Position numbers and translations under genes: made by a program. From positions 216,803-257,105 of the forward strand of contig NZ_HF954559.1 of assembly GCF_000455225.1 (NCBI RefSeq): 40,303 nucleotides of DNA. Reading direction: 5' to 3'. The notes beneath the pieces are model-generated. The model searched no databases, had not been told where the DNA came from, and was given only the letters and a program-made list of their open reading frames with translations. This DNA is from Megasphaera massiliensis. GTDB lineage: Bacteria; Bacillota; Negativicutes; Veillonellales; Megasphaeraceae. Below, one piece after another: positions 1-40,303 of this stretch; position 1 is the stretch's first letter; each line of letters opens with the position of its first letter.

Positions 1-23
1 ATAGCTTCAAGCCGCATTATTGC

Positions 24-56
24 TTTTAGGGGTGTATTTCGTTACAGCCCCTTTTG
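24..56. terminator. hairpin downstream of the phosphoethanolamine transferase gene
   Basis: AGGGG at 28-32 pairs with CCCCT at 48-52, extended by TGT/ACA, giving a short stem. T residues follow on the plus side and A/T residues on the other. It could end the minus-strand gene whose stop is at 58, or a gene entering from the left. The U-tract is weak in both directions. Confidence 0.35.
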
Positions 57-57
57 G

Positions 58-1878
58 TCAATATTCAGTATCTTCTAAAAGGCTCGTCTGTCCAAAGCGG
101 GTCCGAAGATCCTTTCGTTCCATCTTCCATTTGGAAGATGCAATGGACATGGTCGGATCGTAATTAGGGGACTGCATGTTGAGGATGCCGCAGATGAATT
201 CGTATTCCAGGTCATTGGTAAAGAACTTATCCTTATTGGCCTTGACGGCCGAGACGACTTCAGGATTGCGCTCCTTGTAACCGTCGGACAGATAGACGAA
301 CATGGGGATGCGCAGCACTTTGAAGCTGGCGCTGTCCGGTTGGCGGGCGACGTCGGGATCGCTGCCGTGATCTGAGAAGTAGACCATGGCGTCGAGGTTG
401 AGGTTTTCCCGGGCGTAGTCAAAAATCTGCGAGAGAACCCAGTCCGTATAAAGCACGGTATTGTCGAAGTCGGCGGCACGGTTCAGATGGCCGTCGTCAA
501 ATTTCTGGAATTCTTTAGGGTAGCGGTTGCGGTATTCGATGTGGCTGCCCATGAGATGGAGGACGACGAAATTCTTTTCCTTCGGATTGACCCGCTTGAG
601 GAATTGTAAGAGGGCGCCGTCCTGTGTCGATTCCTTTAAATCGCGGTCGACCCATTCTGAGACGTCGGCCGTATTGGCGACTAAGGTAATGGGGGTATCG
701 GCGACGCCGACCGAACCTTGATTGCTGAACCAATACGTCTTATAGCCGGCCTTTTTGGCCATGTCAATGATGGAAATCGATTCGTTGAAGGGTTTGTTGT
801 TGTAGAAGTTCGACTCGGTCAAGGCGTGCTCAAGAACCGGGACGGTATACCAAACACTGCTGTAGGCGTTAGTGAACAAGGTGAAGTCGGGATTGGCCTT
901 CATGGCGGTCAACCACGGTGTATTGGGGACGTGATCGGGGTTGTACGCGTTCATCAAGGTTCGCGTTTCCGATTCGCCGATGACGACGACGACCGTATTG
1001 GGGTAGTCTGCCGGGTTCAGTTGGACGGCCTGTAAATTGGCGTATTTATCATCATGATTTTCGGCGTATAAAGCCGAGCGTTCCATATAATCGTGAGTGT
1101 CTAAAAAGGTTCGGACCGGGAAGGATTCCGGCAGGATTTCTTCCCCTAAGGCGACGATCGACGGGGCGATGATGAACAGTACCGATAAAACCGGTATCAA
1201 TTTGCGGTACGTTTCCGTTCGGGGCAGGACGTCTTGGCGATAATTCAACAGGAACAAGGCGCTGAGAAGGGCAATCAGGCTGACGGCAATGGTGATGATT
1301 TTGGTAACCCCCAGGGACTGGAAGTATTCCAGGGTTTCTGCCGGCCCGGTCTGAAAGATGAGCAGGGCGCCCGACGTCGTAATCGATGAGTGGTACAAGG
1401 CATAGTAAGCCCATTGGAGCAGGATGAGAAAGACACCGACGAGCTGGACGACGGTCATGATGAGGGACCCTAATTTTCGCGGTACGTACTGCTTGATGAG
1501 CATGTTCAGGCAGAAGAAGATGGCAAAGAAGTAGAGCCCGACATAGATGTCGTAAATGTTATTTAAATAAATCGTGTTGGTATTTATCAGTGACACGTAG
1601 CTGAGATAGGGACCGGTCACGATCCACCCGAGGCCGATGAGGGCCGGCGGCAGCACGTTCTGCACGGACAGATGCTTCCAGTAAAATGCCAGTGACAAGA
1701 CGACGGCAGTGACGCCCGGAAGCAGACCAAAAGTCATGTCGGCGATGTTGTCAGGCCCCATTCCCAGGGACACGATGAACTGCCATTGAAAGCAGGCGAT
1801 GTAGATGATGGCAAAGACAAGGAAAAGACGAAGCAGTCTGTGTCGCCATTTTTTTAGTGCGTTCATTGCGAAGTACAT
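58..1878 (-). CDS. phosphoethanolamine transferase (EptA/MCR-like sulfatase-fold enzyme)
   Basis: Inner-membrane enzyme that by family transfers phosphoethanolamine from phosphatidylethanolamine to lipid A or another envelope glycan. The 606-residue protein has about five N-terminal membrane segments (roughly residues 15-35, 50-67, 110-128, 138-160, 192-212) and a periplasmic alkaline-phosphatase-fold domain from about 285. Visible metal/catalytic motifs are GES at 301-303 (Glu302), HLMGSH near 441-446 and FSDHG at 501-505 (Asp503, His504). The family nucleophile is normally Thr, about 39 residues after the Glu; here the aligned residue is Ser340, upstream of TVP. Start: ATG at 1878 lies about 12 bases after GAGAGGG; an in-frame ATG four codons later is possible. 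It is a single-gene unit. The enzyme class is clear, the acceptor is not; presence of such an enzyme suggests an outer membrane. Confidence 0.88.
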   Translation of the reverse strand: MYFAMNALKKWRHRLLRLFLVFAIIYIACFQWQFIVSLGMGPDNIADMTFGLLPGVTAVVLSLAFYWKHLSVQNVLPPALIGLGWIVTGPYLSYVSLINTNTIYLNNIYDIYVGLYFFAIFFCLNMLIKQYVPRKLGSLIMTVVQLVGVFLILLQWAYYALYHSSITTSGALLIFQTGPAETLEYFQSLGVTKIITIAVSLIALLSALFLLNYRQDVLPRTETYRKLIPVLSVLFIIAPSIVALGEEILPESFPVRTFLDTHDYMERSALYAENHDDKYANLQAVQLNPADYPNTVVVVIGESETRTLMNAYNPDHVPNTPWLTAMKANPDFTLFTNAYSSVWYTVPVLEHALTESNFYNNKPFNESISIIDMAKKAGYKTYWFSNQGSVGVADTPITLVANTADVSEWVDRDLKESTQDGALLQFLKRVNPKEKNFVVLHLMGSHIEYRNRYPKEFQKFDDGHLNRAADFDNTVLYTDWVLSQIFDYARENLNLDAMVYFSDHGSDPDVARQPDSASFKVLRIPMFVYLSDGYKERNPEVVSAVKANKDKFFTNDLEYEFICGILNMQSPNYDPTMSIASSKWKMERKDLRTRFGQTSLLEDTEY

Positions 1879-1917
1879 GGATTCGATCTACCCTCTCTAT
1901 CTCTAGTGTAAAAACGA

Positions 1918-1935
1918 TGTAAACAATGTAAACAA
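1918..1935. repeat. tandem direct repeat TGTAAACAA x2
   Basis: Two perfect adjacent copies of TGTAAACAA occupy 1918-1926 and 1927-1935, between a TATAAT-like -10 for the phosphoethanolamine transferase gene (minus strand, 1950-1955) and its start. The position suits an operator just downstream of the transcription start. No binding protein can be named from sequence. Confidence 0.5.
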
Positions 1936-1949
1936 CGTGTATCTTCTAT

Positions 1950-1955
1950 ATTATA
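1950..1955 (-). promoter_or_regulatory. putative -10 for the phosphoethanolamine transferase gene
   Basis: A perfect TATAAT reads on the minus strand, 72 bases upstream of the start codon. No good -35 is visible at 16-18 bases, so the promoter is either activator-dependent or elsewhere. Confidence 0.35.
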
Positions 1956-2093
1956 CATCAAATACGCGGAATAACATAGAGAAAAATGCAAAGATTTCTC
2001 GATAAAAAAGGGACTTAAAATTCTCTTTCCATGCATAGCCGGAAACTATGAAAATCCTTCGGAAGATACGTATTATACAGGCTAAGAGGCTTA

Positions 2094-2121
2094 TGGTACA
2101 CTAAAAATAAAGAGATATAAT
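2094..2121 (+). promoter_or_regulatory. putative promoter of methionine gamma-lyase gene
   Basis: TATAAT at 2116-2121 is a perfect -10, about 100 bases before the start codon. The best -35 is a poor match (TGGTAC at 2094-2099, spacing 16). Confidence 0.4.
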
Positions 2122-2223
2122 GGCATAAACATCGGAACTGCAAAGATTTGATAAAACACGGTTTGCCAATGGAAACAGTCATATATCATTATTATTTGAC
2201 ATACCTTAAAGGAGGCCATCATC

Positions 2224-3423
2224 ATGGAAAAAGAACTGCTGAAAAAAATGGGTTTTGCGACACAGGCCATTCATGCCGGTGCTATGAAAAATGAATTCGG
2301 AGCGCTCACCAATCCGATTTATCAAACATCCACCTTTATTTTTGATTCGGCCGAACAAGGCGGCAATCGCTTTGCCCTCCAGGAACCGGGCTATATCTAT
2401 TCCCGCCTGGGCAATCCGTCGAATACACAGGTCGAAGAAAAAGTGGCCATGCTTGAAGGCGGCGAAGCCTGCTGCTCCATGGGATCGGGTATGGGCGCCA
2501 TCTCGTCAGCTCTTTGGACGCTCCTCCGTGCCGGCGATCACGTCGTTGCCGGGGATACCCTCTACGGCTGCACCTTCGCCCTGCTGAATCACGGCATGAC
2601 CCGTTACGGCGTAGACGTATCCTTCGTCGACATTACTGATCTCGACGCCGTTAAAAAAGCCATTAAACCGAATACCCGCGTCGTCTACTTGGAAACGCCG
2701 GCCAACCCGACGTTAAAGATTTCCGATATTGAAAGCATTAGCAAGATTGCCCATGAAATGGGGGACATTACGGTCGTCGTCGATAATACTTTCTGCTCGC
2801 CGTATATCCAAAAGCCGCTGTCCCTCGGTGCCGACGTCGTCGTTCACTCGGCAACGAAGTATTTGAACGGCCACGGTGACGTCATTGCCGGCTTCGTCGT
2901 AGGGAAACTGGACTACGTCACCAACGTCCGACTCTTCGGTCTCAAAGACATGACCGGTGCCGTCCTCAGTCCTTTTGACGCCTTCCTCATTTCCCGCGGC
3001 ATGAAGACCTTGGCCCTGCGCATGGAAAAACACTCGTCTAATGCCATGAAGGTCGCTGAATTCCTGGAAACCCATCCGGCCGTAAAGAGTGTTGCCTATC
3101 CGGGGCTTAAGAGCTTCCCCCAGTACGAACTGGCTAAAAAACAGATGAGTCTTCCCGGCGGTATGATTTCCTTTGAATTGAAAGGCGGCAAGGAAGAAGG
3201 GGCCGTTGTCATGAATAACGTCAAACTGTGCAGCTTGGCCGTATCCCTCGGTGATGCGGAAACGCTCATTGAACACGCAGCCTCTATGACCCACTCGACG
3301 TATACTCCGGACGAATTAAAAGCTGCCGGCATCAGTGAAGGATTGGTTCGCCTTTCCGTAGGCCTTGAAGATCCGGAAGACATCATTGCCGATCTTAAAC
3401 AGGCTCTTGATTTAGTAAAATAG
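2224..3423 (+). CDS. megL: methionine gamma-lyase (PLP-dependent)
   Basis: Cytosolic PLP enzyme of the Cys/Met metabolism family that splits L-methionine into methanethiol, 2-oxobutyrate and ammonia. At 399 residues it is full length. The PLP lysine is Lys212 in SATKYLNGHGD; the phosphate/cofactor contacts Tyr60 and Arg62 lie in YSRLGNP, and Asp187 is in VVVDNTF. The decisive mark is TLYGCTF with Tyr114 and Cys116: the active-site Cys of true methionine gamma-lyases, usually replaced in cystathionine gamma-synthases and beta/gamma-lyases. Start ATG follows AAAGGAGG by 9 bases. A strong hairpin follows, so it is probably monocistronic; the next gene is an NhaC-type carrier with its own leader. 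The product would let the cell ferment methionine and release methanethiol. Homocysteine/cysteine side activity is possible. Confidence 0.92.
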   Translation: MEKELLKKMGFATQAIHAGAMKNEFGALTNPIYQTSTFIFDSAEQGGNRFALQEPGYIYSRLGNPSNTQVEEKVAMLEGGEACCSMGSGMGAISSALWTLLRAGDHVVAGDTLYGCTFALLNHGMTRYGVDVSFVDITDLDAVKKAIKPNTRVVYLETPANPTLKISDIESISKIAHEMGDITVVVDNTFCSPYIQKPLSLGADVVVHSATKYLNGHGDVIAGFVVGKLDYVTNVRLFGLKDMTGAVLSPFDAFLISRGMKTLALRMEKHSSNAMKVAEFLETHPAVKSVAYPGLKSFPQYELAKKQMSLPGGMISFELKGGKEEGAVVMNNVKLCSLAVSLGDAETLIEHAASMTHSTYTPDELKAAGISEGLVRLSVGLEDPEDIIADLKQALDLVK

Positions 3424-3460
3424 ACGGATTTTCTTGTATCAATGATGTATGAGTACACGA

Positions 3461-3492
3461 GGCGTCCCGGAACTTTTCGGGACGCCCTTTGT
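3461..3492 (+). terminator. intrinsic terminator after methionine gamma-lyase
   Basis: Nine-base perfect GC-rich stem GGCGTCCCG (3461-3469) with CGGGACGCC (3478-3486) and an 8-base loop, followed by CTTTGTGT. The U-tract is short but the stem is strong. Confidence 0.8.
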
Positions 3493-3788
3493 GTATGTAT
3501 TATGCGGGAGACTGGATTATAGGTTTTTTTTATGGCTTAAATAGCCTTTAACTATATAATTGTTAAGTGAATATATATTATACAAAGAAAATAATATGAT
3601 GTACAATAAAGAAAAGATCGTGAGGGAGCCCCTCCTGCCGGGCCATAGCTTTCAAGAAGAGCGGGTTAAAACAAAACGGTTCGTGCGTGGACGGCTGCCC
3701 GTCCGTGACCCTTGTGATACGGCGCCACTACAGGGGACGATGGGGCGGTGTGAAACGATACTCTCTAAGATGCGAAAGGAGACGACTT
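3493..3788 (+). promoter_or_regulatory. structured 5' leader of the NhaC-family gene, class unknown
   Basis: The 365-base gap before the carrier gene holds no convincing protein. After an AT-rich promoter-like stretch (TATAAT 3555-3560; TATTAT 3576-3581, both with poor -35s), about 170 bases can fold: GAGGG 3622-3626 with CCCTC 3630-3634; GGACGG 3689-3694 with CCGTCC 3699-3704, enclosed by GGGT 3663-3666 with ACCC 3708-3711; then CCCT/AGGG arms around 3709-3735. The Shine-Dalgarno AAAGGAG lies at its 3' end. It does not match the conserved cores I know for lysine, SAM, TPP, FMN, cobalamin, T-box or fluoride RNAs. A cis-regulatory RNA is an inference. Confidence 0.45.
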
Positions 3789-5243
3789 ATGAAAGATAAT
3801 GAAGGCCTCGAAAAGAAGGTGGAAAAGGCCATTACCAAGGAACGGCGTTATGAAGACCACCCTATAAAGCCAAACGCATTGGCTTTGATTCCCTTTGTCG
3901 TATTCATTGCAGTCTACTTGGGCAGCGGTATCATTCTCGATATGAGCGGCATGGAAATGGCATTCTACCAATTCCCGGCCCCGCTGGCGGCGGCTATCGG
4001 TGCGATTACGGCATTTATCCTTATCCGGGACAGTAACTTTGACGAAAAATTTGAAACCTTTGTCAAAGGATGCGGCGACTCCAACATCATTATCATGTGC
4101 ATCATTTACCTCATGGCCGGCGGCTTCGCGGCTACCTGCAAGACCATGGGCGGCATCGACTCGACGGTCAATTTGGGCTTGACCTATATTCCGCCGGAAT
4201 ACCTGGCGGCCGGTGTCTTTGTCATCGCCAGCTTCATCGCCACGGCGACGGGGACCTCCGTCGGCAGTGCCGCTGCCATCGGTCCGATTGCCGTAGCTGT
4301 CGCCGAAAAGGCCGGCATCCCCCTGCCGCTGATGATCGGCTGCGTCATGGGCGGCATCATGCTCGGTGACAATCTCTCTATCATTTCTGATACGACCATC
4401 GCTTCAACGCGGACGCAAGGCTGCGCCATGAAAGATAAGTTCCGCCTTAATTTTTGGCTGACTCTGGTGCCGGCTATCTTGACCGTTATCTTGCTCGTGC
4501 TCTTTGGCGGTTCAGAGACGGCCGTCAGTGCCGGTGATCATCCCTTTAGCCTGATCAAAGTGCTGCCGTATCTCGTCGTTTTGGTGACGGCTGTTGCCGG
4601 GGCCAATGTGTTTGCTGTCCTCGTCGGCGGCACGCTCCTGGCAGGGGCTATCGGCCTCTTTTACGGAGATTTGTCGCCCCTGTCTTTTGCCCAAGCGATT
4701 TACAAAGGTTTTTTAGGCATGACGGATATCTTCTTCCTGTCTATGCTGACCGGCGGCTTGGCGGCCATGGTCAACAAGGCCGGCGGCATCGCTTATCTCT
4801 TGACCACGGTGCAGCGCTTTATCAAAGACAAGAATTCTGCCGAATTGGGTATTTCGGCGCTGGTTTCCATTACCGATATTGCTACGGCCAATAATACGGT
4901 TTCCATCATCATCAACGGCGAAGTAGCCAAGCGCATTTGCTATAAGTTCCACGTCGATCCCCGCCGCAGTGCGGCCCTCTTGAGTACCTTCTCGACGATT
5001 TTCCAAGGCCTCGTTCCCTATGGGGCCCAGATGCTGATCATGGTCGGCTTTGCCAACGGCAAGGTATCGCCGCTGGAAGTACTGCCGTACTGCTGGTTTA
5101 TTTACCTTCTCGGCATTTCGGCCATCATTTCGATCTTTATTCCCTTCTCAGACGGTTTTATTCGCAAGGATCCTTGGAATTTTGAAGCTCAAAAGCCCCA
5201 GAGTCAGGTTGACGGCTCGCATGAAAAGGCTGCGCTCTTGTAG
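3789..5243 (+). CDS. nhaC: NhaC-family Na+/H+ antiporter-type transporter
   Basis: Integral membrane carrier, 484 residues, about 11-12 hydrophobic segments starting near residue 33. The signature block GGIMLGDNLSIISDTT followed by IASTRTQG and the earlier ATATGTSVGSAAAIGPIA are typical of the NhaC ion-transporter superfamily, which includes Na+/H+ antiporters, malate/lactate antiporters and amino acid (methionine, lysine, arginine) carriers. The chosen ATG at 3789 has AAAGGAG 7 bases upstream; the frame stays open further 5' but that stretch is leader. Its position directly after methionine gamma-lyase makes an amino acid role (methionine uptake) as plausible as ion exchange. It ends at a bidirectional terminator shared with the convergent lysR gene. 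Confidence 0.85.
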   Translation: MKDNEGLEKKVEKAITKERRYEDHPIKPNALALIPFVVFIAVYLGSGIILDMSGMEMAFYQFPAPLAAAIGAITAFILIRDSNFDEKFETFVKGCGDSNIIIMCIIYLMAGGFAATCKTMGGIDSTVNLGLTYIPPEYLAAGVFVIASFIATATGTSVGSAAAIGPIAVAVAEKAGIPLPLMIGCVMGGIMLGDNLSIISDTTIASTRTQGCAMKDKFRLNFWLTLVPAILTVILLVLFGGSETAVSAGDHPFSLIKVLPYLVVLVTAVAGANVFAVLVGGTLLAGAIGLFYGDLSPLSFAQAIYKGFLGMTDIFFLSMLTGGLAAMVNKAGGIAYLLTTVQRFIKDKNSAELGISALVSITDIATANNTVSIIINGEVAKRICYKFHVDPRRSAALLSTFSTIFQGLVPYGAQMLIMVGFANGKVSPLEVLPYCWFIYLLGISAIISIFIPFSDGFIRKDPWNFEAQKPQSQVDGSHEKAALL

Positions 5244-5262
5244 CGGCTGAGCCGTGAACATA

Positions 5263-5299
5263 AAAAAGCTCTTCCCCGGTGCATGGGGAAGAGCTTTTT
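5263..5299. terminator. bidirectional intrinsic terminator (nhaC / lysR)
   Basis: A 15-base perfect stem at 5263-5277 and 5285-5299: five A, GCTCTTCCCC, a 7-base loop, GGGGAAGAGC, five T. The A- and T-tracts let it work for both converging genes. Confidence 0.93.
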
Positions 5300-5304
5300 G
5301 GCCT

Positions 5305-6303
5305 TTATTCTGACCGGTATTTCGTGAGTATGTTTTGGGCGATTCGTTCCGGTGCTTGTTTGGTCGGCTGATTTTCGGCGATGACATGATTGTGAACCAA
5401 GGTTTTTTCGAGCTGTTCGATATAGGCTCTGGCGGCTAAGGGTAAGGGAGTCTCCTGTAGTTTGATCCAGCCGACGCGCATAATATCCAACGGATTTTTC
5501 ATCGGAATCGATACGATGGGCCATTTTCGATCGTTGCGGAATAAGATGCCCGTTCCGATGGTATAGGCATCGGTGGCGGCAATGACACTGAATAAGGTCG
5601 AACGATCCGTCGTGCTGATTTCCCGTTCCGGTTTGATATCAGGAATGATGACTTCTTCGGAAAACTGGTACGAATCTTCTTCCTGCGTATATTGAATATA
5701 AGGATAAGGCCGGAGCTGATCAATCGAAAGCGACGGGTATTTTGCCAAGGGATGGTTGGCTTGAAGAAAGACGGAAGGAGGGTACGCAAAGAGCTCGGTG
5801 AATTTCAGCCTGTTTTTGCGCAGCGTCCGGGTCATGAATTTTTGCGTCATCTTGGAAATGAAGATGATGCCGATTTGGCTGCGCTGGGTGACGACGTCCT
5901 GAATGACCTGGGACGTACGGCCTTCCCGGAAGGTGATGGCATACTGCGGCTTTTTGGATAACGTTTGCAGGTAGTCCGTAAAGGCATCGACGGCAAACAT
6001 ATAGTGCTGGGACGAGATGGAAAGGCGCAGCTTGTTCTTACTTGGCTGGTGGGGATTGAAATGTTCCCGCAGATTGGTCGTCTGTTCGATGATGTGATTG
6101 GCGTAATTAAGAAATTCCAGGCCTTCCGGGGTAAAGGTGATGCCGTGGCGGTTCCGTTCGAGGATGGTGATATGGAATTCTTTTTCGAGTTCCTTGATGG
6201 TCGTACTCAGACTGGGCTGGGCAATAAAAAGAGCTTCAGCCGCAGCTGAGATGGAATTGTGTTTTGATAACTCAACGATGTAATAAAGCTGTTGCAGGGT
6301 CAT
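5305..6303 (-). CDS. LysR-family transcriptional regulator
   Basis: 332-residue LysR-type regulator. The N-terminal winged helix-turn-helix (residues about 1-60) reads LQQLYYIVELSKHNSIS, then AAEALFIAQPSLSTTIKELE, the classic recognition-helix pattern; residues about 88-300 form the effector-binding domain. A GTG at 6312 is in frame, but AAGGAAG lies 8 bases upstream of ATG 6303 and only overlaps the GTG, so I take the ATG. It converges with the NhaC-type gene; LysR proteins often act on neighbours, but no T-N11-A site is visible near nhaC and the effector is unknown. The C-terminal 25 residues are a polar extension. Confidence 0.9.
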   Translation of the reverse strand: MTLQQLYYIVELSKHNSISAAAEALFIAQPSLSTTIKELEKEFHITILERNRHGITFTPEGLEFLNYANHIIEQTTNLREHFNPHQPSKNKLRLSISSQHYMFAVDAFTDYLQTLSKKPQYAITFREGRTSQVIQDVVTQRSQIGIIFISKMTQKFMTRTLRKNRLKFTELFAYPPSVFLQANHPLAKYPSLSIDQLRPYPYIQYTQEEDSYQFSEEVIIPDIKPEREISTTDRSTLFSVIAATDAYTIGTGILFRNDRKWPIVSIPMKNPLDIMRVGWIKLQETPLPLAARAYIEQLEKTLVHNHVIAENQPTKQAPERIAQNILTKYRSE

Positions 6304-6365
6304 GAAAGGCACTTCCTTCGTATAGTTGATGCAGTATGATGCTCTCGGTGATGATGGATAGTCTT

Positions 6366-6394
6366 ATTTTAACAGAGTCGACGATACTTTTAAA
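6366..6394 (-). promoter_or_regulatory. putative lysR promoter
   Basis: On the minus strand TTTAAA (6389-6394), 17-base spacer, TAAAAT (6366-6371), about 62 bases before the lysR ATG. Moderate consensus match. Confidence 0.5.
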
Positions 6395-6562
6395 GGAACG
6401 GCCTTGTGTATGGACCGCGGCGGCCCAATGATGGGTGCCCGATGGGGTGAAAACTGCTGTTCAGGGGAGGCAGCGGGCTGATATTGGGGAACGAAGAGGG
6501 CGGCAGGGCGGTTTTTCTGAAAAGGAAAATCGTCCCTTTGTAAAAAATTATAAAAAAATAGC

Positions 6563-6591
6563 TTGCAAAATATAGACGACCATGATAGAAT
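6563..6591 (+). promoter_or_regulatory. promoter of the tRNA operon
   Basis: TTGCAA (6563-6568), 17-base spacer, TAGAAT (6586-6591), with a TGA extended -10 just before. It lies 41 bases upstream of the first tRNA. Confidence 0.85.
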
Positions 6592-6631
6592 AATTATCGT
6601 TGAGGCACTACGTGCCGATACAATGGCAAAC

Positions 6632-6708
6632 GGCCCCGTGGTGTAGCGGTTTAACATGTCGCCCTGTCACGGCGAAGATCGTCAGTTCAAATCTGATCGG
6701 GGTCGCCA
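6632..6708 (+). tRNA. tRNA-Asp (anticodon GTC), copy 1
   Basis: 77 bases including an encoded CCA. The acceptor stem GGCCCCG/CGGGGTC closes with one G-T pair; the anticodon GTC is at 6666-6668 in the loop of a GCCCT/ACGGC arm. Identical to the copy at 6926-7002. Confidence 0.97.
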
Positions 6709-6716
6709 TTTTTTTT

Positions 6717-6792
6717 GCTCAGGTAGCTCAGTCGGTAGAGCAGGGGACTGAAAATCCCCGTGTCGGCGGTTCAATTCCGTCCCTGAGCACCA
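6717..6792 (+). tRNA. tRNA-Phe (anticodon GAA)
   Basis: 76 bases with encoded CCA. Acceptor GCTCAGG/CCTGAGC is fully paired; anticodon GAA at 6750-6752. Confidence 0.97.
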
Positions 6793-6807
6793 ACAATATC
6801 ATGTCAT

Positions 6808-6893
6808 GCGGTTGTGGCGGAATGGCAGACGCGCTACTTTGAGGGGGTAGTGAGCGTAAGCTCATGGGGGTTCAAGTCCCCCCAACCGCACCA
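6808..6893 (+). tRNA. tRNA-Leu (anticodon GAG), copy 1
   Basis: 86-base class II tRNA with encoded CCA. Acceptor GCGGTTG/CAACCGC; anticodon loop TTGAGGG with GAG at 6841-6843; long variable arm TGAGC-GTAA-GCTCA. Confidence 0.96.
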
Positions 6894-6895
6894 TA

Positions 6896-6912
6896 GCTTC
6901 TCGGTGAGAAGC
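6896..6912 (+). other. perfect hairpin in the tRNA operon spacer
   Basis: GCTTCTC (6896-6902) pairs perfectly with GAGAAGC (6906-6912) around a 3-base loop. No U-tract follows, so a processing or spacer structure is more likely than a terminator. Confidence 0.5.
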
Positions 6913-6925
6913 AGCGAATAGAAAC

Positions 6926-7002
6926 GGCCCCGTGGTGTAGCGGTTTAACATGTCGCCCTGTCACGGCGAAGATCGTCAGTTCAAATCTGATCGGGGTCGC
7001 CA
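6926..7002 (+). tRNA. tRNA-Asp (anticodon GTC), copy 2
   Basis: Base-for-base identical to the copy at 6632-6708, also preceded by AAAC. Anticodon at 6960-6962; CCA encoded. Confidence 0.97.
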
Positions 7003-7024
7003 TATTCTTTTTTTAATTTTATAT

Positions 7025-7110
7025 GCGGTTGTGGCGGAATGGCAGACGCGCTACTTTGAGGGGGTAGTGAACGAAAGTTCATGGGGGTTCAAGTCCCCCC
7101 AACCGCACCA
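7025..7110 (+). tRNA. tRNA-Leu (anticodon GAG), copy 2
   Basis: Same as copy 1 except in the variable arm, which is TGAAC-GAAA-GTTCA: a compensating G-C to A-T change plus a loop change. Anticodon 7058-7060; CCA encoded. Confidence 0.96.
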
Positions 7111-7115
7111 CCTGA

Positions 7116-7149
7116 ACGGTCCTACCGCTATGCGGCAGGACCGTTTTTT
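7116..7149 (+). terminator. intrinsic terminator of the tRNA operon
   Basis: ACGGTCCT (7116-7123) pairs with AGGACCGT (7137-7144), with an inner CCGC/GCGG stem, followed by T residues. Strong. The next gene starts only 36 bases later. Confidence 0.93.
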
Positions 7150-7185
7150 ATAGGCATGAATCCACTCCGAACGGAGGAAATACGC

Positions 7186-8103
7186 ATGGATAAGGAACAC
7201 GTTTTTTTTGAGAACTATGCTAAACACTGGGACCGTGACCGGAAAGAGAATCGGACCATTTTGTCGGAATTTTTAAGGCTGATGGCGCTTGAAACAGGGG
7301 CGGCCGTCCTCGATGCCGGCTGCGGAACCGGCGTCCTCCTGCCCTATTTGGCCGAGGCCGTCGGTGCTGACGGGGCGGTAGAGGGCTTCGATTACTCCCA
7401 GCAGATGATCGATGTCGCTAAGGATAAATTTGCCTCCTGGGCGAACGTTACTTTTACGACGGGGGACGTCCTTAAATACCACTTTGAGGCCCGTCGCTAC
7501 GATGCCGTCTGCTGCCTTAATTTCTACCCACACATCGCCGACCACAGCCGCGACGTCATCCGCCGCCTGTACGATGCCGTCGCTCCGGGCGGGATGCTGG
7601 TCATCATGCATGATATGTCCCGCAAGGCCGTCAATGCCATTCACGGCGGGGCACCGATCCTGCCGCCCGTCGATATCCTGGGGGAAAAACTGATCAGTGC
7701 CGGATTTTCAGTTACCGTCGCCATGGATACGGAGTCGTTTTATTTCATCAAAGCCGTCAAGGACGCCGATGCCGACGATTTTGTTTACGACGAGGACGTC
7801 TCTCCTGTGCCCATTGCCGATCATGGGAGGGGGCACCATCATCACCATGCCGAAACGAAGCGCGTCATGAACCGCTTGTCGCGCATCAGCGGCCATATCG
7901 AAGCCATTAAGCGCATGGTCGAAGAGGAACGGGACTGCAGCGACGTCTTAGTTCAGCTGGCAGCTGTCCATTCGGCCATTGCCGGTGTAAGTCGGGTCAT
8001 CTTGAAGGACCATATCGATCACTGTATCGTCGATGCCATCCGTGACGATGATGAAGCTGCTGTAGAAAAACTGAAGAAGGCTATTAATACCTTTGTAAAG
8101 TAA
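7186..8103 (+). CDS. SAM-dependent methyltransferase fused to a CsoR/FrmR-type metal-sensing repressor
   Basis: 305-residue two-domain protein. Residues about 10-190 are a class I SAM methyltransferase: motif I VLDAGCGTG at 41-49, an acidic motif near GFDYS 67-71, and the post-motif PGGMLVIMHD near 134-143. Residues 191-225 are an acidic, then histidine-rich linker (five His at 217-221). Residues about 226-305 are a complete CsoR/RcnR/FrmR (DUF156) four-helix repressor. Cys251, His276 and Cys280 reproduce the C-x24-H-x3-C spacing of copper-type CsoR. Start ATG has GGAGGAAA upstream; the 36 bases after the tRNA terminator leave little room for a promoter. I infer metal-responsive control coupled to methylation of an unknown substrate. 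The fusion is continuous with no frameshift between the domains. Confidence 0.88.
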   Translation: MDKEHVFFENYAKHWDRDRKENRTILSEFLRLMALETGAAVLDAGCGTGVLLPYLAEAVGADGAVEGFDYSQQMIDVAKDKFASWANVTFTTGDVLKYHFEARRYDAVCCLNFYPHIADHSRDVIRRLYDAVAPGGMLVIMHDMSRKAVNAIHGGAPILPPVDILGEKLISAGFSVTVAMDTESFYFIKAVKDADADDFVYDEDVSPVPIADHGRGHHHHHAETKRVMNRLSRISGHIEAIKRMVEEERDCSDVLVQLAAVHSAIAGVSRVILKDHIDHCIVDAIRDDDEAAVEKLKKAINTFVK

Positions 8104-8112
8104 TGGTATAAT
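8084..8112 (+). promoter_or_regulatory. putative promoter of the macro-domain/CpXC operon
   Basis: TTAATA (8084-8089), 17 bases, TATAAT (8107-8112), with a TGG extended -10. It overlaps the 3' end of the preceding fusion gene and lies 33 bases before the macro gene ATG. Confidence 0.6.
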
Positions 8113-8144
8113 GAACTTATCCATTGTGAAAGGGTGTGACTGCC

Positions 8145-8891
8145 ATGCAGTTTCGGGTATTAAACGGTGATATATCGGAATGGAATACCGACGGAATCGT
8201 ATATTCTGCCAGTTCAACCCTGTTGCCGACAAGTCCCGTCAGCCGCAAGATTCATCAAAGAGGGGGCATTTCTTTTTCGGCCTATTGCCGTCATATCGGC
8301 ATGTGTCACGTCGGCCATGCCGTCATGACCAAGGGCTGCCAATTAAAAGCCGCTTTTGTCATCCATGCCGTAGGGCCTTATTGGGCCGGCGGCAAACGGG
8401 GAGAGGAAGAGACCCTCTTATCGGCCTGCCGAGAGGTCTTGCAGTTGGCCAGGGAAAAGAAGCTGAAAGAGCTGGCCTTGGCACCGCTCAGCTCAGCCGA
8501 TAAAGGCTATCCTCTCCAGCGGGCGGCGGCGGCCGTCGTTCCCTTGCTGCTCACGGAAGGCGGCGATTTTGACCGATTGGATATCGTCTGCGCCGATGAT
8601 GCGGAACAGGCAGCCTATACGAAATCGGCGGTGTTCTTTTGGCTCCATCAATTGCGGGAGGCCTCGGAAAGTGCACGCAGAGGGCTGGCGGCGAAGATCG
8701 GTACGGCTTTGGCCTTGCTGCCCTGTCGTGAAGGAACACCGGATCCGATCGTTCTGGCCGGGAAGGTGAAGGCTGTAGAAGCCATCATCCAGCCTTTTTT
8801 ACAATTGACGAGGCCCAGCCTGGCCGATGTCGAGCAGACGGCCTTACAGATTCGAGCCTTATACTCAGACAAACAAGAGAAAGGGGAGTAG
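8145..8891 (+). CDS. macro-domain protein with degenerate ADP-ribose-binding loops
   Basis: 248 residues. Residues about 1-170 align to the macro (Appr-1''-p processing) fold: NGDIS near the start, TKGCQLKAAFVIHAVGPYW, AGGKRGEEE, and SSADKGYPL before RAAA. The usual catalytic/binding loop (NAAN followed by GGGGVD) is replaced by SASST and PTSPVS, so the catalytic Asn and the glycine loop are missing; a pseudo-enzyme, or a reader of another ligand, is likely. Residues about 170-248 are a helical tail I do not recognise. ATG 8145 has GAAAGGG 10 bases upstream; an in-frame GTG at 8136 is less well placed. The CpXC gene follows after 3 bases, so the two are co-transcribed. Confidence 0.78.
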   Translation: MQFRVLNGDISEWNTDGIVYSASSTLLPTSPVSRKIHQRGGISFSAYCRHIGMCHVGHAVMTKGCQLKAAFVIHAVGPYWAGGKRGEEETLLSACREVLQLAREKKLKELALAPLSSADKGYPLQRAAAAVVPLLLTEGGDFDRLDIVCADDAEQAAYTKSAVFFWLHQLREASESARRGLAAKIGTALALLPCREGTPDPIVLAGKVKAVEAIIQPFLQLTRPSLADVEQTALQIRALYSDKQEKGE

Positions 8892-8894
8892 CCC

Positions 8895-9695
8895 ATGGCC
8901 TCGACCATAGGAACCCATGAAATGGACGCTTCCATCCAGTGTCCGGCATGCCGGGCGTCCGGGGTATTCCATACTTGGGATATCATTGACGCCGGTGATG
9001 TGTCCCTGAAGGACCGCGTTCTTTTTGATGAGAATTTATTTTTTTATACCTGTCCTCACTGCCAAAGTAAGATCCATATTGAAAGCAAGTGCCTTTATAT
9101 CGACAGGGACAAGAAACTGCTGATATGGCACATTCCTGACCCTAAGGAAACAGTTACCCTCGGCGAAGTTCAAGGTGCTTTGGGGACGACGTCCTTGGCA
9201 GCATACACCTGCCGGGCTGCCCTGACCTGGGGAGAATGGCGGGAGAAAATCATCGAATGCGAAAGCGCCTACGACGATCGGTTGTATGAAATCATTAAAT
9301 ATGGGGCTTATCAGCTGCTCAGCAAAGAGGATAAAGAGCGGCTTCCCTTAGAGGCATATCATCTCGATTATGCTGACGACGGCCATGATCCGGAACGCTT
9401 AGCCCTTGTTTTTATGAAGAAAGATGAAAAGGGAATGGCCTATGTTTATCCCATTACAGAGAAGCTGAAAGAAGTGACCCGAGACATTTTCATGCCGATC
9501 ATCGATCAGCTTTCCCGTGAGAAACAGGCGACCTTTGAACGTTTCGGGTATGCCTGGGCCAGCCAGTTCATGACGTATCTCATCAAGGCTGCGGAAGCCG
9601 ATGCCAATCGGGATACCTACGGTAACCTCATTGGATTCTGGATAAAAACAATCGGCGAGGAAATCTTCCAAACGGTGGTAAAACCGCAGGCCTAG
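8895..9695 (+). CDS. CpXC-domain zinc-ribbon protein
   Basis: 266-residue cytosolic protein. Residues about 13-130 match the CpXC domain: CPAC at 16-19, the F-x-W pattern, then LFFYTCPHC with Cys53 and Cys56, consistent with a four-cysteine zinc site. The C-terminal half (about 130-266) is helical and charged, without a family I can name. The function of CpXC proteins is unknown. Start ATG 8895 has AAAGGGGAG 6 bases upstream, overlapping the end of the macro gene; the tight spacing argues for a functional pair. Confidence 0.82.
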   Translation: MASTIGTHEMDASIQCPACRASGVFHTWDIIDAGDVSLKDRVLFDENLFFYTCPHCQSKIHIESKCLYIDRDKKLLIWHIPDPKETVTLGEVQGALGTTSLAAYTCRAALTWGEWREKIIECESAYDDRLYEIIKYGAYQLLSKEDKERLPLEAYHLDYADDGHDPERLALVFMKKDEKGMAYVYPITEKLKEVTRDIFMPIIDQLSREKQATFERFGYAWASQFMTYLIKAAEADANRDTYGNLIGFWIKTIGEEIFQTVVKPQA

Positions 9696-9715
9696 CATGG
9701 ATGAAAACGGCATAA

Positions 9716-9783
9716 CTGTCCAATAAATCGGGAATCGGCCGGGGCAAGTACATCCCCTTTGCGGAGTCCCGATTTATTGACAG
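9716..9783. repeat. 68-base imperfect inverted repeat / large hairpin
   Basis: AATAAATCGGGA (9722-9733) pairs perfectly with TCCCGATTTATT (9767-9778); with one bulged C the stem continues through CTGTC (9716-9720) and GACAG (9779-9783). An inner GGGG (9741-9744)/CCCC (9754-9757) stem lies in the loop. No clean U-tract follows. The right arm contains the TTGACA -35 of the next gene, so it could be terminator, operator or both. Confidence 0.75.
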
Positions 9784-9805
9784 ATTATTTGATAAAAAAT
9801 ATAAT
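9777..9805 (+). promoter_or_regulatory. consensus promoter of the D,D-carboxypeptidase gene
   Basis: Perfect TTGACA (9777-9782), 17-base spacer and perfect TATAAT (9800-9805). Its -35 hexamer is embedded in the right arm of the 68-base inverted repeat. Confidence 0.9.
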
Positions 9806-9875
9806 ATTATTAATAGTTTAGGTTTGTAAGATACCTGTTTATCTATTGATTTTTAGAAAAGAAAGGGCGCATTTG

Positions 9876-10718
9876 ATGTTTTCAATTTTAAAACGAATTA
9901 TGTTGACTACGGTTATTGCAATTGGCTTTATGATTGGTTCCATGACGGTGACGGCCCAGGCCGATATGCCGCCGACAATTGCCGAATCGGCGTGTATGAT
10001 CGATATCGATACGGGAAAAGTATTATATCAGGTCAATCCGACGAAGTGGGTCCATCCGGCCAGTACGACAAAAATCGTTACCTTGATTACGGCATTAGAT
10101 CAGTATAAAGATAAACTGGATCAGCCTTTACAGATTTCTTGGGAAGCGGCCAATACCGAGCCTTCCAGCTTGGGAATTGCGCCGGGAGATCCGATTACCA
10201 TTCGCGAAGCTCTGCGGGGCATGATGGTCGTTTCCGGCAATGATGCTGCCGTCGCTGTGGCACAGACTCTGGGCGGTTCCGTTGAAGGTTATGCGGAAAA
10301 GATGAATGCAGAAGCAGTTAAAATGGGAGCAGCCCATACGAATTTCGTCAATCCCAACGGACTGACGGCAGCCCACCATTATACGACGGCCTTGGATATG
10401 GCTAAGATGGCTGCTTATGGGATGAAAAACTTCCTTGAATTTCGATATATCGTCGGCCTCAAGGCCTATGACGTCCATTATTTAGATAATCGGACACCGA
10501 AACGGGTCACGACGACGAATCATTTCCTGACCAGCGGCTATCAAGGAGCCAATGGTATTAAGACAGGCTTTACCAACGCTGCCGGCGACTGCCTGGTCGC
10601 ATCGGCAACGCGAGACGGCCATACCTTAGTATTGGTCCTGTATAATGATGACAATCGATGGACCGATGCTCCGGCCATTTTAGACTACGGGTTCCGCCGG
10701 CTTCAGACCGGGAACTAA
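9876..10718 (+). CDS. D-alanyl-D-alanine carboxypeptidase, short PBP5-family (serine peptidase S11)
   Basis: Secreted peptidoglycan enzyme that removes the terminal D-Ala from stem pentapeptides. 280 residues with a signal peptide (about 1-29, cleavage likely after AQA). The penicillin-binding motifs are S63-T-T-K66, S120-G-N122 and K229-T-G231. It stops right after the catalytic domain: the beta-rich C-terminal domain and amphipathic anchor of PBP5 (usually near 380-400 residues) are absent, so it is probably a soluble periplasmic enzyme. Start: GAAAGGG precedes ATG 9876; an upstream in-frame TTG at 9846 would put the ribosome site inside the gene. The response regulator follows after 32 bases. 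Confidence 0.92.
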   Translation: MFSILKRIMLTTVIAIGFMIGSMTVTAQADMPPTIAESACMIDIDTGKVLYQVNPTKWVHPASTTKIVTLITALDQYKDKLDQPLQISWEAANTEPSSLGIAPGDPITIREALRGMMVVSGNDAAVAVAQTLGGSVEGYAEKMNAEAVKMGAAHTNFVNPNGLTAAHHYTTALDMAKMAAYGMKNFLEFRYIVGLKAYDVHYLDNRTPKRVTTTNHFLTSGYQGANGIKTGFTNAAGDCLVASATRDGHTLVLVLYNDDNRWTDAPAILDYGFRRLQTGN

Positions 10719-10750
10719 GCTGATTGAATCATTTCTGAGGGGGGATTGTT

Positions 10751-11458
10751 ATGGCGCGTGTGTTAATTATTGATCAAGACCGGATGATTGCGGCTATCGA
10801 ACGCGATTTTCTGGAGACGAACGGCTTTGATGTGGCCGTCGCCATGACAGGTAAAGAGGGAATGAAACTTTTTGACGGGGGCGATATTGAGGCGGTCATC
10901 CTCGATGTCGACCTTTCCGATACGGATGGTTTTTTACTGTGCCGCAAACTGCGGGCCGTCAGCAACGTCCCCATTCTTTTCATCACGGCACGAGATGCCT
11001 TGGAAGATAAGGTAAAAGGATTCAGCTTGGGTGCTGATGATTATATTGTAAAACCTTTTAATCCGTCGGAAATGATTGCCCGCTTAAAAGCCCATCTCGA
11101 TATCCATGAACGACTCTTAGGCAGCCAGCGTACGGAGGCAGATAACAGCAAGCCCGATATCCAAATCGGAGATCTGCGTATCTTTGTCAAACGGCATCAA
11201 GTTTTTCGCGGCAGTCGGGAAATTTCCTTGACGGGCAAGGAATTCAACTTGCTTTTATTTTTGGCCCGTCACCCCAATCAGGTGTTTTCTAAGAAATACC
11301 TCTTTGAAATGATTTGGCATCTCGACGCCTTGGGTGAATTGGCGACGGTCACGGTCCATGTCAATCGCCTGCGGGATAAGTTGAATGAAGTAGAACCGCC
11401 ATTTACGGCGATTGAAACAGTCTGGGGAAACGGTTATCGTTTTCGCGTAGAAGAATAA
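10751..11458 (+). CDS. OmpR/PhoB-family response regulator (orphan)
   Basis: 235 residues: receiver domain about 1-115 and winged-helix DNA-binding domain about 137-235. Phospho-acceptor Asp52 (ILDVDLSDTDG), Thr79 and Lys101 (VKPF) are present. The acidic pair that binds Mg2+ reads Asp8-Gln9 instead of Asp-Asp/Glu. The winged helix shows the GKEFNLL and VNRLRDKL signatures. No histidine kinase is adjacent. It lies 32 bases after the carboxypeptidase gene with GAGGGGGGA upstream, probably the same transcript, which suggests an envelope-related regulon; that link is inference. Confidence 0.93.
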   Translation: MARVLIIDQDRMIAAIERDFLETNGFDVAVAMTGKEGMKLFDGGDIEAVILDVDLSDTDGFLLCRKLRAVSNVPILFITARDALEDKVKGFSLGADDYIVKPFNPSEMIARLKAHLDIHERLLGSQRTEADNSKPDIQIGDLRIFVKRHQVFRGSREISLTGKEFNLLLFLARHPNQVFSKKYLFEMIWHLDALGELATVTVHVNRLRDKLNEVEPPFTAIETVWGNGYRFRVEE

Positions 11459-11487
11459 CACGCTGTTGTCTATGTAGGCAATAAAAA

Positions 11488-11519
11488 AAGGGAGCCCTCG
11501 TAAGAGGGCTCCCTTCGTG
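11488..11519. terminator. bidirectional terminator (response regulator / rubrerythrin)
   Basis: Twelve-base perfect stem AAGGGAGCCCTC (11488-11499) with GAGGGCTCCCTT (11504-11515), GTAA tetraloop. The A-run at 11483-11489 gives a U-tract for the minus-strand rubrerythrin transcript. Confidence 0.92.
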
Positions 11520-11523
11520 TTGC

Positions 11524-12063
11524 TTAGTAGTTCGTAGCTTGGATTTCAAAGAAGGCCTGAGGATGAGCACATACCGGACAGATCTTCGGAGCTTCATCAG
11601 CTTCTACGATGAAACCACAGTTGCGGCATATCCACGTTTTCTTTTCAGAACGTTTGAATACCTGTTTTGATTCGATGTTGTTGAGGAGCGCTAAGTAACG
11701 TTCTTCGTGATGTTTTTCGATTTGAGCGACTTTTTCGAACAAGAATGCAATCTTGTCGAAGCCTTCTTCACGAGCTTCTTTTGCGAAGGTCGGATACATT
11801 TCCGTCCATTCGTAATGTTCGCCGGCAGCCGCATCTTTCAATGCATCGACGTCGTTCGGCATTTCGCCGCCATGGAGAAGTTTGAACCAGATTTTAGCAT
11901 GTTCTTTTTCGTTGTTGGCCGTTTCTTCAAAGAAGGCTTTGATCTGTTCGTAGCCTGCTTTTTTTGCTACGCTGGCATAATAGGTGTACTTATTGCGTGC
12001 CTGGGATTCGCCGGAAAACGCTTCCTGTAAGTTTTTTTCTGTTTTTGAACCTTTTAATTCCAT
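11524..12063 (-). CDS. rbr: rubrerythrin
   Basis: Cytosolic non-haem iron peroxidase that reduces hydrogen peroxide in anaerobes. 179 residues. The ferritin-like diiron domain (about 1-135) carries Glu19, Glu52, His55 (NEKEHAK), Glu82/Glu85 and Glu116/His119 (EKHHEER); the C-terminal rubredoxin domain holds Cys146, Cys149, Cys162 and Cys165. Domain order is that of classical rubrerythrin. Start ATG at 12063 has AAGGAGG 9 bases upstream. It has its own strong promoter at 12137-12165 and is monocistronic. Confidence 0.97.
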
Positions 12064-12136
12064 AACTCAATTCCTCCTTAATAGTAATTCATTCATCGGG
12101 ACGTTGTTATTTTTAGCACCCCTCCGGGTTGATATT

Positions 12137-12165
12137 ATTGTAACACCTTTCGATTTTACTGTCAA
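12137..12165 (-). promoter_or_regulatory. rubrerythrin promoter
   Basis: On the minus strand TTGACA (12160-12165), 17-base spacer, TACAAT (12137-12142), about 74 bases before the start codon. No clear PerR-type inverted repeat is visible. Confidence 0.88.
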
Positions 12166-12170
12166 CGAAG

Positions 12171-12207
12171 ATTCATTCCTTGTTGATAAAAAGGAATAGG
12201 GATGAAT
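12171..12207 (-). terminator. weak hairpin after the minus-strand membrane operon
   Basis: ATTCCTT (12175-12181) and AAGGAAT (12191-12197), with flanking ATTCAT/ATGAAT, can form a stem at the end of the 164-residue gene. AT-rich with a poor U-tract. Confidence 0.35.
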
Positions 12208-12701
12208 TACTGATCTTTTTCGTCTGCCGCGCGATTATTATCGTGAATGACGGAACGATCGGATGATTCGGACCGGGATCTTGTATCGTCGCGGCGGGTA
12301 TCTTTTGCCGGTTCTTTACGGCGAACCGACGAATCAGATGACTTTTCGGAATCGGAAGACTCATCGTGGCTGCGGTCGCTGTCGCTGCCGTCATGAATGC
12401 GGGCATCCCATTCATTTTGGAGGTCGCTGCCGGCTTCTTCGGCTGAATCTTTCAGGTTGCCGTACTTCGATTCAAATTGGCGTTCGATTTCGGCGGCCTT
12501 TTCAGGATACATGGTCCGCAGTTTATCGAGCATTTCCTCTTTGCTGGCATTGCCCTTATCTAAAGCACCTTGGAGTTCTTTATATTCCTTATAATAAGTC
12601 ATCCAACGCTTCAGGGCCGGGTAGTCGCTGCTCATAAAGGACGTATAGCTGCCGAAGGCAAAGGCCAGGGTCAAAAAGAGACAGATAATAACGCGAGCCA
12701 T
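12207..12701 (-). CDS. small membrane-anchored/secreted protein with charged Ser/Asp/Arg tail, function unknown
   Basis: 164 residues. Residues 5-24 form a hydrophobic segment (uncleaved anchor or signal peptide), residues about 28-95 are helical and charged (SKEEMLDKLRTMYPEKAAEIE), and residues about 100-164 are a low-complexity tail of Ser, Asp, Arg and Glu, likely disordered. No family recognised. Start ATG at 12701 is 2 bases past the stop of the HAAS-domain gene, so it is co-translated as the last gene of the three-gene operon. Confidence 0.72.
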   Translation of the reverse strand: MARVIICLFLTLAFAFGSYTSFMSSDYPALKRWMTYYKEYKELQGALDKGNASKEEMLDKLRTMYPEKAAEIERQFESKYGNLKDSAEEAGSDLQNEWDARIHDGSDSDRSHDESSDSEKSSDSSVRRKEPAKDTRRDDTRSRSESSDRSVIHDNNRAADEKDQ

Positions 12702-12703
12702 TT

Positions 12704-13411
12704 TTAAGACCTCCTTCCGCGGGCTGCCGCATGGCAGGCCTGGCCGGCATAACTGGCCGTTAAGCTGGCAAAGAGAACGGTGAGTACGACCAGGACACGC
12801 GTCATGATAGAAATCGTAGGCAAGGGCAAAAGATCACTATAGGCATAGGTTGGAATGAAGGAGATGGCGATGGACGCCAAAATGACCAGGGTGAGCCCGG
12901 CATATAAGAAGCCGCTTAGAATGCCGAACAAGGTGCCGAGAATGTCTAAAAAAGGACTGGCAACGGCCTTGGCCGTATTGTTTGCCCCGTCATTCCAATT
13001 GAAATCACGCCCCGTTTCCCGGTCCGGTTCTTGGTACGATCGGCGTTGGGGCGGACGGGACTGGTAGGACCGGCGAGTCTTCCGGGGCCGGCCATAGTCG
13101 TCCGGCTGTTCCGGCAGATCATAGCGGGAAGAGGCAGTCCCCGGGCCGAAATCGTCGTATTCTTGGTACGAGTCGTCATAGTCATCTCCGGGCATGCGAG
13201 GATTGTCTTCGGGGATGATGGGTTCGCCGATATAGTAACGGTAGATGTTCTTCGGGTGGCCGAGTTTACAGCAGATTTCTTCTTCTGTTTTGCCCTGACT
13301 GGCGCCGAGGCGGAACTGTTCTTCACAGTCTTCGATGATGCCTTTTAAGTCATTTTTATCGCTCTTGCGGAAATAATACTGCAAGAGGTCCATGAATTCA
13401 TTCTTTTTCAT
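12704..13411 (-). CDS. HAAS (DUF1700-like) domain membrane protein
   Basis: 235 residues. The N-terminus (about 1-60: KNEFMDLLQYYFRK, then EDCEEQF, EEEICCKLGHPKNI) matches the helical HAAS signalling domain typical of DUF1700-type proteins. Residues about 65-140 are a disordered Tyr/Arg/Asp/Pro-rich linker, followed by hydrophobic segments near 150-178 and 185-228. Family members commonly sit next to a PadR regulator; none is present here. Its start overlaps the end of the upstream 102-residue gene by 14 bases. Role unknown; envelope or membrane signalling is a guess. Confidence 0.75.
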   Translation of the reverse strand: MKKNEFMDLLQYYFRKSDKNDLKGIIEDCEEQFRLGASQGKTEEEICCKLGHPKNIYRYYIGEPIIPEDNPRMPGDDYDDSYQEYDDFGPGTASSRYDLPEQPDDYGRPRKTRRSYQSRPPQRRSYQEPDRETGRDFNWNDGANNTAKAVASPFLDILGTLFGILSGFLYAGLTLVILASIAISFIPTYAYSDLLPLPTISIMTRVLVVLTVLFASLTASYAGQACHAAARGRRS

Positions 13412-13706
13412 GTTTTTGGTTTAGAGGCCCTTCCTTTCTTACCGATTCTTCATAGCGTTGGTGAAATGATGCGCCGTATTGCCAGACGGCAATGGTGACC
13501 GCCGCCGTGACGGCGATGAGGATGAAGACACCGTAGGTTGGCATATCGGGTAAAAAGGCAATCGATGCCAGCGGTTCTTTTTCTAAGGCGATACAGACAG
13601 CTATCCAGCCCAAAAGGGCGACCATGCACAAGGTCAGGACAGAGCCGACAGCATAACAGAGTCGATATAATCGGCGCAGGCTTTGCTGGTTCGTCGATGA
13701 CGTCAA
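13398..13706 (-). CDS. small two-helix membrane protein, TTG start, function unknown
   Basis: 102 residues with two membrane spans (about 15-40 and 56-76) and a charged C-terminus. The start is TTG at 13706: GGAGGGA lies 6 bases upstream and the next Met would remove most of the first span. First gene of the operon 13706-12207, with a promoter at 13740-13768. No family recognised. Confidence 0.7.
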   Translation of the reverse strand: MTSSTNQQSLRRLYRLCYAVGSVLTLCMVALLGWIAVCIALEKEPLASIAFLPDMPTYGVFILIAVTAAVTIAVWQYGASFHQRYEESVRKEGPLNQKHEKE

Positions 13707-13739
13707 AAAAATCCCTCCTCGTTTCTGTGATTATCCCTT

Positions 13740-13768
13740 ATCTTAACACAGCCTATGAGGTCGGTCAA
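13740..13768 (-). promoter_or_regulatory. promoter of the minus-strand membrane operon
   Basis: TTGACC (13763-13768), 17-base spacer, TAAGAT (13740-13745) on the minus strand, 34 bases from the TTG start. Confidence 0.7.
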
Positions 13769-13796
13769 TTGCACCCCCTTTTCGGACAGCAGTGAC

Positions 13797-13825
13797 TTGC
13801 AGGGCCATGGTTCAGACTATATAAT
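13797..13825 (+). promoter_or_regulatory. promoter of the DUF951 gene
   Basis: TTGCAG (13797-13802), 17-base spacer, TATAAT (13820-13825), 45 bases before the ATG. Divergent from the membrane operon promoter. Confidence 0.75.
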
Positions 13826-13869
13826 GATATATATGCAATCATTAGCTTCTGATAGAGGAGGAATTTTTT

Positions 13870-14085
13870 ATGGCTGATTTTGTCCGTTACTATGTAGGCG
13901 ACGTGGTCCAAATGAAGAAGGCCCATCCCTGCGGCTGCAATGAGTGGGAAGTACTTCGTATCGGCGTCGATTTTGTCATCCGCTGCACCGGCTGCGGGCA
14001 TCGGGTTATGATCCCCAGACCGAAGTTTGAAAAGGCTGTCAAGAAACGGCTCCATTCTCATGGCGAAGATTCGGAAAAAGCGTAA
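13870..14085 (+). CDS. DUF951 family protein
   Basis: 71-residue basic protein matching the short Firmicute family DUF951. Cys21, Cys23, Cys39 and Cys42 (CGC and CTGCGH) look like a zinc or nucleic-acid-binding knuckle. GAGGAGGAATTTTTT precedes the ATG. Function unknown in the family; the charged tail after about 60 is variable. It lies just upstream of the histidine operon in the same direction with no clear terminator between, but a separate promoter is visible for hisZ. Confidence 0.88.
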   Translation: MADFVRYYVGDVVQMKKAHPCGCNEWEVLRIGVDFVIRCTGCGHRVMIPRPKFEKAVKKRLHSHGEDSEKA

Positions 14086-14122
14086 AAATTTAGAAAAAGG
14101 TATTTTTATTTTTGGAACTTTG

Positions 14123-14131
14123 TGGTACAAT
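14123..14131 (+). promoter_or_regulatory. putative extended -10 promoter of the his operon
   Basis: TGG followed by TACAAT (14126-14131) forms an extended -10, 64 bases before hisZ. The -35 region is T-rich without a good hexamer. I see no His-rich leader peptide or T-box in the short leader. Confidence 0.5.
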
Positions 14132-14194
14132 AATCAACAGTTAATATTTTAATACTTTACCAAGATAAAGCGATAAAGAAAGGGTGGTCATAGG

Positions 14195-15412
14195 ATGAAC
14201 AACAATACCTTGGATGGAGTGAAGATGCTCCACCATGATGAAATGCGCAATTATGACCGAATCCAGGGAAAAATCATTTCCGTCATCATGAACCACGGCT
14301 GTAAGATTATTGAGACGCCCAGTTTTGAAGATTACGATGTGTACCGGCACTTCTTTCCTCATCTTCGCCAGCAAATGGTTAAGACCATCGATACCGACGG
14401 TCGGGTCCTCGTCCTGCGCCCCGATGTGACGCTGCCCGTCGTTGAAACGGCGGCCCGAGAATTTCCTCGTGCCAACCAGCTCATTAAATTCGGTTATGTC
14501 AGCACTGTCTTTCGTGAATACTACGGCCGGTCGACATATGGCAAGGACTTTTTACAAGGCGGCATTGAAATTTTGGGCGACTCCAGCCCGGAATGCGACG
14601 GCGAAGTCATCGTTACGGCAGCAGAGATATTAAAGGCTGTCGGCGTCGAAAACATTCGCATCGATATCGGTACGGCTGCCTATACGAAGGCCCTGTTCGA
14701 AGGTCTTCCCATTTCGGCAGAACAGAAGGAAACCCTGAAACGATACATGGCAGAACGAAACCTCGTTGCCTGTAAGTCCTATATTGAGTCCCTCTCCCTT
14801 TCGGCGGAAGCCCGGGAAGCTCTCATTTCCCTGCCGGTTCTGTTCGGTTCCTATGCCCAGACCCTCAGCAAGGCTCGAGACTATTCGATTAACAGCGGCA
14901 TGCTGAATGCCTTGTCTCGATTGGAAGCCGTTTATGATTACATCCTCTATGCCGGTTATGCCGATAAAGTCCAACTCGATTTCGGCTTTGCCAGTCCTTT
15001 GGGATATTATACGGATACCGTCTTTAAGGTGTATGTTGACGGAGCCTTGTACGATATCATCGACGGCGGCCGCTATGACCGCCTGTCGTCTCGTTTTGGC
15101 GTCGATCGTCCGGCCTGCGGCTTCGGCATGAATATCAACCTCTTGTATGAATACATGAACGATGCCGGTATTCTTGAAGATACGGAGCCGTCTTTTCAGT
15201 TAGCCGTTTCCTATACGACGAGTGATCAGCCGTTGATTCGGGACCTTATGAATTGGCGCAGTAAAGGGTTCCGCGTTGCGGCCTATCCTGATTCGTCATT
15301 TATCGATAGTTCTGATTACAGCATTCATGCCATATACCGCAACGGCTCGTATTATAAAGACGGTCAGTGCCTGACGGCAGAAGACCTGGAAACATTGATG
15401 GGGAGGTTGTAA
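14195..15412 (+). CDS. hisZ: ATP phosphoribosyltransferase regulatory subunit HisZ
   Basis: 405-residue paralogue of histidyl-tRNA synthetase that assembles with short HisG to give an active, histidine-feedback-sensitive first enzyme of histidine synthesis. The class II synthetase core is visible: motif 2-like region FREYYGRSTYGKDFLQGGIE, the segment YDIIDGGRYDRLSSRFG and the C-terminal GFGMNINLL; the anticodon-binding domain is absent, as in HisZ. Start ATG has AAAGGGTGG upstream. First gene of the his operon; hisG begins one base after its stop. Confidence 0.95.
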   Translation: MNNNTLDGVKMLHHDEMRNYDRIQGKIISVIMNHGCKIIETPSFEDYDVYRHFFPHLRQQMVKTIDTDGRVLVLRPDVTLPVVETAAREFPRANQLIKFGYVSTVFREYYGRSTYGKDFLQGGIEILGDSSPECDGEVIVTAAEILKAVGVENIRIDIGTAAYTKALFEGLPISAEQKETLKRYMAERNLVACKSYIESLSLSAEAREALISLPVLFGSYAQTLSKARDYSINSGMLNALSRLEAVYDYILYAGYADKVQLDFGFASPLGYYTDTVFKVYVDGALYDIIDGGRYDRLSSRFGVDRPACGFGMNINLLYEYMNDAGILEDTEPSFQLAVSYTTSDQPLIRDLMNWRSKGFRVAAYPDSSFIDSSDYSIHAIYRNGSYYKDGQCLTAEDLETLMGRL

Positions 15413-15413
15413 G

Positions 15414-16049
15414 ATGGCCATTCACATTGCCCTGGCTAAGGGCCGCATTCATAAAGCCGTCATGAAATATCTGGCCGACAGCGGCTATGAATTTCCGACG
15501 TATTCCGAAGAAAGCCGCCGGCTGATTTTTGAAGATGCCAAAGGACAGCTCAAGGTGACTTTAGTCAAATCGCCCGATGTGGCGGTCTATGTCGAACGAG
15601 GGGCGGCCGATGTCGGCATCGTCGGCAAAGACGTTCTCCTTGAAGAAGCTCCGGGAGCGGATGTCTATGAAGTTATGGACCTCGGCATCGGCTGCTGCCG
15701 CATGGCTGTCGCCGGCATTGCCGGGAAAAAAGTTGACATGACCAGGAGAATTACGATCGGTACTAAGTACCCGCGGATTGCGCGCAGTTATTTTGAAGCC
15801 AATCATCACAGTGTAGATATTATCAAACTCAATGGCTCTGTCGAATTGGCACCTATTGTCGGTTTGTCCGACGTCATCGTCGATATTGTTGAAACGGGCA
15901 ACACGCTGAAAGCGAATGGACTGGAAGTCTTGAATTATTTCATGGATTTCAGTGCCCGCATGATCTGCAACCCCGTTTCGTTTAAAATGAAGTACCGTGA
16001 TATTCAGCTGCTCATGGACGTCATCCGTCAGCATAGCATAAAGGCATAA
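15414..16049 (+). CDS. hisG: ATP phosphoribosyltransferase catalytic subunit, short form
   Basis: Joins ATP and PRPP to make N1-(5-phosphoribosyl)-ATP, the committed step. 211 residues, the short form lacking the C-terminal regulatory domain, which fits with HisZ next door. The phosphate-binding loop IVDIVETGNTLKANGL is seen near residues 160-175; the N-terminus reads IALAKGRIHK. SD GGGGAGG overlaps the end of hisZ. Confidence 0.97.
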   Translation: MAIHIALAKGRIHKAVMKYLADSGYEFPTYSEESRRLIFEDAKGQLKVTLVKSPDVAVYVERGAADVGIVGKDVLLEEAPGADVYEVMDLGIGCCRMAVAGIAGKKVDMTRRITIGTKYPRIARSYFEANHHSVDIIKLNGSVELAPIVGLSDVIVDIVETGNTLKANGLEVLNYFMDFSARMICNPVSFKMKYRDIQLLMDVIRQHSIKA

Positions 16050-16064
16050 GTAGGGGGAATCAGG

Positions 16065-17357
16065 ATGGAATGGATAGATGTACCCGCCAAGGGGTTGACC
16101 TTGCGTGATATTCGCCGTATTACTCGGCGCGATCAGGCCGAAAGTGAAGATATCCGCAAGGCCGTAGAAGAAATTTTAGCCAATGTCGAACAGGACGGAG
16201 ACGCAGCTGTTCGTATGTATACAAAAAAATTTGACGGTGTCGCCATCGAGGATTTCCTGGTCACGCCGGAAGAAATAGACCGGGCCGTCGCTGCCGTCGG
16301 TCCCGATTTTATGAGTATCCTTGAAGAAGGGGCGGCTAATATCCGCGCTTATCATGAACGGCAGGTGGAAAAGACTTGGTTCGATACCTTCCGTCCCGGC
16401 GTTCGCCTGGGTGCGAAATTCACACCTATTCAGCGCGTCGGTGTCTATGTGCCCGGCGGGACAGCTGCTTATCCGTCAACGGTTCTCATGGATACGATTC
16501 CGGCTCACGTCGCCGGTGTCCCGTCCATTGCCGTCTTTACCCCGCCGGCTAAAGACGGATCGGTCAATCCGTATATTTTGGCAGCGGCTCACGTCGCCGG
16601 TGCTACGGAAATTTACAAGGTCGGCGGGGCTCAGGGGATTGCCGCTGCTGCGTACGGTACGGAAAGCATTGCACCGGTCTTTAAAATCGTCGGCCCGGGC
16701 AATGCCTATGTAGCCATGGCGAAACGGTTGGTCTTCGGTACGGTCGGTATCGACATGATTGCCGGACCCAGTGAAGTCGGCGTCTTGGCAGACCACGAAG
16801 CCAATCCCGTATGGATTGCGGCCGACCTATTGGCCCAAGCTGAACACGATCGGCGGGCTGCTGTATTCCTGGTCACGCCGAGTGCAGCCCTTGCCAGTGA
16901 AGTAGAACGCGAAATCAAACGTCAGTTGGAAGACCTGCCGCGTAAGGCTATTGCTTCGGAAGCGATTGAAAAATACGCCAAGTTCTTTATCGTTAAGGAT
17001 AAAGATCAGGCCGTCGACATCATGAATCTCATTGCTCCGGAACATTTGGAAATCGCCTTCCCTGATGCCGAAGACTATGCGAAAAAAATCGTCAACGCCG
17101 GGGCCATCTTTATCGGGCCCTATACGACAGAACCTTTAGGCGATTACTTTGCAGGGCCTAATCACACCTTGCCGACTATGGGAACGGCTGCTTTTTCATC
17201 TCCCCTCGGCGTCTATGATTTTGTTAAGCGCAGCAGTCTCTTGTCCTATAATAAGGAAGCCTTTGAAGCCGTAGCCGATAAGGTCATCCGCTTTGCCAAT
17301 GTCGAAGGATTACAGGCTCACGGCCTGGCTGTAAGGAGGAGAATCGATGAACAATAA
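16065..17357 (+). CDS. hisD: histidinol dehydrogenase
   Basis: NAD-dependent zinc enzyme that oxidises L-histidinol to L-histidine in two steps. 430 residues, the usual length. Zinc ligands Gln258 and His261 lie in AQAEHD; the catalytic pair Glu326/His327 lies in LIAPEHLEI; the NAD-region motif VYVPGG is at 127-132 and VGPGNAYV at 209-216. hisC starts 11 bases before its stop in another frame, so translation is coupled. Confidence 0.97.
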   Translation: MEWIDVPAKGLTLRDIRRITRRDQAESEDIRKAVEEILANVEQDGDAAVRMYTKKFDGVAIEDFLVTPEEIDRAVAAVGPDFMSILEEGAANIRAYHERQVEKTWFDTFRPGVRLGAKFTPIQRVGVYVPGGTAAYPSTVLMDTIPAHVAGVPSIAVFTPPAKDGSVNPYILAAAHVAGATEIYKVGGAQGIAAAAYGTESIAPVFKIVGPGNAYVAMAKRLVFGTVGIDMIAGPSEVGVLADHEANPVWIAADLLAQAEHDRRAAVFLVTPSAALASEVEREIKRQLEDLPRKAIASEAIEKYAKFFIVKDKDQAVDIMNLIAPEHLEIAFPDAEDYAKKIVNAGAIFIGPYTTEPLGDYFAGPNHTLPTMGTAAFSSPLGVYDFVKRSSLLSYNKEAFEAVADKVIRFANVEGLQAHGLAVRRRIDEQ

Positions 17358-18423
17358 ATGGCTTCGTCAGACCATACAATCTTTTAAGCCCTATGCGGCA
17401 CCGAAAATAAACGAATCAATCGTCATTGACGCCAATGAAAGTCCTTATAATATCTTCGATTTTCCCCAGGTCGCAGAAGCCTTCCTGGCACGCATGAAAC
17501 AGACGCCGTCCTACCATTACCCGGACCCCTTTGCCGGGGAACTGCGAGAAGCCTTGGCTCAATACGTCGGCTGTGGTCCGGAAGAAGTCCTGGTCGGAAA
17601 TGGCGGGGATGAAATCATCAGCCTGGTCATGAACACCTTCTTAAATCCCGGAGATGTCCTGCTTACGCACACGCCGACCTTCGATATATACGGTCTCGAT
17701 GCCGAAGTTCTCGGAGCTAAGGTAGTCACTGTTCCCGACCTCGACGGCTATCGTAGAGATTGTGACGGATTCCTTGAAAAGGTAAAGGAACTGCAGCCCA
17801 AGGTGACCGTTCTCTGCAATCCCAACAATCCGACGGGTGAGCTGCTGCCAATGGCGTATGTAGAAGCCGTGCTACAGGCTTCGGAAAACCCCGTCGTCAT
17901 CGATGAAGCCTACTTGGAATTTGCCGGTGTGCCCAGCATCATTACCAAGCTTTCCCAATACGACAACCTCATCGTTATCCGGACCTTGTCCAAAGCTTTC
18001 GGGTTGGCCGGCTGCCGTGTCGGTTACGGCGTGGCTCAAAAATCCGTCATCGAGGCCTTGGGGCTGACGAAACTTGTCTATAACCTGAATGTCCTCTCTC
18101 AGAATGCGGCCTTGGCGGCTTTAGAATACGCCGATGACATTTTGGCTCATAATATCCCGCCGACGCTGGCGGCCCGCGACGTCTTCTATAAAGCTTTAGA
18201 GGCTGTGCCTGAAATCACAGCCTATCCCAGTGCGACCAACTTCGTCCTCATTCGCGTTCCTGACGGACCGGCCATGGACAAGGCCTTGCGCGATGCCGAT
18301 ATTTCCGTCCGCTCGTATAAGGCGGACAATCTCAAAGACTGCCTGCGGATTACGATTACGACAGAAGACGTCGTCCAAAAAGTCGTCGCTGTCCTTACGA
18401 AAGAGGTGAAAAAACATGCGTAG
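17347..18423 (+). CDS. hisC: histidinol-phosphate aminotransferase
   Basis: PLP enzyme that converts imidazole-acetol phosphate and glutamate to histidinol phosphate. 358 residues, class II aminotransferase fold; the PLP lysine is Lys216 in TLSKAFGLAG, with CNPNNPTG at 157-164 and the aspartate in VVIDEAY near 186. Start ATG has AAGGAGGAG 6 bases upstream, inside the end of hisD. It overlaps hisB by 8 bases. Confidence 0.96.
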   Translation: MNNKWLRQTIQSFKPYAAPKINESIVIDANESPYNIFDFPQVAEAFLARMKQTPSYHYPDPFAGELREALAQYVGCGPEEVLVGNGGDEIISLVMNTFLNPGDVLLTHTPTFDIYGLDAEVLGAKVVTVPDLDGYRRDCDGFLEKVKELQPKVTVLCNPNNPTGELLPMAYVEAVLQASENPVVIDEAYLEFAGVPSIITKLSQYDNLIVIRTLSKAFGLAGCRVGYGVAQKSVIEALGLTKLVYNLNVLSQNAALAALEYADDILAHNIPPTLAARDVFYKALEAVPEITAYPSATNFVLIRVPDGPAMDKALRDADISVRSYKADNLKDCLRITITTEDVVQKVVAVLTKEVKKHA

Positions 18424-19003
18424 CGCTCAAATCGAACGGGAGACGGCAGAAACGCAGATTGCCGTATCCCTCAATATCGATGGTTCCGGGACCTTTGGCG
18501 GTTCGACGGGCATCGGATTTTTTGACCACATGATGAATCTCTTGGCCTGCCACAGCGGTATGGATATTACCCTTCACGTCCATGGGGACCTGGATGTCGA
18601 TACCCACCATGTCTTGGAAGATTTGGCCATCGTCTTTGGCGACGCCTTGACCAAGGCTCTCGGTGATAAGAAAGGCATCCACCGCTACGGTATGTTCTAC
18701 TGCCCCATGGATGAGGCTCTGACGAGGGTCGTCATCGATCTCAGCGGCCGACCGTACCTCGTTTACGATGTGAACCTTAAGGTCGAACGAATCGGTGCCT
18801 TTGAAACGGAAATGCTCCGGGAATTTCTTTACGCCCTTTCCGTTCACGGACGCATGAACCTTCACGTGACTAACTTATACGGCGTAAATGCCCATCACAT
18901 CGTCGAATCGATCTTTAAAGCCTTAGGCCACGCCTTAAAGGAAGCGGTCCGCATGGACGGTGATGAAACGAGTGTCTTATCGACAAAAGGGGTGTTGGAA
19001 TGA
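18416..19003 (+). CDS. hisB: imidazoleglycerol-phosphate dehydratase
   Basis: 195-residue monofunctional dehydratase (the HisB-C part of E. coli). The manganese-binding histidine clusters FFDHMMN, DTHHVLED and NAHHIVES are all present. No N-terminal HAD phosphatase domain, so histidinol-phosphatase must be encoded elsewhere. Its stop overlaps the hisH start (ATGA). Confidence 0.97.
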   Translation: MRSAQIERETAETQIAVSLNIDGSGTFGGSTGIGFFDHMMNLLACHSGMDITLHVHGDLDVDTHHVLEDLAIVFGDALTKALGDKKGIHRYGMFYCPMDEALTRVVIDLSGRPYLVYDVNLKVERIGAFETEMLREFLYALSVHGRMNLHVTNLYGVNAHHIVESIFKALGHALKEAVRMDGDETSVLSTKGVLE

Positions 19004-19617
19004 AGATTGCTGTCATTGACTATGAAGTCGGAAACCTGGCTAATGTCTATCATGCTTGGAAGCGCCTCGGCATCGAAGCGGCCATTACCCGCGATGCCTC
19101 CGTCATCCGTGACGCTGATTTAATCGAACTCCCCGGTGTCGGCGCCGTTCGGGATGCCATCGGGAACTTAGAAAAATTTGACCTCATTCCTCTCCTACAG
19201 GAACAAGTAAAAGCCGGAAAATTCTTCATGGGTGTCTGCTTGGGAATGCAGCTTTTATTTGAACAGAGTTTTGAAGGCGGAACGTATAAGGGCTTAGGTT
19301 TTCTGCCCGGCGATATCGTACCCTTTCACACGAAATTGAAAGTACCGCACATGGGCTGGAATGCCTTGGAATTTCGTCAGGACCACTGGCTCAAAAAGAA
19401 TCTTCCCAAAGAGCCTTACGTGTATTTCGTTCATTCGTATCATAAAGCACCGGCTGCGACGCCTGACGTCATTGCCACGGCCGACTACGGAGAACCGGTA
19501 CCGGCTATCTGCGGCCTCAACAACGTCCTTGGCTTCCAATTCCATCCGGAAAAGAGCGGCCGCGTAGGACAGCAGCTCCTGCAAAATGTCGTCGATTATG
19601 TGAAACAGGAAGGATGA
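19000..19617 (+). CDS. hisH: imidazole glycerol phosphate synthase, glutaminase subunit
   Basis: Class I glutamine amidotransferase that feeds ammonia to HisF. 205 residues; catalytic triad Cys80 (MGVCLGMQ), His182 and Glu184 (FQFHPEKSG). The 4-base ATGA overlap with hisB couples translation. Confidence 0.97.
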   Translation: MKIAVIDYEVGNLANVYHAWKRLGIEAAITRDASVIRDADLIELPGVGAVRDAIGNLEKFDLIPLLQEQVKAGKFFMGVCLGMQLLFEQSFEGGTYKGLGFLPGDIVPFHTKLKVPHMGWNALEFRQDHWLKKNLPKEPYVYFVHSYHKAPAATPDVIATADYGEPVPAICGLNNVLGFQFHPEKSGRVGQQLLQNVVDYVKQEG

Positions 19618-19621
19618 GACC

Positions 19622-20338
19622 ATGATTGTATTTCCCGCTATTGATATCCAAAACGGCCGCGCCGTCCGCTTGCGCCAAGGCGTAAAAGATGACAGTACGA
19701 CCTATTTTGACAATCCTGTCGAAGCGGCTGTTAAATGGGCTGACGAAGGGGCTCTCTTTCTCCACGTCGTCGACCTTGACGGCGCTTTTTCCGGGAGCCT
19801 CGCTAACGCTTCTATTATCAGCGATATTTGTGAAGCCGTTGATATCCCCGTCGAAGTCGGCGGCGGTATCCGCAGTGAAGAAGCGATTGAAACCTATCTA
19901 GAGGCCGGCGTCAATCGGGTCATCATCGGCTCTAAGGCCGTCGAAGATCCGGACTTTATGGCTGCCATGGCTAAAAAATACGGCTCCATGCTGGCCGTAT
20001 CCATCGATGCCAAGGAAGACGTCGTAGCCACCCGCGGTTGGGTCGACGGCAGCGATAAACGCGTTTTGCCTTTTGCCCAATCGATGCTGGACCTGGGCAT
20101 CAATACCTTGATTTATACCGATATCAGTCGTGATGGGATGCTGACCGGACCGAATTTTACCGTCCTTGGTCAGCTCCAGCAGCTGCCTTATATTCGCCTT
20201 ATCGCTTCCGGCGGCATGAGCAGCATCGACGATTTAAAAAAACTGAAGGCCATGGGCATCTACGGTGCCATTACCGGGAAAGCCTTGTACGAGGGGAAAA
20301 TTACCATGGCGGAAATCCGAAGTTTAGGGGGAATGTAA
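19622..20338 (+). CDS. hisA: ProFAR isomerase (1-(5-phosphoribosyl)-5-[(5-phosphoribosylamino)methylideneamino]imidazole-4-carboxamide isomerase)
   Basis: 238-residue TIM barrel. Catalytic Asp8 lies in [14 protein letters not shown]; the second catalytic Asp is in [10 protein letters not shown]; the phosphate loops VGGGIRS and ASGGMSS are intact. It begins 4 bases after hisH and ends 1 base before hisF. Confidence 0.97.
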
Positions 20339-20339
20339 G

Positions 20340-21104
20340 ATGTTGGCGAAACGAATCGTGCCCTGCCTTGACGTCCGGAACGGCCGCGTCGTGAAGGGCA
20401 AGCAATTTAAGCACCTGCAGGATGTTGACGATCCGGTCAGCTTAGGGAAATTCTATTCAGACCAGCTGGCAGACGAACTCGTCTTTTACGATATTACGGC
20501 GACCCATGAAAAACGCCATATCTTCCTGGACGTCGTTCGCGCCGTGGCCGAAACGATAACTATCCCCTTTACGATCGGCGGCGGTATTGCCAGTATCGAC
20601 GACTTTCACCAAGTCTTGCGGGCCGGTGCCGATAAGGTATCGGTCAACTCGGCGGCTGTTCGGCGGCCGGAACTGATTCGCGAGGCTGCCCAGCGTTTTG
20701 GCAGCCAGTGTGTCGTCTTGTCTATCGATGCCAAGCGCGACAACCATGGCAGCTGGCAGGTATACGTCGAAGGGGGACGTAAGAATACCGGCATCGACGC
20801 CATGGCTTGGGCCAAACAGGGCGTTGCTTTAGGGGCCGGTGAAATCTGCATGAATTCCATGGATGCCGACGGGGAAAAGGCCGGTTTCGATTTGGAATTG
20901 AACCGCCGTTTGGCTTCTGAACTTCCCGTGCCGATCATTGCCTCCGGCGGGGCCGGCACGATGCAGGATTTTAAAGACGTCTTCGATACCGGTGTCGATG
21001 CAGCCTTGGCAGCTTCGGTGTTTCACTTTGGACAAATCGATATTCCCGATTTGAAAGTTTATTTACAGGAACAGGGGATTCCCATGAGAGGGGCAGAAGT
21101 ATAA
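20340..21104 (+). CDS. hisF: imidazole glycerol phosphate synthase, cyclase subunit
   Basis: 254-residue TIM barrel paralogous to HisA. Catalytic Asp11 in [13 protein letters not shown] and the second Asp in VLSIDAKRD; phosphate loops IGGGIAS and ASGGAGT. It forms the HisH-HisF synthase that releases AICAR and makes the imidazole ring. Confidence 0.97.
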
Positions 21105-21818
21105 ATGGATAGTGTATCGATGAAAGATATAAAATTTGACGGCGCCGGATTGGTTCCAGCCGTCGTTCAAGAAGGATGCAGCGGAAAAATCCTGATGGTA
21201 GCTTATATGAATGAAGAAGCGCTCCGGCGTACTGTTGAAAGCGGCGACGCCTGGTATTACAGCCGCAGCCGAAATGAATTGTGGCATAAGGGGGAAACGT
21301 CGGGCCATTTTCAGCATGTCCGCTCCATCGCCGTCGACTGCGATGCCGATACGATTTTGCTGACTGTCGACCAAGTCGGCGCAGCCTGCCATACGGGCCA
21401 TAAATCGTGCTTCTTCCGGTCCATGACAGAATGGGAAAAAAGCTACACCGGAAGCCTGTCCATCTTGTCTGACCTCAGTCGGGAAATCAGCGATAAGCGG
21501 GTTCATCCGACGGAAAAATCGTATACGTCGTATCTGCTTCAAACCGGCATCGATAAAATCTGCAAGAAAATCGGCGAAGAGTCGGCAGAAGTAATCATCG
21601 CGGCTAAGAATGCCGACCCTGTTGCCGATGATTCGTCAGAGGCGGCCGAAAACCTGCGGCTTGAAGTCTGCAAGGAGTCAGCTGACTTATTGTATCATCT
21701 GGCCGTCTTGTGGGAAGATACGGGCGTTACTGTCAATGACGTCATGAAGGTATTGGAAGAACGGTCCCACGTCAAGGGCAATAAGAAGACTGTCGGCCAT
21801 TTAGATAAGACATTTTAA
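21105..21818 (+). CDS. hisIE: bifunctional phosphoribosyl-AMP cyclohydrolase / phosphoribosyl-ATP diphosphatase
   Basis: 237 residues. HisI domain about 1-115: [11 protein letters not shown], then WHKGETSGH, and metal-binding Cys79 (DCDADT), Cys95 and Cys102. HisE domain about 118-215: [13 protein letters not shown] at 157-169 and the later ESADLLYHL. It catalyses steps 2 and 3 of the pathway. The ATG directly abuts the hisF stop; an in-frame ATG five codons later is the alternative start. Confidence 0.96.
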
Positions 21819-21832
21819 GAAAAGGGAGTCCC

Positions 21833-22951
21833 ATGAAGAAGGTAATTTTTGACGTCGACGGCGTCTTACTCAGCGAAAAACGGTATTTTGACGTATCAGC
21901 TCTGGTCCTTTGGGAATGGTATTACAGTGAAAAATACTTGCATTTGGGTCAGGAGACGATTACAGCCGACCTCAGTGATGAAGCCATTGACGGTCTGCGC
22001 CGGCGTTTTTGGAAGGACGATGCCATCTTGCTGTGGCTCAAAAAACACGGCGTCAACAGCAACTGGGATATGGTCCACGCCCATCTCGTCGTCACACTGT
22101 GGCTCCTTTTAGAATCGTATACCGCACATCACGACGCCTTGAATATGGCCTTTGAGACACCGGCTGATATTCAATCCCTAGGCAGACGTCTCCGGGGCTG
22201 TGCGGTTCCTTCGGCTGAAGCCGTTTATCAGCGGCTGGTTGAAACGGTGCCCGATGAGGCCGGAAAGGACGACGTCTTCACTTACCTGAGCGATGCCGTT
22301 GCGGCTTCCTTAGGAGAGGGGACGCGCCGGTGGACGCCTCTTCATTCGCCGCTTTGGAATCTGGCCTTTGAAACCTTCCAGGATTGGTACTTTGGCGATG
22401 AACTCTATGAAAAAACCTATGGGAAAAAGGCCTATGCACCGGGAAAATCGGGATTTTTGACTCGAGAAGAACCGCTGGGCACGGTCCAAGGCATCCGCCA
22501 TATGTTCCAAGAACTCAAGCGTCGAGGCTACGCCATTGCCATCGCCACCGGGCGGTCGCGGGCGGAAATGGAAATTCCCTTCCGCACCTACGGCTGGCTG
22601 AAAGAATTCGACGAGCATTACCTGGCGACCTACAGTGACGTCGAAGAAGCTGAAGGCCTGTTGAACTTATTGCTTGATAAACCGAATCCTTTCGTCTATT
22701 GTCTGGGGGCCTTTGGCAAAGATAAGGCCCGTTACGGCGACTATGTACGCCGCATGGATGATTTCAAACAGGGAACGTATTATGTCGTCGGCGATTCCCT
22801 GGCCGACGTTTGGTGTGCCAAGGCCTTAGGGGCGGTCATGATCGGGACCTTGACCGGCATCGATGGAGATGACGCCAGGGCGATGTTTGATCGAGAAGGT
22901 GTTCCGCATATCGTGCCGACCGTCGAAGCTATTTTAGATTTTTTAGTATAG
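21833..22951 (+). CDS. HAD-superfamily phosphatase with large cap; candidate histidinol-phosphatase
   Basis: 372-residue cytosolic HAD hydrolase. All four motifs are present: nucleophile Asp7 and acid Asp9 (FDVDG), Thr239 (IATGR), Lys283 (DKPNPF) and Asp321/Asp325 (VGDSLAD). A cap of about 200 residues (12-210) between motifs I and II, with Trp- and His-rich helices, is unlike HisB-N or phosphoserine phosphatase. It begins 14 bases after hisIE behind AAAGGGAG, so it is the tenth his operon gene. The operon lacks any known histidinol-phosphatase, so that role is the best inference; a housekeeping sugar-phosphate phosphatase is the alternative. Confidence 0.82.
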   Translation: MKKVIFDVDGVLLSEKRYFDVSALVLWEWYYSEKYLHLGQETITADLSDEAIDGLRRRFWKDDAILLWLKKHGVNSNWDMVHAHLVVTLWLLLESYTAHHDALNMAFETPADIQSLGRRLRGCAVPSAEAVYQRLVETVPDEAGKDDVFTYLSDAVAASLGEGTRRWTPLHSPLWNLAFETFQDWYFGDELYEKTYGKKAYAPGKSGFLTREEPLGTVQGIRHMFQELKRRGYAIAIATGRSRAEMEIPFRTYGWLKEFDEHYLATYSDVEEAEGLLNLLLDKPNPFVYCLGAFGKDKARYGDYVRRMDDFKQGTYYVVGDSLADVWCAKALGAVMIGTLTGIDGDDARAMFDREGVPHIVPTVEAILDFLV

Positions 22952-22960
22952 GACTTATTT

Positions 22961-24049
22961 ATGAAAATTACTGCAATCGAAATCGGGAAAATTGCCATTC
23001 CTTTAAAAACACCGTTTATTACGGCTTTGCGCCGCGTCGATGTCGCTGAAGACTTAGTCGTAAAAGTGTACACCGATGACGGCCATGTCGGGTACGGCAA
23101 TGCGCCGGCAACGGTCGTCATCACCGGCGATAGTCATCAGTCGGTGGCCGGAGCCATAAAGAATGTCATCGGTCCTAAACTGACTGGCATGGATATCGAT
23201 GACCGTGACCTTATTTTAGAAACGATTCAAAGGGCGATGGTCCACAATACATCAGCCAAGGCAGCCCTTGACATTGCTGTCCACGATCTCTTTGGACAGC
23301 GCTACGGCATGCCCCTCTATCGCTTCTTTGGCGGCCGCCGCCAACGTATTGCCTCAGACCTTACGATCAGCGTCAATCCGCCGGACGTCATGGCAGCCGA
23401 TGCGGTAAAAGCCGTTCAGGCCGGGTACCATCATGTAAAGCTGAAAGTAGGGATTGACAGTACTGTCGACTTTGAGCGCGTCGCAGCCATCCGCAAGGCT
23501 GTCGGTAACGACATTGCCATCCGCCTCGATGCCAACCAGGGCTGGAAACCTAAGGAAGCCATCCGCCTCATCCGCGCCATGGAAGATGCCAATCTTGCTA
23601 TTGAACTTATCGAACAGCCTGTAAGGGCAGCCGATTTTGAAGGCCTCAAACAAGTGACGGATCATGTCGATACGCCCATCATGGCCGATGAATCGGCTTT
23701 CAGTCCGACCGATGTTTTTCGCCTGCTTTCCATGCGGGCCTGCGACCTCATCAATATCAAGCTCATGAAGGCCGGCGGCCTCGGCCCGGCTTCAAAAATC
23801 GCGGCCATGGCAGAAGCGGCCGGCGTCGAGTGCATGATGGGCTGCATGTTGGAATGCAAAATCGGTATCACCGCAGCGGCAGCCTTATCGGCAGGGACAG
23901 CCGTTATTACCAAGAATGATTTGGACGCCGCCGACCTCATGGCAGCAGACCCCATTCACGGCGGTATTACCTATGATAAAGACCATCTCGTCCTCTCGGA
24001 ACTTCCGGGCCTCGGGATTCAAGACATTGAAGGCTGGACCCCTTTTTAA
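22961..24049 (+). CDS. dipeptide (L-Ala-D/L-Glu) epimerase, enolase superfamily
   Basis: 362 residues. The catalytic set of L-Ala-D/L-Glu epimerases is complete and nearly in register with YkfB: acid/base Lys160 and Lys162 (VKLKVG), Lys267 (INIKLMK), metal ligands Asp190, Glu218 (LIEQP) and Asp243, and the dipeptide-binding DLD at 320-322. It would epimerise the Ala-Glu dipeptide released from murein peptides so that it can be used as ordinary amino acids. It follows the HAD gene by 9 bases with only a weak ribosome site (AGGAC), likely read from the his transcript. The exact dipeptide specificity cannot be read from sequence. Confidence 0.9.
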   Translation: MKITAIEIGKIAIPLKTPFITALRRVDVAEDLVVKVYTDDGHVGYGNAPATVVITGDSHQSVAGAIKNVIGPKLTGMDIDDRDLILETIQRAMVHNTSAKAALDIAVHDLFGQRYGMPLYRFFGGRRQRIASDLTISVNPPDVMAADAVKAVQAGYHHVKLKVGIDSTVDFERVAAIRKAVGNDIAIRLDANQGWKPKEAIRLIRAMEDANLAIELIEQPVRAADFEGLKQVTDHVDTPIMADESAFSPTDVFRLLSMRACDLINIKLMKAGGLGPASKIAAMAEAAGVECMMGCMLECKIGITAAAALSAGTAVITKNDLDAADLMAADPIHGGITYDKDHLVLSELPGLGIQDIEGWTPF

Positions 24050-24070
24050 CGAAAAGGGTCCGGCTTTTTC
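24034..24070 (+). terminator. terminator of the his-HAD-epimerase operon
   Basis: GCTGGACC plus CTTTT (24034-24046) pairs with AAAAGGGTCCGGC (24053-24065) with a bulge, followed by five T. The left arm lies inside the last codons of the epimerase gene. Confidence 0.85.
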
Positions 24071-24073
24071 TGT

Positions 24074-24102
24074 TGACACGATGGCTGACATTTTTTATAA
24101 TA
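24074..24102 (+). promoter_or_regulatory. consensus promoter of trmB-ftsW
   Basis: Perfect TTGACA (24074-24079), 17-base spacer, perfect TATAAT (24097-24102), only a few bases after the preceding terminator. Confidence 0.93.
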
Positions 24103-24128
24103 AAAAAAGTATCATACAGTTTGTTAAG

Positions 24129-24170
24129 GAACCCTTCCGGCTTGTGCAGCAGGTCTGAAGGGTTCTTGTA
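24129..24170 (+). promoter_or_regulatory. leader hairpin upstream of trmB
   Basis: GAACCCTTC (24129-24137) pairs perfectly with GAAGGGTTC (24157-24165) around a 19-base loop, followed by TTGTACG. It sits about 20 bases into the transcript. It might be a weak attenuator or a stabilising 5' structure; no ligand class recognised. Confidence 0.5.
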
Positions 24171-24203
24171 CGATGAATCCATTTATGAAATCGAGGAGGA
24201 TAC

Positions 24204-24908
24204 ATGCGTTTACGAAGAAAACCGTGGATTGACGAGGCCATTAAGGAGTACAGTGAGTTTCTCCACCTCGACGATTGTCAAATGTATAAGGGGAAGTGGC
24301 ATACGCTCTTTGCCTCCCCGGAAGCGCCGCTGTGGGTAGAACTTGGGACCGGCAAGGGAAACTTCATTTCTCAATTAGCTCAGATTCACCGCGATGTCAA
24401 CTTTATCGGCATTGAAATCCAGGCCGGAGTCCTTTATTATGCCGGCAAGAAGTGTGCCGATGCTGAAGTCGATAATGTCCATCTCCTGCGCTTCGATGTC
24501 GCCCGATTGGAAGATATTTTTGAACCCGGTGAAGTCGACCGCTTCTTCATCAATTTCTGCGATCCCTGGCCTAAGAAGCGCCATGCGAAACGGCGCCTGA
24601 CCTACCGCAGCTTTCTCAACCGCTATGCCCGCCTCTTAAAAGAAGGCGGTAAGATTTACTTTAAGTCCGACAATGCCGGCCTCTTCGATTTTACCCTCGA
24701 CGAATTTAAAGCCTGCGGATGGCCTTTGTCGGAAGTGACCTATGATTTGCATAACAGCTCAGTACTGAATGAAGCCATGACCGAATACGAGGCTAAATTC
24801 AGTGCCAAGGGACAGCCTATTTTTCATTGTGTTGCCACACGCCCACAGGAAGTGATAGCTCATGTTGTCGAAAAAGATGAATGCCGAAATGAAGGCCCGG
24901 AGGAGTAA
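24204..24908 (+). CDS. trmB: tRNA (guanine-N7-)-methyltransferase
   Basis: 234 residues; class I SAM methyltransferase that makes m7G46 in tRNA. SAM motif ELGTGKGNF is at 46-54 and the TrmB signature FCDPWPKKRHAKRRL spans about 118-132; the SAM-binding Glu is in GIEIQ. Start ATG follows GAGGAGGATAC. Its 3' end overlaps the ftsW/rodA gene by 47 bases. Confidence 0.96.
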   Translation: MRLRRKPWIDEAIKEYSEFLHLDDCQMYKGKWHTLFASPEAPLWVELGTGKGNFISQLAQIHRDVNFIGIEIQAGVLYYAGKKCADAEVDNVHLLRFDVARLEDIFEPGEVDRFFINFCDPWPKKRHAKRRLTYRSFLNRYARLLKEGGKIYFKSDNAGLFDFTLDEFKACGWPLSEVTYDLHNSSVLNEAMTEYEAKFSAKGQPIFHCVATRPQEVIAHVVEKDECRNEGPEE

Positions 24909-26136
24909 CCTCCTTTGGATGCTGGCGTCCATATCCCTCTTGATAGTCATTGGCCTGGAAAATATCCTCAGCTCGACTTTTGTCCTCGATGAAGGAGCCT
25001 CCTTGTCCGGTTATTTGATCAAGCAGCTGGGCTTTTTAGGCGGCGGCATTGCAGCTGCCTGGGTCATTTGGCGATTGGGGTATCAATTCATTCGCCGCTG
25101 GTGCAGCAAGATTGTCCTGATTAATATCATCTGCCTCATTGCCGTTAAATTCGTCGGTATTACGGTAAACGGTGCCCGTCGCTGGCTGGGATTCGGTGCT
25201 TTTTCGTTTCAGCCGTCGGAGTTTGCCAAGTTAGCGGCGATCATCACGATGGCCGCGGCCATTGCCTTTTATTTGGAACGACATGGAAATAAGGAATTGA
25301 TGTCCCTCCACCTCCGGAATATCTTTCCTATCGACAAATGGGAAAGAAAGGTTCCCTTCGGGAAGCGGCTCTTTGCCTTATTCCTCAATCGATACGGCCT
25401 TTTTGCCTTTTTCCCGACCCTCTTTTTTTCCTTTTTAGTCTTGCTGCAGCCTGATGCCGGGACGGCTATCGTCATATTTTTTCCCGTACTGATGATGTTT
25501 TTTTGCTGCGAACTTACGGTTATTCACACCAAGTTTTCTTTGAAACAGCGTGTTGCCTTTGCCCTCGGTATCGTCGCCGTTTTGGCCTTGGTCGTCTATC
25601 TGTTTGCCCACTCTTATCAGATGATGCGTATTATCACCTGGTGGGACCCTTGGCCTTATAGTCAGAGCAGCGGCTATCAGACGGTTCAAAGCTATATTGC
25701 CGTCGGTTCGGGCGGTGTCTTCGGACAGGGGATGGGAACCGGGATCAGTAAGTTCAATTACCTGCCGGAAGCCCATACGGACTTTGCCTTTGCCGTTATT
25801 GCCCAGGAATGGGGACTTATCGGGGCTGTCGTCGTCTTGTTTTTGTTTTGCAGCCTGCTGTCGGTCGGCGTCAAAACGGCTGTCCGCTGCCGCGACCGTT
25901 TCGGAACCTTCCTGGCCTTGGGTATTACCTTTTCCCTCTGCGGACAGGGCCTCATCAACATGGCCATGGTCACGGGCATCGTTCCTGTCGTCGGCGTTCC
26001 CTTACCGTTTATCAGTTACGGCGGATCTTCGCTTATCTTAAATATCATTTCGGTTACGTTTTTGCTTCGTATCAGTTATGATAATTTCTGTGAAGCCGAA
26101 GCCGGTCTGGCTGACGTTGAACAGGAGCCGTTCTAA
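24862..26136 (+). CDS. FtsW/RodA/SpoVE-family peptidoglycan glycosyltransferase
   Basis: 424-residue SEDS protein with about 10 membrane segments; it polymerises lipid II into glycan strands. Family marks: NGARRWLG at 103-110, QPSEFAK at 117-123, QPDAGTA at 196-202, HTDFAFA with Asp307 at the position of the catalytic aspartate, and PLPFISYGGSS near the C-terminus. ATG 24862 has AGGAAG 9 bases upstream inside trmB. No partner class B PBP is adjacent, so assignment to division (FtsW) or elongation (RodA) is open. Confidence 0.92.
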   Translation: MLSKKMNAEMKARRSNLLWMLASISLLIVIGLENILSSTFVLDEGASLSGYLIKQLGFLGGGIAAAWVIWRLGYQFIRRWCSKIVLINIICLIAVKFVGITVNGARRWLGFGAFSFQPSEFAKLAAIITMAAAIAFYLERHGNKELMSLHLRNIFPIDKWERKVPFGKRLFALFLNRYGLFAFFPTLFFSFLVLLQPDAGTAIVIFFPVLMMFFCCELTVIHTKFSLKQRVAFALGIVAVLALVVYLFAHSYQMMRIITWWDPWPYSQSSGYQTVQSYIAVGSGGVFGQGMGTGISKFNYLPEAHTDFAFAVIAQEWGLIGAVVVLFLFCSLLSVGVKTAVRCRDRFGTFLALGITFSLCGQGLINMAMVTGIVPVVGVPLPFISYGGSSLILNIISVTFLLRISYDNFCEAEAGLADVEQEPF

Positions 26137-26150
26137 GGGGTGGCTCCTTA
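26123..26150 (+). terminator. weak hairpin at the ftsW/rodA stop
   Basis: AGGAGCC (26123-26129) pairs with GGCTCCT (26142-26148) across the stop codon. The following TATAAAAATT is not a good U-tract, so partial termination at best before the uracil permease gene. Confidence 0.4.
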
Positions 26151-26199
26151 TAAAAATTGCTTTTCATAAGAAACCTGTCTTTTTTTGGGAGGAGATTGC

Positions 26200-27468
26200 A
26201 TGCAACAACATCGGGTTATACACGTAGAAGAACGGCTGCCCTTACTGCCGACCATTCCCTTGAGTTTACAGCATTTATTTGCCATGTTTGGTTCGACCGT
26301 ACTGGTTCCGTTTCTGCTTCATGTCGATCCGGCAACGGCTTTGTTTATGAATGGCGTCGGTACCTTACTGTATTTGACCATTTGTAAATGGCGGCTGCCG
26401 GCTTACCTCGGCTCGAGCTTTGCCTTTATTTCACCGGTTCTGGCGGTTACGGCTACGCCGGGCATGACCTATGGCGACGCCCAAGGGGGGTTCATCGTCT
26501 TCGGCCTGTCCTTTATCATCTTGGCGGCTGTCGTCGACAAGGTGGGGACGAAGTGGATCGATATCTTGTTCCCGCCGGCTGCCATGGGATCGATCGTAGC
26601 CATCATCGGTTTGGAATTGGCGCCGCTGGCCATGAACATGTCGGGCTATATGGGGGAAGTCCAGGGCATGTCCAATGAAACGGCTATGATCATTTCGACC
26701 TTTACCCTCATCGTCACCATTTTGACGACCGTCCTCGGCCGCGGCTTCATCGGCATCATCCCTATCCTTATCGGGGTCATTGCCGGTTATATCCTGTCCT
26801 TCTTCATGGGGGTCGTCGACTTGGCCCACGTTCAGGAAGTACCTTGGTTTGCCTTGCCGACGTTCTATAAGCCGGAATTTAATATCAGTGCCATCATGAT
26901 GATCATGCCGGCCTTGTTCGTCGTCCTGGCTGAACATTTGGGCCATCTCTTTGTCACCAGTGATATCGTCGGCCGCGACCTCATTACCGACCCCGGCCTT
27001 CACCGCTCACTCTTTGCGGACGGCGTATCGAATGTCCTCTCGGGCCTGGTCGGTTCGACACCGAATACGACGTACGGTGAAAATATGGGCGTCATGGCGA
27101 TTACCGGCGTATACAGTACCTGGGTCATCGGCGGCGCGGCTATTTTTGCCATCCTCTTTTCTTTCATCGGAAAGATTGCGGCTCTCATCCATGCCATTCC
27201 GACTCCGGTCATGGGCGGGGTCTGCATCCTCTTATTCGGCTTCATCGCCGCTTCGGGGCTGCGCATGCTGGTTGAAAAGAAGGTCGACTATACGCGCTCG
27301 AAGAATCTTATTTTAACGGCGGTTACCATGATTTCCGGTCTCAGCGGCGCAACGATTGTCTTGGGTCCGGTCCAGCTTAAAGGCATGGGCTTGGCAACGG
27401 TCGTGGCTATGATCATGAGCTGTGTATTCTTATTCTTTGAAAAAATCCACTGGGCCAATGAAGGATAA
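26200..27468 (+). CDS. uraA: uracil permease (NCS2 / UraA type)
   Basis: 422-residue inner-membrane uracil:H+ symporter with about 14 segments. The UraA residues are in place: Glu245 and His249 in AEHLGH and Glu294 in TTYGENMGV. Start ATG 26200 has GGGAGGAG 5 bases upstream; an in-frame TTG at 26185 would include the ribosome site. No PyrR attenuator is visible in the 63-base gap upstream. Confidence 0.94.
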   Translation: MQQHRVIHVEERLPLLPTIPLSLQHLFAMFGSTVLVPFLLHVDPATALFMNGVGTLLYLTICKWRLPAYLGSSFAFISPVLAVTATPGMTYGDAQGGFIVFGLSFIILAAVVDKVGTKWIDILFPPAAMGSIVAIIGLELAPLAMNMSGYMGEVQGMSNETAMIISTFTLIVTILTTVLGRGFIGIIPILIGVIAGYILSFFMGVVDLAHVQEVPWFALPTFYKPEFNISAIMMIMPALFVVLAEHLGHLFVTSDIVGRDLITDPGLHRSLFADGVSNVLSGLVGSTPNTTYGENMGVMAITGVYSTWVIGGAAIFAILFSFIGKIAALIHAIPTPVMGGVCILLFGFIAASGLRMLVEKKVDYTRSKNLILTAVTMISGLSGATIVLGPVQLKGMGLATVVAMIMSCVFLFFEKIHWANEG

Positions 27469-27526
27469 AAGGCTTTCTTCCGTTGGTCCGTAAGGGCTGC
27501 CTTTGGCGGCGCTGAAAGGAGATATT

Positions 27527-28609
27527 ATGATGAAGATTAAACCACCGAAAACCCGCGATGATTTAATCGCCCTGCTGAGTCTGACTGAACCTGACGAATT
27601 GCAGGCCTTGTATGATGCGGCTTATGCCGTCAAGGCTGCCAATGTCGGCCGCGTCGTCTACTATCGGGGACTCATCGAGTTTTCCAACTACTGCATTAAA
27701 GATTGTAAGTACTGCGGCATCCGCAAGAGCAATGACGAAGTCGAACGCTTCGACACCCCGCGGGAAGATATTTTGGCCATGGCTCGCTGGGCTTATGAAA
27801 ATAAGTACGGATCGCTGACGATTCAGTCCGGTGAACGGCAAGACGAGGCTTTTATCGATTACGTCGAAGGCTTGATTCGCGATATCAAAAAGCTGAGCGA
27901 CGGCAAGTTGGGACTGACCCTCTGCGTCGGTGAACAGACGGAAGATACCTATCGGCGCTGGTTTGAAGCCGGTGCTCACCGCTACTTGCTGCGCATCGAG
28001 ACCAGTAATCCCGCTCTCTATGCGACCCTTCATCCCGATGACGGCCATCATAAATGGCAGGTTCGCAAAGCTTGCCTTGAAAGTCTGCGACGCATCGGCT
28101 ATCAGGTCGGGACGGGGGATATGATCGGTCTTCCCGGTCAAACAATCGGTGACTTGGCAGACGATATTCTGCTCTATCGCGATATGGATATCGATATGAT
28201 CGGAATGGGGCCTTACGTCGTTCACCATAATACGCCCATCGGGAAAGCCGTCCTTGCCAGTGGAATGGACAGCAAGGAAGAACAGAAACGGCGGCTGGAA
28301 ATGGGACTCAAGATGATTGCCGTGACCCGGCTCTTTTTGCCCGATGTCAACATTGCGGCGACGACGGCTCTGCAGGCTCTCCATCCCTTGGGACGCGAAC
28401 TGGGCTTAAAGGCCGGAGCCAACGTGCTCATGCCGATTGTCACCGTTCCCAAGTTCCGCCCGCAGTACCTGTTGTATGATAATAAACCTTGTGTCGATGA
28501 AGTGCCGGAACAGTGCAAAAACTGCATCAGTGCCCGCGTCGCTTCTGTCGGCGATACGATCGGGTTCGGTCAGTGGGGCGACTCGCCGCACTTTTTCCAT
28601 CGCAAGTAA
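27527..28609 (+). CDS. hydE: [FeFe]-hydrogenase maturase HydE (radical SAM)
   Basis: 360 residues. The radical SAM cluster motif is Cys56-x3-Cys60-x2-Cys63 (CIKDCKYC), the SAM-contact region is IQSGE, and the C-terminal C-x7-C-x2-C (CVDEVPEQCKNC) matches the second-cluster cysteines of HydE. It makes part of the dithiomethylamine-bearing H-cluster precursor with HydF and HydG, which are not in the window. Start: GAAAGGAGA precedes two consecutive ATGs at 27527 and 27530. Related PylB/BioB-like enzymes are less likely given the C-terminal cysteines. Confidence 0.92.
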   Translation: MMKIKPPKTRDDLIALLSLTEPDELQALYDAAYAVKAANVGRVVYYRGLIEFSNYCIKDCKYCGIRKSNDEVERFDTPREDILAMARWAYENKYGSLTIQSGERQDEAFIDYVEGLIRDIKKLSDGKLGLTLCVGEQTEDTYRRWFEAGAHRYLLRIETSNPALYATLHPDDGHHKWQVRKACLESLRRIGYQVGTGDMIGLPGQTIGDLADDILLYRDMDIDMIGMGPYVVHHNTPIGKAVLASGMDSKEEQKRRLEMGLKMIAVTRLFLPDVNIAATTALQALHPLGRELGLKAGANVLMPIVTVPKFRPQYLLYDNKPCVDEVPEQCKNCISARVASVGDTIGFGQWGDSPHFFHRK

Positions 28610-28658
28610 GGCAGGAAGACCCTCGCCGAGTATGCAGATACAGTATATAGGTATATAA

Positions 28659-28690
28659 AAAAAGCAGGTCCCTTTGGGAACCTGCTTTTT
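28659..28690. terminator. bidirectional terminator (hydE / tRNA-Ser)
   Basis: AAAAAGCAGGT plus CCC (28659-28672) pairs with GGGAACCTGCTTTTT (28676-28690) with one bulge. A- and T-tracts flank it, so it serves both converging transcripts. Confidence 0.9.
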
Positions 28691-28695
28691 GTGAT

Positions 28696-28784
28696 TGGCG
28701 GAAAGGGTGGGATTCGAACCCACGGTGCGTTGCCGCATCACTAGTTTTCAAGACTAGCTCCTTAAACCACTCGGACACCTTTCC
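28696..28784 (-). tRNA. tRNA-Ser (anticodon TGA)
   Basis: 89-base class II tRNA with encoded CCA. Acceptor GGAAAGG/CCTTTCC; anticodon arm CTAGT-loop-ACTAG with TGA read from 28750 to 28748; variable arm near TGCGGCAACGCA. Confidence 0.97.
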
Positions 28785-28795
28785 ATAACGAAAAT

Positions 28796-28825
28796 ATTAT
28801 ATCAAAGTTTTGACAACTCCGTCAA
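28796..28825 (-). promoter_or_regulatory. promoter of tRNA-Ser
   Basis: On the minus strand TTGACG (28820-28825), 18-base spacer, perfect TATAAT (28796-28801), 12 bases before the tRNA. An inverted repeat TTGAC-N6-GTCAA (28810-28825) includes the -35. Confidence 0.75.
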
Positions 28826-28840
28826 GGTCGGCGAGAATAC

Positions 28841-28870
28841 TTGATAATTGACGATTACATGGTATATAAT
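28841..28870 (+). promoter_or_regulatory. promoter of the hydroxyacid dehydrogenase gene
   Basis: TTGATA (28841-28846), 18-base spacer, TATAAT (28865-28870), 54 bases before the ATG; divergent from the tRNA-Ser promoter. Confidence 0.65.
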
Positions 28871-28923
28871 TAGATGTATCTTTATGTCTAAATGATTTTG
28901 GTTATAGAAAAGGGGCTGTGATA

Positions 28924-29895
28924 ATGTATCACATAAGTGTTTTGACAGGACGTCAGGATGAAGATGATTTTGGAGAGAGACTGCGCGATGTAGCGCGCGT
29001 TGAATATTGTCCTCCGGGAGATGAAGATGAATTAGCCGACAGGCTGCATGATGCCGAGATTATTATCTGCCATGCCGAACCGATTACGGCTTCACTTCTT
29101 GAGGAACTGGATGACTTGAAACTCATTGTCGTCTTATCGACTCGGTCTGATAATGTCGATATAAAAGCGGCGCACGAAAAGGGCGTCATGGTCATCAATA
29201 ATACTTCCTATTGTGTCGACGACATTGCCGATCATGCCTGCGCTATGATCTTGGCTTTGATTCGACAGCTGCCGGAATATCAGAGTGATATCCGGACCAA
29301 CAGCCGTTGGGAATTCGGCTCTATTCCCTGGCCCCTTCACCGGGTCAGTAAAAATCTTATTGGTCTCGTCGGGTTTGGCCATGTCGGCCGTGCCGTTGCT
29401 TCAAGATTGCAGGCCTTTGGATGCAAAATCCAGGCTTACGATCCCTTCGTCAGTGAAAAATTCATGATGGAAAGCAGCGTCCGCCCTGTCGATTTTGATA
29501 AACTTCTTCAGACTAGCGACGTCGTATCACTGCACATGCCGCTGAACGAATCGACACGCTACATTTTTCAAGATGAACAATTCGAAGCTATGAAAAAAGG
29601 TGCCATGTTCGTCAACTGCTGCCGCGGCGGCTTAGTTGATGAAGCGGCCCTGTACCATGCCGTCGATGACGGCCATATCCGCAGTGCCGCCCTCGATGCC
29701 CTGTCGACAGAGCATCCGAGCCCGATGCTGCTCAAAATGATTGCCCGGCCGGAATTTTTATTGACGCCGAGCGTCAGCTTCCATTCCGTTGAAGCGATGC
29801 GTGATATCCGCGACGATGCTGAACGTTATATCCGGCTGTTCCTGGCCGGCCACTATGATGAATTGCCCGTAGTAACCTTGCGGGACAATGAATGA
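28924..29895 (+). CDS. D-isomer-specific 2-hydroxyacid dehydrogenase-like protein (CtBP-like)
   Basis: 323 residues. The NAD-binding Rossmann domain shows LVGFGHVGRAV with the glycine motif at 150-155 and Asp173 at the end of strand 2. Arg234 (NCCRGG) and Glu263 of the catalytic triad are present, but the catalytic His that normally follows TP reads Ser283 (TPSVSFHS); the nearest His is 287. That makes reduced or altered catalysis, or a CtBP-like binding role, possible. Start ATG 28924 rather than GTG 28918, because AAAAGGGG lies about 9 bases upstream. Substrate unknown. Confidence 0.85.
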   Translation: MYHISVLTGRQDEDDFGERLRDVARVEYCPPGDEDELADRLHDAEIIICHAEPITASLLEELDDLKLIVVLSTRSDNVDIKAAHEKGVMVINNTSYCVDDIADHACAMILALIRQLPEYQSDIRTNSRWEFGSIPWPLHRVSKNLIGLVGFGHVGRAVASRLQAFGCKIQAYDPFVSEKFMMESSVRPVDFDKLLQTSDVVSLHMPLNESTRYIFQDEQFEAMKKGAMFVNCCRGGLVDEAALYHAVDDGHIRSAALDALSTEHPSPMLLKMIARPEFLLTPSVSFHSVEAMRDIRDDAERYIRLFLAGHYDELPVVTLRDNE

Positions 29896-29919
29896 TCTTG
29901 ATGAGAGGGGCTGTACGAT

Positions 29920-30729
29920 TTGCGCATCTTGAAATTAGCCTGTATGGCTCTGTTGAGCTGCCTTATACTGGCAGGCTGCGCACTGGACAATAAAAAGGTC
30001 GATGCACCTGCGGCGGAAAAGAAACCGTCGCAGGAAGTTGCTATGGCTGTACCAAAAGAGGGGATTCCCGTTCTGATGTACCATATGATCGGCGACGTTC
30101 CGGATAATGACGCCGTTCTGTTGGAGTCCCACTTTCGGGAGCAGATGAAATTTTTGAAAGATAACGATTTTCATCCCCTGACCATGAATCAGCTTTACGA
30201 CTACTTGGCCCATGGCAAACCGGTGCCGGTACGGCCTGTTGTCCTTACCTTTGATGACGGCTATCCCGATACGTACCGTATCGTCATGCCTATTTTAAAG
30301 GAATACGGTTTTGCCGGGACGGTTTTCGTGCCGACTTATGACACGGACCAGGGGACACGCATCAATTGGCAGCAGGTCAAAGAAATGCAGGCTTCAGGCC
30401 TTACCATTGCGTCGCACAGCTATCGTCATGAACGGGCAACGGAGATGACGGGGAACACCTTTGCCGACGAGATTAAAAAGAGTCAGGCTGAGTTAAAAGA
30501 ACAGCTCGGTATTACCAATGAATACTTCTGTTACCCTTATGGCGGCTATACCCGGGAAGCCGGTGAGGTCTTAAAAGCAGCCGGCATTAAAATGGCCGTG
30601 ACCATGGACCCGGGCTGGGCAAAATATGGGGATAACCTGTATGCCGTCAAACGGATTTGGATCGGCAACGCTGTCGACATTGAAAACTTCAAGCAGCGCG
30701 TTACAACACCGCAATACGAAGAACGTTAA
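29920..30729 (+). CDS. polysaccharide deacetylase lipoprotein (NodB domain)
   Basis: 269-residue exported lipoprotein: signal peptide 1-19 and lipobox LAGC with Cys20. The NodB deacetylase domain (about 48-265) has Asp112/Asp113 in TFDDG and metal ligands His166/His170 in HSYRH. It would remove acetyl groups from an envelope or exopolysaccharide N-acetyl sugar. The start is TTG at 29920 after AGAGGGG; the next Met falls inside the signal peptide. First of a five-gene run to 33492. Confidence 0.9.
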   Translation: MRILKLACMALLSCLILAGCALDNKKVDAPAAEKKPSQEVAMAVPKEGIPVLMYHMIGDVPDNDAVLLESHFREQMKFLKDNDFHPLTMNQLYDYLAHGKPVPVRPVVLTFDDGYPDTYRIVMPILKEYGFAGTVFVPTYDTDQGTRINWQQVKEMQASGLTIASHSYRHERATEMTGNTFADEIKKSQAELKEQLGITNEYFCYPYGGYTREAGEVLKAAGIKMAVTMDPGWAKYGDNLYAVKRIWIGNAVDIENFKQRVTTPQYEER

Positions 30730-30751
30730 CTTTATTTTTTCGAGGTTACAT

Positions 30752-31696
30752 ATGAGGAAACACGTAAAAGAAATCGGTAAGTTTTTTATCTTTATCGCCA
30801 TTTTTTTCTCTCTGACATCGCCTTTTGTCGTCCTCTTCGGACCCTTCGACAATTTGAAGCGGACGGTTGTGGGCGCTATTTTGAAGAGCCGCCATCCGCA
30901 GTACATTACGTGGCTTTTTACGCAGCAGGAAATTGATGAGATCTTAGGCGGTATCAGCTCGACGCCGAAGCAGGAGCTGTTTAATTTCAAAGCTCGCACG
31001 GATACGACACTTACCCTGAAAAATATCGATTCCAGCCGATTTAAGGGCTTCCTGCTGGAAGTCCCCGATCCCCATCGCCTGCAGGTTGCAACGGCGGAGA
31101 ATATGGATGAAAAAGGCGATACGACGAGCGGCATTGCCGAACGCGTCGGTGCCGTAGCGGCTATCAATGCCGGCGGATTCTATGATGCCAATGGGACCGG
31201 AACGGGTCGTCAGCCTTACGGCTTCATTATTCACGATGGAAAATATCTCCTCGGTCAGAACTCTTCTGACGATGAAACAAATGAATTTGTCGGCTTTACT
31301 TCCGGCGGCAACCTCATCGTCGGGAACTATTCTAAAGCCGAACTGCGAGAAAAGGACGTCGTCGAAGGTATCTCCTTCGGACCGGCGCTTATCGTCAACG
31401 GGGAAAAGATGATTACCAATGGCGATGGCGGTTGGGGCGTCGGGCCGCGCACGGCCATTGGCCAGCGTAAGGACGGCACCGTACTGCTTCTGGTCATTGA
31501 CGGTCGTCAGCCCGGATATTCTGTCGGAGCGACCCTGCGTGACCTTCAGAATATCATGTATGAAGAAGGGGCCGTCATTGCAGCCAACCTCGATGGCGGA
31601 TCCAGTTCGACGTTGTATTACAATGGAAAAGTCATCAACAAACCGGCGGACCTCTTGGGTGAACGCATGATTCCGACGGCGTTCGTCGTCAAGTAG
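30752..31696 (+). CDS. phosphodiester glycosidase (NAGPA) domain protein, membrane-anchored
   Basis: 314 residues. Residues about 10-30 form an N-terminal anchor; residues about 125-314 match the NAGPA/phosphodiester glycosidase family found in exopolysaccharide proteins (AINAGGFYD, SFGPALIVNGE, RTAIGQRKDGT, NLDGGSSSTLYYNG). The family hydrolyses sugar-1-phosphodiesters such as those capping envelope glycans. ATG 30752 has GAGG upstream; the frame stays open into the deacetylase gene but that part is overlap. Neighbour of a polysaccharide deacetylase, so both likely trim the same class of glycan (inference). Confidence 0.85.
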   Translation: MRKHVKEIGKFFIFIAIFFSLTSPFVVLFGPFDNLKRTVVGAILKSRHPQYITWLFTQQEIDEILGGISSTPKQELFNFKARTDTTLTLKNIDSSRFKGFLLEVPDPHRLQVATAENMDEKGDTTSGIAERVGAVAAINAGGFYDANGTGTGRQPYGFIIHDGKYLLGQNSSDDETNEFVGFTSGGNLIVGNYSKAELREKDVVEGISFGPALIVNGEKMITNGDGGWGVGPRTAIGQRKDGTVLLLVIDGRQPGYSVGATLRDLQNIMYEEGAVIAANLDGGSSSTLYYNGKVINKPADLLGERMIPTAFVVK

Positions 31697-31707
31697 GAGG
31701 ACAGGCT

Positions 31708-32610
31708 ATGAAATTTCGAAAGTTTATTGGCGTCTTTGTGCTTGGTATTGCCGTCCAGGCCGGCATTTATATTTATTTAGACCAGGTCTTGTTTGCGCCG
31801 ACGTCGGATTTCCAAATCGGCGGGACGACTCAGCAGGAGGCCATGGGAGACGGTACAGAAACGAACGGCCGCAGCTTCTATTCTTATGATAAGCGCTTCA
31901 TGGCGACTATTCTCGATGATCAGGTTACCATCTATGAAGCCGGGAAAAAGAACGATCCCCAACGCATCAATCTGCACGGCCGCAACGTCTCTTTCTTTGA
32001 ATGGCTTCCGGACCGTAACCTGGCTATTTTTGCGACCTATGGCCGCGACAATAAGACCGGGGAATACGGTGTCTACATTGCCCAGTACAATCCAATCTAT
32101 CCGGACCGGGAGTTAGATACGCCCATTGAAGATGCACCGGCAGACAGCAAAATCGTCGACGTCGCTTATTCGACGGCGACCAATGTCGTTTACATGAAAC
32201 TCGAAGTTGGAGAAGATCGTTATCGCATTTATCGAACCGATGCTAACTACGATACGCGGCGTATTCACGTCCAGGCTGAAAATATCGGCCGCATCGCCGT
32301 CTTCTACGATTCGGATACCTTCTTCTACGATAACCTCCGGACCGGTGTCGTGTACATGCTCGACGGGGCTACCAGCAGCTGGCGCGAAATTTCGCCGAGC
32401 GGTAATTTCAGGCTCATCGGTCTTGACGGCCAGGAAATTTACATCGCTGAAATGAACCGTGACGACAAAGTCATTGCCGCTTATCGGGGCCGTTTGGGCG
32501 TAGGCTTTAAGAAAATTGCTACCTATCGGACACCGGAAGACTTCAACAGCATCACGCTGAACAGTATGCATGAAGCGTCGGAAAAGTCGGATAAAATGGA
32601 AAAGGAATAG
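31708..32610 (+). CDS. membrane-anchored extracytoplasmic protein, beta-propeller-like, function unknown
   Basis: 300 residues. Residues 7-27 are an uncleaved membrane anchor. The rest has repeated strand-turn units (SYDKRFMATILDDQVTIYEAG, NLAIFATYGRDNKTGEYGVYIAQ, KIVDVAYSTATNVVYMKLE) that look like propeller blades, about 40-45 residues apart. I do not recognise a named family. AGGAGGACAG precedes the ATG; 11 bases after the glycosidase gene. Probably works with the glycan enzymes upstream. Confidence 0.75.
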   Translation: MKFRKFIGVFVLGIAVQAGIYIYLDQVLFAPTSDFQIGGTTQQEAMGDGTETNGRSFYSYDKRFMATILDDQVTIYEAGKKNDPQRINLHGRNVSFFEWLPDRNLAIFATYGRDNKTGEYGVYIAQYNPIYPDRELDTPIEDAPADSKIVDVAYSTATNVVYMKLEVGEDRYRIYRTDANYDTRRIHVQAENIGRIAVFYDSDTFFYDNLRTGVVYMLDGATSSWREISPSGNFRLIGLDGQEIYIAEMNRDDKVIAAYRGRLGVGFKKIATYRTPEDFNSITLNSMHEASEKSDKMEKE

Positions 32611-32614
32611 GTGA

Positions 32615-32956
32615 TTGACCTTGGCAAAACATAAGATTCCTAAGAATCGTTCAATTGAAGATATGTTCAAAGGGGTTCAGGAAGAAGATACCTTTGAAAC
32701 GACGGGGTGGGAAGATGATGACGCCAGCCCTCGCCGTCAACCTGTCCGAAAATCAGATAAGAAACAGACGGCCGGCGATTTTCGCCGTCAGTTCTTTACC
32801 GATGACCTTCAGGAAAAAGTAGGTTCCATCCTCCTCGATATCAAGATGGCCTATTTTAAAGACGGTGTCGGTGATATCTCCCTGGAAGTCGTGAAGGATG
32901 GCCGCAACGTCGTCATTAAAACGGCTCCCAAGACCAGTAAAAAGCTGCGTAAATAG
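32615..32956 (+). CDS. small basic/acidic cytosolic protein, TTG start, function unknown
   Basis: 113 residues: a disordered N-terminal half (acidic 22-40, basic 42-60) and a short alpha/beta C-terminal region (DLQEKVGSILLDIKMAYF, GDISLEVVKDG). The start is TTG at 32615 (AAAGGA 8 bases upstream) or TTG at 32621 (AGGTG 7 bases upstream); the latter gives a more natural N-terminus, MAKHK. Four bases after the propeller-like gene. Confidence 0.68.
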   Translation: MTLAKHKIPKNRSIEDMFKGVQEEDTFETTGWEDDDASPRRQPVRKSDKKQTAGDFRRQFFTDDLQEKVGSILLDIKMAYFKDGVGDISLEVVKDGRNVVIKTAPKTSKKLRK

Positions 32957-32991
32957 CTTTGCCGCCGCTTGTCGTTGAAGGAGGCGTGGCC

Positions 32992-33492
32992 ATGGAAAAA
33001 AAAGACCTGGAAAAACAGTTTCGCTGCGGCCCTATTACGGCGACTTATGAAAATTCAAAATGGTTTTCCGGATTTATGAAAATCTTGTTTCTCTTAGTGG
33101 CCATTTACTTTTTCTGGCTTATGATGGGGGAAACACGCCTCGTCGAACATCTCGATAACTGGGCCGTTCTTGCCTTTTGTCTGTGGCGCATCCACCGGCA
33201 AAGCGACGTCATGTGCTACGTGGCGGAAAAGGGCATTATTGTCCGCCGGCAGTTCCGGTCGCTTCACGAATTTTATGATGACCAGTTTCATACCGATCGC
33301 AGTCTGGTATTCCTTCCGTATAAGGATATCTTTGTTATCGGCGATACGTGGCAGGAAATCCAGTTGGGGCAAGCCGAAGAAGGGGGACTCGTCGTACTTC
33401 CCGTCCGTCTCCAGTTTCTGTCGAAAAAGAGCAAACAGCAGATCATCGACACCATCAAGGATATGCAGGATAAGGACGATGATGAGGTGTAA
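32992..33492 (+). CDS. membrane protein with two hydrophobic spans, function unknown
   Basis: 166 residues. Hydrophobic segments at about 24-43 and 50-62, then a soluble domain of strands and a C-terminal helix that resembles a bacterial PH-like/YcxB-type fold (LPYKDIFVIGDTWQEI); the fold is a guess. GAAGGAGG lies 7 bases before ATG 32992; the upstream in-frame TTG at 32959 is rejected for that reason. Last gene of the run; a terminator follows. Confidence 0.72.
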   Translation: MEKKDLEKQFRCGPITATYENSKWFSGFMKILFLLVAIYFFWLMMGETRLVEHLDNWAVLAFCLWRIHRQSDVMCYVAEKGIIVRRQFRSLHEFYDDQFHTDRSLVFLPYKDIFVIGDTWQEIQLGQAEEGGLVVLPVRLQFLSKKSKQQIIDTIKDMQDKDDDEV

Positions 33493-33519
33493 AGGGCAAT
33501 TTATTCGGAATATGCATTG

Positions 33520-33545
33520 ATCAGCATGGAAACATGCTGATTTTT
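33520..33545 (+). terminator. intrinsic terminator after the envelope gene run
   Basis: ATCAGCATG (33520-33528), GAAA tetraloop, CATGCTGAT (33533-33541), then TTTTT. Textbook form. Confidence 0.93.
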
Positions 33546-33582
33546 CATGATTAAAACCCTTTATCTTTTTAACGAAATAAAG

Positions 33583-33740
33583 TAAAATATGTCATATACA
33601 TCAGGAGACGGTCTGTCCTTTGTAATTACACCGCCCATGATGGATTAGTAAGGGAAACTCACAGGCTTTCGGATGGAGGGCCGGGAAGGGAGTTTCTGAC
33701 AGCCTTTAATCGTTATGTTACTCTGTAAGGAGGAATTTAC
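33583..33740 (+). promoter_or_regulatory. promoter and structured leader of the amino acid ABC operon, class unknown
   Basis: A TAAAAT -10 at 33583-33588 with a weak TTTATC -35 precedes about 140 untranslated bases. Paired arms: CTGTC 33613-33617 with GACAG 33698-33702 (closing stem), GAAACTC 33654-33660 with GAGTTTC 33690-33696, and GGCTTTC 33664-33670 with GAGGGCC 33676-33682 inside it. A stem closing a junction, just upstream of the ribosome site, is riboswitch-like, but I cannot match it to a known class. Confidence 0.5.
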
Positions 33741-34544
33741 ATGAATTGGAAAAAAATATTGGCTGCCGGTGCGTTAACGGCAGCAGCGGCTGCATTACTC
33801 GTTGGCTGCGGTACGGATAACAGCAGCCAGGCAGAGCAGAAACTGCCGGATAAAATCGTCATCGGCCTCGATGATAACTTCCCGCCTATGGGTTTCCGTG
33901 ATGAAAGCGGCAACCTCGTCGGTTTCGATATTGACTTGGCTCAGGAAGCGTCTAAACGCCTCGGCGTCCCCGTTGAATTTAAACCGATCGACTGGGATAG
34001 CAAGGAAGCAGCTCTTAAGAGTAAGCAAGTCGACCTCTTGTGGAACGGCCTGACCATTACCGACGAACGGGCTCAGCAAATTGCCTTTTCTAAGCCTTAT
34101 ATGCACAATCAGCAGCTTCTCGTCGTTCGGACCGATTCGCCGATTACCAATCGTGAAGGCCTGGCCGGCAAAATCTTAGGGACTCAGGAAGGCAGCAGCT
34201 CCATCAATGCCTTGGAAAAGAACATGGACTTCCAGAAATCCTTGTCCGAAGTTAAGAAATACGGCGATTTCGTCAATGCATTTATGGACCTTGAAATCGG
34301 CCGCATTGACGGTGTCCTCGTCGACAGTGTTGTAGGCCGGTATTATATGACCAAGAAGCCGGGTCAGTTTAAAGTCATTGATGACAAAATGGGTGACGAA
34401 CAATTCGGCGTCGGCCTGCGTAAAGATGACAATCTGCTGCGGGATAAACTCAATGATGTCTTGAAACAGATGAGTGAAGATGGTACAATGACTAAGTTGT
34501 CCCAGAAGTGGTTTAACGAAGATATTACCATAAAAGTACGGTAA
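33741..34544 (+). CDS. polar amino acid ABC transporter, substrate-binding lipoprotein
   Basis: 267 residues. Signal peptide with lipobox LVGC (Cys23), then a family 3 solute-binding fold: IVIGLDDNFPPMGFRDESGN, LVGFDIDLAQEASKRLG, DLLWNGLTITDERA and the hinge IGRIDGVLVDS. It captures a polar amino acid for the permease and ATPase downstream; the substrate (cystine, glutamine, basic amino acid) cannot be fixed from sequence. AAGGAGG precedes the ATG. Confidence 0.92.
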   Translation: MNWKKILAAGALTAAAAALLVGCGTDNSSQAEQKLPDKIVIGLDDNFPPMGFRDESGNLVGFDIDLAQEASKRLGVPVEFKPIDWDSKEAALKSKQVDLLWNGLTITDERAQQIAFSKPYMHNQQLLVVRTDSPITNREGLAGKILGTQEGSSSINALEKNMDFQKSLSEVKKYGDFVNAFMDLEIGRIDGVLVDSVVGRYYMTKKPGQFKVIDDKMGDEQFGVGLRKDDNLLRDKLNDVLKQMSEDGTMTKLSQKWFNEDITIKVR

Positions 34545-34559
34545 TCGGGAAAGATGTAC

Positions 34560-34641
34560 GAAAAACAACCTTTCGGTCAGATGACGCTGACAGCTCCCCG
34601 TCGTGGAGAGGTCCCCGGCATGGACGGAGAGGTTGTTTTTC
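34560..34641 (+). terminator. branched intercistronic RNA element with terminator-like outer stem
   Basis: AAAAACAACCT (34561-34571) pairs with AGGTTGTTTTT (34630-34640), extended by G34560-C34641. Inside are three small hairpins: GTCAG/CTGAC (34576-34580/34587-34591), CTCC/GGAG (34594-34597/34605-34608) and GTCC/GGAC (34611-34614/34622-34625), the last two with 7-base loops. The stem ends in five T. It would reduce permease/ATPase expression relative to the binding protein. Confidence 0.6.
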
Positions 34642-34691
34642 CGTGTTGCACACTGCCTGTGTGAATCGCCGTGCCTGAAAAAGGAGCCAGC

Positions 34692-35342
34692 ATGGATTAT
34701 TTAATTCAGATTGTGCCTGCCGTCGCAGCAGGCCTGAAAATTACACTGCAAATTTTTGTTATTACCATCGTCTTGAGTCTGCCCTTGGGTATCCTCATGG
34801 CCGTTGGCCGCATTTCTAAGATAGCCATCTTGCGAAAGACCATGTATGCCTATATTTATGTCATGCGTGGTACGCCGCTGATGCTGCAGATCTTGTTCAT
34901 CTATTACGGACTGCCCTTTATCATCGACGGCTTTACCCTGCCGGCCTTTCCGGCGGCCATCATCGCCTTCGTCTTTAACTATGCCGCTTACTTTGCCGAA
35001 ATCTTCCGCGGCGGCATCCAGTCCATCGACCGCGGCCAGTATGAAGGAGCCAAAGTCCTGGGGATGACCTATATTCAGACCATGCGCCGCATTATCCTGC
35101 CTCAGGTCGTAAAACGGGTTTTGCCGCCAGTGTCCAATGAAACGATTAACCTGCTCAAAGATACGTCCCTCGTCTACATCCTGGCCATGAACGACATCCT
35201 GCGCATTACGCGGTCCATCGTTCAGCGCGATTTCGATACGACGGCCTTTTTAGTTGCTGCTGTATTCTATTTATTCTTTACGTTTATCCTGACCAAAATT
35301 TTCGGTTATCTGGAAAAACGCTACGCCGTCTATGATGAATAA
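34692..35342 (+). CDS. polar amino acid ABC transporter, permease
   Basis: 216-residue inner-membrane HisM/GlnP-type permease with about five spans. The EAA cytoplasmic loop reads EGAKVLGMTYIQTMRRIILPQ, which docks on the ATPase. Start ATG 34692 has AAAAAGGAG upstream; the in-frame GTG at 34671 would swallow the ribosome site. Confidence 0.94.
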   Translation: MDYLIQIVPAVAAGLKITLQIFVITIVLSLPLGILMAVGRISKIAILRKTMYAYIYVMRGTPLMLQILFIYYGLPFIIDGFTLPAFPAAIIAFVFNYAAYFAEIFRGGIQSIDRGQYEGAKVLGMTYIQTMRRIILPQVVKRVLPPVSNETINLLKDTSLVYILAMNDILRITRSIVQRDFDTTAFLVAAVFYLFFTFILTKIFGYLEKRYAVYDE

Positions 35343-35357
35343 GGAGGACGTCTTGTC

Positions 35358-36125
35358 ATGAGTTTTATTGAAATGGACCATATCCGAAAGAGTTTCGGGA
35401 ATTTGGAAGTATTAAAAGACGTCTCCCTCCATGTAGAAGCGGGGGAAGTCGTTTCTATCATCGGCCCGTCAGGAAGCGGGAAGAGTACCTTTCTGAGATG
35501 CCTTTGCCAGTTGGAAACCATCAACAGCGGCTCTATCGTCGTCGACGGTAAGACCATGGCCAGTACGCCTGCCGGGAGCCAGCGTGCCGTCTATGCGCCG
35601 GCTCCCGACGTTCGGGCTATCTGCCGCCGCATGGGCATGTGCTTTCAGCACTTCAACTTGTTTCCGCATATGACGGTGTTGGATAACATCTTGGAAGCGC
35701 CTCGCGTCGTCAAGAAGATGAAGACCGAAGAAATCATGCCTCAGGCCGAGGAACTGCTTAAAAAGGTCGGCTTGTGGGAAAAAAGAGACACCTATCCGTC
35801 ACGCCTTTCCGGCGGTCAGCAGCAGCGTGTGGCCATTGCCCGCTCTTTGGCGATGGACCCGGATATCATGCTCTTTGACGAACCGACCAGTGCCCTTGAT
35901 CCGGAATTGACCGGTGAAGTTCTGCGCACGATACAGCAGTTGGCTGATGAAAACATGACCATGATCATCGTAACCCATGAAATGGCTTTTGCCAAAGAAG
36001 TGGCCGACCGGGTTATTTTTATGGCTGACGGCATTATTCAAGAACAAGGTAAACCGGAAGACGTCTTTGAACATCCGCAAAATGAACGGACACAAAGCTT
36101 CCTTCAATCGATGCTGCGGTTCTAA
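35358..36125 (+). CDS. polar amino acid ABC transporter, ATPase
   Basis: 255 residues. Walker [10 protein letters not shown] (35-43), signature [13 protein letters not shown], Walker B IMLFDEP with the D-loop SALD and switch His in VTHEM. A segment of about 20 residues between Walker A and the Q-loop (around 68-92, Ala/Pro-rich) is longer than in GlnQ. TAAGGAGG overlaps the end of the permease region. Last gene of the operon. Confidence 0.95.
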
Positions 36126-36146
36126 GCAGAACATCGTGCTGTCTTT

Positions 36147-36168
36147 AAAGCCCCGTACAGGGGCTTTT
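36147..36168 (+). terminator. terminator of the amino acid ABC operon
   Basis: AAAGCCCC (36147-36154), GTACA loop, GGGGCTTT (36160-36167), then T. A second hairpin GGGGCA/TGCCCC at 36178-36194 lies just behind. Confidence 0.9.
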
Positions 36169-36220
36169 GGTTTACATGGGGCATTCAGTGCCCCGCAGGT
36201 GGCATAGTATACCCGTTCTG

Positions 36221-36229
36221 TGCTATAAT
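36221..36229 (+). promoter_or_regulatory. extended -10 promoter of pgi
   Basis: TGC followed by a perfect TATAAT (36224-36229), 46 bases upstream of pgi. No good -35, consistent with an extended -10 promoter. Confidence 0.6.
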
Positions 36230-36274
36230 GATTTCATACGTGAATAAGACATTATTCTATCGAAAGGTAGTGAA

Positions 36275-37723
36275 GTGAACATGACACAATTAAAATTACG
36301 TTCAGGCTTTACTTTTGACGTAACCAACCTTTATGGCCCTCAGGCCGTCACGGAAGCAGAGGTAAAGGACTTTTCACCGGTCTATACCAAGGCTCATGAA
36401 GCGGTGATGAACATGCGCAAGAACGGCACCATGCCGGGACATCTCTCCAAAGACGGAGAACCGGAAGCCGTTCTTTTTACGCAGCTGCCGTATATTGAAG
36501 ATGGCAACATCAACAGCCCGGAACGTATTTTTGCCCTTGAAGAATTGGCTCGGACGACGCGCAACCGCGTCGATGCCGTCGTATTCTTAGGGATTGGCGG
36601 TTCCTATTTGGGCGGGAAAGTTTTGTTTGACGTTCAGTGCGGTGAATTTTGGAATTTAAAGAGCACGGAAGAACGCAATGGCTTCCCGAAAGCCTTCTTT
36701 GCCGGCAATAATGTTGACTCTCATAAAATGGCAGGCCTTATTCAATTCTTGAAAAATGACAGCCAGACGAAGCCGAACTATACGGTAATGGCCGTTGTCA
36801 TTTCTAAATCGGGCTCGACAATCGAACCGATGTCGAACTACATGGTCTTGAAAGAAGCTATGAGCGACGCCGGCATTGCCCTGGAAACCGTAGCCGTTAC
36901 GGACCCTCACGACGGCGGCGATAAAGAAACGCTGCTTCACGGTCTGGCTAAAAAATCGGGCTGGCCTATTTTCTACGTTCCCGATGGCATTGGCGGACGA
37001 TTCAGTGTCTTTTCTGAAGTCGGTCTCATCGTAGGCGCCTTGACCGGTTTCAGCATCCGTCAGTTCCTTGACGGTGCCCGTGATATGGATCACGCTTGCC
37101 AGAATCCGGATATTTGGAAAAATCCGGCCCTTCTCAATAGTGTCCTTAAATTCCTGGCCGGTAAAAATCATGGCCGCAGCCTGGAAGTTCTCATGCCCTA
37201 TGCCGACAGCTTGAAATCCTTGTCAGAATGGTATATTCAGCTCTTGGCTGAATCCCTCGGCAAGCGCCTTGACAAACAGGGCAATGTCGTCAACTATGGC
37301 CGTACGCCGATCGTGGCTGTCGGTACGACGGACATGCATGCGCAGACCCAGGAACATCAGGAAGGCCCGCAGGATAAAGTCGTCCAGTTCGTCTCTGTCG
37401 AAAACTGGCCCGATGACGTTACGGTACCTCATCTGTACGATGAATATCCGAAATTGGCCGCTTTCAGCGGTTTGCCTCTCAGTCAGATCTTAGAAGCTGC
37501 TCGCAGCTCTAATGCTGAAGCCCTTGCCGGTGACGGCCGTCCCAGTGCCAACTACATCATGCCGGCCATCACTCCGTATCATTTGGGCGAATTGATGTTC
37601 ATGCTCTGCCTGTCCATTGCTTATGAAGGCGAATTTGCCAACGTCGATGCCTTCAATCAGCCCGGCGTCGAAGTATACAAGAAATTCCTCGGCGGCCGCC
37701 TGAAAAAACTGCAGGAAGGTTAA
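36275..37723 (+). CDS. pgi: glucose-6-phosphate isomerase
   Basis: Interconverts glucose-6-phosphate and fructose-6-phosphate. 482 residues. Signatures: GIGGSYLGGK, VVISKSGSTIEP and GGRFSVFSEVGL; the late GVEVYKK region carries the C-terminal catalytic Lys. The start is GTG 36275, 7 bases after AAAGG; ATG 36281 two codons later is the alternative but is 13 bases from that site. The next gene, galE, begins 3 bases after the stop, linking central sugar phosphates to UDP-sugar supply. Confidence 0.95.
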   Translation: MNMTQLKLRSGFTFDVTNLYGPQAVTEAEVKDFSPVYTKAHEAVMNMRKNGTMPGHLSKDGEPEAVLFTQLPYIEDGNINSPERIFALEELARTTRNRVDAVVFLGIGGSYLGGKVLFDVQCGEFWNLKSTEERNGFPKAFFAGNNVDSHKMAGLIQFLKNDSQTKPNYTVMAVVISKSGSTIEPMSNYMVLKEAMSDAGIALETVAVTDPHDGGDKETLLHGLAKKSGWPIFYVPDGIGGRFSVFSEVGLIVGALTGFSIRQFLDGARDMDHACQNPDIWKNPALLNSVLKFLAGKNHGRSLEVLMPYADSLKSLSEWYIQLLAESLGKRLDKQGNVVNYGRTPIVAVGTTDMHAQTQEHQEGPQDKVVQFVSVENWPDDVTVPHLYDEYPKLAAFSGLPLSQILEAARSSNAEALAGDGRPSANYIMPAITPYHLGELMFMLCLSIAYEGEFANVDAFNQPGVEVYKKFLGGRLKKLQEG

Positions 37724-37726
37724 GCT

Positions 37727-38722
37727 ATGAATGTATTAGTTACCGGCGGTGCCGGCTATATCGGCAGCCATACGGTGAAGGCCCTGCTTCAAGAAGGCCA
37801 TAAGGTCGTCGTCATTGACAACCTGTCCCGCGGCCATCGGGCAGCCGTCCCGGAAGAGATTCCCTTTTACGTCGTCGACATCCACGATATTGATGGCGTA
37901 CGCCGGATTCTTGAAGACATGAACATCGATGCCGTCATGCATTTTGCGGCCCATAGCCAGGTTGGCGAATCGATGGAAAATCCGACCATTTATTACGATA
38001 ATAATGTCGTAGGCTCATATTGCCTCCTTGAAGCTGTCCGTCAGGCCAAGGTCAAATACTTCGTCTTTTCGTCGACGGCGGCTGTTTATGGCGAACCGGA
38101 AAAGACGCCGATTACGGAAGATATGCCCTACCAGCCGACCAATGTCTATGGACAGACCAAGCTCATGATTGAAATGATGTTGGCTCAGTTCAGCCGTGCT
38201 TACGGTCTGCACTATGTAGCTCTTCGCTACTTTAATGCTGCAGGAGCTGATGGCAGTGGTGCCATCGGGGAAGATCATACACCGGAAACGCACCTCATTC
38301 CTTTGATTTTGCAGACCGCTTTGGGACAGCGTGACAGCATTAAAATTTTCGGCACAGACTATCCGACGCCGGACGGGACTTGTGTTCGTGATTATATCCA
38401 CGTCACGGATCTGGCGGATGCCCACGTACGCGTCCTTCGCTACTTGTCGGAAGGCGGCGAGTCGCAGTACTTTAATTTGGGCTCTCAGAACGGCTTCAGC
38501 GTCCGGGAAATGATTGAAGCCGCCAAAAAGGTTACAGGTCGTGATTTTAACGTGGAAGAAGCACCGCGTCGTGCCGGCGATCCGGCTGTGCTCATTGCCG
38601 GATCGGAAAAAATCCGCCGCATCACAGGCTGGCAGCCGACACACAGTAAAGTAGAACAAATTATAGCCGATGCCTGGCATTGGCATCAACACCATCCGCA
38701 GGGGTATGGCGATAAAAAATAG
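37727..38722 (+). CDS. galE: UDP-glucose 4-epimerase
   Basis: Extended short-chain dehydrogenase, 331 residues. NAD motif GGAGYIG at 7-13, active-site Ser/Thr at 116-117 (FSSTAAVYG) and Tyr141-x3-Lys145 (YGQTK). Supplies UDP-galactose for envelope polysaccharides. The ribosome site GGAAGG lies in the end of pgi. Its 3' end overlaps the next reading frame by 17 bases. Confidence 0.95.
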   Translation: MNVLVTGGAGYIGSHTVKALLQEGHKVVVIDNLSRGHRAAVPEEIPFYVVDIHDIDGVRRILEDMNIDAVMHFAAHSQVGESMENPTIYYDNNVVGSYCLLEAVRQAKVKYFVFSSTAAVYGEPEKTPITEDMPYQPTNVYGQTKLMIEMMLAQFSRAYGLHYVALRYFNAAGADGSGAIGEDHTPETHLIPLILQTALGQRDSIKIFGTDYPTPDGTCVRDYIHVTDLADAHVRVLRYLSEGGESQYFNLGSQNGFSVREMIEAAKKVTGRDFNVEEAPRRAGDPAVLIAGSEKIRRITGWQPTHSKVEQIIADAWHWHQHHPQGYGDKK

Positions 38723-39278
38723 GGGTTTATCGGTCCTGCAAAAGGTGGGGAACGGTATCGTTCAACGTCGCAAGACTTGGCTTCCCTATGTGGGGATACT
38801 TGTCTGCCTTGGCGCTGTTTGGTTTTGGTGGGAAGAGCCCCAGGGACAAGTAAACATGAAACGGGATGCCTCTCAGCAGCAAGCTGAGAAGCATCCCGTT
38901 TTTGATACGCCGGAGAAGGAGGCTGAAGGAAGCCTCGTCTACGACGTAAGGCCGGCGATACAGTATAAGCCCCTGCCTGATTTATTTGGCGGCAGTTTGC
39001 CGAAGAAAGCTGTCGCCGCGGAACCAAAAGGGGGACCCGATATGTCACCGACTGCGAAATCGGTAAAGACAACGGAATCCGTTCAGCCGCAATGGACCTT
39101 GCCCACCGTTGGCGGGTCGATTCATCAAGGGAAGGATCACCTGGTCCTGTTGCAGTGGCAGGGCCAGTCGGCTGCCTGCGCTGCCGGAGAATCCTGGCAG
39201 GGCTGGTATATTGCTTATATCAACCGCCAAGCTGTAGGGCTTATGCGTGACGGAAAACTTTGGGAGATTCGCTTGTGA
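38706..39278 (+). CDS. PilP/GspC-like inner-membrane protein
   Basis: 190 residues: basic N-terminus, one membrane span (about 25-42), a Pro/Lys-rich disordered linker with a LPDLFG motif, and a C-terminal small beta domain (about 133-190: VGGSIHQGKDHLVLLQWQG, then GWYIAYINRQAVGLMRDGK) resembling the HR domain of GspC/PilP, which contacts the secretin. The secretin gene follows 19 bases on. The start is uncertain: ATG 38706 has a G-run too close for a good ribosome site, and ATG 38670 lies deeper in galE. A strong terminator-like hairpin lies inside the frame at 38859-38903. Confidence 0.72.
   Translation: MAIKNRGLSVLQKVGNGIVQRRKTWLPYVGILVCLGAVWFWWEEPQGQVNMKRDASQQQAEKHPVFDTPEKEAEGSLVYDVRPAIQYKPLPDLFGGSLPKKAVAAEPKGGPDMSPTAKSVKTTESVQPQWTLPTVGGSIHQGKDHLVLLQWQGQSAACAAGESWQGWYIAYINRQAVGLMRDGKLWEIRL
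38859..38903 (+). terminator. intrinsic-terminator-shaped hairpin inside the pilP-like frame
   Basis: AAACGGGATGC plus TCTCAGC (38859-38877) pairs with GCTGAGA plus GCATCCCGTTT (38883-38901), 18 pairs with a single C/A mismatch and a 5-base loop, and ends in five T. It lies 137 bases after the galE stop and about 50 codons into the pilP-like gene, so it could end or attenuate the pgi-galE transcript. Confidence 0.85.
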
Positions 39279-39297
39279 GGGGGAGAAAGGAAGTGTC

Positions 39298-40303
39298 ATG
39301 AAGTTTTATACCAAAGCCTGGGCGGCAGCTGTCTGTTGTTTCCTGCCCATTCAGGCGGCTGCCATCGATATTCAGGTGAGGGATGTCCCTGTTCGGACCG
39401 TTCTCGAAGGACTGGCACGGTCGGGACAGATGAATCTTATCGTCGATGACAGTGTAGAAGGCACACTCACGATGACCCTGCGGGATATTACCGTCGAAGA
39501 GGCCCTGCAGGCGATTGCGGACAGTAAAGGTCTCTATTACGATGCCTCCGGGCCGATACGGACGATTACCGGTCCTCATACCGGAAAGCGTGTAAAAACG
39601 TTTCATACATGGCGGCTCCGCTATGCCGATCCGGAAGCGGTAAAGGAAGCTGTTGAGGCAGCCGTCCCTGAAGCCGACGTACGCTGGCACGGCGATACGA
39701 ATACGGTGGTCGTCGGCGGAACCGCACAGACTCAGGCGGCTGTACAGGCCTTGGTCAAGCGACTCGATGTGCCGCCGCGGCAAGTCGATGTGTCTGTTGA
39801 AATCGCTTCCATCGATGACAGCCTGTTGAAGCAGACCGGTATCGAGTACAATTGGTCGACCGTGGAAGGCGGCGCCGCTCACAGTATTTTTTCTCTGTCT
39901 GGGACGATTCATGCCTTAGAAGAACGCGGTAAGGCGAAAATCTTAGCCCGGCCCCATATTGTAGCCAGCAATGGCAGAGAAGCTCATATCCTCATTGGCG
40001 ATAAGATTCCCGTTCAGACCGAGCATCGGTCCGGACAGGAGACGGCTATTAGTACGACCTATGAAGATGCAGGCATTAAATTGACTTATACCCCTCAAGT
40101 TCATCCGGATAATTCGGTGACGGCGGATTTATTTGCCGAAGTCAGCACGCCGGTTTTTGTCCCCGAACTGAAGGCTTACCGTATTGCGACCCGTCAGGCT
40201 CGGACGACGGTGCGCCTGCAGGAAGGCCAGCCTCTCGTTATCGGCGGCCTCATTCGCCGTGAAGACCTTGAGCATTTTCGAAAAGTCCCGATTTTGGCAG
40301 ACC
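39298..40303 (+). CDS. secretin (PilQ/GspD family), truncated by the window end
   Basis: 335 codons seen with no stop before the edge. Signal peptide about 1-22; STN/N0-type domain (about 23-90: IDIQVRDVPVRTVLEGLARSG, then VDDSVEGTLTMTLRD); an N1-type domain (about 105-160, LRYADPEAVKEAVEAA); then the secretin domain with ILARPHIVASNGREAHILIGDKIPVQ and the C-terminal signature LQEGQPLVIGGLIRRED. It forms the outer-membrane channel for type IV pili or type II secretion. ATG 39298 has AAAGGAAG upstream. Presence of a secretin is strong evidence for an outer membrane. Confidence 0.92.
   Translation, partial: MKFYTKAWAAAVCCFLPIQAAAIDIQVRDVPVRTVLEGLARSGQMNLIVDDSVEGTLTMTLRDITVEEALQAIADSKGLYYDASGPIRTITGPHTGKRVKTFHTWRLRYADPEAVKEAVEAAVPEADVRWHGDTNTVVVGGTAQTQAAVQALVKRLDVPPRQVDVSVEIASIDDSLLKQTGIEYNWSTVEGGAAHSIFSLSGTIHALEERGKAKILARPHIVASNGREAHILIGDKIPVQTEHRSGQETAISTTYEDAGIKLTYTPQVHPDNSVTADLFAEVSTPVFVPELKAYRIATRQARTTVRLQEGQPLVIGGLIRREDLEHFRKVPILAD

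Follow-up and report, generated by a model that had tools for sequence, protein, structure and literature searches.

Sensors of the CsoR family are mainly familiar as free-standing proteins that repress metal efflux. A gene in Megasphaera massiliensis raises the question of what such a sensor does when it forms one polypeptide with a methyltransferase (MT), which metal it responds to and which genes it might control. The gene lies on a stretch of 40,303 nucleotides, all of which was analysed and which is called the window in the following. It consists of a single uninterrupted frame of 305 aa at 7186-8103 (+), in which a class I SAM methyltransferase is followed by a complete CsoR-type domain. 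The features of this locus are:

6632-7110 (+): five tRNA genes (Asp, Phe, Leu, Asp, Leu), 5' of the fusion gene
7114-7146 (+): terminator-like hairpin in the gap between tRNA-Leu and the fusion gene (fold of -22.6 kcal/mol, z -5.6, then a U run)
7173-7177 (+): Shine-Dalgarno-like GGAGG, 9-13 nt 5' of ATG 7186 (read in sequence)
7186-8103 (+): fusion gene, MT - His-rich arm - CsoR/DUF156 domain (translation; Pfam; conservation)
7186-7761 (+): methyltransferase part, aa 1-192, with SAM motif I at aa 41-49 (Pfam; modelled fold; Foldseek)
7834-7848 (+): five-His run, aa 217-221, the N-terminal metal arm of the sensor (HMMER alignment; relatives; PMC7055735)
7855-8088 (+): CsoR/DUF156 domain, aa 224-301 (PF02583, E 6.4e-28)
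7936-7938 (+): Cys251 codon, metal ligand W (invariant in 13 fused and 77 free relatives)
8011-8013 (+): His276 codon, metal ligand X (invariant in the same relatives)
8023-8025 (+): Cys280 codon, metal ligand Y (invariant in the same relatives)

An earlier note on this DNA had described the uninterrupted frame of an MT and a complete CsoR-family domain, and translation and Pfam bear this out; both domains look intact. Methyltransf_25 matches aa 41-136 (E 1e-20), and Trns_repr_metal/DUF156 spans the whole sensor domain with 97 bits against a cutoff of 22.8. SAM motif I (VLDAGCGTG) and the five His are present where the note had placed them, and Cys251, His276 and Cys280 follow each other in CsoR spacing, 25 and 4 residues apart. 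A longer ORF from 7081 starts within the tRNA-Leu gene, and ATG 7186 has the GGAGG in front. 3' of the fusion gene, a macro-domain gene (251 aa) and a CpXC gene (window 8136-9695) are found in most species of the genus and show no clear link to metals.

A frameshift between the domains, or homologues that are always encoded as two genes, had been named as grounds for abandoning the fusion. Neither is the case: the same uninterrupted frame occurs in 15 genomes, which rules out a frameshift, a misassembly or a sequencing artefact. The proposed search for this architecture in the Negativicutes was successful, with fusions of 49-96% identity in 11 of 15 Megasphaera species and, in a class-wide search, in four further genomes (G158, G188, G227, G292) from two other families. 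Outside the genus, a 398-genome sample of the phylum contained no fusion at E 1e-35, and none was recognised beyond the Negativicutes by a pattern-based contig search, which distant fusions can escape. The fused MT halves form one clade (support 100/98), and so do the fused CsoR halves (100/98), with three free rows inside, including the CsoR of the sister genus. Since each half forms one clade, the trees point to a single old fusion event as the simplest reading. No report of an MT-CsoR fusion was found in the literature searched, most subscription papers being outside its scope.

The best solved relative of the CsoR half is InrS (5fmn, E 3e-20), with the copper CsoRs ranking behind. InrS binds Ni(II) via His21, Cys53, His78 and Cys82 (PMC7055735). 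The corresponding Cys-His-Cys set is invariant in all fused and free relatives aligned, as is R230. H221 was paired with His21 of InrS by HMMER across a gap of two residues; the pairing is approximate, because InrS is shifted by two residues in the MAFFT alignment. At the H221 position, 12 of the 13 fused relatives and 74 of the 77 free ones have a His, and the fused domain exhibits the InrS-type ligand set of arm His and Cys-His-Cys. Because H221 pairs with His21 and the free relatives share the arm His, we regard the His run as the N-terminal metal arm of the sensor and not as the mere linker for which it had been taken. The AlphaFold2 monomer model has low confidence for the sensor helices.

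The gene neighbourhoods of both halves point to nickel and cobalt uptake. At five loci (L157-L160, L170) the fusion adjoins a Nik-type ABC operon, and three of these (L158, L159, L170) also carry a second MT, MT15. The binding protein of the fusion-adjacent Nik operon is nearest to Opp5A_nikA among the NCBIfam models (E 4e-112, below the cutoff of that model) and also nearest to solved nickel-binding proteins. Close free CsoRs adjoin nik genes at seven loci (L056, L077, L080, L081, L083, L182, L196) and CbiM at three (L059, L066, L078). Free MTs are typically located in operons of the order TonB receptor - ECF S component - MT. In Acetobacterium (L080), one cluster comprises ECF S, MT, MT15, CsoR and nikBCA; in view of such clusters, the fusion joins two proteins that can elsewhere be neighbours. 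At about eleven loci of Clostridia MAGs (L057, L061, L062, L063, L073-L076, L079, L084, L091), an EamA/DMT-like transporter (cluster c14) directly follows a close free CsoR. It is possibly an exporter of Ni/Co or of a chelator.

In other genomes, intergenic DNA next to nik or cbiM was found to share a 20-bp pseudopalindrome, TATCCCC-N6-GGCTTRY, from which the motif was built. When the own genome of 2.7 Mb was searched by pattern (RYAWSCC-N6-GGGGATA), only three exact copies were found, all on contigs other than that of the window: the divergent MT15/nikB promoter (C3) holds two of them, and the third precedes cbiMQO (C6). The nikA homologue of the C3 operon was found independently of the motif. 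5' of cbiM, G000, G010 and G013 have an exact copy of the motif, G002 and G012 one with a single mismatch, and G003 and G007 one whose spacer is shorter by one nucleotide; the distant CbiM-like gene of G014, a genome without the fusion, has no copy in front. In four genomes (G001, G158, G188, G292) the motif separates the nik operon from the fusion gene or from the cluster of that gene. No copy occurs within 600 nt 5' of the fusion gene in Megasphaera, and none anywhere in the window. Upstream of the nik locus (L220:880-4635, G000:C3), we observe repeated 'VSVPLRGFWYAD' translations and a masked stretch that resemble a CRISPR array.

In the loci examined, 32 of 54 motif sites are followed by a co-oriented nik, cbi, ECF_S or MT15 gene; the 54 sites come from chosen loci and are no random sample, and the sites that define the motif partly shaped its orientation and strictness. 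In 19 of these 32, a -10-like box starts 19-20 nt past the motif, so that the GGCTTRY half overlaps the -35 region. By position, hypAB (L302) and the cobaltochelatase CbiK (L290) are further predicted targets, and a MATE exporter with nikBC is also preceded by the motif (L291, L292, L294). As for the free-MT operons in general, the motif was found in G292 only (L288), where it precedes ECF_S-TonB receptor-MT-ExbB with a free member of the same MT family. The earlier note had called partner and operator unknown; this is now replaced by a prediction from the sequence, a specific putative operator motif before nik and cbi genes.

Three of the loci deserve a separate description. In G234 (C19, L302:4995-6487), the motif is followed by a short HMA-like ORF and then by hypA and hypB, which encode hydrogenase nickel chaperones. 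In G240 (C27, L290:6048-8392), both a MATE exporter-nikBC operon and a gene for a CbiK-type cobaltochelatase have motif copies nearby. The epsilonproteobacterium Helicobacter mesocricetorum (L066) has a Clostridia-type CsoR and the same motif before cbiMQO, which suggests horizontal transfer.

The motif also follows the regulator across genomes. Among 300 genomes of the class, it occurs in 69 of 127 with a CsoR and in 26 of 173 without (p 6e-13); the reversed control pattern shows no association in the same genomes (p 0.16). For the close, nickel-type CsoRs alone the numbers are 47 of 92 versus 48 of 208 (p 3e-6). Symmetric ATATCCCCC-GGGGGATA sites account for part of the weaker-CsoR signal; they immediately precede other CsoR genes, where ordinary CsoR operators would be expected. 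The reversed pattern occurs eight times in the whole genome of G007 and five times in that of G003, where it is probably a repeat element. Within the genus, presence of the fusion tracks nickel/cobalt importers. A NikA-like protein or CbiM is encoded in each of the 11 species with the fusion; among the four species without it, two of which have assemblies less than 90% complete, three lack both NikA and CbiM and one has only a CbiM-like gene of 35% identity without the motif. NikR, searched by its NikR_C domain (PF08753), is found in none of the 15 genus genomes, while control genomes were positive as expected. A link between CsoR and cbiM was not recognised in titles and abstracts of the literature, a scope that subscription papers mostly fall outside.

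For the MT half, the features of a class I SAM-dependent enzyme, a Rossmann-like fold and a GxGxG motif I, were found by Pfam, model and Foldseek alike. The AlphaFold2 model exhibits a confident class I fold (pLDDT of about 90), and Foldseek relates it to many class I small-molecule MTs at about 20% identity without singling out a specific substrate. Fused and free MTs (METHYLTRANSFERASE) have SAM motif I and C110, N112, P115, H116, H142, D143, R146, N150 and Y186 in common. The motif is kept in 42 sequences, and together with the family signature CxNx(Y/F)PH...MHDxxRxxVN it is equally well kept in fused and free forms. Since both share these residues, the MT half looks alive and is apparently an active enzyme. 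Arsenic methylation was considered and rejected: for the arsenite methyltransferase ArsM, the score is 43 bits, far below the NF008823 cutoff of 263. A metallophore-like uptake route, in which the MT would act on a metal chelator or ligand, is suggested by what surrounds one Ni/Co regulon: MATE exporters, a TonB receptor, an ECF S component and MTs of two families.

On these grounds, we consider it probable that the fusion combines an InrS-like, Ni/Co-responsive DNA-binding half, which sets nik and cbi uptake via the motif, with an enzyme of the same uptake pathway. We infer that the motif is bound by the fused domain itself, with Ni(II)/Co(II) as the effector. The CsoR half, responsive to nickel and/or cobalt, would bind the G-tract pseudopalindrome TATCCCC-N6-GGCTTRY, a predicted operator whose position coincides in part with the -35 region in front of nikBCDEA, cbiMQO and a few further Ni/Co genes. 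Placed there, the fused protein may adjust nik and cbi transcription, and hence metal uptake, to cellular Ni/Co. The MT half is assigned to this pathway because its free relatives sit in TonB receptor - ECF S - MT operons, one of them behind the motif; it would be an apparently catalytic small-molecule methyltransferase, perhaps metallophore-related. The fusion would therefore couple the protein that governs Ni/Co uptake to an enzyme from the same pathway.

The sign of this regulation deserves attention. A protein bound at the predicted site would cover the -35 box, which suggests repression. Those nickel sensors of the CsoR/RcnR family that have been characterised release DNA upon metal binding (PMC7055735), which is the wrong sign for a repressor of importers, as import would rise when metal is plentiful. 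InrS is reported to bind 5' of the nik import operon, besides regulating the efflux gene nrsD, and to enhance nik expression (PMC7055735). A way out would be that the metal-free form activates, as for InrS at nik, or that this branch has inverted allostery.

Other readings of the fusion have to be weighed against this one. The sensor might perceive nickel only to switch the MT, while another protein, e.g. a stand-alone CsoR, binds the nik/cbi motif. In the window the fusion gene is indeed unlinked to nik or cbi and has no motif of its own, and the own genome encodes a second CsoR. This CsoR, however, lies directly before a CopA-type ATPase, is devoid of the arm His and is likely the copper sensor of the genome; a CopA-type gene region of the same kind also exists in G005, a genome without fusion, NikA and CbiM. 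Together with the invariant R230 in fused and free forms and the four genomes in which the motif separates the nik operon from the fusion gene or its cluster, this makes the reading unlikely. The CsoR-CopA pair also speaks against a copper sensor with an MT for a thiol or metalloid, a reading along the lines of the earlier note that we regard as very improbable. The Cys-His-Cys triad is the Cu(I) site of CsoR too, and InrS can bind Cu(I) in vitro (PMC7055735). Yet the loci examined around the fused proteins and their close free relatives showed no recognisable copper gene, and the fused protein shows no gene or operator linkage to copper efflux (copA/copZ) as a copper CsoR does. Predicted targets are nik, cbi, hypAB and cbiK, and with InrS-type ligands, nickel/cobalt neighbours and a separate CsoR at the CopA-type ATPase, copper is the less supported metal.

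A system for cobalt and corrinoids instead of nickel, with cbiMQO, CbiK and the TonB receptor devoted to making or importing B12 and a corrinoid as substrate of the MT, finds some backing in the CbiM of the own genome, which scores above the cutoff of the cobalt transporter CbiM model, and in CbiK as a predicted target in G240. It is no likelier than the mere switching of the MT, in view of the NikA-type binding proteins and hypAB among the predicted targets and of a TonB receptor that stays far below the BtuB cutoffs. Control by a cobalamin riboswitch is also rejected: none was found at the TonB-ECF-MT operons scanned, the only one detected being situated about 2.4 kb past an MT gene. Other systems are known in which enzyme domains were recruited as sensors, and fused to a regulator the MT half could likewise have lost its catalytic role and serve as a SAM- or ligand-binding regulatory domain. 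We give this slightly less credit still, as SAM motif and family signature are as well kept in the fused as in the free forms.

In comparison with known systems, InrS of Synechocystis shares fold family, Cys-His-Cys and N-terminal arm His with the fused domain. InrS is a stand-alone repressor of an efflux gene, whereas here the sensor is MT-fused and its predicted targets are mainly importers. The copper CsoRs of M. tuberculosis (2hh7) and S. lividans (4adz) have the same DUF156 fold and C-x24-H-x3-C spacing, and their operator type is a G-tract pseudopalindrome (PMC3902906). Binding of such a sequence as a tetramer is characteristic of the CsoR/RcnR family, and a motif that fits is present at the targets predicted here. 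Unlike the copper CsoRs, the fused domain has an arm His, nik/cbi neighbours and an asymmetric GGCTTRY half-site in its predicted operator. RcnR of E. coli belongs to the same family and senses Ni/Co, but it controls the exporter rcnA and has a His in place of Cys280; its G-tract operator reads TACT-G6-N-AGTA (PMC7055735). The predicted task, control of nikABCDE-type importers, is shared with NikR, which is of an unrelated family and absent from the genus. UbiE and other small-molecule class I MTs (3dtn, 3dh0, RebM) have the fold and SAM motif of the MT half at about 20% identity, whereas the fused MT has a signature of its own.

More speculatively, and with considerable doubt, Negativicutes and many Clostridia could have a CsoR-family protein as master regulator of Ni/Co import, in a fixed arrangement of operator and promoter and possibly with inverted allostery. 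In one lineage this regulator would have been fused to an MT of a metallophore-like pathway, whose ligand, SAM state or activity feeds back on uptake. A branch of the CsoR family that apparently governs import through a sharply defined promoter motif would provide a plausible nickel regulator for anaerobes without NikR. The natural fusion marks an uncharacterised methyltransferase family as a part of nickel/cobalt acquisition, and it opens both the substrate of this MT and a possible coupling of methylation to metal sensing to direct tests.
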